From positions 1-34,397 of the IMG/VR virus record IMGVR_UViG_3300048580_000073: a stretch of 34,397 nt of DNA; one strand, given 5' to 3'. Below, in pieces: positions 1 through 34,397 of the stretch. This DNA is from a virus. Positions within the stretch are counted from its first letter, which is position 1; the number at the start of each line of letters is the position of its first letter. Under the pieces are notes generated by a model. It was not told the DNA's origin and did not search any database. It worked only from the letters and a program-made list of their open reading frames with translations. A program made the translations under genes and the position numbers.

Positions 1-127
1 GGTAGCACTGTATGGGTCAATATGCCTACGCCTGTTCCGTCTACCAGAACTACATTGCCTGTAGCAGCGGTGGTGACTGTACATATTAGTCTGTGGATGT
101 AGTCACCGATTGCGCCTGTGCCGCCTA
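1..127. repeat. Exact 127-bp direct repeat, left copy
   Basis: Bases 1-127 are identical to bases 34271-34397. The odd length, equal to a common assembler k-mer, and the fact that a reading frame continues across the join indicate the overlap left when a circular or circularly permuted genome is assembled. It is less likely to be a physical terminal repeat. Unique length is therefore about 34,270 bases. Confidence 0.95.
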
Positions 128-194
128 AGACTTGTGCTGTTTGACTGACTGCAACGTGTTCGGATTGGTATCTAAATGGTGATTGTATGCTCAT
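1..194 (-). CDS. 5' part of a 106-aa virion-type protein cut by the window edge
   Basis: The reading frame starts with ATG at 194-192, overlaps the stop of the large terminase gene (ATGA), and runs off the left edge. Joined to the other end of the window it continues to a TAA at 34144-34146, giving a 106-residue protein. The sequence is rich in Gly, Thr, Ala and Val, with no charged helices, as in small beta-rich virion or decoration proteins. The family is not recognised. Its place between terminase and the portal-side genes supports a structural role; this is inference. Confidence 0.85.
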   Translation of the reverse strand, partial: MSIQSPFRYQSEHVAVSQTAQVLGGTGAIGDYIHRLICTVTTAATGNVVLVDGTGVGILTHTVL

Positions 195-1528
195 ATTCTG
201 CCTCTCTTAGGTTGATTTGCTTGCGCCCACACATCGTTAAGTGTTGCTGTGTTTTGCTCTCCTACCATCAGCGGTTTAGCCGCATCAGGCTGTCTGACTC
301 GTGGCTCTGACCGCCATGCTATTGATAACATTCGGAAAGCGTCTGCCGGATGAGAACACCAGTCATGTCGTGGTGTCTGCCGAAACGCCTTCTTGTCCTC
401 ATCGTACTCTCTTTGATACTGACGTAAAGCCTCGATACCCTCACTGCACTTGTCTGCATCAAACCAGCACTGTGGCAAGACTTTACGAACAGCCTGTATA
501 CCGTCTTGTACGCTTAAATCTGGCACGATAGCTAGACTGTTGATGCCAAAGTGTACCGCTAATTGCTCGATTACACTCTTACCAGCAGCCGCCAGAGTCT
601 TAGCTCGTGCATCATGCGGCAGGTGGTGCTTACCGAAATTATACGGCCTTGACAGGATATTTGCAGCAATTTCATCAATATTTGCACCAGAAACAGCGTA
701 ATAATCAATTATATGTACTTCATCGCGAATTACTTGATAGAACCAGACTGCTGTGTCATCCCTATAACCAAGATCGTATGCAAGATGAACAGGCACGTTG
801 TTGTCATAGGCTACTCTAGTGACGCGCCCTTGCTCTGTAGCCTCCCTCATCTCCGTACCGTAGTAAGCTCCTAGAATGCTTGCCTCGAATGAGCATTCCA
901 TCTCTTGTAGATATTGATCTTCTGATAGCTGTGCTTTGGCGGCATTCAGCTCTCCTTCTGGCAATAACTTACTGTCAGATGCCTTGAGTGCCATGCAAAA
1001 CCACTCACTAGGTATTCTCTGAGCCGTTTTGTAGATATCCCAGAACTGGTTTTTACCCTTCGGAGTGCCAGCAAATACACACCAACCCTGCCTGTCTGAC
1101 AGCGCAGGACGTATTACCGACCCCCACACGCTGGGCCTGAAATCACCGTACTCATCTAGGAAACAGCCATCGAAGCCCAGTCCGCGCATCGCATCGGCAT
1201 TATCAGCGCCAAAGATGCTTATCTTTGCTCCATTGAGCAAAGTAATAAATAATTCGGCCTCGTTAGCTGATTTCATAATAGGACGAGCGTAGTGCTTTAA
1301 GTATTGCCAAGCTACAGATTTTCCCTGTGATCTATAGGGCGTGACGTAGGCAAAGTGAGGCCACGGACTCTGGCATTCTGCCGCAGCACGAATTAAATCG
1401 TTGGTCGCTGCGACCGTTTTCCCTGCGCGCCTGTGAGCAATTAGACAAGCCCATCTCTGGGTGCGATTGTGGAACGGCATGAAAGCCAGCCGGGGCTGGT
1501 AGTCCATTTCTATTTCGGTGCTTTCCAT
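191..1528 (-). CDS. terL: Terminase large subunit
   Basis: Packaging motor ATPase and nuclease, 445 aa. The ATPase part shows a Walker A motif (AHRRAGKT, residues 31-38) and a Walker B motif with catalytic acidic residues (FLDEYGD, 123-129). The C-terminal RNase H-like nuclease shows YDLG (D252), PHDA (D306) and a late HPADAFR (H393, D396), the usual acidic metal-binding set. It would cut concatemers and drive DNA through the portal. The start overlaps the small terminase gene by 19 nt, and the stop overlaps the next gene as ATGA, so the genes are translationally coupled. The length is normal for P22/BPP-1-like enzymes. Confidence 0.96.
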   Translation of the reverse strand: MESTEIEMDYQPRLAFMPFHNRTQRWACLIAHRRAGKTVAATNDLIRAAAECQSPWPHFAYVTPYRSQGKSVAWQYLKHYARPIMKSANEAELFITLLNGAKISIFGADNADAMRGLGFDGCFLDEYGDFRPSVWGSVIRPALSDRQGWCVFAGTPKGKNQFWDIYKTAQRIPSEWFCMALKASDSKLLPEGELNAAKAQLSEDQYLQEMECSFEASILGAYYGTEMREATEQGRVTRVAYDNNVPVHLAYDLGYRDDTAVWFYQVIRDEVHIIDYYAVSGANIDEIAANILSRPYNFGKHHLPHDARAKTLAAAGKSVIEQLAVHFGINSLAIVPDLSVQDGIQAVRKVLPQCWFDADKCSEGIEALRQYQREYDEDKKAFRQTPRHDWCSHPADAFRMLSIAWRSEPRVRQPDAAKPLMVGEQNTATLNDVWAQANQPKRGRI

Positions 1529-1809
1529 TTTATCGTTATTTCTACTGGCCCATCATTCTTGCCTGTGAGTTCTGTGCGGCTCAATTTTGGTACATGGTAC
1601 TCAATCATGTCTGTATAGCATCGGAATGCCATCAGTGGCCCATTCTCTGCTGCTATCGCATCTAGCCAGATCTGCACTCTGTGAGCGTTACCATCAACGA
1701 ACCGGGCAATGGCCTCTCGAGCGGCTACTGTAGACTTATTTGCCAGCCCTTTTGGTCTACCCGGGCCGGGCGGTCTACCAGTTTTACTTGCTTTTTTAAT
1801 GACTATCAT
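1510..1809 (-). CDS. terS: Terminase small subunit
   Basis: 99 aa, directly upstream of and overlapping the large terminase gene. The basic N-terminus carries two AT-hook-like GRP motifs (GRPPGPGRPKG, about residues 11-21). A helical segment follows (STVAAREAIARFVDGNA) and then WLDAIAAENG, a pattern typical of small terminases of BPP-1-like phages. It ends with an EYHVPKLSRTE segment that usually precedes the C-terminal oligomer or TerL-contact tail. It should recognise phage DNA and load TerL. The ATG overlaps the upstream stop (ATGA). Confidence 0.85.
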   Translation of the reverse strand: MIVIKKASKTGRPPGPGRPKGLANKSTVAAREAIARFVDGNAHRVQIWLDAIAAENGPLMAFRCYTDMIEYHVPKLSRTELTGKNDGPVEITIKWKAPK

Positions 1810-2000
1810 ATATCTCGCTTCTCGTTGAGTCGTATCGCTGGTAACTTGGCTGCATCTATTACATCTTCCATGTACTTTAGAGCGTCTAATCTTGTCATAC
1901 CTTGAATGATTGCCGGGAAGCTACTTACTGGCGCTCCTGTTCCATCGCAGACTATCTCGTGCATTGCGTAGCCGTTATGTGTCTTGACCATGCGTATCAT
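1806..2000 (-). CDS. Hypothetical 64-aa protein
   Basis: A small ORF coupled on both sides: its ATG at 2000 overlaps the upstream stop and its TGA overlaps the small terminase start. An alternative start is Met4 (1991). The sequence mixes a short beta-like N-terminus (HEIVCDGTGAPV) with a helix (RLDALKYMEDVIDAA). No family is recognised. Tight coupling to terS suggests co-expression with packaging genes, but no role can be claimed. Confidence 0.75.
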   Translation of the reverse strand: MIRMVKTHNGYAMHEIVCDGTGAPVSSFPAIIQGMTRLDALKYMEDVIDAAKLPAIRLNEKRDI

Positions 2001-2356
2001 GCTAGGAATTTCAGCTTGTAGATGGTGCTGTCGATTAGCTGTGCTATCTCATCTATTATGTTCTGTAGCTCTGAGTCTTGCGGTAGCTTCTTTCTTTCAT
2101 CTTCTACATACTTACTTAGACTCATCATGTACTTTAGAGGTGGTGTAGGCAGTAGATAATACTTCTCATAGTCATCTATGATCCCATAGCAGCCTTGATA
2201 TGCCTCTACGAACGAGTCTACAAGCTCGTCTACCTCAGTGTAGTAAGTGCCTAATGCAACGTGTTCGCTGTAGGATTTGGTCTGGAAGTGCAGTATGTGG
2301 GCGTTAGTTACGCTGTGAAGTAGTGTTAGTACGAATTGTTGTGGTGAATGACTCAT
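1997..2356 (-). CDS. DUF5856-like helical protein (ferritin-like pattern)
   Basis: 119 aa and strongly helical. The stretch HILHFQTKSYSEHVALGTYY followed by DELVDSFVEAYQGCYG matches the pattern I associate with phage DUF5856 proteins: His/Gln-containing helices reminiscent of ferritin/Dps-like bundles. His and Glu residues at regular helix spacing could bind metal, but no activity is established. It has a clear ribosome site (AGGAGA, 5 nt before ATG). It sits in the accessory cluster upstream of terminase. The family call comes from memory of the motif, so it is moderate. Confidence 0.7.
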   Translation of the reverse strand: MSHSPQQFVLTLLHSVTNAHILHFQTKSYSEHVALGTYYTEVDELVDSFVEAYQGCYGIIDDYEKYYLLPTPPLKYMMSLSKYVEDERKKLPQDSELQNIIDEIAQLIDSTIYKLKFLA

Positions 2357-2369
2357 TTATCTCTCCTAG

Positions 2370-2546
2370 TTATTTGATTTTGTAACGATCTCGACATGGA
2401 GCGCATACTCCCTCTACTAATCGTGACCACTCGCCACACAGGTCGCAATCACCCGGAATTCCTTTGGGAATAGGCTTCCTAGCCTGTTTAATCAGGGCTG
2501 AAAGTCTTTGCTCTGCTTCCTCGTTAGCGTAATCAGCCTCGTCCAT
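2370..2546 (-). CDS. 58-aa DksA/TraR-like zinc-finger protein
   Basis: ATG at 2546, TAA at 2370-2372. An acidic N-terminal helix (MDEADYANEEAEQRL) is followed by a four-cysteine finger, CDLC...CAPC (C34, C37, C48, C51), and a basic CRDRYK end. Short phage and plasmid TraR/DksA relatives have this order and bind the secondary channel of RNA polymerase, so host transcription control is possible. The start overlaps the 3' end of the 75-aa gene by 14 nt. The finger is seen directly; the RNA-polymerase role is inference. Confidence 0.75.
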   Translation of the reverse strand: MDEADYANEEAEQRLSALIKQARKPIPKGIPGDCDLCGEWSRLVEGVCAPCRDRYKIK

Positions 2547-2760
2547 CTACCATCCTCTGTCTATAACAGAACTCCTTACACTTGCAGACTCCCTCTTCTG
2601 TTGCCTCGTTCTCACCCCATTTTCTGAACTGGATGACTAGCCTCTTTCTTACTTCTCTGCAATTATTCTTTAATATTAGTCTTTGTCGGCAACTGCGGCA
2701 ATTGAATTGGTATAAGCCAGAGCCGGGGTTCTTCTCTGCTATCTGGCACTCAGGACACAA
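2533..2760 (-). CDS. 75-aa cysteine-rich zinc-ribbon protein, TTG start
   Basis: The frame opens with TTG at 2760-2758, and no in-frame ATG or GTG is near. It overlaps the upstream gene by 11 nt, so re-initiation after that stop is plausible. CPEC (C2, C5) and CRSC (C21, C24) form a classical zinc ribbon. A basic middle (REVRKRLVIQFRKW) and a second cysteine cluster (C59, C61, C65) follow. It could bind nucleic acid, but no named family is recognised. The start codon is the least certain part. Confidence 0.6.
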   Translation of the reverse strand: MCPECQIAEKNPGSGLYQFNCRSCRQRLILKNNCREVRKRLVIQFRKWGENEATEEGVCKCKEFCYRQRMVDGRG

Positions 2761-2986
2761 TAGGTTGTCTCTTTGAGTAGTAGGTATACAGCCAGACTTC
2801 TTTACGGCCCAGTATCAGATTAGACTTTATAGGCACTCTAGTAACATATCTCTGCTTTAGTAAGTAGCATAAGGCCATTGAGATTTCGCAAGTCTTTAGG
2901 TCACATCTAGCATCTATCTCAGCTAGCGTGATCTCGCCCACATAGTCCTTTAGTAACGCCCGAATTGTAGATACTGCTCGTGCCAT
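2750..2986 (-). CDS. 78-aa winged-helix-like protein
   Basis: It has a strong ribosome site (AGGAGG, 4 nt before ATG) and an extended -10 promoter just upstream. The sequence reads as helix (STIRALLKDY), helix-turn-helix (ITLAEIDARCDLKTCEISMALCYL) and then a beta wing (YVTRVPIKS, EVWLYTYY). This layout is typical of small phage winged-helix DNA-binding proteins. It is first in its transcript, which suggests a regulator for the terminase-proximal genes; this is inference. Confidence 0.7.
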   Translation of the reverse strand: MARAVSTIRALLKDYVGEITLAEIDARCDLKTCEISMALCYLLKQRYVTRVPIKSNLILGRKEVWLYTYYSKRQPIVS

Positions 2987-3002
2987 ACTTCCTCCTGATA
3001 TA

Positions 3003-3028
3003 TATCATAATTATACCAGAGTATTATA
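3003..3028 (-). promoter_or_regulatory. Extended -10 promoter upstream of the wHTH gene
   Basis: On the minus strand, TGG-TATAAT lies at 3018-3010, an extended -10 box. A second TATAAT lies 13 nt upstream (3028-3023). The likely transcription start near 3003 leaves a short leader to the ATG at 2986. No good -35 is visible, as expected for extended -10 promoters. Confidence 0.6.
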
Positions 3029-3029
3029 C

Positions 3030-3470
3030 TTATTTACATACATTCCATTGACCGCTGGGCCTGTGTGCTGCATACAGATCTTTACGTTCAATCTTTCCGG
3101 CAATTGCTTTTTTATCCTCTCTCATAGACTTTTTTATTAGATTAATGTCCTTTCTCCTAGACTCTGCATCAGCCGCATTGTCCTGTCTGTTTACCTTGTC
3201 TCCGTGCATCATTAGCCAGAACTGTGCGTCCTTTGGACTATCCCATAGCTTTTCTGACAGTCTAGGGATGTATCGAGCTACAAATACTCTGGCTGATAGG
3301 CTGGTGTCCCACATATACGGGAATCGGCGTAACTCAGAGAACGGAGACTGTTGCTCTGTAAAGTCCTTTTTGTACATATCAACCAGACTTTGCATACGAA
3401 CATCTTTGCCCCATCCCTTAATTAATAAGGCATCCCATGCTAACTGACGATAATCGTCCGAAAAATACAT
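3030..3470 (-). CDS. Hypothetical 146-aa protein
   Basis: Charged, soluble protein with aromatic residues in the first half (WDALLIKGWG, FPYMWDTSLSARVF, FWLMMHGD) and a Lys/Arg/Glu-rich helical C-terminal third (ESRRKDINLIKKSMREDKK). No signal peptide, membrane segment or catalytic motif is seen. It overlaps the upstream 76-aa gene by 31 nt, which is unusually long for this genome, so the upstream stop is read inside this gene. Unknown role in the accessory cluster. Confidence 0.7.
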   Translation of the reverse strand: MYFSDDYRQLAWDALLIKGWGKDVRMQSLVDMYKKDFTEQQSPFSELRRFPYMWDTSLSARVFVARYIPRLSEKLWDSPKDAQFWLMMHGDKVNRQDNAADAESRRKDINLIKKSMREDKKAIAGKIERKDLYAAHRPSGQWNVCK

Positions 3471-3670
3471 ATTAGACCTCCTATCGCAGCTACAAACGCG
3501 ACTTTAATCCACAGTACCAGCCGCCTGTCATCTTCAGCCCATGAGCCGGATGAGTAGCCCCGCCCCATGCCGCGAGGAGCGTTTAGGTAGGGTAGGTAGC
3601 CATCGTGTGACTTATTGCGTTCTACGCCCTCTCTGAGCGTTCTGGGGCTAGTATCGTAATTTGAGTTCAT
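3440..3670 (-). CDS. 76-aa protein with C-terminal membrane segment
   Basis: The N-terminal two thirds are polar and Gly/Arg-rich (RTLREGVERNKSHDGYLPYL). One hydrophobic helix near the C-terminus (about residues 53-75, VLWIKVAFVAAIGGLICIF) follows Arg residues, so a tail-anchored or N-in inner-membrane protein is likely. It overlaps both neighbours. Function unknown; small membrane proteins in such clusters often act on the host envelope or exclude other phages, but nothing here shows that. Confidence 0.6.
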   Translation of the reverse strand: MNSNYDTSPRTLREGVERNKSHDGYLPYLNAPRGMGRGYSSGSWAEDDRRLVLWIKVAFVAAIGGLICIFRTIIVS

Positions 3671-3815
3671 CTTTCTTCTCCTTGTCGTAAGCCTTCAAAT
3701 CCTGTCTAGCAGCGTCCCAAGCATCATAAGCAGAATCCCAATCAGCATGAGCAGCAGCAGCCCTAACAGCAGCAGCATTCCAAACCGCCTTCACTAGTTC
3801 TTCTCTTGTACTCAT
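3648..3815 (-). CDS. 55-aa alanine-rich helical protein
   Basis: ATG at 3815 overlaps the upstream TAA (TAATG); TAG at 3648-3650. The protein is one predicted amphipathic helix with repeating Ala plus Trp/Asp (NAAAVRAAAAHADWDSAYDA) and a Lys/Glu C-terminus, as in short phage coiled-coil proteins. Runs of GCT/GCA codons make the DNA locally repetitive. It overlaps the downstream gene by 23 nt. Function unknown. Confidence 0.65.
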   Translation of the reverse strand: MSTREELVKAVWNAAAVRAAAAHADWDSAYDAWDAARQDLKAYDKEKKDELKLRY

Positions 3816-4039
3816 TAGAAGTCACCTCTGTTTAGCGGTTCAGCCTGTCCGTGACGCGGATCGTCAAGCACCTCGTCTAAGCCCTGATTCTGCTCCTGCT
3901 CTCTGTTGTGATACTTAGCTTCCTCATACTGTCTGACCATTGCAAAGTATGAGTCTAATAGGTTGGCTTTAGTTTCGTTATCTGCTCGTGAGAAACTTAT
4001 TACTAACCTAGCTGCCGCTAACTGGAAGTCTGTAATCAT
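3815..4039 (-). CDS. Hypothetical 74-aa protein
   Basis: I chose ATG at 4039 rather than the in-frame TTG at 4078. The ATG follows GGAG by six bases and sits one base after the upstream stop. The protein starts with an amphipathic helix (ITDFQLAAARLVISFS), continues with NETKANLLDSYFAMVRQYEEAK and ends in an acidic/polar tail (DEVLDDPRHGQ). No motif or family is recognised. Confidence 0.7.
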   Translation of the reverse strand: MITDFQLAAARLVISFSRADNETKANLLDSYFAMVRQYEEAKYHNREQEQNQGLDEVLDDPRHGQAEPLNRGDF

Positions 4040-4040
4040 T

Positions 4041-4169
4041 TTATGCTCCGCATTGTGAGAGGTAGGAAGTGAAGGCAATAGCCATTACAACAATAATTAT
4101 TATAAACCACGGTGTAGGCTCGAATGGTGGGCGCTTTTGGCGTGGGAAGAACTCGTCATATTTACTCAT
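4041..4169 (-). CDS. 42-aa single-pass membrane peptide
   Basis: ATG at 4169 with AGGAG upstream; TAA at 4041-4043. The first 20 residues are polar and Pro-rich (FFPRQKRPPFEPTP), followed by a very hydrophobic helix (WFIIIIVVMAIAFTSYL, residues 21-37). It is the first gene after the strong promoter at 4216-4242, so it should be well expressed. Inner-membrane insertion with the basic N-terminus inside is predicted. Role unknown. Confidence 0.65.
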   Translation of the reverse strand: MSKYDEFFPRQKRPPFEPTPWFIIIIVVMAIAFTSYLSQCGA

Positions 4170-4215
4170 TTGTATCTCCTGTTCTGGGCTTCAAAATGAA
4201 TCCCGATGTAGAAAT

Positions 4216-4242
4216 ATTATAGAGATGTATTAGAACTGTCAA
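4216..4242 (-). promoter_or_regulatory. Strong sigma70-type promoter
   Basis: The minus strand carries a perfect TTGACA at 4242-4237 and a perfect TATAAT at 4221-4216. The spacer is 15 nt; it is 17 nt if TAATAT two bases further on is the -10. Start near 4209 gives a leader of about 40 nt to the ATG at 4169. It would drive the accessory genes and terminase, and perhaps the whole late operon. Confidence 0.75.
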
Positions 4243-4244
4243 CA

Positions 4245-4402
4245 CTTTTATAATACATTTATTTCTTTAATAGAATCAATATATTACAAAGGATTTCCCG
4301 CTTCCCGCTTTGCCCGTTTCGATATATTTCGGTGCAAGCGGGTAAAAGACAGTCTCCGCCGGAGAGCGTACAGTCTCCGCACGGACACGGATAATCTGAA
4401 CG
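4245..4402. other. Non-coding segment with hairpin and short direct repeats
   Basis: No credible gene lies here. A long imperfect hairpin spans 4304-4342: CCCGCTT pairs with AAGCGGG, then GC and CCG/CGG inside single-base bulges, with a 13-nt AT-rich loop. Two copies of an 11-mer (ACAGTCTCCGC) lie at 4349-4359 and 4370-4380, exactly 21 bases apart. The first overlaps a palindrome (CTCCG-C-CGGAG, 4354-4364). The segment is more GC-rich than its AT-rich flanks. It could be a small RNA, a protein-binding site or a remnant. Confidence 0.5.
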
Positions 4403-4431
4403 AAAAAAAGGGCCACGATTCCTCGCAGCCC
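4403..4431 (-). terminator. Rho-independent terminator of the recombination operon
   Basis: Read on the minus strand, a 9-bp stem with two G-U pairs (arms 4431-4423 and 4418-4410) closes a GGAA tetraloop. It is followed at once by seven Ts (4409-4403). It lies about 50 nt after the HNH stop codon at 4483 and separates the recombination operon from the promoter at 4216-4242. Confidence 0.85.
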
Positions 4432-4482
4432 AAAGAGCGCAACTACCAATCACGCAAATTAATTGTACATCAGAAGGGCGAT

Positions 4483-4971
4483 TTATCCATTCAATCCACT
4501 ACCATTAATCTTATGCCACTTTGCATGACACTTTGGACATAACCATCTGACAGCTAATGGGTAGGCGTAATCATCGTGATGACCATGCAGCCTACAATGT
4601 GCAACCTTGCAATCTTCACAAACAGTGCCTCTTATTAATCTTCCATTTTCTACATGATTCTGGACTAAAAATTGACACGCTCGTTTTATTACATTTGCTT
4701 TCGTCCACTTTTCTCTTGCCTTTCTTGCCATAGCCTTACCCTCATCAGTCTGAGAATAATGCTTTCTTCCCTCTATTCTATGCGGTAAATTTGCTCTGTT
4801 TTTATCATATTCTATGTAGTAATCATGATTCTTTAATATATTAGCTTTTGTATCTTTTTTAGTGCATGACTTACATTTATTAAGATGACCGTCAGCCATC
4901 ATAGGATGTTTATAAAACTCCGACAATGACTGACTTTCACCACACTTAAAGCAAACCTTAGAACTATGCAC
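4483..4971 (-). CDS. HNH endonuclease, GTG start
   Basis: 162 aa. An N-terminal zinc ribbon is formed by CFKC (C7, C10) and CKSC (C33, C36). The C-terminal HNH core shows CEDC (C118, C121), HGHHDDY (H131, H132) and CPKCHAKWH (C145, C148, H149, H153). This is a common phage HNH arrangement and probably a freestanding homing-type nuclease. The basic, Lys-rich middle is AT-rich compared with neighbouring genes, a sign of separate acquisition. The start is GTG with AGGA upstream. It has its own extended -10 promoter in the gap to ssb. Confidence 0.85.
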   Translation of the reverse strand: MHSSKVCFKCGESQSLSEFYKHPMMADGHLNKCKSCTKKDTKANILKNHDYYIEYDKNRANLPHRIEGRKHYSQTDEGKAMARKAREKWTKANVIKRACQFLVQNHVENGRLIRGTVCEDCKVAHCRLHGHHDDYAYPLAVRWLCPKCHAKWHKINGSGLNG

Positions 4972-5000
4972 GAGTTATATCCTGTGTGAAATATAACCCC

Positions 5001-5009
5001 ATTATAGCA
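5001..5009 (-). promoter_or_regulatory. Extended -10 promoter for the HNH gene
   Basis: The minus strand reads TGC-TATAAT at 5009-5001, between the ssb stop (5015) and the GTG start (4971). No clear -35 is seen. An independent promoter fits a mobile nuclease gene placed at the end of an operon. Confidence 0.55.
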
Positions 5010-5014
5010 TAATT

Positions 5015-5428
5015 CTAATTAAAAGGTAGGTCATCAGGCATATCGTCAAAAGGTGTCTTGTACGGGTCTGTAGCTGGCATATTTCGTGAATCATGCTTAG
5101 GCTCAGACTCCTTGCTCTTGCCTAGAAACTGCACCGTATCTGCACTAATCTTGGTGCTGTACTTGGTAACGCCGTTCTTGTCCTCAAATTTATCTGTTTT
5201 CATTTTGCCCTGCACATAGACTTGTGAGCCTTTCGTGAGGTATTGACCACAGATTTCAGCCAGCTTACCGAAAGCACTGACGTTGACCCACTCCGTGCCT
5301 TCTTTGCTTTTTGTTTTCCAGCCGCAGCCTATGCTGAAGTTAGCTATAGAATCACCTGCCGGGGTAACTCGTAGCTCTACATCCTTGCCAAGCCGACCTA
5401 TGAAACTACATTGGTTTAAATCAGACAT
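5015..5428 (-). CDS. ssb: Single-stranded DNA-binding protein
   Basis: 137 aa. The N-terminal OB fold is recognisable from NQCSFIGRLGKDVELR, a WVNVSAFGKLAEICGQYLTKG core and VYVQGKMKTDKF (to about residue 100). A disordered linker ends in the acidic tail DDMPDDLPFN, the usual partner-binding tip. It coats ssDNA during replication and annealing and would cooperate with the Sak3 and YqaJ proteins of the same operon. The ATG overlaps the exonuclease stop (TAATG). Confidence 0.95.
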   Translation of the reverse strand: MSDLNQCSFIGRLGKDVELRVTPAGDSIANFSIGCGWKTKSKEGTEWVNVSAFGKLAEICGQYLTKGSQVYVQGKMKTDKFEDKNGVTKYSTKISADTVQFLGKSKESEPKHDSRNMPATDPYKTPFDDMPDDLPFN

Positions 5429-6039
5429 TATTTTTTCTCCAGTTGTTTCATTGCGTCATCTACTTCACCTAAAAACTTAACTACTTCTGTTTCCATCTTA
5501 GCTATTAGATCGTCATCTCTCCGTAACCGTGAGACAAATAGCTGTAGATGCTCTGGCACTCGTGGGTCGTAGCTTACAAAGTCGCAATAAGTTGCGCCAG
5601 TTACCCACATCTGACACTGCATCTGATTGACGTAAGCAGCAGGTGGCTTGTTATCAAGCCTATATCCTAGATGCGTCTGGGTGTTAGGACACTTGATCTC
5701 GATTAACGCATTAACACCACTGATAATGCCATCAGGAGACGCTCCAAGCCACTTTATCGTAGGATGAAAGCAGAACTCTGCCTCGTCTACAAAATAGCCT
5801 GTATCGGCCTCATAGCGTATTCTGGCAAGAGGTTCATGGTCAGTACCCCACTGCATAGCCGCATTGTTAAAACTGTCAGCTACTTGACCAGAAACACGCT
5901 CTGCAATGATCTGCATCCTGTACTTCTGTCGGGTAACAGCTTCTCCTGCCTTACCCTTTGCAAGCACATCGCTCATCCTAGACGCAGTTACATGGCCTAG
6001 CCGTTGTGCAAACCATTCTGGTGTCCCTTGAGCTATCAT
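5428..6039 (-). CDS. YqaJ-type exonuclease (lambda Exo superfamily)
   Basis: 203 aa, PD-(D/E)xK nuclease. It starts with QGTPEWFAQRLGHVTASRMSD, the YqaJ signature helix. It shows GTDHEPLARIRYE, the catalytic Asp in GASPDGI and the ExK pair in ALIEIKCPN. PAAYVNQMQCQMWVTG completes the fold. It resects dsDNA 5' to 3' to give 3' tails for the annealing protein encoded two genes upstream. It overlaps both neighbours (ATGA at 6036-6039 and TAATG at 5428). This is the standard partner in phage recombination modules. Confidence 0.93.
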   Translation of the reverse strand: MIAQGTPEWFAQRLGHVTASRMSDVLAKGKAGEAVTRQKYRMQIIAERVSGQVADSFNNAAMQWGTDHEPLARIRYEADTGYFVDEAEFCFHPTIKWLGASPDGIISGVNALIEIKCPNTQTHLGYRLDNKPPAAYVNQMQCQMWVTGATYCDFVSYDPRVPEHLQLFVSRLRRDDDLIAKMETEVVKFLGEVDDAMKQLEKK

Positions 6040-6239
6040 TTTAGAAAGTACCTCCCAATGACCTTGCCGCTATCAAGCCAGACATTCTCAGTGTGTATGT
6101 TATAGCCCATGCAGCGCAGGTCATAAACCCTAGCTGAGAGTCTCATACATTGGGCCTCTTTCATTGCATCCAGAGATGTTAAGCGCCGCTTCTTCTTTAG
6201 TTGCCCTAGTAGCCAAAAGTTTTGAGATGATGGACTCAT
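6036..6239 (-). CDS. 67-aa helix-turn-helix protein (HTH_39-like)
   Basis: Pattern SQNFWLLGQLKKKRRLTSLDA, then MRLSARVYDLRCMGYNI and GKVIGRYFL. This is the small phage HTH family often found inside recombination or replication operons: a basic first helix, a recognition helix with RL.AR...LR, then a beta hairpin. It probably binds DNA. It is coupled to its neighbours by ATGA overlaps, so it is co-expressed with the annealing protein and exonuclease. Regulator or recombination accessory; undecided. Confidence 0.75.
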   Translation of the reverse strand: MSPSSQNFWLLGQLKKKRRLTSLDAMKEAQCMRLSARVYDLRCMGYNIHTENVWLDSGKVIGRYFLK

Positions 6240-6784
6240 GCTAACTCTCCTTTGCGTTTGTTTTTAGAGGTAGCTAGACGTATCGTTGCTTCTGGATTGC
6301 TCTTAAACGTATCGGCAGCCGGAAAGTAGTTAGTCTTTAGCTCTTCTATTGTTTCGCTAGACTCGATCATTCGTATCGCTACTAATACCTGCTCTTCTAT
6401 AGCATCGTCATCTACCTCAATCAATGGCAAATCTTCACCAGCGTAGATATATAAGCCGATGCCATGCAGTGCAATAGCCTTAGCCAGACATCTCTGCATT
6501 GCCGTGTTTACATCCATTGCAGAAGGATTTTTAATTGCCTTGTTTTGGTAGTCTAGAACAGGGAGCTGTGCAGTCATTGTTTTGCCAAACGCTGTGACAC
6601 TGCAAAAGACCATCATCGTCTCGCCAAACATCTTTGGCTCTCCATACTTCCAATTTGCTGACGGATCATCTTCCAGTAGATAGTGAACAGCCCATGCCCA
6701 AGAGAGGTATGTTAATTTTCCTTTCTTCTCAGTATGTTCGTTTACATTGATTTGCCGGAGGTCGCTGTAGAGTAACTTAGTCAT
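6236..6784 (-). CDS. DUF1071/Sak3-type single-strand annealing protein
   Basis: 182 aa, first gene of the leftward early operon. The N-terminus (NVNEHTEKKGKLTYLSWAWA, then YGEPKMFGETMMVFCSVTAFG) and the KNPSAMDVNTAMQRCLAKAIAL block match DUF1071, a Rad52-like Sak3 group of ssDNA-annealing recombinases. The C-terminal 45 residues are acidic, then basic. It would anneal the tails made by the YqaJ exonuclease, with SSB. It has a good ribosome site (AGGA, 8 nt before ATG) and follows the divergent promoter region. Confidence 0.88.
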   Translation of the reverse strand: MTKLLYSDLRQINVNEHTEKKGKLTYLSWAWAVHYLLEDDPSANWKYGEPKMFGETMMVFCSVTAFGKTMTAQLPVLDYQNKAIKNPSAMDVNTAMQRCLAKAIALHGIGLYIYAGEDLPLIEVDDDAIEEQVLVAIRMIESSETIEELKTNYFPAADTFKSNPEATIRLATSKNKRKGELA

Positions 6785-6803
6785 ATCATATTCCTTTCAT
6801 ATA

Positions 6804-6827
6804 TGGCAAAATGCCACTTGTATTATA
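6804..6827. promoter_or_regulatory. Divergent early control region: promoter plus palindrome
   Basis: Only 59 bases separate the two early operons. On the minus strand a perfect TATAAT lies at 6827-6822, and on the plus strand TATTAT lies at 6821-6826. A perfect palindrome, TGGCA-AAA-TGCCA, spans 6804-6816 and covers the expected start of the leftward transcript. It looks like an operator. -35 boxes are weak on both sides, suggesting activation or a phage-specific factor. The rightward gene has no evident ribosome site and may use a very short leader. Confidence 0.55.
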
Positions 6828-6843
6828 ACTGAGATTACGAACT

Positions 6844-7188
6844 ATGATAGAACTAAATTTACCCTACCCGCCAAGCGTAAATACTTATTGGGGTTTTCGT
6901 GGATCGCGGCGGTTTATGACTAAGACAGCTAATGACTTTAAGCTAATAGTTAACCTTGCCGCTAAACGAGCTAGGTTTGGCGATGACAAAGTAGGTCTGG
7001 AGATATTGCTTCATGCACCTGACCGTAGGCGTAGAGACATAGATAATGTACTTAAGCCGCTTATAGACGCTCTACAGGCTGCTGGCGTGTTTGATGATGA
7101 CTCTCAGGTAGACCAGTTGATGGTAGCGCGTGGCAGCGTGATTAAAGGCGGTTCGTGCCTAGTCAAAATAAAAAGTTTACAAGAGTAG
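6844..7188 (+). CDS. rusA: RusA-like Holliday junction resolvase
   Basis: 114 aa. It begins IELNLPYPPSVNTYWG, the RusA start pattern. The catalytic aspartates appear in RRRDIDNVLKPLIDAL (D65, D67, D75) and in the DDDSQVDQL segment (D90). It resolves branched intermediates, so concatemers and recombination products can be packaged. It is the first gene of the rightward early operon. The ATG has no obvious Shine-Dalgarno sequence within 15 nt, so start efficiency is uncertain, but the conserved N-terminus supports the start. Confidence 0.93.
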   Translation: MIELNLPYPPSVNTYWGFRGSRRFMTKTANDFKLIVNLAAKRARFGDDKVGLEILLHAPDRRRRDIDNVLKPLIDALQAAGVFDDDSQVDQLMVARGSVIKGGSCLVKIKSLQE

Positions 7189-7250
7189 AAATTTAATCTA
7201 TTCTTACTGCATTGGGTTTAGTGAACCTGATGACAGGAAGGGAGTCAGTT

Positions 7251-7361
7251 ATGCAATTCAGTATCTTTAACGGTGAGACAAGGGCTTTCAGCCTACCCCT
7301 TTCTATGGTTGTAATCCTGTCGGCTCACTACCGGCTCTCACCGTTAAGGATATTGTTATGA
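7251..7361 (+). CDS. 36-aa leader peptide ORF coupled to the replication gene
   Basis: ATG at 7251 is preceded by a strong, long Shine-Dalgarno sequence (AGGAAGGGAG). The frame stays open for 36 codons through the whole 7262-7352 stem region. Its TGA (7359-7361) overlaps the ATG of the DUF1376 gene (7358). The peptide has a hydrophobic middle (FSLPLSMVVILSAHY) and a basic C-terminus. No family is recognised. The likely role is in cis: ribosomes reading it would open the stem that hides the downstream ribosome site. A peptide function is not excluded. Confidence 0.6.
   Translation: MQFSIFNGETRAFSLPLSMVVILSAHYRLSPLRILL
7262..7352 (+). promoter_or_regulatory. RNA stem that sequesters the replication-gene ribosome site
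   Basis: Bases 7262-7277 and 7337-7352 form a 16-bp stem in RNA with a single G-U pair. The 3' arm contains AAGGA (7346-7350), the Shine-Dalgarno of the DUF1376 gene at 7358. The 59-nt interior can form a further AAGGG/CCCTT hairpin. A leader ORF with its own good ribosome site runs through the stem, as in translation-coupled replication control of IncFII/IncB-type plasmids. The stem is read directly; the control role is inference. Confidence 0.6.
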
Positions 7362-8182
7362 GTGCAACCCCGTGGTTTAAGTTTTATCCCGGCGATTACA
7401 AGTCAGATACAGGTAGATTAACTACCGTTCAGCATGGTGCTTACATATTGCTGTTGCTAGATTACTACGCGACAGGAGAAGCGCCGCCTAATGATGATGT
7501 TGTTTTAGCTAAGATTACATTGTGCGACTCGCAGAATGAGTGGTTTGCGATACGCAAAGCTATCGCACGACATTTTGAGATAACTGACGTTTGGAAGCAT
7601 GAACGCTGCGAGAAGGAATTACTTGCCAGAAGTGCTGAACACACTAAAAAGAGTGAGGCTGGCAAAAAAGGTAATGAAATCAAGTGGGGAGTATCGCAAA
7701 GCGAGTCGCAAAACAGCCATTCTGCGATACGCAAATCTATCGCAATACCAGAAGTCAGAAGTCAGAAGTCAGAAGTCATAGATCAGAACTTAGAAGTCAG
7801 AAGTCAGAAGTCAGAATCAAAAGAATTTAAGTCAAAAGAGTTGCGCGAAACGCGCTTAATTATTCCCCCAATTCAGATTCCTGATTGGATTCCTGTAGAC
7901 GCATGGAATGACTTTGTAGACTCTAGGAAGAAACTTAGGAAGCCGCTAACTCAAGGTGCTATAAAACTGGCTATCTCTACTCTGAGCAAGCTAAAGTCTG
8001 AAGGTAACGATCCTAAAGAAGTTATAGAGCAATCAATCCTGAGTGGTTACAGTGGTCTGTTTCCCGTCAACAAGGGTAAGCAGTCAATTACAGACCAGAA
8101 CCGGGCCGTTGGAGAAGCATTCAAATTAAAACTACGTCAACAAGATCAACAATCACAAGGAGAAACCTATGAACACGAGTGA
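7358..8182 (+). CDS. DUF1376 replication protein
   Basis: 274 aa. The N-terminal DUF1376 domain (about 3-90) shows TPWFKFYPGDYKSDTGRLT, QHGAYILLLLDYYATG and the C-terminal KKSEAGKKGN stretch; it is typical of phage replication initiators. Residues 131-154 are a low-complexity Arg/Ser/Gln/Lys/Glu linker encoded by 7-bp iterons. A second helical domain (about 175-235, IPVDAWNDFVDSRKKL to SILSGYSGLFPV) follows. It probably binds the origin inside its own gene and hands over to the loader-like protein encoded next. Overlaps that gene by 14 nt. The start is overlapped by the leader ORF stop. Confidence 0.85.
   Translation: MSATPWFKFYPGDYKSDTGRLTTVQHGAYILLLLDYYATGEAPPNDDVVLAKITLCDSQNEWFAIRKAIARHFEITDVWKHERCEKELLARSAEHTKKSEAGKKGNEIKWGVSQSESQNSHSAIRKSIAIPEVRSQKSEVIDQNLEVRSQKSESKEFKSKELRETRLIIPPIQIPDWIPVDAWNDFVDSRKKLRKPLTQGAIKLAISTLSKLKSEGNDPKEVIEQSILSGYSGLFPVNKGKQSITDQNRAVGEAFKLKLRQQDQQSQGETYEHE
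7546..7567 (+). repeat. 22-bp dyad repeat, copy 1 (origin candidate)
   Basis: TGCGATA and TATCGCA arms (7 bp, perfect) are separated by 8 bases. A second copy with one mismatch lies at 7723-7744. Both lie inside the DUF1376 gene and encode the similar peptides AIRKAIA and AIRKSIA. The dyad plus repetition suggests binding sites of the initiator. Confidence 0.6.
7723..7744 (+). repeat. 22-bp dyad repeat, copy 2 (origin candidate)
   Basis: Second copy of the TGCGATA-N8-TATCGCA dyad, 177 bases after the first and identical except for one base in the spacer. It ends five bases before the first heptamer iteron, so dyad and iterons form one continuous block. Confidence 0.6.
7749..7818 (+). repeat. 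Ten tandem 7-bp iterons, likely replication origin
   Basis: Seventy bases divide exactly into ten heptamers with consensus CAGAAGT. The order is four perfect copies, CATAGAT, CAGAACT, TAGAAGT, two perfect copies and CAGAATC. As 7 and 3 share no factor, the coded peptide repeats every seven residues (EVRSQKS pattern). An iteron array inside the initiator gene followed by AT-rich DNA resembles the lambda O/ori arrangement. The repeats are seen; origin function is inference. Confidence 0.7.
7843..7860 (+). other. GC hairpin and AT-rich stretch beside the iterons
   Basis: GCGCG-AAA-CGCGC (7843-7855) is a perfect 5-bp palindrome, directly followed by an AT-rich stretch. It lies 25 bases after the iterons. 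It could be part of the unwinding region of the origin, or simply coding sequence for ELRETRL. Confidence 0.4.
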
Positions 8183-8732
8183 AAAAGAACAGTTTACTGA
8201 CCTGATAATCAATATATTTGAGATATACAGCATGAAGATAACGCCAGCTTCCATCATGATCTGGTCTAACTTGATGAATGGCTACCCGTTCAGCAGTGTT
8301 AAAGACGCACTTCTTAACCACGTTCAACACTCAGTATTTGCACCTAAACCTGCCGACATGATTAATTTTATTAAAGATCAGGATGGCAGACCTAGTGCAG
8401 ACGTAGCGTGGTCAATGATTCCTAGAAACGAGTATGTTAGTGCCGTACTAACTCAGGATATGCTTACAGCTATGGCAGCAGCCCAGCCCTTGCTGAATGA
8501 AGGCGATCAGGTTGCAGCTAGGATGGCTTTTAAGGATTCATACAACAATCTGGTAAACGAAGCTCGTAATAAATGTACCCCTATAGCGTGGTTTCCTAGT
8601 CTTGGCGATGACAAGAATGGTCGAGAGTCAGTCATTACAGAAGCTATCAGGCTTGGTCGTATAACTGAGGAACACGGTAAGAAAATGCTACCACATATTA
8701 CAAACTGGACTGAATTGATGAGGTTGTCATGA
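8169..8732 (+). CDS. Helicase-loader-like replication protein (G39P/lambda P position)
   Basis: 187 aa, directly after the initiator, with AAGGAG before its ATG. The N-terminal helical part (FTDLIINIFEIYSMKITPAS, then YPFSSVKDALLNHVQHSVFAPKPADMINFI) matches the pattern of phage helicase-loader/G39P-like N-domains. No ATPase motif is present, so it would be a non-ATPase loader. The C-terminal half is helical, with no motif I can name. Position after an initiator with origin repeats supports recruitment of host DnaB. The role is inferred from motif and context. Confidence 0.6.
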   Translation: MNTSEKEQFTDLIINIFEIYSMKITPASIMIWSNLMNGYPFSSVKDALLNHVQHSVFAPKPADMINFIKDQDGRPSADVAWSMIPRNEYVSAVLTQDMLTAMAAAQPLLNEGDQVAARMAFKDSYNNLVNEARNKCTPIAWFPSLGDDKNGRESVITEAIRLGRITEEHGKKMLPHITNWTELMRLS

Positions 8733-9133
8733 ACTGGCCTGTAGGTTCACAGTACGCAGACCTGACTGGCAAAGGGTCGTTTGTTGGTATAGCCGATGAG
8801 ATATTTAAGATTACGACACTTAATCAAAAGAAAAAGCAATCCGAAAGTATGCAGAGAATCATGCGAACGGTCGAGATGCGTGACTACAAACGAGAGAGTA
8901 GAGAGCGTCCTACTAAGCGCATGACAGAGGCCATGAAGTCTATCGTTAAATACATCAAAGCCAATCCCGGTGTAGAACGTGCCGAAATCTTAAAAGTTGT
9001 CTTTAACTTTAGCGTTATATCTCCGTCCAGCTTAGGCAGTAATCTTAACTCTCTGATTGCCCAGAAGATAATTACCAGCAACGGTCGTACTACTAAACGT
9101 AAGTTTTATGTAATAGAGGCAGAAAATGACTGA
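8729..9133 (+). CDS. 134-aa protein with C-terminal winged-helix
   Basis: The start overlaps the previous stop (ATGA). Residues 30-65 are very basic and helical (TLNQKKKQSESMQRIMRTVE). The C-terminal 70 residues read as a winged helix: AMKSIVKYIKANPGVERAEI, then SVISPSSLGSNLNSLIAQKI and a beta wing (NGRTTKRKFYVIE). DNA binding is likely. In the replication operon it could be a replication accessory or regulator. Confidence 0.65.
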   Translation: MNWPVGSQYADLTGKGSFVGIADEIFKITTLNQKKKQSESMQRIMRTVEMRDYKRESRERPTKRMTEAMKSIVKYIKANPGVERAEILKVVFNFSVISPSSLGSNLNSLIAQKIITSNGRTTKRKFYVIEAEND

Positions 9134-9461
9134 GACTATAAATCCATTTAAAGCCTTAGACTTCATACGCGACAATGCAGAAGCCTATGCTCAGGCAAAA
9201 GCTAACCTGCTGTACCTGACAGAGTACCGCAAGACTAAAAAAGCACTGCTTATGATCGAGTCAGACGCAAAGACAGAAAGTGCCAAAGAAAGTTATGCCT
9301 ATGCACATGATGAATACATCGAACATTTAAAAGCCCTAGCAATGGCCCTACAAGAGTCTGAGAGGCTACGTTGGCTTATGGTGGGTGCAGAGGCTAAGAT
9401 AGAGGTTTTTAGAAGCCTAGAGGCTTCTGCACGAATAGAAATGAAGGCTTCTAATATATGA
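9126..9461 (+). CDS. 111-aa helical early protein
   Basis: Almost entirely alpha-helical: NPFKALDFIRDNAEAYAQAK, YLTEYRKTKKALLM, SYAYAHDEYIEHLKALAMAL and SERLRWLMVGAEAKIEVFRS. This pattern recurs in small uncharacterised phage proteins near replication or recombination genes (from memory). No catalytic motif. The start overlaps the previous gene by 8 nt and the stop overlaps the HNH start by ATGA. Confidence 0.65.
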   Translation: MTETINPFKALDFIRDNAEAYAQAKANLLYLTEYRKTKKALLMIESDAKTESAKESYAYAHDEYIEHLKALAMALQESERLRWLMVGAEAKIEVFRSLEASARIEMKASNI

Positions 9462-9943
9462 AAACCATTCCCGCATTTACAAATTATTCAATTAATGAAA
9501 ATGGAGAGGTTTGGTCACATAAATGGAATAGGTTAAAAAAACAATTTGTATCCAATAGTGGGTATAAAGGAGTTTCTTTATCAAAAGACGGTAAACAAAA
9601 AAACTACACTATTCATAGCTTGGTTTTGCTTACTTTTGCAGGTGACCGACCGTCACCAAAACATCAGGCTATGCACTTAGATGGCGATAAAAAAAACAAC
9701 TTGTTATCCAATCTAAGATGGGGGACAGCAAAAGAAAATTGTTTAGACAAAAAAAATCACGGCACTTTCCAAGAAGGTGAAAAACATGGGATGCACAAAT
9801 TAAATAAAGAACAAGTATTGCTAATAAAAAACAGCAGATTGCCGTTAGTTCATTTTGCAAAATTGTTTTCTGTTACACCAGAGGCTATAGGATATGCAAG
9901 AAACATAGGTTGGAAAAGCCTAAATGCTGAATCTACGCAGTGA
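9458..9943 (+). CDS. HNH homing endonuclease (NUMOD4 + HNH_3)
   Basis: 161 aa. The N-terminal NUMOD4-like part reads IPAFTNYSINENGEVWSHKW and continues GYKGVSLSKDGKQKNYTIHS. The HNH_3 core is AMHLDGDKKNNLLSNLRWGT with the following AKEN. The C-terminal 35 residues resemble a DNA-binding HTH (NKEQVLLIKNSRLPLVHFAK). It is clearly more AT-rich than its neighbours. It fits between two genes with 4-nt overlaps on both sides (ATGA, GTGA), so it is inserted exactly at an operon junction. Probably a freestanding homing nuclease. Confidence 0.9.
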   Translation: MKTIPAFTNYSINENGEVWSHKWNRLKKQFVSNSGYKGVSLSKDGKQKNYTIHSLVLLTFAGDRPSPKHQAMHLDGDKKNNLLSNLRWGTAKENCLDKKNHGTFQEGEKHGMHKLNKEQVLLIKNSRLPLVHFAKLFSVTPEAIGYARNIGWKSLNAESTQ

Positions 9944-10200
9944 GCAAGAAAAAAGACTACGCCAGAGTAGCTGAGATTGGCTGTATCTTGTGCCGACATC
10001 GCGGGGTGTATGATACTCCGGCAGAGCTACATCACATTAGGAACGGTGGTAAGCGTGAGAATGCGCCAGTTATACCGCTATGCCCAGAGCATCACCGGGG
10101 TGCTACAGGAGTGCATAATCTAGGTTCTCGTGGCTTTGTTCGAGTGCATGGTATTAGTGAAGAAGAACTATTAAGCGATCTAATCTTTCTAATAGGATAA
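9940..10200 (+). CDS. Ref-like RecA-dependent nuclease (HNH family), GTG start
   Basis: 86 aa. It carries a compact HNH/zinc fold: CILC (C15, C18), ELHHIRNGG (H31, H32) and LCPEHHRG (C48, H51, H52), ending GVHNLGSRGFVRVHG. This matches the Ref (recombination enhancement function)/DUF968-like group; P1 Ref cuts at RecA-made D-loops. Here it would help early recombination or replication. The start is GTG overlapping the HNH stop. It lacks the long basic N-terminus of P1 Ref. Confidence 0.75.
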   Translation: MSKKKDYARVAEIGCILCRHRGVYDTPAELHHIRNGGKRENAPVIPLCPEHHRGATGVHNLGSRGFVRVHGISEEELLSDLIFLIG

Positions 10201-10202
10201 AT

Positions 10203-10322
10203 ATGAATAATAAATTTATGAGGCGTTTTAGCTACCACGAATGGCTAATGATCGGCATAGCTGTTACTCCGATAGTCGTGATTCTAGTCATAATTGGGTA
10301 TCTCATAGGATTGATATTATGA
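10203..10322 (+). CDS. 39-aa single-pass membrane peptide
   Basis: ATG at 10203, two bases after the previous stop; TGA overlaps the next ATG (ATGA at 10319). A basic N-terminus (NNKFMRRFSYHEW) is followed by one hydrophobic helix (MIGIAVTPIVVILVIIGYL, residues 16-34). Inner-membrane, N-in topology is predicted. Perfect coupling to both neighbours argues that it is a real gene. Function unknown. Confidence 0.6.
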   Translation: MNNKFMRRFSYHEWLMIGIAVTPIVVILVIIGYLIGLIL

Positions 10323-10501
10323 ATAACAACAGTGATAACAGAGATGAATTAGCAGCAATGGCAATGGTAGGAATTGTAAGTGGTATAGGAAGGGTTGTTT
10401 TTAATAGTACAGACTGCACTATGACTGCAAATTCTGCTTACAGAATAGCTGATGCAATGATAGCTTGCAAAAAGGGTTGGCCTAAGCCGGAGGTTAAATG
10501 A
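10319..10501 (+). CDS. 60-aa small phage protein
   Basis: I use the ATG at 10319, which overlaps the previous stop, instead of the longer frame from 10241 that would lie inside the membrane peptide gene. The sequence RDELAAMAMVGIVSGIGRVV and NSAYRIADAMIACKKG matches a widespread pattern of small phage proteins (D-E-L-A-A-M-A ... A-D-A-M) with no established role. The stop overlaps the hydrolase start (ATGA). Confidence 0.7.
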   Translation: MNNNSDNRDELAAMAMVGIVSGIGRVVFNSTDCTMTANSAYRIADAMIACKKGWPKPEVK

Positions 10502-10866
10502 CTGAGTTACTACTTTGGTTAACCATGACGGTGTACTTTGAAGGTCGGAGTGAGCCTAGTATTTGTCAGCAAAAAATAGCCAGCGTAGCCTTAAATCGCA
10601 TGGGGCCAGACGGCGATATAAAGAAGGTTATCTTAGCTCCATACCAGTTTAGCTGGGTTCCTGAGAAGATGACTAACGGCGTACTGAAGCCAGAACATAG
10701 ACCTAACAAAGAATCGGCAGCATGGTTAAAAGCAGAAGATGCTGCTAGAACTGCGCTATACTCTCAAGCTAGCTTTCCAGCAACGCATTTCCACGCTGTA
10801 ACAGTCAATCCAAAGTGGGGTAGGCCGTTCTATAAGACCTGTGGGAATCACCATTTCTACTTGTAG
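10498..10866 (+). CDS. SleB-like cell-wall hydrolase
   Basis: 122 aa. The start TVYFEGRSEPSICQQKIASV with ALNRMG is the SleB/Hydrolase_2 signature, including the catalytic Glu in YFEGRSE. PYQFSWV and the C-terminal THFHAV...FYKTCGNHHFY finish the domain. It should cut the glycan strand of peptidoglycan. No signal peptide or signal-anchor is evident. It lies in the early rightward operon, far from the holin and spanins, which is odd for an endolysin. Confidence 0.85.
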   Translation: MTELLLWLTMTVYFEGRSEPSICQQKIASVALNRMGPDGDIKKVILAPYQFSWVPEKMTNGVLKPEHRPNKESAAWLKAEDAARTALYSQASFPATHFHAVTVNPKWGRPFYKTCGNHHFYL

Positions 10867-10874
10867 GAGTCATT

Positions 10875-11117
10875 ATGAAATCACCAGCTTGGACTAGGGC
10901 CGAAGGACAGTCAAAATCTGGAGGGCTAAACGCCAAAGGTAGGGCATCATATAACGCTGCTAACCCAGATAAGCCCGGTCTAAAACCACCACAGCCACAA
11001 GGTGGAGCTAGAAAAAGATCATTCTGCGCTAGGATGGGTGGAGTTGATGGCCCAATGACAGATGAGCAGGGTGATCCTACTCGTCTAGCCCTAGCACTAA
11101 GAAAGTGGAAGTGCTAA
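10875..11117 (+). CDS. DUF6321-like 80-aa protein
   Basis: The pattern SPAWTRAEGQSKSGGLNAKG, ASYNAANPDKPGLKPPQPQG and KRSFCARMGGV, ending LALRKWKC, fits DUF6321, a small conserved phage family with no known function. It is basic, Gly/Pro-rich and largely unstructured, with two conserved-looking cysteines (C51, C80). A good ribosome site (TAGGAG) lies before the ATG. A late or virion role has been suggested for such proteins, but nothing here proves it. Confidence 0.8.
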   Translation: MKSPAWTRAEGQSKSGGLNAKGRASYNAANPDKPGLKPPQPQGGARKRSFCARMGGVDGPMTDEQGDPTRLALALRKWKC

Positions 11118-11121
11118 CGAT

Positions 11122-11210
11122 TAAGTCGGCTAGGGAGACATCCTGAAAATGTCTTGCGTGGTCGCGGTCGGGAAACCCGTTTGATCCTCGATAGATAACC
11201 GCCTGACTTA
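11122..11210 (+). ncRNA. Possible structured RNA leader before the zinc-ribbon gene
   Basis: No ORF fills this gap. A 9-bp closing stem with one bulge joins 11122-11130 to 11201-11210. Inside are a perfect hairpin AGACAT/ATGTCT with a 7-nt loop (11136-11154) and CGGG-AAA-CCCG (11169-11179). The closing stem ends two bases before the ATG at 11213, which has no visible Shine-Dalgarno. A cis-regulatory RNA or processed small RNA is possible. It does not fit a tRNA or any riboswitch consensus I know. Confidence 0.45.
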
Positions 11211-11212
11211 TT

Positions 11213-11383
11213 ATGACAACACGCTTTTGTATGCAGTGCCAGAAGTCTATTTATGTTCCTGACGGAGATGTTAGCGAATGGAAGCCTGTCTACAACAAGC
11301 TGGGAAAAGTGACTAGACGAGTCTGCCCTGCGTGTGCTGCTGGTAGGAAGAAGTTTGATGCTACGGGAGTGTACAAGAAGTAG
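11213..11383 (+). CDS. 56-aa zinc-ribbon protein
   Basis: ATG at 11213, TAG at 11381-11383. CMQC (C6, C9) and CPAC (C38, C41) are separated by 28 residues that include a Lys/Arg-rich hairpin (NKLGKVTRR), a classical zinc ribbon. The basic C-terminus (GRKKFD, YKK) suggests nucleic-acid binding. An in-frame stop seven bases upstream excludes a longer form. It is the last gene of the rightward operon. Confidence 0.65.
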   Translation: MTTRFCMQCQKSIYVPDGDVSEWKPVYNKLGKVTRRVCPACAAGRKKFDATGVYKK

Positions 11384-11421
11384 TTATATCAATTTATATA
11401 CTAAAACAGGTATAACTACTT
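11378..11421. terminator. Symmetric palindrome between converging operons
   Basis: Perfect 11-bp inverted repeat, AAGTAGTTATA at 11378-11388 and TATAACTACTT at 11411-11421, around a 22-nt AT-rich loop. Each arm contains the Lys-TAG end of the gene coming from its side. It is placed as a bidirectional terminator or mRNA 3'-end stabiliser, though the T-tract is weak on both strands. Confidence 0.6.
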
Positions 11422-11922
11422 AATTAACGACTGCTCTCTGACCCATTCTTGTAGACTGAAGAGAGTGGTAGAGTTTTCGTGGCAGATACCGTAATTCCTG
11501 ATGACTGTTTCGAGAGCGTCTGTAGCGGTAACGGCTTGAGCAGTAACGGTTCCCTCATCAGAATCTCTGGTGGTGTCGGAAACCGCATTGTAGACGGCAT
11601 TGTCGTGGAGCATCCGGAAACCACCAGACAAATTAACAGTATCTTGTACATAGATTGGTATCTCCTTTATGATCGTTCTGCTCTTTCCTTGAACAATTTG
11701 TACTCTGTCCACATACTTTGTGACCGTTTGATCTGAAACCACAGCCTGTTTGATCCCTGTCTCAATTGAGTGGGCCTGCGCCTCGATTGTAGCCTCATAG
11801 CAGCTGTTTACTCCTATTTGGCGGCCCATGTATAGACCAGCAGAAAATAACGCAGCACAGAGCGTTGTACAGATAGCAATTTTACTACTTAGAGATAGTG
11901 CCTGTAATCCAGCCCATATCAT
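11416..11922 (-). CDS. Rz-like i-spanin
   Basis: 168 aa. An N-terminal transmembrane anchor (about 13-34, SKIAICTTLCAALFSAGLYM) is followed by a periplasmic part: TVTKYVDRVQIVQGKSRTI and YVQDTVNLSGGFRMLHDNAV are typical of Rz-like proteins. It spans the periplasm together with the lipoprotein encoded inside it, to fuse inner and outer membranes at lysis. ATGA coupling to the M15 peptidase gene places it in the lysis cassette. The stop lies within the convergent palindrome. Confidence 0.85.
   Translation of the reverse strand: MIWAGLQALSLSSKIAICTTLCAALFSAGLYMGRQIGVNSCYEATIEAQAHSIETGIKQAVVSDQTVTKYVDRVQIVQGKSRTIIKEIPIYVQDTVNLSGGFRMLHDNAVYNAVSDTTRDSDEGTVTAQAVTATDALETVIRNYGICHENSTTLFSLQEWVREQSLIK
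11424..11651 (-). CDS. Rz1-like o-spanin lipoprotein, nested in Rz
   Basis: 75 aa in another frame, wholly inside the Rz gene. The signal MYKILLICLVVSGC has a lipobox (VSGC, lipidated C14). The mature part is short and Pro/Leu-rich (FPTPPEILMREPLLLKPLP), as in Rz1 proteins. A strong ribosome site (AAGGAG, 10 nt before ATG) supports real translation. It would be sorted to the outer membrane and pair with the i-spanin. The embedded layout is known for lambda Rz/Rz1. Confidence 0.85.
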   Translation of the reverse strand: MYKILLICLVVSGCSTTMPSTMRFPTPPEILMREPLLLKPLPLQTLSKQSSGITVSATKTLPLSSVYKNGSESSR

Positions 11923-12329
11923 GGCGCGAAGGTTCTTTTACCAGACAGCGGCTTCCTAGTTCCAAGATGACACCAAGATTTTGTAGATGCTGCTTGCTCT
12001 CGGTACAGATCGTACTTGATTAAAGAGTCAGGATTTTTATCAATCCAGAGGTCAAGATGATCGCCTTTATCATAAATATCAACAGCTTGTGCAGTCTTGT
12101 GCGCTGACTTGGATGATCCAGTTAGAGATGTTGGAAGTCTGAATCCTCCATCACCACCTTTATTGCCAGATATTTGAGTGCCAGTCTTAGGATTATTCTC
12201 TAAGATTTCTTTAGTGTCAGTTGTATACGCCGCTAGTAAGTTATTCACGCGGTATAGTAAAGTTAAAGCGTTTAGATTGTATTCATTAGGGTGAGGCTTA
12301 TCACCAAAGTAGTCTTGTAGCGTAATCAT
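11919..12329 (-). CDS. Peptidase M15-type endolysin
   Basis: 136 aa. It shows the M15/VanY-like zinc site: GFRLP, SAHKTAQAVDIY (H77, D84) and SWCHLGT (H121). It cleaves peptide bonds in peptidoglycan stem peptides. It lies between the holin-like and spanin genes with ATGA overlaps, the expected place for an endolysin. No signal sequence, so it would depend on the holin. Members with this N-terminus may also be virion-associated, but context favours lysis. Confidence 0.85.
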   Translation of the reverse strand: MITLQDYFGDKPHPNEYNLNALTLLYRVNNLLAAYTTDTKEILENNPKTGTQISGNKGGDGGFRLPTSLTGSSKSAHKTAQAVDIYDKGDHLDLWIDKNPDSLIKYDLYREQAASTKSWCHLGTRKPLSGKRTFAP

Positions 12330-12508
12330 TTTATGCCCTCAGAGGTGTAAAACCTGAGAATCATGTTACCAGCACCAGATATGAATATCATAGTTGAGTA
12401 GACAATTGGTGGTACAGGAAAGGTAGTAGCTGCTAGTTCAATTAATCCTAGTATTAAGACTAATAGCCCGTTCAGCCACAGAGTCTTAGACTTGCGCTTC
12501 TGCTTCAC
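12326..12508 (-). CDS. Holin-like protein, GTG start
   Basis: 60 aa. A basic N-terminus (KQKRKSKT) is followed by two hydrophobic helices (about 10-27 and 34-53) joined by a short Pro-containing turn (FPVPP), giving class II holin topology. The GTG start overlaps the upstream stop (GTGA) and the TGA overlaps the endolysin ATG, so all are coupled. It would time lysis by forming inner-membrane holes. The assignment rests on topology and neighbours. Confidence 0.75.
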   Translation of the reverse strand: MKQKRKSKTLWLNGLLVLILGLIELAATTFPVPPIVYSTMIFISGAGNMILRFYTSEGIK

Positions 12509-12759
12509 TTGTCTGCTTTGGTGTCGAGCTTCTCAAAAATTCTAGCCAGCATCGCTTCTAATTTATCGAACCTGACTTCCATGTCATGTTTAAGATCGGA
12601 CATATCCTTCTTCCGAACATAGTTAGAAGGGAGACAGATCTCGATATCCTTAACGTCAGACTTTAATCTCTCCACTGCATCCCAAAGTTGACGAGCGAAC
12701 CAGCCTATTACAGCCAGTGCAGACCCCGCCAACAGATTGATTATCATCTGACCGTCCAT
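12505..12759 (-). CDS. 84-aa membrane-anchored coiled-coil protein
   Basis: An N-terminal membrane helix (IINLLAGSALAVIGWFARQL, residues 6-25) is followed by heptad-type helices (WDAVERLKSDVKDIEICLP, then DMSDLKHDMEVRFDKLEAML). It is common in lysis-proximal phage clusters. It could be an antiholin or second holin-like factor; no direct evidence. It starts at once after the upstream stop (TAAATG). Confidence 0.7.
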   Translation of the reverse strand: MDGQMIINLLAGSALAVIGWFARQLWDAVERLKSDVKDIEICLPSNYVRKKDMSDLKHDMEVRFDKLEAMLARIFEKLDTKADK

Positions 12760-12915
12760 TTATACCATCCAAATAATGAGTCCAACGATTAAGATAATGA
12801 TGAGAACAGTTCTCTTTGAGGACTTGATAAGGTCGAGCGCATGGTCTACGGTGGAGTCAGTCTTAACAATAACCTCATCAACTTTGCCCAGTATCTTCTT
12901 AGCTTTAATGGTCAT
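12760..12915 (-). CDS. 51-aa tail-anchored membrane peptide
   Basis: ATG at 12915 overlaps the previous stop (ATGA); TAA at 12760-12762 directly abuts the next ATG. A charged helical N-terminus (KAKKILGKVDEVIVKTDSTV) is followed by a basic SSKR and a C-terminal hydrophobic helix (TVLIIILIVGLIIWMV, residues 36-51). It is the first membrane protein of the lysis cassette. Possible holin regulator; inference only. Confidence 0.65.
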   Translation of the reverse strand: MTIKAKKILGKVDEVIVKTDSTVDHALDLIKSSKRTVLIIILIVGLIIWMV

Positions 12916-13073
12916 GCCTTGTCACCAAAGTTAGGTCTAGGCAGAGTAGGATGTTCCCACTTAGCTATGTAGTCACCTTTACCGTCCGAGTCGTTTTGTA
13001 GGGTGATGACTGTTACAAAATCACGGTCTGTGAGTTCTGGATATAGAGCCATTACTTGTTCGTAGATAGTCAT
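12912..13073 (-). CDS. XkdW-like 53-aa protein
   Basis: I start at ATG 13073 (AAGGAG six bases upstream, TAATG overlap) rather than further upstream. The sequence YEQVMALYPELTDRDFVTVI, DSDGKGDYIAKWEHPTLPRP resembles the short XkdW-like domain found beside tail-fibre genes in many phages. It may assist tail-fibre assembly. No catalytic motif. Confidence 0.7.
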   Translation of the reverse strand: MTIYEQVMALYPELTDRDFVTVITLQNDSDGKGDYIAKWEHPTLPRPNFGDKA

Positions 13074-13663
13074 TATGCACTCCTTGCTAAAAATGCTTGA
13101 AAATAACAATATACGGAATTGTTAGCTATTACTTTTGTACCTGCATTGGCAGTTACTGCGTATGCTTCAATATAATCTGTTGACCCATTTAAATAAATTA
13201 AAGCAGTGCCGCCATAGAAATAAGCACTTGCTAGTGCATCTGCGGTCAATTTAAACGGAGAACCATTTTTATAAACGTAAACAACAGTTTCTGTTGCCCC
13301 TTGCCCTGTAGTAAATGCAACATTCATAGTTACCTGATAATATCCTGCAACAGTTGGCGTAAATCTAAAATTTGTTGCACTGTCGTAGTTTGAATTAGTA
13401 TCAAATTCCTCTGTATTAAAAGAAATTTTTGTTAATGTATTGGTTGTTAACGTCTGATTTAATGCGCTCTGATAAGCACTAAACGCCGGAGCAGCAGTTG
13501 CAGCAACAGTTATAGTAGCGCCAGTAATAGTAGGCGAAGTCCCCAGCACAACAGCACCAGTACCAGTAGAAGTAGTAACCCCACTACCGCCATTAGCTAC
13601 TGGGAGCGTTCCTGTTACTGTGGTTACTGGTACGCCAGTAGTTCCATCCAAAATTAGTGCCAT
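13073..13663 (-). CDS. Tail-fibre-type protein with C1q-like tip
   Basis: 196 aa from ATG 13663 (ribosome site AAGGAG). The N-terminus has the repetitive fibre motif GTLPVANGGSGVTTSTGTG. The C-terminal 130 residues (from about AFSAYQSALNQTLT through FRFTPTVAGYYQVTMNV to NNSVYCYFQAFL) match phage C1q/TNF-like jelly-roll domains. It is probably a trimeric tip or receptor-binding element. An in-frame start at 13738 exists but would overlap the upstream gene and lacks a ribosome site. Confidence 0.75.
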   Translation of the reverse strand: MALILDGTTGVPVTTVTGTLPVANGGSGVTTSTGTGAVVLGTSPTITGATITVAATAAPAFSAYQSALNQTLTTNTLTKISFNTEEFDTNSNYDSATNFRFTPTVAGYYQVTMNVAFTTGQGATETVVYVYKNGSPFKLTADALASAYFYGGTALIYLNGSTDYIEAYAVTANAGTKVIANNSVYCYFQAFLARSA

Positions 13664-13664
13664 A

Positions 13665-14039
13665 TTATTCTCCTTGTAGCCAAACTTCTGTTGGCGGTGT
13701 AGGCCAGACCACTTCACCCGCAGGTGGGTAGACAGCAATCTGACGAATCACTTGGCGATAAGCAATGAACTGATCCTGATTGGATAGTCTAGGATTAGCT
13801 GTTGGTAGCCCTATGTCAGCGATGGTTGTCCAGTCAGTGCCAGCTAGTAGTGATGATGCAGTGGCTTTGTTAGCTGCTTTACTATCGGCTTCTTGCGTAG
13901 GTATCCAGAGAGCATCAAGTTCAGCTTGTGTTGGCTTTGGAGTGGAGTCTAGCCAGTCTAAGCCTTCGTAGGAATCACCGTTGAGTGACCACTGAGTACC
14001 AGCATAATTAAGAATAAGTATTGCGGTATAGTTAATCAT
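13665..14039 (-). CDS. Phage tail assembly chaperone-like protein
   Basis: 124 aa. WSLNGDSYEGLDWLDSTPKP followed by TQAELDALW, and then SLLAGTDWTTIADIGL with FIAYRQVIRQIA, form the pattern of the tail assembly chaperone family (Phage_tail_APC type) encoded next to fibres. It likely helps fold or attach fibre proteins and is not necessarily in the virion. The start overlaps the upstream fibre gene (ATGA). Confidence 0.75.
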   Translation of the reverse strand: MINYTAILILNYAGTQWSLNGDSYEGLDWLDSTPKPTQAELDALWIPTQEADSKAANKATASSLLAGTDWTTIADIGLPTANPRLSNQDQFIAYRQVIRQIAVYPPAGEVVWPTPPTEVWLQGE

Positions 14040-14698
14040 CCCTGTATCTCCATTGCTGTGATTGTTGATGCCGATCTAGATGCATCTGCGTTATTAGCAT
14101 CGCCCCCGCTTCTATTTATATATATAGTTGTTGCAGCATCGCTTCTTGTTTGCAATTTATAAGTAGTCGCAGAAGTTGTGGCGGGTGAATCTAAAAAAGT
14201 CATTGCAGAAGTTATTGAACTTGAAACCGCATCTGCACTGCTGGGGTATGGCGCTGTAGTTGCTCTGGTTCTCGAACCTGCTGCATCTCCTATACAAATA
14301 GCTGTAGAGTCTCTTAAAATTTGAATTGATGACTGCGCTGCAGCAGAAGCTGATCTATTAACTGAATAACTCACTAATATTTTATTGGAAGCTGATCTAG
14401 GAGTGATTGTTACGCTCATTCCAGTAAGATCTATATAAGTGCTGCTAGTGCCTGTAAACGTATCCGTCTTAGTTGTACTCACAACCTGTAAAACACTGCC
14501 CGCTGGCAATGCTGCTGCTGCAATAGTTCCTGTTAGCTGACTAGCTGCTATGCTCTTATTCGTCAGCGTATCAACCGTGGCCTTGCCGATTAGGGTGTCG
14601 GTTCCAGTTGGAAGTGTTAGTGTTCCTGAGCCTGCTACAGCCGGAGCAGCTATTGTAATAGAACCGCTCGAATCTCCTGCGACTGAAATCGAACTCAT
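14036..14698 (-). CDS. Tail-fibre-type structural protein, 220 aa
   Basis: Ser/Thr/Ala/Gly-rich and beta-structured. The N-terminus has AGSGTLTLPTGTDTLIGKAT and DTLTNKSIAASQLTGTIA, common linker motifs of fibre proteins. The C-terminal part (SVLQVVSTTKTDTFTG, SVTITPRSASNKILVSYSVN) matches a beta-sandwich tip domain often seen in phages. It is translated right after the 56-aa gene (TGA-ATG overlap). Receptor-contact function is inferred. Confidence 0.7.
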   Translation of the reverse strand: MSSISVAGDSSGSITIAAPAVAGSGTLTLPTGTDTLIGKATVDTLTNKSIAASQLTGTIAAAALPAGSVLQVVSTTKTDTFTGTSSTYIDLTGMSVTITPRSASNKILVSYSVNRSASAAAQSSIQILRDSTAICIGDAAGSRTRATTAPYPSSADAVSSSITSAMTFLDSPATTSATTYKLQTRSDAATTIYINRSGGDANNADASRSASTITAMEIQG

Positions 14699-14865
14699 GC
14701 TACCTCCTTATCTGCTGGTAATGGTGTGTTGCCTTCTTCAAGCCATGCTAGGTAGGCGATGTAGTCTGTGTTGGCTGGGTCGAATGGAATGGCACACATT
14801 CTATCTAAATCAATAACGCTTGAATATTTGGTTTCGTTCCAACCTAAAGGTGATAATTTATACAT
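14695..14865 (-). CDS. 56-aa fibre-associated small protein
   Basis: ATG 14865 follows GGAG; TGA overlaps the next ATG. The segment DPANTDYIAYLAWLEEGNTP is a widespread motif in small proteins and C-terminal tails next to tail-fibre genes. It is likely a fibre assembly factor. It is placed between two fibre genes and coupled to both. Confidence 0.7.
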   Translation of the reverse strand: MYKLSPLGWNETKYSSVIDLDRMCAIPFDPANTDYIAYLAWLEEGNTPLPADKEVA

Positions 14866-14868
14866 GAT

Positions 14869-16071
14869 TTATAACTCCGCAGAAGCAGTAAATCCACTAA
14901 TAATGATATAACCAGCAGTTGTATTAAAGTTTCCGCTTGTTTTATTAACTACAGAAAAACCGTAAGCATTTATATTTCCAGCAGTTGCCGCTGAACCACC
15001 GATTCCTGTTTGTGCAACATTTCCAGCAGTTCCTCCATCATATAAAGTTACTGTTGCGGTTGCCCTCATTAAAGTTTTAAATGATGCGTTACCGTATGCT
15101 TGGGTTGACCCGCCACCATAAACTACACCAAAAAAGCCACAATTAGTATCAGGTACATTAATAGCAGAAGTTTGATAATACCGCTGACACATCGCCAACT
15201 CAGTAGAATATGCACGGAAATCAAACGAAGTAGCTGTTGAGCCTTTTTCTAGTTGAACGCCTGTGATGTAGAAAGTTGCTCCAGATGTGCCGACAACGCT
15301 GACTGCGCCTGTGGCTGAATAGTATTCCGCGCCAGCCCATGCTCCAGCAGTACCGCTATATGTTGAACCCATACCCAAGCCAAAGCAAACTACCAAGCCA
15401 ACGCCATTTGTAGCGCCTACCCAAGTTCCTGATGTATCACCAGTAACAGTTACTGAAATTGTTGTCCAAGTATTTGCTACTGGCACAGAGTAAGTAAACG
15501 GGTAAGAGCGTGTTTGGTTGGCATTTTGAAGAGCGCCACCAAAAGTACCCGTTAAGCTGGAGTAGACACGAAACGACAATGTAACAGTTGCTGCGTTTGC
15601 CGTTCCCCAAGCCAAATCAGCGGTATTAAAACCTTCAATTCTTTGAGTTGAAAAGAAATAATCACTAGCTCCAACTGAAGTTGCTGCGGAAGATGTAATG
15701 CCCAAATACTTACTAAACCCCGCAGGCGGCGTAACTGAACCAGCATTTTGCTGAGCAGTTAATTTAGACGCTTGAGAAACATAAAACAGCCAGCGATCCA
15801 ATGTGTAAGTTCCCGACGTAGGTGTCACACTCGCCCCAGCATTTCTCTGGTCTATCACCATCCCACCATTGATGATGCGGTTCTTGAAGCCAAAGGTGTT
15901 TGCTACGCTGATTCCGTTACTAGCACTCAGAGTACCAGTTACAGCCACACCCGCGCTGGTCACAGCAACTACTGTAGAGCCGCCACTTTGTATGTTTAAA
16001 TCGCCGCTGGCATCAGAGGTAACAATTACGCCTCCGCCTCCAGACGTTGCAGCATTTAACGAGCTAGCCAT
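14869..16071 (-). CDS. Tail fibre protein, 400 aa
   Basis: A Gly/Ser/Thr-rich N-terminus leads to FKNRIINGGMVIDQRNAGAS and YTLDRWLFY, then a beta-sandwich ending in FYITGVQLEKGSTATSFDFR and ELAMCQRYYQTS. This combination is a widely shared phage fibre or receptor-binding module. The last 90 residues form a distinct C-terminal domain. It begins 15 nt after the 434-aa fibre gene. Most likely the main host-contact fibre, or part of a chain with the 434-aa protein. Confidence 0.8.
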   Translation of the reverse strand: MASSLNAATSGGGGVIVTSDASGDLNIQSGGSTVVAVTSAGVAVTGTLSASNGISVANTFGFKNRIINGGMVIDQRNAGASVTPTSGTYTLDRWLFYVSQASKLTAQQNAGSVTPPAGFSKYLGITSSAATSVGASDYFFSTQRIEGFNTADLAWGTANAATVTLSFRVYSSLTGTFGGALQNANQTRSYPFTYSVPVANTWTTISVTVTGDTSGTWVGATNGVGLVVCFGLGMGSTYSGTAGAWAGAEYYSATGAVSVVGTSGATFYITGVQLEKGSTATSFDFRAYSTELAMCQRYYQTSAINVPDTNCGFFGVVYGGGSTQAYGNASFKTLMRATATVTLYDGGTAGNVAQTGIGGSAATAGNINAYGFSVVNKTSGNFNTTAGYIIISGFTASAEL

Positions 16072-16086
16072 TTATATCTCCCTTAA

Positions 16087-17391
16087 TCACAAGACTACCC
16101 AACGTGAGCCGCTGGAAATTGTTACGCTTAGGCCACCCGGTATTGTGAAGCCACTTGATCCACCAACACTTTGAGCGCTTTGACCAGAAGCAATAGTATA
16201 GCTTGACACCAATGTTGTTGCATTTACAAACAATCCGTTCAATGCTACTGGCACTCTCGCTTGCAATTCACCCGTACTAGGCTTGTAGAGGTAGTTAGCA
16301 TTGCCTGTGTATATCGCCGTAGCAGTACCAGTTGTAGCGCCTAAGAACGCTGGGTATAGGTTAGTCGCTGTGGTCGTATCGTTCGTAATCGCTGACCCAC
16401 CAACGCTTGACCATGCTGTGCCATTATAGCCTTCAAACTCTGTGCTGGTAGTATTAAACCGCAGATACCCTGCTGACGGACTTGCATCTCTCTGTCCTGT
16501 CGTTCCAGTAGGCAGAATCTCTGAGCCTGTAGCAGCACTAATTACTTCTAAACTGACTTTAGCAGCAGCAGCCGTTACCGCATTAGTACCACCATTGGCT
16601 ATTGGCAAAGTTCCAGTTACACCAGTAGTTAGCGGTAGCCCTGTGAGGTTAGTAGCTACTCCGCTTGCAGGAGTTCCTAGTGCTGGTGTCGTTAGCGAAG
16701 GGCTAATGGACATTACTACATCGCCCGTACCAGTCATCGTGTTGCTTACCAGACCCTTAGAAGCGTCTGTAAATACAGGTAGTGAAGCGGTTAGACTTGA
16801 TACTATTGGCTGCGCTGTGAAAGTGCTTACACCAGTAACACCTAGAGTTCCTGAGACTTTAAGATTGGTAAATGAGTTGCCGTTAACCAATTGGAATCTA
16901 GTACCGTCATAGATAATCTCGACCGCCTGACCTGCAACCATGTCTCCAGCAACCAGAGCAGTAGTACCAGTCCTAGTAATTGCTTTAGCACCAATACCGT
17001 CTACATTCAGCGTTACAGCGCCAGTATTCGTGTTAGCTACGACAAAGCTAAACTGGTTGCCTGTAGCGTAAGCAGCTAAGGCAGGAGTAGTCGTACCAGT
17101 CAGGGTATCTGTACCCGCTACTGTGATGAATGTAGCAGCGCCACCTTGTACTTGATCGAGCCTAGCAGCATCGGAGGCAACAGTACCAGCGCCAAGATTC
17201 GTGATCTTAAACGCGCCCATGCCAATGTTGGCGGTAGGAGTACTCTGACCATCTTTAGTCAGTGCTGTAGTCAGACCAGTCGCTAAGTCTGCCGTTAGAT
17301 TGTTGAATGTTGTACTGGAGATGGTTGTACCAGTAATGACTGGTTGCCCAGCCGTGTTTATTGTGAATACCCCGGAACCATTGAAAGACAT
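16087..17391 (-). CDS. Tail fibre protein, 434 aa (virion-proximal)
   Basis: The N-terminus FNGSGVFTINTAGQPVITGT, then TTFNNLTADLATGLTTALTK and PTANIGMGAFKITNLGAGT, is the usual attachment and shaft pattern of short-tailed phage fibres. The middle and C-terminus carry repeat-like GTLPIANGGTNAVTA and beta segments, ending in SGFTIPGGLSVTISSGSRWV. As first gene of the fibre block it is likely the tail-proximal fibre. Its leader overlaps the promoter of the divergent HNH gene. Confidence 0.8.
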   Translation of the reverse strand: MSFNGSGVFTINTAGQPVITGTTISSTTFNNLTADLATGLTTALTKDGQSTPTANIGMGAFKITNLGAGTVASDAARLDQVQGGAATFITVAGTDTLTGTTTPALAAYATGNQFSFVVANTNTGAVTLNVDGIGAKAITRTGTTALVAGDMVAGQAVEIIYDGTRFQLVNGNSFTNLKVSGTLGVTGVSTFTAQPIVSSLTASLPVFTDASKGLVSNTMTGTGDVVMSISPSLTTPALGTPASGVATNLTGLPLTTGVTGTLPIANGGTNAVTAAAAKVSLEVISAATGSEILPTGTTGQRDASPSAGYLRFNTTSTEFEGYNGTAWSSVGGSAITNDTTTATNLYPAFLGATTGTATAIYTGNANYLYKPSTGELQARVPVALNGLFVNATTLVSSYTIASGQSAQSVGGSSGFTIPGGLSVTISSGSRWVVL

Positions 17392-17413
17392 AGCCTACTC
17401 CATGAAAAAGGAA

Positions 17414-17435
17414 TATAATTAAATTTTACAGGAGG
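17414..17435 (+). promoter_or_regulatory. Promoter and ribosome site of the antisense HNH gene
   Basis: The plus strand carries a perfect TATAAT at 17414-17419 and AGGAGG at 17430-17435, five bases from the ATG at 17440. No convincing -35 is at the correct distance. It lies between two minus-strand late genes, so the HNH gene has its own expression signals. Confidence 0.6.
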
Positions 17436-17439
17436 ATTT

Positions 17440-17997
17440 ATGGGCCATCAAGTAAACAAAACTGTTGAATGTACTATTTGTTCTAAGCCAGCAGTTGCGC
17501 GTCAATTGTGCCGCAGACACTATCAGATCGCGTGGAAGTCTAAAACCTTGAATCAACATTCTATCATTACTGAACAACAAGGGTTTGAAGCAAAAATTCA
17601 AAAACTTGCGAGTTGCTGGCATTGGATTGGAACAAGAAACTCGTATGGTTACGGAATCTTTATGATTGTTGGTGGAAAGACTGTTAGAGCGCACAGATAC
17701 TCCTACGAGCTTTATGTAAGTAAAATACCAGATGGCAAAATAATTATGCACAAATGTGACAATCCTCAGTGCGTTAATCCAGAGCATCTTGAAATAGGAA
17801 CAAAAGCTCAAAACAATGCTGATGCAGCAACCAAACGCCGTCACAATTATGGAACCGATCATTGGAATGGTAGGCTTACCAATGAAGATATTGTTGCGAT
17901 TAGAGCAAGCACAGAAAAATACTGTGTCATTGCCAAAAAATATAGTGTTGATCCCTCTCATATTTCAAGAATTAGAAATAATCTAAACAGAAGGTAA
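17440..17997 (+). CDS. HNH homing endonuclease, antisense inside the late operon
   Basis: 185 aa. An N-terminal Cys/His finger ([20 protein letters not shown]) is followed by [14 protein letters not shown], a [20 protein letters not shown] core and [20 protein letters not shown]: the HNH_3 motif with catalytic His and Asn. The C-terminal HTH ([29 protein letters not shown]) would bind DNA. It is AT-rich compared with its neighbours and points against all surrounding genes. It ends four bases before the stop of the 666-aa ejection gene. Probably a recently inserted mobile nuclease. Confidence 0.92.
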
Positions 17998-18001
17998 GAC
18001 A

Positions 18002-20002
18002 TTACTCACCTCCCGAAATTTGACCTGCTCCAATACCAGTAGCACTTGCTCTACGCAAACGCTCTGCCGCTAATCTATCCATCATCGGTTTGAGATTCTG
18101 TAACTCTTGCTGACCGCCCTGACCACGCATCATAAGCAGTCTAGCCATCTCGTCTCTAGTAGCTTCTGGCATCCGTACCTTGTTCCACATCCCAGCTATC
18201 CCTCGTGCGCTTCCAGCTATTGCAGGTAGAGCCTGACCTGAGCCGATACTTGTAGCTACTTGAGCAGCGTTAGATATTGGCTGCGCGTCTAAGTCTCCAG
18301 CGGCGTATAGTCTTGATGCTGTCTGACTACCTCTGCCTACAGACTCTAGTTCTTTTAACCTAGCCTCCCTAGCCACATCTGCTGCAAACTTCTTGTAGTC
18401 GTTGCCAAATATCTCTTTGAGTTTTCCGCTAGTAGCAGGTTCTTTCCACATTTTAAGCAGTGATGTCTGACCAGACTCAGTACCTACCTTGTCTCTAAGA
18501 GACTGCAATGCTCCAACCTTGAAGGCTTCTACTTGGTCTTGAGTCATTCCCTTCATCAGATCAGATACGCCAATAGCGTCTGTTTTCATCGCGCCACGCC
18601 CTGATTCTACTGCATCCTGTAGTTGAGCTGGGCTTGAGAAGGCGTTTCTAGCTTGTTTGTAGATAGAGCCAGCCTCGTTCTTAGGAGATAGGTCATCCAT
18701 CTTGTTAATAAGAGCAACGCGCAAGCTATTGTAATCATTGCTTATATTAGGGTTATTTATTTTGGCATCCTTACCTAAGTCATATAGACTTCTCTTAATG
18801 CTATCTAGCGCAGCAAAAGGTATATCATCTCCAGCCTTCAGAGCAGATATGTTAATTGGCACTTCTCGTCTAAGTTTTGCTGATAATTCTGCGCTTCCAT
18901 GTGCGCTATCAGAAGCCTTCAATAGACTATTTAACTCATTGTCTACTCTTACGCTCATTCCTTCTAGCTGCTTGTATAGCGGAGCGGCTTCAGTAGCCTT
19001 TCTATCAATTAAGCTCTGTATGGTGTTTTGGTATTCAGCACCCTTAGTACCTAGAGATTCGTCAGCGGCAGCAGATAATCTACCAGCACGACCAGACTGA
19101 CGCTCTCTAATTAGCCCTTCTACAAGTTGCTTTGTTCTGCCCGGCAATGTAGCCAGAGTATCGAGTAACTGTCTTGAACTAGCGCCACCAGCATCAGCTA
19201 TCGTAGCTTCTGGGCCTAGTTTCTGCATTCTACGAGCAGCCATGTCTGTAGCATTGGTTAAAGCACCCGGAGTCTGTGCTAATGTGCCTCTAGCATCTCT
19301 TCCAAGAGCCTCTGCCAGCTTCTCACGAGCTACTTGAGTTGCACCACTTCCCCTTATCTGGTCTTGTAATTTACCCGGAGACATTCTCTGCGTTATGTTA
19401 CTTGCTATACCGCCTATTGCTGACCCCGCGCCGCTTAATCCACCACCAGCTACGGCACTTAAAGCCGCGCCAGATAGTGCATCACCGCCTAGACCTTCTA
19501 TATCTTGAGCAGTGGACTCGCCGACTCCTTGAGCAGCGCCATATCCAGCGCCTACTTTTGCTGCTTGCAGAGCTTTAGCTAGTGTTGTAGCTGTACGAGC
19601 TTGCCCGCCGGGTATTAAAGCCAATGGTAACGATGAAACGCCTCTAGCTACTTGTGAGCCTATAGGGTAGTCCTCTTCATGCTGCTTAACAGCGCCACGA
19701 ATGTAGTCACGACCAGACTCATAACCCGGAGTGTATCCCTTTCCTTGTAGGGCAGATAACGCACCAGAACCCACTCCAGCAGCCTCATCTAAGAAGCCTA
19801 GTGTTGGGCCTTGCAATGCGCTTAAAACGCCACCAGTGAAGCCTCCAGCCTTTCTACCACTAGCCATAGAGCTAGATTCTGACGGCCCTTTAGAAACTGT
19901 CTGATCTGCACGAATGTAGTCAGCTAGTTGTTGTGCTGAGTCAGTATCTCCGGCTGCATGAGCAGCAAGTAGCGCAGCTTTTGCCCTCTCGATGTCTGCC
20001 AT
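18002..20002 (-). CDS. Large DNA-ejection/internal virion protein, 666 aa
   Basis: The start DIERAKAALLAAHAAGDTDS plus AQQLADYIR is a motif of podovirus internal or ejection proteins. Residues about 55-215 are Gly/Ala-rich and weakly hydrophobic (GVLSALQGPTLGFLDEAAGV, GGGLSGAGSAIGGIASN), which could insert into the host envelope. The rest is helical. No lytic transglycosylase motif is seen. It overlaps the preceding 377-aa gene by one base. Probably enters the cell with the DNA, like P22 gp16/gp20 or T7 gp14-16. Confidence 0.75.
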   Translation of the reverse strand: MADIERAKAALLAAHAAGDTDSAQQLADYIRADQTVSKGPSESSSMASGRKAGGFTGGVLSALQGPTLGFLDEAAGVGSGALSALQGKGYTPGYESGRDYIRGAVKQHEEDYPIGSQVARGVSSLPLALIPGGQARTATTLAKALQAAKVGAGYGAAQGVGESTAQDIEGLGGDALSGAALSAVAGGGLSGAGSAIGGIASNITQRMSPGKLQDQIRGSGATQVAREKLAEALGRDARGTLAQTPGALTNATDMAARRMQKLGPEATIADAGGASSRQLLDTLATLPGRTKQLVEGLIRERQSGRAGRLSAAADESLGTKGAEYQNTIQSLIDRKATEAAPLYKQLEGMSVRVDNELNSLLKASDSAHGSAELSAKLRREVPINISALKAGDDIPFAALDSIKRSLYDLGKDAKINNPNISNDYNSLRVALINKMDDLSPKNEAGSIYKQARNAFSSPAQLQDAVESGRGAMKTDAIGVSDLMKGMTQDQVEAFKVGALQSLRDKVGTESGQTSLLKMWKEPATSGKLKEIFGNDYKKFAADVAREARLKELESVGRGSQTASRLYAAGDLDAQPISNAAQVATSIGSGQALPAIAGSARGIAGMWNKVRMPEATRDEMARLLMMRGQGGQQELQNLKPMMDRLAAERLRRASATGIGAGQISGGE

Positions 20003-21135
20003 TATTTCCCCTTTGGTGCGTACATATCCATAATAGACTTTAGTCCCGCATCATTACTAGATTTTGCGCTAAAGTCAGGCTCAGTAAGGTCAAGACCTGC
20101 TGCCTTGCCCTTCTTGTAAAGATATTGCGTTATCCCCTTTAAGGAGTTTGCAAACTCTTCTTCTGGCATACCCCTATCCAAAGCTCCGACAGCGGCAGAT
20201 AGTTTCTTACCTTCAGCATCAGACAGAGCGCCCATTCCTTTAAGAGCAGATACCATTGGCAAGAATGTTTGAGCGTTAAATGTCTCTAATTTAGCTGCAA
20301 ATCCTTTTGCCTCTGTGCCGGGAACCATACCCAATATAGAGCTTGCTCCAGTAGCAGCCTTTCTGCCGGGGTGGTTATATAGGTCTACAGCGCCATTCAA
20401 TACTTCTTGAGTAGATATAGATTTCTGTAAGTTATCTTGAGCTTTTGCAGCATCAGCAGCCATATCAGCTTTTGTTGGCAGTCTATCTTGCCTATTCTTC
20501 TCTACTTGCTGCCTGTATTCCCTATCTGCATTACTTTGTGCTTGCGCTCTGCCAGCCAGCATATCTTGTCTAGTAGCTTCTCTACCAGAGAGCATATCTT
20601 CTCTTGTTTGCGCCCTCTCAGCAGCCCTATTCTCATCCTGCGCCATAGCATTTTGCTGCTCGTACTGCATACGACCAATGTTAGCTATCTGTGGATTGTC
20701 GCTTCCTGCTCCACGCAATGCCTGAGCAAGTATCTCTCCGCGTGATCTTGGCGTAGCAACCATCTGACCTTGTGGCGCTATGTCTCCAACACCAGCAGCA
20801 GTAGGCCCACCGTAACCAACTGTAGGCTCAAATCCCTTCTGGTAGTCAGCAACCTCTGCCTTGCGCCGTTCCTGTTCAGCAGCCATCTTCTGTTCAGCAG
20901 CAGCCTTCTCACTAGCATACGACTTGTCCATCTGATTCTGCTGGTAGCCAGCAAGAAGAGCAGCAGCCATCTTAGCAACGCCCTGTACTGGATGAATAGG
21001 AGCTTCTATACCTTTATAACTAGCACGTTCAATGGGTGCGTTAGCCTGATCCTGTAGCATTCTGGCGTACTGATTCCTCCGATACATATCAGCAACATCT
21101 TGCGAATTGAAATTAATGAACTGGTTATCTGCCAT
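20002..21135 (-). CDS. DNA-ejection protein, 377 aa, coiled-coil
   Basis: The N-terminus NFNSQDVADMYRRNQYARML leads to a short hydrophobic patch (VQGVAKMAAALLAGYQQNQM). A long Lys/Glu/Arg/Ala coiled coil follows (about 80-100 and again 160-230, e.g. AQTREDMLSGREATRQDM). The C-terminal half has helices such as TFNAQTFLPMVSALKGMGAL. This is the usual profile of podovirus injection proteins next to a larger Ala/Gly-rich one. Confidence 0.7.
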   Translation of the reverse strand: MADNQFINFNSQDVADMYRRNQYARMLQDQANAPIERASYKGIEAPIHPVQGVAKMAAALLAGYQQNQMDKSYASEKAAAEQKMAAEQERRKAEVADYQKGFEPTVGYGGPTAAGVGDIAPQGQMVATPRSRGEILAQALRGAGSDNPQIANIGRMQYEQQNAMAQDENRAAERAQTREDMLSGREATRQDMLAGRAQAQSNADREYRQQVEKNRQDRLPTKADMAADAAKAQDNLQKSISTQEVLNGAVDLYNHPGRKAATGASSILGMVPGTEAKGFAAKLETFNAQTFLPMVSALKGMGALSDAEGKKLSAAVGALDRGMPEEEFANSLKGITQYLYKKGKAAGLDLTEPDFSAKSSNDAGLKSIMDMYAPKGK

Positions 21136-21146
21136 GACTATCTCCC

Positions 21147-21635
21147 TTATGCGAAAAGTTTGCCAAAGCCGCCGACAGCCGACTTGAGAGCGCCACCAGC
21201 ATTACTTGCTCCTCTGCTAATTGCACCACCAGCACCAGCGAACATTCCGGCAGGTTTTTGTCCAGAAGTAAGTGAATAACCAGTTTGTGAACCGCCGCCC
21301 TTAGCATTATATCTGTTCATAATAGATTGACGTTGCTGCGCTCCACCATCAGGTGTGTAACCAGCACTAGCGTCAGGACTGCTGTAGTATTTATCTAATC
21401 GAGATTGATTTGATTCTGGCGTGGCTTGAGTAGCTTCGTCTTGTGGCCTCCTGCCGTACATTTGCTGATTAAACGAATCTGCAAACGATTGTGGGCCGTT
21501 ACTATCTTGATCTAGGCCATACTTCCTAAGTCTCTCAGCTAGTGACAAACGGTTCTGCTGTTGCACTCCTACTACCTGTGGATTAGCCATCTCACCCGGT
21601 TGCTGCATCTGGAAATTTACGATTCTGTTTGCCAT
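21147..21635 (-). CDS. Virion-type protein, 162 aa
   Basis: Gln/Asn/Gly-rich, mostly unstructured (QQNRLSLAERLRKYGLDQDS, QSIMNRYNAKGGGSQTG). It ends in a Gly/Ala amphipathic segment (GAISRGASNAGGALKSAVGG) that could touch membranes. Located between a PP-loop enzyme gene and the ejection protein genes, with only 2 nt and 11 nt gaps. Probably a small ejected or structural protein; no family recognised. Confidence 0.6.
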   Translation of the reverse strand: MANRIVNFQMQQPGEMANPQVVGVQQQNRLSLAERLRKYGLDQDSNGPQSFADSFNQQMYGRRPQDEATQATPESNQSRLDKYYSSPDASAGYTPDGGAQQRQSIMNRYNAKGGGSQTGYSLTSGQKPAGMFAGAGGAISRGASNAGGALKSAVGGFGKLFA

Positions 21636-21637
21636 AA

Positions 21638-22321
21638 CTACCTCATTAGCTCAACGATTGGAATGATTGTACCCTTTAATTTGCTCATGTTTAACGCATA
21701 CTTATCATATAGTTCTGGATGGTTTACTTTAGTCCATTCAACCCTATCTGCTGAGTCCTTCATAAAGCCCGTGCAGTCATAACAGTCAAGGCTTGTATGG
21801 TTTAAGCTAAAGTGTTCTGGTAGTTGACCGCGCTGCGTTGCTACAAAGTCTAATACCTGTTTGCTAGTCCACTTCTCTATAGGCTGTATGTACTCTATAC
21901 CGTCTACAACTACTCCATGCCTAGACTCGCCCTTGAATGACTCATCATTACGCTGACCCTTTATGAGCTGAGTAATGCCCCTCTTTTTCATTGCTTCAAG
22001 CAGCGGTAGAGTAATATTCTCCATACAGCAGTTTAAGTAACTCTGTATCAGAACATCCTTCTTACCCGATACAATCATTCCATGTACAGTATTGGCAATT
22101 GGAACTATGTCACTAGGTATTCCGTTAGCGTCAATCTGAGCCTGTTGATCTACATTGATCTCAATAAATTCAACTGCTTCTGCTCTAATCTCTTCCACAA
22201 TAGCCATCGTCTCAGGGTAAGCCTTGCCAGTATTGGCAAAGAAAACTATAGGATTCTTAGCTTTGTATAAATACCAGCAAGCAAGAGAATCTTTACCACC
22301 TGAGAAAGCTAGTCCTAGCAT
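21638..22321 (-). CDS. PP-loop ATPase, PAPS-reductase-like, with CC...CxxC motif
   Basis: 227 aa. It opens with the PP-loop FSGGKDSLACWYLY (residues 6-19), followed by FFANTGKAYPETM and KGQRNDESF (122-130), as in adenylyl-sulfate reductase folds. NCCMEN (C98, C99) and DCYDC (C180, C183) give a CC...CxxC set like the [4Fe-4S] ligands of APS reductase and DndC. The C-terminal ECG(I/L)H catalytic cysteine motif is absent. It lies inside the virion gene block. It may act in sulfur or nucleotide modification; the true substrate is unknown. Confidence 0.8.
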   Translation of the reverse strand: MLGLAFSGGKDSLACWYLYKAKNPIVFFANTGKAYPETMAIVEEIRAEAVEFIEINVDQQAQIDANGIPSDIVPIANTVHGMIVSGKKDVLIQSYLNCCMENITLPLLEAMKKRGITQLIKGQRNDESFKGESRHGVVVDGIEYIQPIEKWTSKQVLDFVATQRGQLPEHFSLNHTSLDCYDCTGFMKDSADRVEWTKVNHPELYDKYALNMSKLKGTIIPIVELMR

Positions 22322-23466
22322 TACATCATACCCATTCCAGCGCCACCAAGAGAACCACCAAGACTCATTAAGCCGCTTGTAAGGTTATTTTTAGCTTGCT
22401 GTCTGATGCCGTACTGATCCATCTGACCTTGAAAAGCGTCTTGAGTTGCCTGATATATCGGAGCAGCCGCAATATTAGCGCCTTGATAGCCTTGAAACTG
22501 CGGCATCTGTATCTGTGATCCACTCATTAAGCCCGTAATCTGATTTAATGGCTGGTTACGCAGTGCAAGTTGCTGATCTAGGCTCTGTTGCTGTGCTGTA
22601 TTGCCAAACTGAGCTAGACCTAGTTGCTGGTTATAGTTTTGTGCAATAGCGGCATTCTGTGCAGTTTGTGCAGCCAATTGGTTTTGATAGTCTTGCTGGA
22701 GCGCAGTATTACCCATGCCAGCGTTCTGCAAGGCAGATTGAAACTGATTTAATTGCGCTTCATTGCCAAACTGACCTTGAGCCTGAGCCTGTCCAAAACC
22801 TTGCTGATTCATCATTGCATCAAGATTGATACCTTGTGCAGCGGCCTGTAGCTCTAAGTCATTCCTGTTCTGGCCCATAGTACGCATTTCATTCTCATAA
22901 GCCTCGCCACCAGTGACTAGACCTTGATTAGCAAGACGCTGCCTTGTTGCATTCTCATTCTGTGTTAGCTGAGGCTGTAACCTAGACATAATTGCTTGCT
23001 GACCAGTCATCCCCGCGTTAACAGGCATTGCGGCTATTCCTGACGTATCTATACCTTGCTGTAGATTAGGGCCAGTAACAGACCTCTGTGCGTTTCCAGC
23101 GTTATATGTAGCTTGGTTAACTGGTGAAACTGACTCTGCAATGCTTGTATCAATGCCCGGCAGATTAGGGTTAAACGGAGTACCTAGTATGGTTTTAGCT
23201 TGTGCAACACCTTGCTGACCTAGCTCTGCAAGCGATCTCTCTACACCTTGCTGCGCTCCTAGAGTAGCCTGTGCATCTGGGGTAAGTGTCTGACGAATAG
23301 TAGGTATATCACCCTCGTAAGTAATAGTCTGATTACCCAGAGGCCCGTAAAAATTAGGATTACCTAACTTTGCAGTAGCTCGAGCCGCATCCGAGTTGGC
23401 TATTGCTTGCGCTTCAGCAGCAGACTTGTAGTCTGGTACTGGCGGTGGAGTTGCTTTCTTACCCAT
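22321..23466 (-). CDS. Gln-rich virion (ejection/tail) protein, 381 aa
   Basis: The N-terminus KSAAEAQAIANSDAARATAK, then LGNPNFYGPLGNQTITYEGD and IPTIRQTLTPDAQATL, matches a common podovirus minor structural or ejection protein. The middle is a long Gln/Ala/Asn-rich helix (about 190-330, e.g. QLNQFQSALQNAGMGNTAL). The C-terminus is Gly/Met-rich (LMSLGGSLGGAGMGMM). Probably located in the tail or internal core. The start overlaps the GNAT gene by 8 nt. Confidence 0.7.
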   Translation of the reverse strand: MGKKATPPPVPDYKSAAEAQAIANSDAARATAKLGNPNFYGPLGNQTITYEGDIPTIRQTLTPDAQATLGAQQGVERSLAELGQQGVAQAKTILGTPFNPNLPGIDTSIAESVSPVNQATYNAGNAQRSVTGPNLQQGIDTSGIAAMPVNAGMTGQQAIMSRLQPQLTQNENATRQRLANQGLVTGGEAYENEMRTMGQNRNDLELQAAAQGINLDAMMNQQGFGQAQAQGQFGNEAQLNQFQSALQNAGMGNTALQQDYQNQLAAQTAQNAAIAQNYNQQLGLAQFGNTAQQQSLDQQLALRNQPLNQITGLMSGSQIQMPQFQGYQGANIAAAPIYQATQDAFQGQMDQYGIRQQAKNNLTSGLMSLGGSLGGAGMGMM

Positions 23467-23863
23467 ACTTGCCTCCTAAAAATTTACATTTATCTTTCAA
23501 CAGCGTAAAAAATATCATATCACCGTTACTTCTCTTTATTCTAGCCTCTTCAGTGAAGCCCATATTCTTTACTAGCTTAATGCTTTTATCGTTCTCTTCA
23601 GTGATCGGTACTACTATTTTCTCTACGTTACATACTATAAACGGATAGTTAAATATCGCAGCTATGAATGTCTTATTCATTCGCCCTGCTACTGCAATAT
23701 GACAGGTAATGGTGGTGTCCATAAAGCTCTCATAGATCACCCCTGCAACTATCTGTCCTTCTCGTTCCAGCCCTATGGCTGATGAATTGCAATGGTACGA
23801 TCCTGTGGTCTGTTCTGCTACCCAGACACCAACAGAATCGCCTTGTACTATATTCCAGCCCAT
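23459..23863 (-). CDS. GNAT-like acetyltransferase
   Basis: 134 aa. The pattern SAIGLEREGQIVAGVIYESF, ITCHIAVAGRMNKTFIAAIF, then KIVVPITEENDKSIKLVKNM followed by GFTEEARIKR matches phage GNAT-fold proteins, with the conserved late NxGF motif. GNAT enzymes transfer acetyl groups from acetyl-CoA. Such genes recur in virion modules of similar phages, where the target is unknown. It overlaps the gp10-like gene by 16 nt and the next gene by 8 nt, so it is tightly built into the late operon. Confidence 0.75.
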   Translation of the reverse strand: MGWNIVQGDSVGVWVAEQTTGSYHCNSSAIGLEREGQIVAGVIYESFMDTTITCHIAVAGRMNKTFIAAIFNYPFIVCNVEKIVVPITEENDKSIKLVKNMGFTEEARIKRSNGDMIFFTLLKDKCKFLGGKYG

Positions 23864-25392
23864 CCAGTTTGATAAACTACGTCAGTTGCAGCCCATTCAA
23901 GTTGCAAGGTCTGAGATGCGCTTTTAAGGTGTATACCGCCGCAATACCCTATCCCTGTAACTCCTTGAAAGTTATTAGTAATCATCAGTCCTTGACCCCA
24001 TGATGACGTATCCCATATGCCTATGTCCCACAACCCGTACGAGCTAGGAGAATAAGACAAGGCAGATGTAGGGTCAGATATATCGTAGTCAATGTTCATT
24101 GAGACTAGGATAGAAGGCAGCCCGTCCGTAAATATAGAAGGTCTAGCTCTAGTAAAGTATTTCTTTACACCACGTTGCTCAAAGTAGTTAAACGCTTGCA
24201 GCACGTTAGTATTAATGTCTGTTGCATTGTCTGCATAGGTTGTGTCCCAAGCCCTGCCTACAACGCCATTGCCGCCAAAGTAGGGATTATCTCCGAACGA
24301 TTCCCAGCAGTTGGCTTCCCAGCCTTGAAACTTGCACCAAGACTTTGTAATCGTGTTCATTACATACTGCTCTTGATTGTTGCCTTCATCGACAGGTACA
24401 TTTACCCATACAGCGTTATTCTTAGCTGAGTAATGTATCTGCCAGCCAAAGTGGTCTGCATAGAGCGTTGTGGCGGTTGTAATCGCTCCCTGTATCTTGT
24501 TACTCAAAGCGACACGCGGATCGAGCCTAGAGCTTTGTAGTGATGCTGCGAGAGGCATTAATCCATCGTATGTAAGGATTAGAATGTCACCGCCGTACTT
24601 CATGAAACAGCGATCACCAATTGGTGCGCCTAGCTTCCATACGCCAATCAATGCCCAAGTAGCAGAGCTTGCTGGGTCTGTGCCTGAGTACACGATGACC
24701 TCGCCATTGCTTGTAATAAATACTAGGTTGTCATCAACCCCGTATCCAGCGTCAATCGTCCATGTAGCCACGTCTGTAATGTGGCCGCCAAACTTAGCAA
24801 TAGAGCTTAAATCGAGGGCCTGTGCTGCTCCACCGACTGCATTAGTAGGCAAGTACCAAGCCTTTAATGATTCTTTTTGCGTAAACCATACCCTGTTCTT
24901 GAACAGAGTAATATTATCTAGTGTTGTACTTGTAACGCCTGTTATAGCGATAGGCGATACAGCGGTAATAGAGGCCCATGTAGTGCCATCAAATAGCAAT
25001 GGAGCGTCTACACCATTGACTAGGTATAGATAGCTACCGCCGCCAGTCGTGACATTGATGAATTCCCATCGAGCGTTTGTTAAGCCTACCTTTACAGGCG
25101 CGCCTACTGCACCAGCAGAAGTAACGTCATATATCTGTGTTCCGGCAATTGCGTACAGCTCCTCACCCGTGCCAGTTGAGTAGTTCATCAAAGTCTCAAC
25201 CTGACCAGTTATGCCTGTGGCGTGGTTAGAGTACCCGCCGCGTAGAACTACGTTTGAATAGGATGGAAAGAAGTTAATTAACTCGACAGCATCGGTAGGT
25301 TCCATGTTCGCAATAGAATCACGAGCATTCCAGCCACCTACTGGAGCAGGTACAGAAGCTACTTGTGCCGCGGTCTTTTGTGCTGGAAACAT
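23848..25392 (-). CDS. Tail hub / packaged-DNA stabilisation protein (gp10-like)
   Basis: 514 aa. PVGGWNARDSIANMEPTDAV followed by ELINFFPSYSNVVLRGGY is the start pattern of BPP-1/P22 gp10-like proteins. Many short beta repeats follow (ETLMNYSTGTGEELYAIAGT, WEFINVTTGGGSYLYLVNGV), consistent with a beta-propeller. The C-terminal part (SILVSMNIDYDISDPTSALS, LWDIGIWDTSSWGQG) is also beta-rich. It should close the portal channel after packaging and join the tail. Its 5' end overlaps the gp4-like gene by one base. Confidence 0.75.
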   Translation of the reverse strand: MFPAQKTAAQVASVPAPVGGWNARDSIANMEPTDAVELINFFPSYSNVVLRGGYSNHATGITGQVETLMNYSTGTGEELYAIAGTQIYDVTSAGAVGAPVKVGLTNARWEFINVTTGGGSYLYLVNGVDAPLLFDGTTWASITAVSPIAITGVTSTTLDNITLFKNRVWFTQKESLKAWYLPTNAVGGAAQALDLSSIAKFGGHITDVATWTIDAGYGVDDNLVFITSNGEVIVYSGTDPASSATWALIGVWKLGAPIGDRCFMKYGGDILILTYDGLMPLAASLQSSRLDPRVALSNKIQGAITTATTLYADHFGWQIHYSAKNNAVWVNVPVDEGNNQEQYVMNTITKSWCKFQGWEANCWESFGDNPYFGGNGVVGRAWDTTYADNATDINTNVLQAFNYFEQRGVKKYFTRARPSIFTDGLPSILVSMNIDYDISDPTSALSYSPSSYGLWDIGIWDTSSWGQGLMITNNFQGVTGIGYCGGIHLKSASQTLQLEWAATDVVYQTGWAGI

Positions 25393-26303
25393 TAGTTCTG
25401 CGTTCCGTAGCCGGTGTCAGGCAGATTATCATATCCTATGAGGACTGTACCCGGTCTTGGAGCAAACGATAGATTAGCTGAACTCTGATCTTGAGCCATA
25501 ACGACTTCAAGTTCTGTCAGGAAGTTTCTATACATAGCCGTAGTATCGAAGCCCTTAGCCTCAAAATACTTCAGTTTCGTCATTAGAACGACTAAACGGT
25601 CTGGGTATATGCAGGTATCGGAGTCGGCTGTTAAGCTCGTCTTAGCCACTCCTAGTGAGCTTTCGGCCCATCCATTGCTTCTATACTCATAGCCTAAGAA
25701 CTCATTGTCTGAAACGCCGGGCCAGATCTGGAAGTATGCACCTAGCAAGCGCCAACGTATGCGTGGGCCAGTAGAGATGTAGCCTGATAGCAGCCATTCC
25801 CATTGTTGAGCGTCAATTGGGCCAAGCATCTCCCAATGTTTATCCTTATCCCAATGAGTTCTAGGTACTGTAGATTCGTAATCTGCTGGCAGTGCGTACT
25901 TTACCTTCATAAAGGTAACAGTAGCGTTTGTGCCTGAGTCTGTGAATTGTTGGGTGGCAGTTATTGCTGTGCCTGAGTCAACTGTCTGTATCTGGGTGTC
26001 GTTTGCCATACCTACGCCAGTTAGCTGGTAGGTGCTGTCTAGTCCAGTGGTCGATGGTATTGCTGTGACTGTAGTTCCACCACTAGTCCATGTACCCGTA
26101 GTCGTTACATAGTCTGTGTAGAAGCGGTGCTGTTTTGTAAGTCTACGCCAGTCATGCTTACGGAGTAACTCGTACCCCGAAGCATTCATGAGCGCAAGAA
26201 TCTGAATCACATCCTGATTGGTATTGCCTGCAACTGATGTTGGTGTACTAACACCTAGTTCGTTTGTTACCTGTGAAACCAGTTGCAGCATCGTGGATGA
26301 CAT
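25392..26303 (-). CDS. Head-to-tail adaptor (P22 gp4-like position)
   Basis: 303 aa. The N-terminal helices (LQLVSQVTNELGVSTPTS, NQDVIQILALMNASGYELLR, then KHDWRRLTKQHRF) and the C-terminal YPDRLVVLMTKLKYFEAKGF with DTTAMYRNFLTELEVVMAQD are typical of podovirus head-tail connector proteins. A Thr/Gly-rich beta insertion lies between. Encoded next to the gp10-like hub, it would bind the portal after packaging. GAGGA lies before the ATG. Confidence 0.75.
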   Translation of the reverse strand: MSSTMLQLVSQVTNELGVSTPTSVAGNTNQDVIQILALMNASGYELLRKHDWRRLTKQHRFYTDYVTTTGTWTSGGTTVTAIPSTTGLDSTYQLTGVGMANDTQIQTVDSGTAITATQQFTDSGTNATVTFMKVKYALPADYESTVPRTHWDKDKHWEMLGPIDAQQWEWLLSGYISTGPRIRWRLLGAYFQIWPGVSDNEFLGYEYRSNGWAESSLGVAKTSLTADSDTCIYPDRLVVLMTKLKYFEAKGFDTTAMYRNFLTELEVVMAQDQSSANLSFAPRPGTVLIGYDNLPDTGYGTQN

Positions 26304-26306
26304 ACT

Positions 26307-26831
26307 TTAATCCTCTTTTTTTGGCCTTCCCATTTTAGGCTTGCTAGTAAGAAGAGCCATCTGCTCTTTGAGCATCTCAATCTGCTTCTGAGCATCCTCT
26401 AAGGCAGTTGAAGCGGCGGTCTGGTTTTGTCTCGCCAGATATGCCCTAGCCTTGTCTCTTAACGCAAACCCACTCATACCGACACGCTGTAGCTGGGAGT
26501 CTGTAGATGTAGCTACCTGCTCCACCGTCTGGTACTTTAGAATCTGTAGCTCTTCCATCTGGAACTTGTCGAACTCTTTAGGCTCGTCAGCATTCCACTT
26601 AGAAAGCATTGTACCGTAAACCTCTGCACCTTCATTGCTCTTCATCTGAAAGTATAGCCATTGCCTGACAAAACGCTCTTTGTGATCTTCCCGTACTGGC
26701 TGGTCGATTACTGTGGTCTTGTCACCGGGTATGTGTATTCTTACGAAAGGCACATCCTTGTAACCTTCTTCTGTACTCTTGTAAAACTCAACGTGCAGAG
26801 CGTTATCTGCATTATTCATGTCGCTTTCCAT
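26307..26831 (-). CDS. Conserved head-region protein, 174 aa
   Basis: The pattern PFVRIHIPGDKTTVIDQPVR and ERFVRQWLYFQ, then KYQTVEQVATSTDSQLQRVG with FALRDKARAYL, is a recurrent protein between capsid and connector genes in podoviruses. The C-terminal coiled coil (ALEDAQKQIEMLKEQMALL) ends in an AT-hook-like KPKMGRPKKED. It may be a minor head or assembly protein. The start (or Met5) follows AAGGA. A hairpin lies in its leader. Confidence 0.65.
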   Translation of the reverse strand: MESDMNNADNALHVEFYKSTEEGYKDVPFVRIHIPGDKTTVIDQPVREDHKERFVRQWLYFQMKSNEGAEVYGTMLSKWNADEPKEFDKFQMEELQILKYQTVEQVATSTDSQLQRVGMSGFALRDKARAYLARQNQTAASTALEDAQKQIEMLKEQMALLTSKPKMGRPKKED

Positions 26832-26867
26832 TTTACTGTCCTTTTTGAAATGGTCTTATCATTGAGG

Positions 26868-26891
26868 ACTAGGGAAGTCTCCCTCCCTAGT
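26868..26891 (-). promoter_or_regulatory. Hairpin in the late-operon spacer
   Basis: Perfect 8-bp inverted repeat (ACTAGGGA, TCCCTAGT) with an 8-nt loop, between the 120-aa and 174-aa genes. No T-tract follows on either strand, so an RNA processing or stability element is more likely than a terminator. Confidence 0.5.
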
Positions 26892-26894
26892 TTA

Positions 26895-27257
26895 TTACGC
26901 TGTGGTTATCGAAACCCACGTTGTTGCTGATGTTGCATAAAATACTGCGGTCTTGGCTGTTGCCAGCGAAAGACTTGTTGCTCCTGCATTGATTGTACTC
27001 GCTACTGAGTACGGATATACAACTACTGTGACACCGCTATCATTACGAATTACTACTGTCGCACCAGCTTCGGTCGGCAAGAGACGAACGCCGGTAGATG
27101 CTGACGATGTTGTAAGTGTATTGTAATCGGCGGCGAGTAACAGTGCGTCCGCAATCGTTGTTCCAAGAGCAACCAAGCCAACAGCACCAGTACCACAAAT
27201 TGATGATGTGGACAGAGGACTGTTACCTGCTCCTAAAACTCGTGATGGAATAGTCAT
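26895..27257 (-). CDS. Small head protein, 120 aa (decoration-type)
   Basis: Beta-rich, Thr/Ser/Ala/Val-rich and nearly devoid of charge: PSRVLGAGNSPLSTSSICGT, LLPTEAGATVVIRNDSGVTV, FYATSATTWVSITT. The composition and place just after the capsid gene suit a decoration or spike protein. It has AAGGAG before the ATG, downstream of a terminator-like hairpin that could adjust its level relative to capsid. Its composition resembles the 106-aa protein of the window ends. Confidence 0.65.
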   Translation of the reverse strand: MTIPSRVLGAGNSPLSTSSICGTGAVGLVALGTTIADALLLAADYNTLTTSSASTGVRLLPTEAGATVVIRNDSGVTVVVYPYSVASTINAGATSLSLATAKTAVFYATSATTWVSITTA

Positions 27258-27269
27258 ACTAATCTCCTT

Positions 27270-27298
27270 AAAAACTGGAGCGAGTTACCCCGCCCCAG
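27270..27298 (-). terminator. Terminator-like hairpin after the capsid genes
   Basis: On the minus strand, arms 27298-27291 and 27282-27275 form an 8-bp stem with one G-U pair and an 8-nt loop, followed by five Ts. It lies inside the late operon, so it is probably a partial terminator that keeps capsid expression above that of the downstream tail genes. Confidence 0.7.
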
Positions 27299-27305
27299 AA
27301 TTAGA

Positions 27306-27575
27306 TTACAACGGTGAAGTCGTTTTACGAACCCAGCCGTAATCGCCTGATGCAAAGGCAGTATCAGCAGTATAGTTACCTGCTGTATCCGTAAGTGCAA
27401 AAGCTGCGCTAACGGTACAGGTTCCAGTCGCAACTGCTTCAGATGCTTGCACATATACCCAAGTGTCGTTCAAAACACCAATTTGGGGCGTTCCAAGAGC
27501 AACAACTGCTGCCTCATCACGCTGTGCGAACATTGGAGTTACAAAATTTAATACGCCAAAAGTAGAATTAGCCAT
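27306..27575 (-). CDS. Small head protein, 89 aa
   Basis: Follows the major capsid gene by 16 bases. The sequence FGVLNFVTPMFAQRDEAAVV, VLNDTWVYVQASEAVATGTC, then TADTAFASGDYGWVRK reads as a small beta-barrel such as phage decoration or head-stabilising proteins. No family is recognised with certainty. It lies before the terminator-like hairpin, so it should be expressed at capsid-like levels, which supports a stoichiometric head role. Confidence 0.65.
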   Translation of the reverse strand: MANSTFGVLNFVTPMFAQRDEAAVVALGTPQIGVLNDTWVYVQASEAVATGTCTVSAAFALTDTAGNYTADTAFASGDYGWVRKTTSPL

Positions 27576-27591
27576 TTTTATATCCTCCTCG

Positions 27592-28593
27592 TTAAGCCAG
27601 CAGAACGCCGCAGAATTGCGGGCCGCTAGAGGTTAAGTTACCAGCGAAACCAATTAATTTAACAATTGCGTCTTGGTTAACTGCTTGACGTTCGCCACCG
27701 ATAGGTACGAAGTTGCGGTTAACATTAGGACGGAACATCAAATACTTGGTGTTCAGCATCCACATATGACTTGCTGTTGCGCTTGAACCGATACCACCGT
27801 CCAGAACAACATCAGAAGCCATACCAGCGCCGTAATACTTGAGTGAAGCAAAACCAGCTCCAGCCGTGCTGTTTCCACCATCGCTAATACGCTGAATGCT
27901 TTGCAGGGATTGCAGGTACATACGATAGAAGATGTTATCAGCAACGATCAGATCAGGCTTGTCCGTACCCCGGATCAACTGAACAGCTAGTGAGTCCATG
28001 TAACCTTGAATGTTGGATGCTGAAGTAGCCGATCCACCATCGGTAGTTCCACTGAACTTAACTGAACGCCAGAAGCTATAGGTAGCACGATTAATGCCGC
28101 CGTATGTTCCAGTGCTTGGTGCATCAGGTACAGCAGCGCCTAGCCCGGTCAGGTTCTTACCAGCGTTACCAGTACCGTCAAGGTACAAGTCACCACTAAT
28201 ACGATTAGCCAATTGAGCTTCAGCAACATTCATACGACCGTCAAGCAGGTCAATGATTGCTTCTTTACCGCTGTTCTGAATCATCTCAAGACCGCTGATT
28301 GAAACGGCAGCAGCGTATTGGGTGATAGAGAATTGCGCGGCGCTGATCGGGCTGTTTTGCGAAACATTCAATACTTCATAGCCCGAATAGCTATTGGTAT
28401 TATTAGTTGCCGAATCTGAATACATGATTTCCTGAAGGATAACATTCCCACCAGAAAAGGTTTTTACATTGCCACGATCTTTAAGGCGGCGCAGTAAAGC
28501 GTTGTTGTTTGTTACGTTGTCAGCTAGTTCACCCGTACGACTTTGAATGTTAGTCGCAATGATGTCTGAAACTGAACTATTGGCGAAGGCCAT
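27592..28593 (-). CDS. Major capsid protein
   Basis: 333 aa. NSSVSDIIATNIQSRTGELA, then NNALLRRLKDRGNVKTFSGG with ISGLEMIQNSGKEAIIDLLD and RMNVAEAQLANRISGDLYLD, is the pattern of BPP-1-like HK97-fold capsid proteins. The C-terminus has MWMLNTKYLMFRPNVNRNFV. It forms the icosahedral shell with the scaffold encoded just upstream. GGAG before ATG. No N-terminal delta domain or protease gene is visible, so assembly relies on a separate scaffold. Confidence 0.9.
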   Translation of the reverse strand: MAFANSSVSDIIATNIQSRTGELADNVTNNNALLRRLKDRGNVKTFSGGNVILQEIMYSDSATNNTNSYSGYEVLNVSQNSPISAAQFSITQYAAAVSISGLEMIQNSGKEAIIDLLDGRMNVAEAQLANRISGDLYLDGTGNAGKNLTGLGAAVPDAPSTGTYGGINRATYSFWRSVKFSGTTDGGSATSASNIQGYMDSLAVQLIRGTDKPDLIVADNIFYRMYLQSLQSIQRISDGGNSTAGAGFASLKYYGAGMASDVVLDGGIGSSATASHMWMLNTKYLMFRPNVNRNFVPIGGERQAVNQDAIVKLIGFAGNLTSSGPQFCGVLLA

Positions 28594-28616
28594 AATTTAC
28601 TCCTCAGTTTAAGTTA

Positions 28617-29582
28617 TCAAAAACGCTCATCTAGGTTAGCAAATTGCTCTACTAACATTGAGCGCCTATCTTGCGCTTTGGTCGTTGTCGATACCCCGGG
28701 TGTGGAGCTTTTAACGCTAACCGCTGCCGCCTTAGCAGCTTTCGCTGCTTTGTCTACCAGACCTATCTTTTGGACGTTTGCACTAGCCTGTTGGGCCTGT
28801 GTTTGTCTATCGTATAAGTCAGCGTCTAGGCGTAATGCCTTGTCGTAAGCCTCATCCAGCGTATTAGCCATACCGCCTTGTAGCAGTTGGATCATTGCTG
28901 GTCGAAGCTCCTCGAAATACTCTTTCTTTTGTGAGAATGAGTCTATTTCGCCGTTCATAATCTTGCTAGATTCAGCTTCCTTCTCTTGCTTCCATTGCTG
29001 CATCTCGCCGCGCACTGAGTTTAACTCGTTGCGTAGTCCGTATACTATATCATGCTGTGGTGCTTGTTGCATACCATCCTGATTTGCAGCTCCCATACCA
29101 TATTGCTCTCTCAACTGAGCAAAGTAGTATTCCTTTTCCTGTGGCGAGCCGTTGCGTAAGATGTTATCCGCTTGCAATAACCCGCTAATGGCTTCACTAG
29201 GTTTAATGCCTAGACCGTTTATCGTATTAAGGTACGGCTGTACTACCCGTTCCATCTCATCAGCGTACTGAGCTTTAGAGATAAGCGGCTCAACACCAGC
29301 CCTCATCTGCTCTTCACGTTGCCATGCGTATTCTTGTAGTTTTGGCGAGGCCGCCGCCCATTCCTCGTGGTAGTCCTTCTTCCATGATGCAGGCGCTCTT
29401 TGCCATACTGGAGGCTCTTCTACTACTTCTGGAGCTTCTACAGGTATTGTTGGCGCGTACTTGCCATCAGCACTGCGTACTCTCTCAGCCTTTGGCTCTG
29501 TCTCTAATTCATCAAACTGCTGTGCTAGTAGTTCTTTTCTGTCTATTACGTTTGTATCGGGTACTGACTCTGGCATATCCAT
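28617..29582 (-). CDS. Capsid scaffolding protein
   Basis: 321 aa, acidic and helical, directly upstream of the capsid gene. Acidic N-terminus with APASWKKDYHEEWAAASPKL and WQREEQMRAGVEPLISKAQY, then NGLGIKPSEAISGLLQADNI, a well-known phage scaffold pattern. A central coiled coil (GEMQQWKQEKEAESSKIM) follows. A basic C-terminal end (TTKAQDRRSMLVEQFANLDE) would touch the inner capsid surface. It acts during procapsid assembly and then leaves or is degraded. Confidence 0.85.
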   Translation of the reverse strand: MDMPESVPDTNVIDRKELLAQQFDELETEPKAERVRSADGKYAPTIPVEAPEVVEEPPVWQRAPASWKKDYHEEWAAASPKLQEYAWQREEQMRAGVEPLISKAQYADEMERVVQPYLNTINGLGIKPSEAISGLLQADNILRNGSPQEKEYYFAQLREQYGMGAANQDGMQQAPQHDIVYGLRNELNSVRGEMQQWKQEKEAESSKIMNGEIDSFSQKKEYFEELRPAMIQLLQGGMANTLDEAYDKALRLDADLYDRQTQAQQASANVQKIGLVDKAAKAAKAAAVSVKSSTPGVSTTTKAQDRRSMLVEQFANLDERF

Positions 29583-29924
29583 TTATTTCTCCCTGTGGGG
29601 GTTATTGGTAAACCTTTGGTTATCTCGCATACGATCCAGTAGCTTGTTGGCCTGATTATGCGACATATTTGCTAATTGTGCGCTTAATACTTCTCTGCGT
29701 GTATCTTTTACGACAGGTGCGCGGCTTGTCATAGTCTCGTTACCGACCTCAAAGCAGTTATGCTTCCTTAGATGCTCACGGTGCATAGCCCTGCCAGTAA
29801 TCATTGTGCCATCAGCCATACTCTTGTAAGGAGCTATGTCAGGCATGATGTAGACCTTAGCATCATATTGCTCTGCGCCTACCTCTACAGCTTCCCCGTC
29901 TATATATACCCAAGACTGTCTCAT
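29583..29924 (-). CDS. Conserved 113-aa protein between portal and scaffold
   Basis: RQSWVYIDGEAVEVGAEQYD, then VYIMPDIAPYKSMADGTMIT with GRAMHREHLRKHNCFEVGNE, is a recurring phage protein placed between portal and scaffold; function not established. The C-terminal half is basic and helical (KDTRREVLSAQLANMSHNQA). The start overlaps the portal stop (ATGA) and the stop lies directly before the scaffold start. A head-assembly accessory is likely. Confidence 0.7.
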   Translation of the reverse strand: MRQSWVYIDGEAVEVGAEQYDAKVYIMPDIAPYKSMADGTMITGRAMHREHLRKHNCFEVGNETMTSRAPVVKDTRREVLSAQLANMSHNQANKLLDRMRDNQRFTNNPHREK

Positions 29925-32011
29925 GATTGCCCCAGAACAATAGCTACTTCAGTATTAGCGGCCTCTTCTGCCTCACGCACCTTATCTACCTGTGCCTTTG
30001 CGCCTATCTCTGCGACCATGATGCGAGTAGATGAGTCTAGTTGTGCTTTGTAGCGATTAAACTGATCTAGGTACTGTAGCTCCTGCATCTTCATCTGTTG
30101 GCGCATCTGTTCTAGCTGTGCGTCTGCCTGTAGCTTCATCTGCTCGATCTGCATATCTGCCTGTACTCGTGCTTGTTGAGCCTGTACGTCAATCTGTGCC
30201 TTCATCTGTGCGGCTTGTGCATCTGCTTGCATTTTCATCTGTTCAGACTGTTGCTGCGCTTGCATCTTCATCTGCTCAGGGTCAGGCTGCGGCTGTTGTG
30301 GCTGCTGTGATGCTGCCTTCATCTGTTCCAGTGCGGTATCTAACGTGCCTTCAATCGGTTCTGCTTGCTTAAACGCACCTATGCCGAACTTCATGACCTC
30401 TACCAGCATTGGTATCATCTCAGGTGACTCGCGGCCTACAGGTAAGGCTTGACCTAAGAAGCCGCCAAACGCTGTTAGGAACTCTACACGGTTACGCTTG
30501 TTCTGATCTTCATCCAATTGCACCAAACTGTCAGCCTCGACATCTATTCTAAAGTTAGCTAGTGGCGAGTCTTTAAGAAGCTCTATAGCCTGTGGTATCA
30601 ACTGCTGATCTGCCTCAGACATCTGTTGTGCAGAAGCGTACTGCAATAGAGTCTGCGGCTGGAACTTGGTACACATGATCTGCGCCTTGAGCTTAATCAG
30701 GCTAGACGCAAACAGTGCTACCTCTTCCTGCATTGCTCTTAATCTAAGCCCGGCATACTGGCCTTTGATCTGTTGAGCAGTTGCGGTCTCGCTTGCACTG
30801 GTCTGACCCCTGATAATGTCAGATATGCCTGTAATCTCGTAGATTTGACTCTTTATGTCCTCTCTTGCCCGGTAGCAGTTGATGAGCGTACTAGCTATGA
30901 CATCTAGCGGTAGGATGTCGATACTACCCTTCAGCCCACCCTTTTCACTGAATGCCATCCACTTATCCACAGGTATCAGAGTATTATTGTCTCCCTCTGT
31001 CAGTAGACGTTGTAGCGTTGGCTGGCTTGCGTCATATACTCCTCGTACCCTTAGAGCCTTGACCAGACCGTCAATTCTGTCGCTCAAAATGTCCAGCTCA
31101 GTAGCCTGATCTTGATACAGCACGAAGTCAGGTACAGGCACTAGAGAATCAGAGGTTAAAGTAGCGTACAAAGGCTTACCGCAGGGGAAAAAGCCTTCTA
31201 CCTCGATAGGGTCATCACGCTCGTCTATGATGTAGTTGCTGTTCTTGCTAAACCAGTAGACCTTGCCGCTTTCCTTATCCCATAACTCACATATCTTAGC
31301 GCGTGTATGCTCTTTGCTAGACTGACCGTAGGAAGTTAGTGTCTGTGGGCCGCTGTCCAAAGGTATCTTCTTTGCAGACTCCTCGCCAAAACGCTCTATA
31401 AGCGCCTCTCGCGTCATGTAAGCCCAGCGCCATACAACCGTGACCTCTTCCCATGTACGAGCTACTGAGTGACCAAAGTCCTTCCAGTGAACGTAGTCTG
31501 TAGGAGCGCATTCGTACTCGATCTCTTCATAGGTTTCTGGGGTGTCACCTTTCGTTACATCCTTTTCATCAGCGTCCTCAGTAACCTGTAGCCCATCTTC
31601 TGGCATATCACGCTCAATTAGATGCGGCTCGTAGCGTACCCATGCGACACCACGACCGCCAAGAAAGCGATCCTGCACCGCGTTCTTCATAGTCGCTCTG
31701 AAGTCTGGGTAATGCTCAATCTCGTAGTCAATAGCTCTCTGAATGATCTGTGAGGCAACACGACCTACTTGGTCATTGTCTCCAAACCTTCTCGATACGT
31801 CAGCCATAGGCAGCTTAGAATAGACTGCTGGGACTAGAGTCTGTACGTTTGACCAGAGAATATTAAACTTTGCCGTCTCGTTAGAGTTCTGGCTGCGGTT
31901 ATCATCTCTGTAGCGTTTGACGATCTTTGCAGAACGAGCCTCCCACTTCTTGAACTCGTTGTCGTATGCGCCGATTACGTTCAGATATTTCTCAATTGGA
32001 GTTTCGGTCAT
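29921..32011 (-). CDS. Portal protein
   Basis: 696 aa. KRYRDDNRSQNSNETAKFNI, LWSNVQTLVPAVYSKLPMAD, QRAIDYEIEHYP and WKDFGHSVARTWEEVTVVWR are typical of BPP-1-like portals. ITGISDIIRGQTSASETATA marks the portal core and tunnel-loop region. The C-terminus (about 560-650) is a Met/Gln-rich repeat of QMKMQADAQ-like units, a predicted long coiled coil (barrel). It forms the dodecamer through which DNA enters and leaves. The start overlaps the polyvalent gene stop by ATGA. Confidence 0.92.
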   Translation of the reverse strand: MTETPIEKYLNVIGAYDNEFKKWEARSAKIVKRYRDDNRSQNSNETAKFNILWSNVQTLVPAVYSKLPMADVSRRFGDNDQVGRVASQIIQRAIDYEIEHYPDFRATMKNAVQDRFLGGRGVAWVRYEPHLIERDMPEDGLQVTEDADEKDVTKGDTPETYEEIEYECAPTDYVHWKDFGHSVARTWEEVTVVWRWAYMTREALIERFGEESAKKIPLDSGPQTLTSYGQSSKEHTRAKICELWDKESGKVYWFSKNSNYIIDERDDPIEVEGFFPCGKPLYATLTSDSLVPVPDFVLYQDQATELDILSDRIDGLVKALRVRGVYDASQPTLQRLLTEGDNNTLIPVDKWMAFSEKGGLKGSIDILPLDVIASTLINCYRAREDIKSQIYEITGISDIIRGQTSASETATAQQIKGQYAGLRLRAMQEEVALFASSLIKLKAQIMCTKFQPQTLLQYASAQQMSEADQQLIPQAIELLKDSPLANFRIDVEADSLVQLDEDQNKRNRVEFLTAFGGFLGQALPVGRESPEMIPMLVEVMKFGIGAFKQAEPIEGTLDTALEQMKAASQQPQQPQPDPEQMKMQAQQQSEQMKMQADAQAAQMKAQIDVQAQQARVQADMQIEQMKLQADAQLEQMRQQMKMQELQYLDQFNRYKAQLDSSTRIMVAEIGAKAQVDKVREAEEAANTEVAIVLGQS

Positions 32012-33891
32012 TTTCTGTCCTGTTGTCTAAGTGCTTCAGCTATTGCTTGAGGGTCTAACATCCCGCCAACACCTACACCAGCGAGAATGTCTGCTTCATG
32101 TCTACGCATTGGGTCAAAGGCTGCAAAGCGTGAGCGCAGTTGGTTTGGAGCGACTGACATTATTTCTTTATGTAAATAACCGCTTGGTGAATAATCCATA
32201 GTTATTCCAGTTTTACCCAAGTTATTCAGAGCGTCATTAACCTCGATTGGAGTCATGTTACCCATTTCACCTAAAGCACCAGATACATTACTTCTTTTAT
32301 CTTGCCCAAAGTTTGTATAAGGAACTTCTAAATTGTTTTGATCTGCAACGCGCATGGGCATGGAAACCTGTTTATTCCAGTTATCACCTAGTTTTTTATC
32401 AGTTGTTGTATAAAATCCACTTCCAAGCCACCCTTCATCAGTAGCAGAGCCAATAGATTTAGGGTCAAACTCTGAAAATCTAGCATTTGTAAAATGATAA
32501 GCATCTGTCGGATACATACCCGGAGCATTCGCCCTGTCTATATAGGTATTACCTTCTGGCAGTCCTAGTCCACCCTGCTCAACTGGTAGGGCAGCATTGC
32601 GCTGGGCTGTGTCGTGCAGTATCTCGAACTCTGTCTTAGGTCGTTGAATCATAGCGCCGCCTACACCATTGCGCTCTGGCACACTCATAGCCTGAGCATC
32701 GCCATATCTTACAATCTGATCTTTTACTGGCACATCAAACATACTGGGCGGGTATGAGGCTGCACGCTCTGCGGCTGTCATGTTCATGCGAGATTGGGTT
32801 AGGCGGGCTTCGGCTTCTCCGGCTAGGCGGCGGTAATCTTTATTTGCAGCCTCAAGCGCACCCAATCCATCACGCCCCTCAATCGCTTGAATTTGTTTGA
32901 CAATGCCACTTCGAGCATTCATTAGTTCATCATATTGTGGTGTGCCGGAAGCAGCGCGCATTTGCTGGTTAATGTCTGTTACCTGTGCGTCTAAGTCTTT
33001 TAGCTTATTTTGATAGCCGCGCATAAACATATCAGGACTCCCACCAGTTGCAAATCCCTCTTGCCGCTGGATGGAATGTTGAAGTTCGTGGAGAGGTGTA
33101 CTTTCGCCCGATACATTTTTACCAAGCATGATGCCCTCATTGCCGTACATATCAGTTCCGTATGCCCCCCCTGATTTTCCTCTAAACTCTAACGGAATCT
33201 TACTTGTATTTTGGTACGCATCATACAGCGATGGATGCCGCATTACGTCACCCATATTTGTACCTTGCCTACCAGCAACCCTCTCTACCGTTCCGACTCC
33301 TCGAATAGTTGCTGGGCTATCATCAATCTCAAACCTCGGCTTGCCATCAGCACTACCAAAGAACCACTTTGTCTTAGCATGAATTACCTCATCAGGAACT
33401 CCGGCTGCCTTCATATCCTTTGCTACCTTGAGAGCTTGTTTGTCTGCTGTCTTAGCTCCTTCCCCCGCAAACATACGCATTCTAGGGTCAATCACATTCC
33501 TACCAAGTAGGCCAGTTTTGTTCTGTACCTGTTCAGCTATAGTTTTTAGAGCAGCTTCACCACCTTTTTGTATAAAAGGCCGCATTGCCCCGCCTAACGC
33601 AACAGTATCAACCACTTCTGGTCTTAGCGTTGTAGTCTGTCCTCTGCCTGTAGTTATGCGCCCACCGTAGCTTAGATCGTCTAGCAGTCTGTTAACGTTC
33701 CTTAGCGGCAGCAGATCACCACCACGCATACCGCCAAATAATGGATCGCGCTCAGGTACTACATATCTGTCGGCTTGATCTGATAAATAGCCAGCAGCGT
33801 CAGCAACAGCGCCAAGAAACCTATTACGAGGCTGTTGAGTTACTGAGTCTTGCCTAGCTAAGGCTTTGGCTAGTTCTTTAGCGGAGGGCAT
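32008..33891 (-). CDS. Polyvalent protein: LPD23-like, HExxH metallopeptidase and ART-like domains
   Basis: 627 aa. After an N-terminal part of unknown fold, residues 170-192 (HAKTKWFFGSADGKPRFEID and following DS) match the LPD23 polyvalent-associated domain. TPLHELQHSIQRQEGFATGG (265-284) holds HELQH (H268, E269, H272), with a likely third zinc ligand in GEAEAR (358-363): a zincin. A coiled coil lies between. The C-terminus (AYHFTNARFSEFDPKSIG, GWLGSGFYTT, HKEIMSVAPNQLRSRFAAFD) is like ADP-ribosyltransferases of polyvalent proteins. Probably packaged and injected as a host-directed effector. Activity is inferred. Confidence 0.8.
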   Translation of the reverse strand: MPSAKELAKALARQDSVTQQPRNRFLGAVADAAGYLSDQADRYVVPERDPLFGGMRGGDLLPLRNVNRLLDDLSYGGRITTGRGQTTTLRPEVVDTVALGGAMRPFIQKGGEAALKTIAEQVQNKTGLLGRNVIDPRMRMFAGEGAKTADKQALKVAKDMKAAGVPDEVIHAKTKWFFGSADGKPRFEIDDSPATIRGVGTVERVAGRQGTNMGDVMRHPSLYDAYQNTSKIPLEFRGKSGGAYGTDMYGNEGIMLGKNVSGESTPLHELQHSIQRQEGFATGGSPDMFMRGYQNKLKDLDAQVTDINQQMRAASGTPQYDELMNARSGIVKQIQAIEGRDGLGALEAANKDYRRLAGEAEARLTQSRMNMTAAERAASYPPSMFDVPVKDQIVRYGDAQAMSVPERNGVGGAMIQRPKTEFEILHDTAQRNAALPVEQGGLGLPEGNTYIDRANAPGMYPTDAYHFTNARFSEFDPKSIGSATDEGWLGSGFYTTTDKKLGDNWNKQVSMPMRVADQNNLEVPYTNFGQDKRSNVSGALGEMGNMTPIEVNDALNNLGKTGITMDYSPSGYLHKEIMSVAPNQLRSRFAAFDPMRRHEADILAGVGVGGMLDPQAIAEALRQQDRK

Positions 33892-34144
33892 TTTTTCTAG
33901 CCATCATTCTAGCTCTAGCTTGTTCTGCGAAGGTGTCCAGTGACGGTTCTACTGCTGGTGCGCCAATTAATCTAGCTTTAGCCTGTTCACCGTATGCGTC
34001 CATTGCTTGGTATGCAGGGTTAGTTGCAGATAGAGCAGCAGACTGCTGTGGCGTAATCTCAACGCCATTGACCGTCTCACTCAACAAAGTACGCTTTGGC
34101 GTATAGGTCTGTAGTCCAGCAGCTAGTTGTTTAGGACTAGGCAT
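33878..34144 (-). CDS. 88-aa small protein upstream of the polyvalent gene
   Basis: Helical, basic C-terminus. The N-terminus (MPSPKQLAAGL) resembles that of the next gene (MPSAKELAKAL). NPAYQAMDAYGEQAKARLIG and LDTFAEQARARMMARKN repeat an EQA-A-R motif. It overlaps the polyvalent gene by 14 nt and starts within the stop of the preceding virion gene (TAATG). It may be a partner or packaging tag of the polyvalent protein; inference. Confidence 0.65.
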   Translation of the reverse strand: MPSPKQLAAGLQTYTPKRTLLSETVNGVEITPQQSAALSATNPAYQAMDAYGEQAKARLIGAPAVEPSLDTFAEQARARMMARKNALR

Positions 34145-34397
34145 TATGCTGAGAATATGCCTACAGCCATAACCTCAACACCTGCTCCTGTCGTTACTTT
34201 CCATGCACCAGTAGTAGATGCAGCGTTGATCTCGATATTGTAGACATTGATACCTGTGCCGCATGATGCAGGTAGCACTGTATGGGTCAATATGCCTACG
34301 CCTGTTCCGTCTACCAGAACTACATTGCCTGTAGCAGCGGTGGTGACTGTACATATTAGTCTGTGGATGTAGTCACCGATTGCGCCTGTGCCGCCTA
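34144..34397 (-). CDS. 3' part of the 106-aa virion-type protein, running in from the window edge
   Basis: The frame is open from the right edge to TAA at 34144-34146, with no start inside the window copy. Its first 42 codons repeat those at 1-127. Joined with the piece at 1-194, it encodes 106 residues, with ASCGTGINVYNIEINAASTT and GAWKVTTGAGVEVMAVGIFS as the C-terminal half. Same beta-rich character as small head proteins. Confidence 0.85.
   Translation of the reverse strand, partial: GGTGAIGDYIHRLICTVTTAATGNVVLVDGTGVGILTHTVLPASCGTGINVYNIEINAASTTGAWKVTTGAGVEVMAVGIFSA
34271..34397. repeat. Exact 127-bp direct repeat, right copy
   Basis: Identical to bases 1-127. Removing one copy closes the map into a circle and restores one intact reading frame (194 + 127 bases = 107 codons). 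Confidence 0.95.

Follow-up and report, generated by a model that had tools for sequence, protein, structure and literature searches.

How is a phage replication gene expressed when its ribosome site is buried in a stem, and why does a short open reading frame run through that stem up to the next start codon? These questions are raised by a DUF1376 gene in a 34,397-nt stretch of viral DNA (IMG/VR record IMGVR_UViG_3300048580_000073; hereafter, the window). Our analysis indicates that the replication-gene mRNA probably carries, as its 150-nt leader, a translation-driven two-state RNA switch, similar in operation to the RepY-RepZ control of plasmids. The component features are collected in Table 1.

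Table 1. Features of the leader and of the controlled gene in the window. The z and p values of the cognate-versus-shuffled tests are inflated by the relatedness of the variants.
Feature	Positions	Strand	Evidence
Predicted sigma70-type promoter TTTACA-17-TATTCT, predicted start ~7211	7176..7204	+	promoter scan
Hairpin I, predicted mRNA 5' end: TTGGG (7212-7216)/CCTGA (7226-7230), loop 7217-7225	7212..7230	+	99% of cells paired; 3/5 pairs with changes on both sides
k1, loop sequence TAGTGA, partner TCACTA in hairpin d	7219..7224	+	cognate vs shuffled z 5.5, p 2e-5
a, AGGAAGGG, leader ribosome site, predicted to pair with a' (7297-7304)	7235..7242	+	cognate vs shuffled z 5.6-6.0, p 1e-5; covariation
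Leader ORF, 36 codons, MQFSIFNGETRAFSLPLSMVVILSAHYRLSPLRILL, stop TGA overlapping the next ATG	7251..7361	+	open in 21/21 variants
b, 5' arm of outer stem	7259..7278	+	94.5% of cells paired with b'; 10/20 pairs with changes on both sides
c, small hairpin GGCTTTCAGCC	7283..7293	+	100% of cells paired; one pair with changes on both sides
a', CCCTTTCT, partner of leader ribosome site	7297..7304	+	cognate-versus-shuffled and register tests
d, hairpin GTCGG/CCGGC, loop CTCACTA, with k1' TCACTA at 7325-7330	7319..7335	+	100% of cells paired; loop covaries with hairpin I loop
b', 3' arm of outer stem, with AAGGA 7346-7350	7336..7355	+	accessibility 0.00-0.02 in 20/20 variants
Controlled gene: DUF1376 protein, predicted O-like/primosomal replication protein, 274 aa	7358..8182	+	PF07120, 64.7 bits; PHROG matches

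The sequence-only reading of this locus had noted a 16-bp near-perfect inverted repeat with the DUF1376 ribosome site in its 3' arm. The repeat is real and in fact spans 20 nt (b:b'), with 18 Watson-Crick and 2 G.U pairs and 57 nt between the arms, and is the top short-range inverted repeat of the window. The ribosome site AAGGA indeed lies within the 3' arm, 7 nt 5' of the ATG at 7358, and its computed accessibility in the window is 0.00. Of 200 dinucleotide shuffles of the region 7225-7400, 198 fold less well as RNA than the native sequence (z -2.64).

Relatives of the element were sought in IMG/VR contigs with the DUF1376 protein and with DNA patterns of the stem region, and 21 distinct variants were identified; the contigs include no isolate. 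Loss of the stem or of the 36-codon frame in relatives had been named as an observation that would overturn the earlier reading; both are kept in all 21 variants, and the covariation of the stem, proposed as a check, is apparent in the alignment (Table 1). One column pair of the stem (79/173) is G-U in 20 of 20 variants and another is U-G in 16 of 20, which argues for an RNA structure rather than a DNA palindrome. The stem b:b' was also put through the cognate-versus-shuffled test, with the inflation noted in Table 1, and was counted as support for the preferred explanation.

The variants fall into three sequence classes, A (window-like), B (L008-like) and C (L015-like), with L105 and L020 as recombinants. 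The element usually lies 3' of rusA and, in class C, 3' of another gene. Among 80 fetched loci, 28 match the covariance model at 141-197 bits, all of them with RusA of at least 79% identity, and loci with RusA relatives at ≤61% identity gave no match. The genes downstream are of differing kinds, among them various DUF1376 types, an HNH-like gene and small ORFs with 47, 61 or 68 codons, several of them non-homologous; the element is therefore a portable control module. The HNH-like gene (MIKYCAKCQVETERK...) follows the element at L020:1449-1631 and L185:1847-2029, which suggests insertion of an HNH gene at the start of the replication operon in these two contigs. Rfam searches gave no match at E≤1 in window positions 6900-7700 and none at gathering for L014, L015 and L105; blastn found no match to the element in isolated phages, nor one to the L015 element in 72,556 plasmids. 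Seven matches from a pattern scan of GTDB genomes all proved on inspection to be chance, and the viral pattern matches L054, L075 and L076 were discarded on inspection as lying outside the family.

The claim that a leader ORF passes through the stem and ends with a stop overlapping the next start held up. Its ATG at 7251 is preceded by GGAAGGGAG, and its TGA at 7359-7361 overlaps the ATG at 7358-7360 (ATGA). Across the 21 variants, the leader frame contains no stop, compared with 18 and 31 stops in the other two frames. Leader length varies from 31 to 37 codons, and the stop, counted from the next ATG, falls at -14, -5, -4 or +1 in 20 of 20 tabulated variants and at -4 in L020. Insertions between the ATG and the stem come in steps of 3 nt (8, 11 and 14 nt), and a 1-nt indel between L004-type and window-type variants re-frames the C-terminal part of the leader, with the ORF still ending at the next start. 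In class B, the leader ribosome site is weak. At variable sites, nonsynonymous differences predominate, and a selected leader peptide was rejected because these sites show no third-position excess. Judging from this pattern, leader translation is kept and the leader peptide is not.

DUF1376 is the sole Pfam match of the controlled protein, which also matches the PHROG families 'primosomal protein' and 'replication initiation O-like' (2e-28 and 8e-19), in keeping with its earlier designation as a replication gene; the next gene 3' weakly matches a helicase-loader family in PHROG. By its family membership, the DUF1376 protein would start replication. Its linker (EVRSQKSEV...) contains in-frame repeated AGAAGTCAG units (window 7745-7815) and is possibly length-variable, with relatives differing there. 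The C-terminal 110-120 residues are kept and the N-terminal domain is swapped in L011, L014, L019, L016, L017 and L021 relative to the window (7820-8182), with ~90% identity to the window in the C-terminal part in L016, L017 and L021; therefore, the control element and the C-terminus stay while the N-terminal part changes.

Other kinds of RNA leader were seen near DUF1376 genes. A different covarying 5' RNA lies directly before another DUF1376 type (L084:2880-3006, L088:1138-1263, L089:2881-3006, L092:2885-3006, L119, L125, L155 and others). It consists of TATAAT followed by GAAACaCGGC ... GCCGttGTTTC with an inner hairpin and a possible CTCCC/GGGAG pseudoknot; it has 18 consensus pairs, 9 with double changes, and no Rfam match at gathering. 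A related short RNA, 'GGGCTAGG..CCGAAAA..', occurs between rusA and DUF1376-type or other genes (L195, L204, L214, L215, L223:1877-1943, L229, L232, L237), and in L223 it scores just below the Rfam int-alpA threshold (34.0 versus 35.8 bits). The loop of its second hairpin (for example TAGTCAA, CATCAC or TCGTTAC) could apparently pair with sequence close to the next ribosome site (TTGACTA, GTGATG and GTAACG). A third kind, also before DUF1376 genes (L115, L123:2830-3000, L130, L136, L141), is attenuator-like: a long stem, GGGCTTCACATGCTAACT ... AGTTAGCAGGTGAAGCC, has an ATG inside it and precedes a T run.

The sequence-only reading was incomplete: stem and leader were rightly described, and hairpin I, the covarying loop-loop pairing and the pairing a:a' were absent from it. 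The predicted promoter is the only promoter-like site in 7050-7500, and in 20 variants with flanking sequence it scores 10.3-11.4, with the start just 5' of hairpin I; therefore, hairpin I is predicted to form the 5' end of the mRNA. One column pair of this hairpin shows six pair types. Across the variants, its loop and that of hairpin d are complementary over 4-7 bp; examples of the alleles are TAGTGA/TCACTA in the window, TAGTAAC/GTTACTA in L013, GATAA/TTATC in L004, GCAA/TTGC in L008, ACAA/TTGT in L015 and GTAA/TTAC in L070. Cognate k1:k1' pairs beat shuffled ones, and only 2 of the 40320 permutations of 8 alleles are equally good, a result inflated, like the other shuffle tests, by the relatedness of the variants.

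The leader ribosome site has a putative partner of its own, a', ~55-60 nt downstream. The pairing a:a' is found in one fixed register in all three sequence classes, with six pairs changed on both sides; examples are ACGAGGTAT/ATACCTCGT (L015), AACGGAGTA/TGCTCCGTT (L048), AAGAGGTAT/ATGCCTCTT (L105), AGACA/TGTCT (L008) and AGGCA/TGCCT (L039). In the alignment of 20 variants (A2), 14 of the 35 consensus pairs show compensatory changes. When the structure is made explicit and the loop-loop pairing is counted in, the share of paired cells is 91.7%, compared with 39-48% when partners are slid by 1-3 columns, and 20 pairs have changes on both sides. Gaps in A2 are misplaced in the leader ribosome site and in the class B loops, so that a:a' was counted by hand register and the pair counts for k1:k1' are conservative. 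Overall, the predicted structure of the element is well supported by the aligned sequences.

In full folds of the 20 variants, the DUF1376 ribosome site is closed (Table 1) and the leader site has an accessibility of 0.48-1.00. In transcripts ending before b', the accessibility of the leader site drops to 0.00-0.40, and 16 of the 20 variants give 5 or more expected pairs for a:a'; in the window itself, a:a' is weak even without b' (1.1 expected pairs by nearest-neighbour folding). Full folds are 4.7-15.4 kcal/mol better than those with most of b' masked, and masking turns the fold over only in part, since the seven uppermost outer-stem pairs tend to survive it. The helices k1:k1' and a:a' nest one within the other, and both cross b:b'.

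We propose that the switch would operate in five steps. In the resting fold, b:b' would bury the DUF1376 ribosome site and leave the leader ribosome site mostly free. A ribosome would then translate the leader through the stem and terminate at the DUF1376 start or shortly before it; translation itself, and not the peptide, would be what counts. These two steps rest on covariation and ORF conservation; the other three, and with them the switching logic, we infer. The terminating ribosome would keep b' open and either re-initiate or admit a new ribosome, giving coupled synthesis of the replication protein. Behind it, two pairings would form, k1:k1' between the loops of the 5' hairpin and hairpin d, and a:a' over the leader ribosome site; being nested and crossing b:b', these two helices would favor the open state of the replication gene and close the leader. 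Finally, k1:k1' and a:a' would part, b:b' would re-form and the gene would be off again, so that replication protein would be made only in limited, leader-licensed bursts. We infer this relay from the fold accessibilities and the nested helices crossing b:b'; that the loop-loop pairing would activate is borrowed from plasmids and is the weakest step.

The diversity of the loops could also point to a partner in trans. There are 8 loop alleles among the 20 variants, with 8 changes on a backbone tree built without the loops, and their partners are kept, as if a trans RNA selected new specificities; the loop columns have high entropy (1.03). A small antisense RNA, from the opposite strand or from elsewhere, would then bind the 5' hairpin and block leader translation and the pseudoknot, like Inc RNA or RNAI of IncI, IncB and IncL/M plasmids, and the loop alleles would be incompatibility groups. 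However, when the phage elements were scanned for sigma70-type promoters, the minus strand showed no conserved one next to hairpin I, whereas the same scan recovered the R64 counter-transcript promoter as a positive control (TTGAAT-17-TATACT, score 12.4, start adjoining hairpin I). Moreover, no terminator-like site was found on either strand, the loop complement has no second copy elsewhere in the window, and the stem of hairpin I is just 5-6 bp. The antisense RNA suggested earlier is thus unlikely.

The preference of truncated transcripts for a:a' and the energy advantage of the full folds would also suit a kinetic timer: folding during transcription would begin with the 5' hairpin, a:a' and hairpin d, the DUF1376 site would emerge open, b:b' would shut the gene later and the leader ORF would only set the balance. 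Alone, however, a timer leaves the always-open leader frame and the stop near the next AUG unexplained, and we give it little credence. A stem with an overlapping stop and start is a common textbook arrangement of translational coupling, and the stem and leader might simply link the DUF1376 gene to the upstream ORF, the other pairings being incidental; yet two further helices covary in fixed register, which makes plain coupling very improbable. A DNA-level element (operator, origin or mobile repeat) mistaken for RNA, although it might adjoin replication genes and occur before different genes as this one does, can be dismissed almost entirely in view of the conserved G-U pairs, the open reading frame and the loop-to-loop pairs.

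The proposed two-state switch has its counterparts among IncL/M and I-complex plasmids, in which replication is controlled by leader translation, a pseudoknot and an antisense RNA (PMC8125031, PMC10286972). The phage element shares with IncI-alpha/IncI1 repY-repZ (ColIb-P9, R64), IncB and IncL/M repB-repA the order of parts (5' hairpin, leader ORF, loop partner upstream of the leader stop, and a leader stop that overlaps or adjoins the rep start) as well as a stem hiding the rep ribosome site. Under the same analysis, R64 has hairpin I at 302-352, the pseudoknot TGGCGGAACGA/TCGCTCCGCCA at 326-336/431-441 and repY at 378-467, overlapping the rep start at 455. In these plasmids, rep expression depends on leader translation and the pseudoknot (PMC8125031, PMC10286972), and the phage element appears to resemble them in form: its leader ends at the replication-gene start as an open frame in 21 of 21 variants, its stem covers the ribosome site by accessibility and covariation, and its 5' hairpin loop would form a pseudoknot with a site just upstream of the gene, as indicated by complementarity and covariation. 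Unlike the plasmid systems, the phage element has a very short 5' hairpin, a loop partner within its own hairpin and a covarying partner for the leader ribosome site; it resides in phages, its initiator is unrelated, with DUF1376 rather than a RepA/RepZ homolog as the only Pfam match, and no antisense promoter was found in the sigma70-type scan. The phage-element model R1 has no match in the R64 region. Since leader and pseudoknot match in form, the antisense RNA failed as tested, and RNA sequence and initiator are not shared, we suggest that the element works like RepY-RepZ control without filing it as a member.

IncFII/R1 tap-repA likewise has a translated leader coupled to rep. To our knowledge, it is without a pseudoknot, and the antisense RNA CopA is central to it, whereas no CopA-like antisense RNA was found for the phage element. 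The sequence-only reading had named IncFII and IncB-type plasmids as analogues; given hairpin I, the covariation of its loop with that of hairpin d and the helix hiding the leader ribosome site, IncB, together with IncI and IncL/M, is the right analogue and IncFII is not.

Likeness extends in part to two further systems. REx-C control modules of Pseudomonas plasmids combine a leader, whose product is dispensable, with stem-loops and are joined to non-homologous replication genes (PMC5304414); like the phage element, they are portable, but they are plasmid-borne, have a putative antisense RNA and in some cases lack the leader (PMC5304414). In timP/TimR and tisB mRNAs, a covarying loop-loop pseudoknot is needed for translation, and the folds are mutually exclusive in timP (PMC11228461). 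Both features recall the phage element, but these are toxin genes with an sRNA partner, for which a translated-leader drive is not described (PMC11228461). In the openly accessible literature, we found no phage example of such leader control.

Leader-peptide and pseudoknot control of replication is already known in a few enterobacterial plasmid groups. It is conceivable, though far from assured, that the phage elements form a self-contained family of RNA switches, in which the leader and replication-gene ribosome sites are hidden in folds that exclude each other and a passing ribosome switches between them with no antisense RNA involved, and in which diversifying kissing-loop pairs serve as tags of specificity, including between phages that infect the same cell, giving rise to replication incompatibility groups. 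Direct tests are within reach because the loops covary, a second helix covaries on the leader ribosome site and no antisense RNA is evident: is leader translation sufficient to set the timing of phage replication, and do loop alleles decide which phages co-replicate? If true, a control logic equivalent to that of the plasmids, but assembled from unrelated sequence ahead of phage O-like genes, would have arisen more than once and would be portable between initiators.
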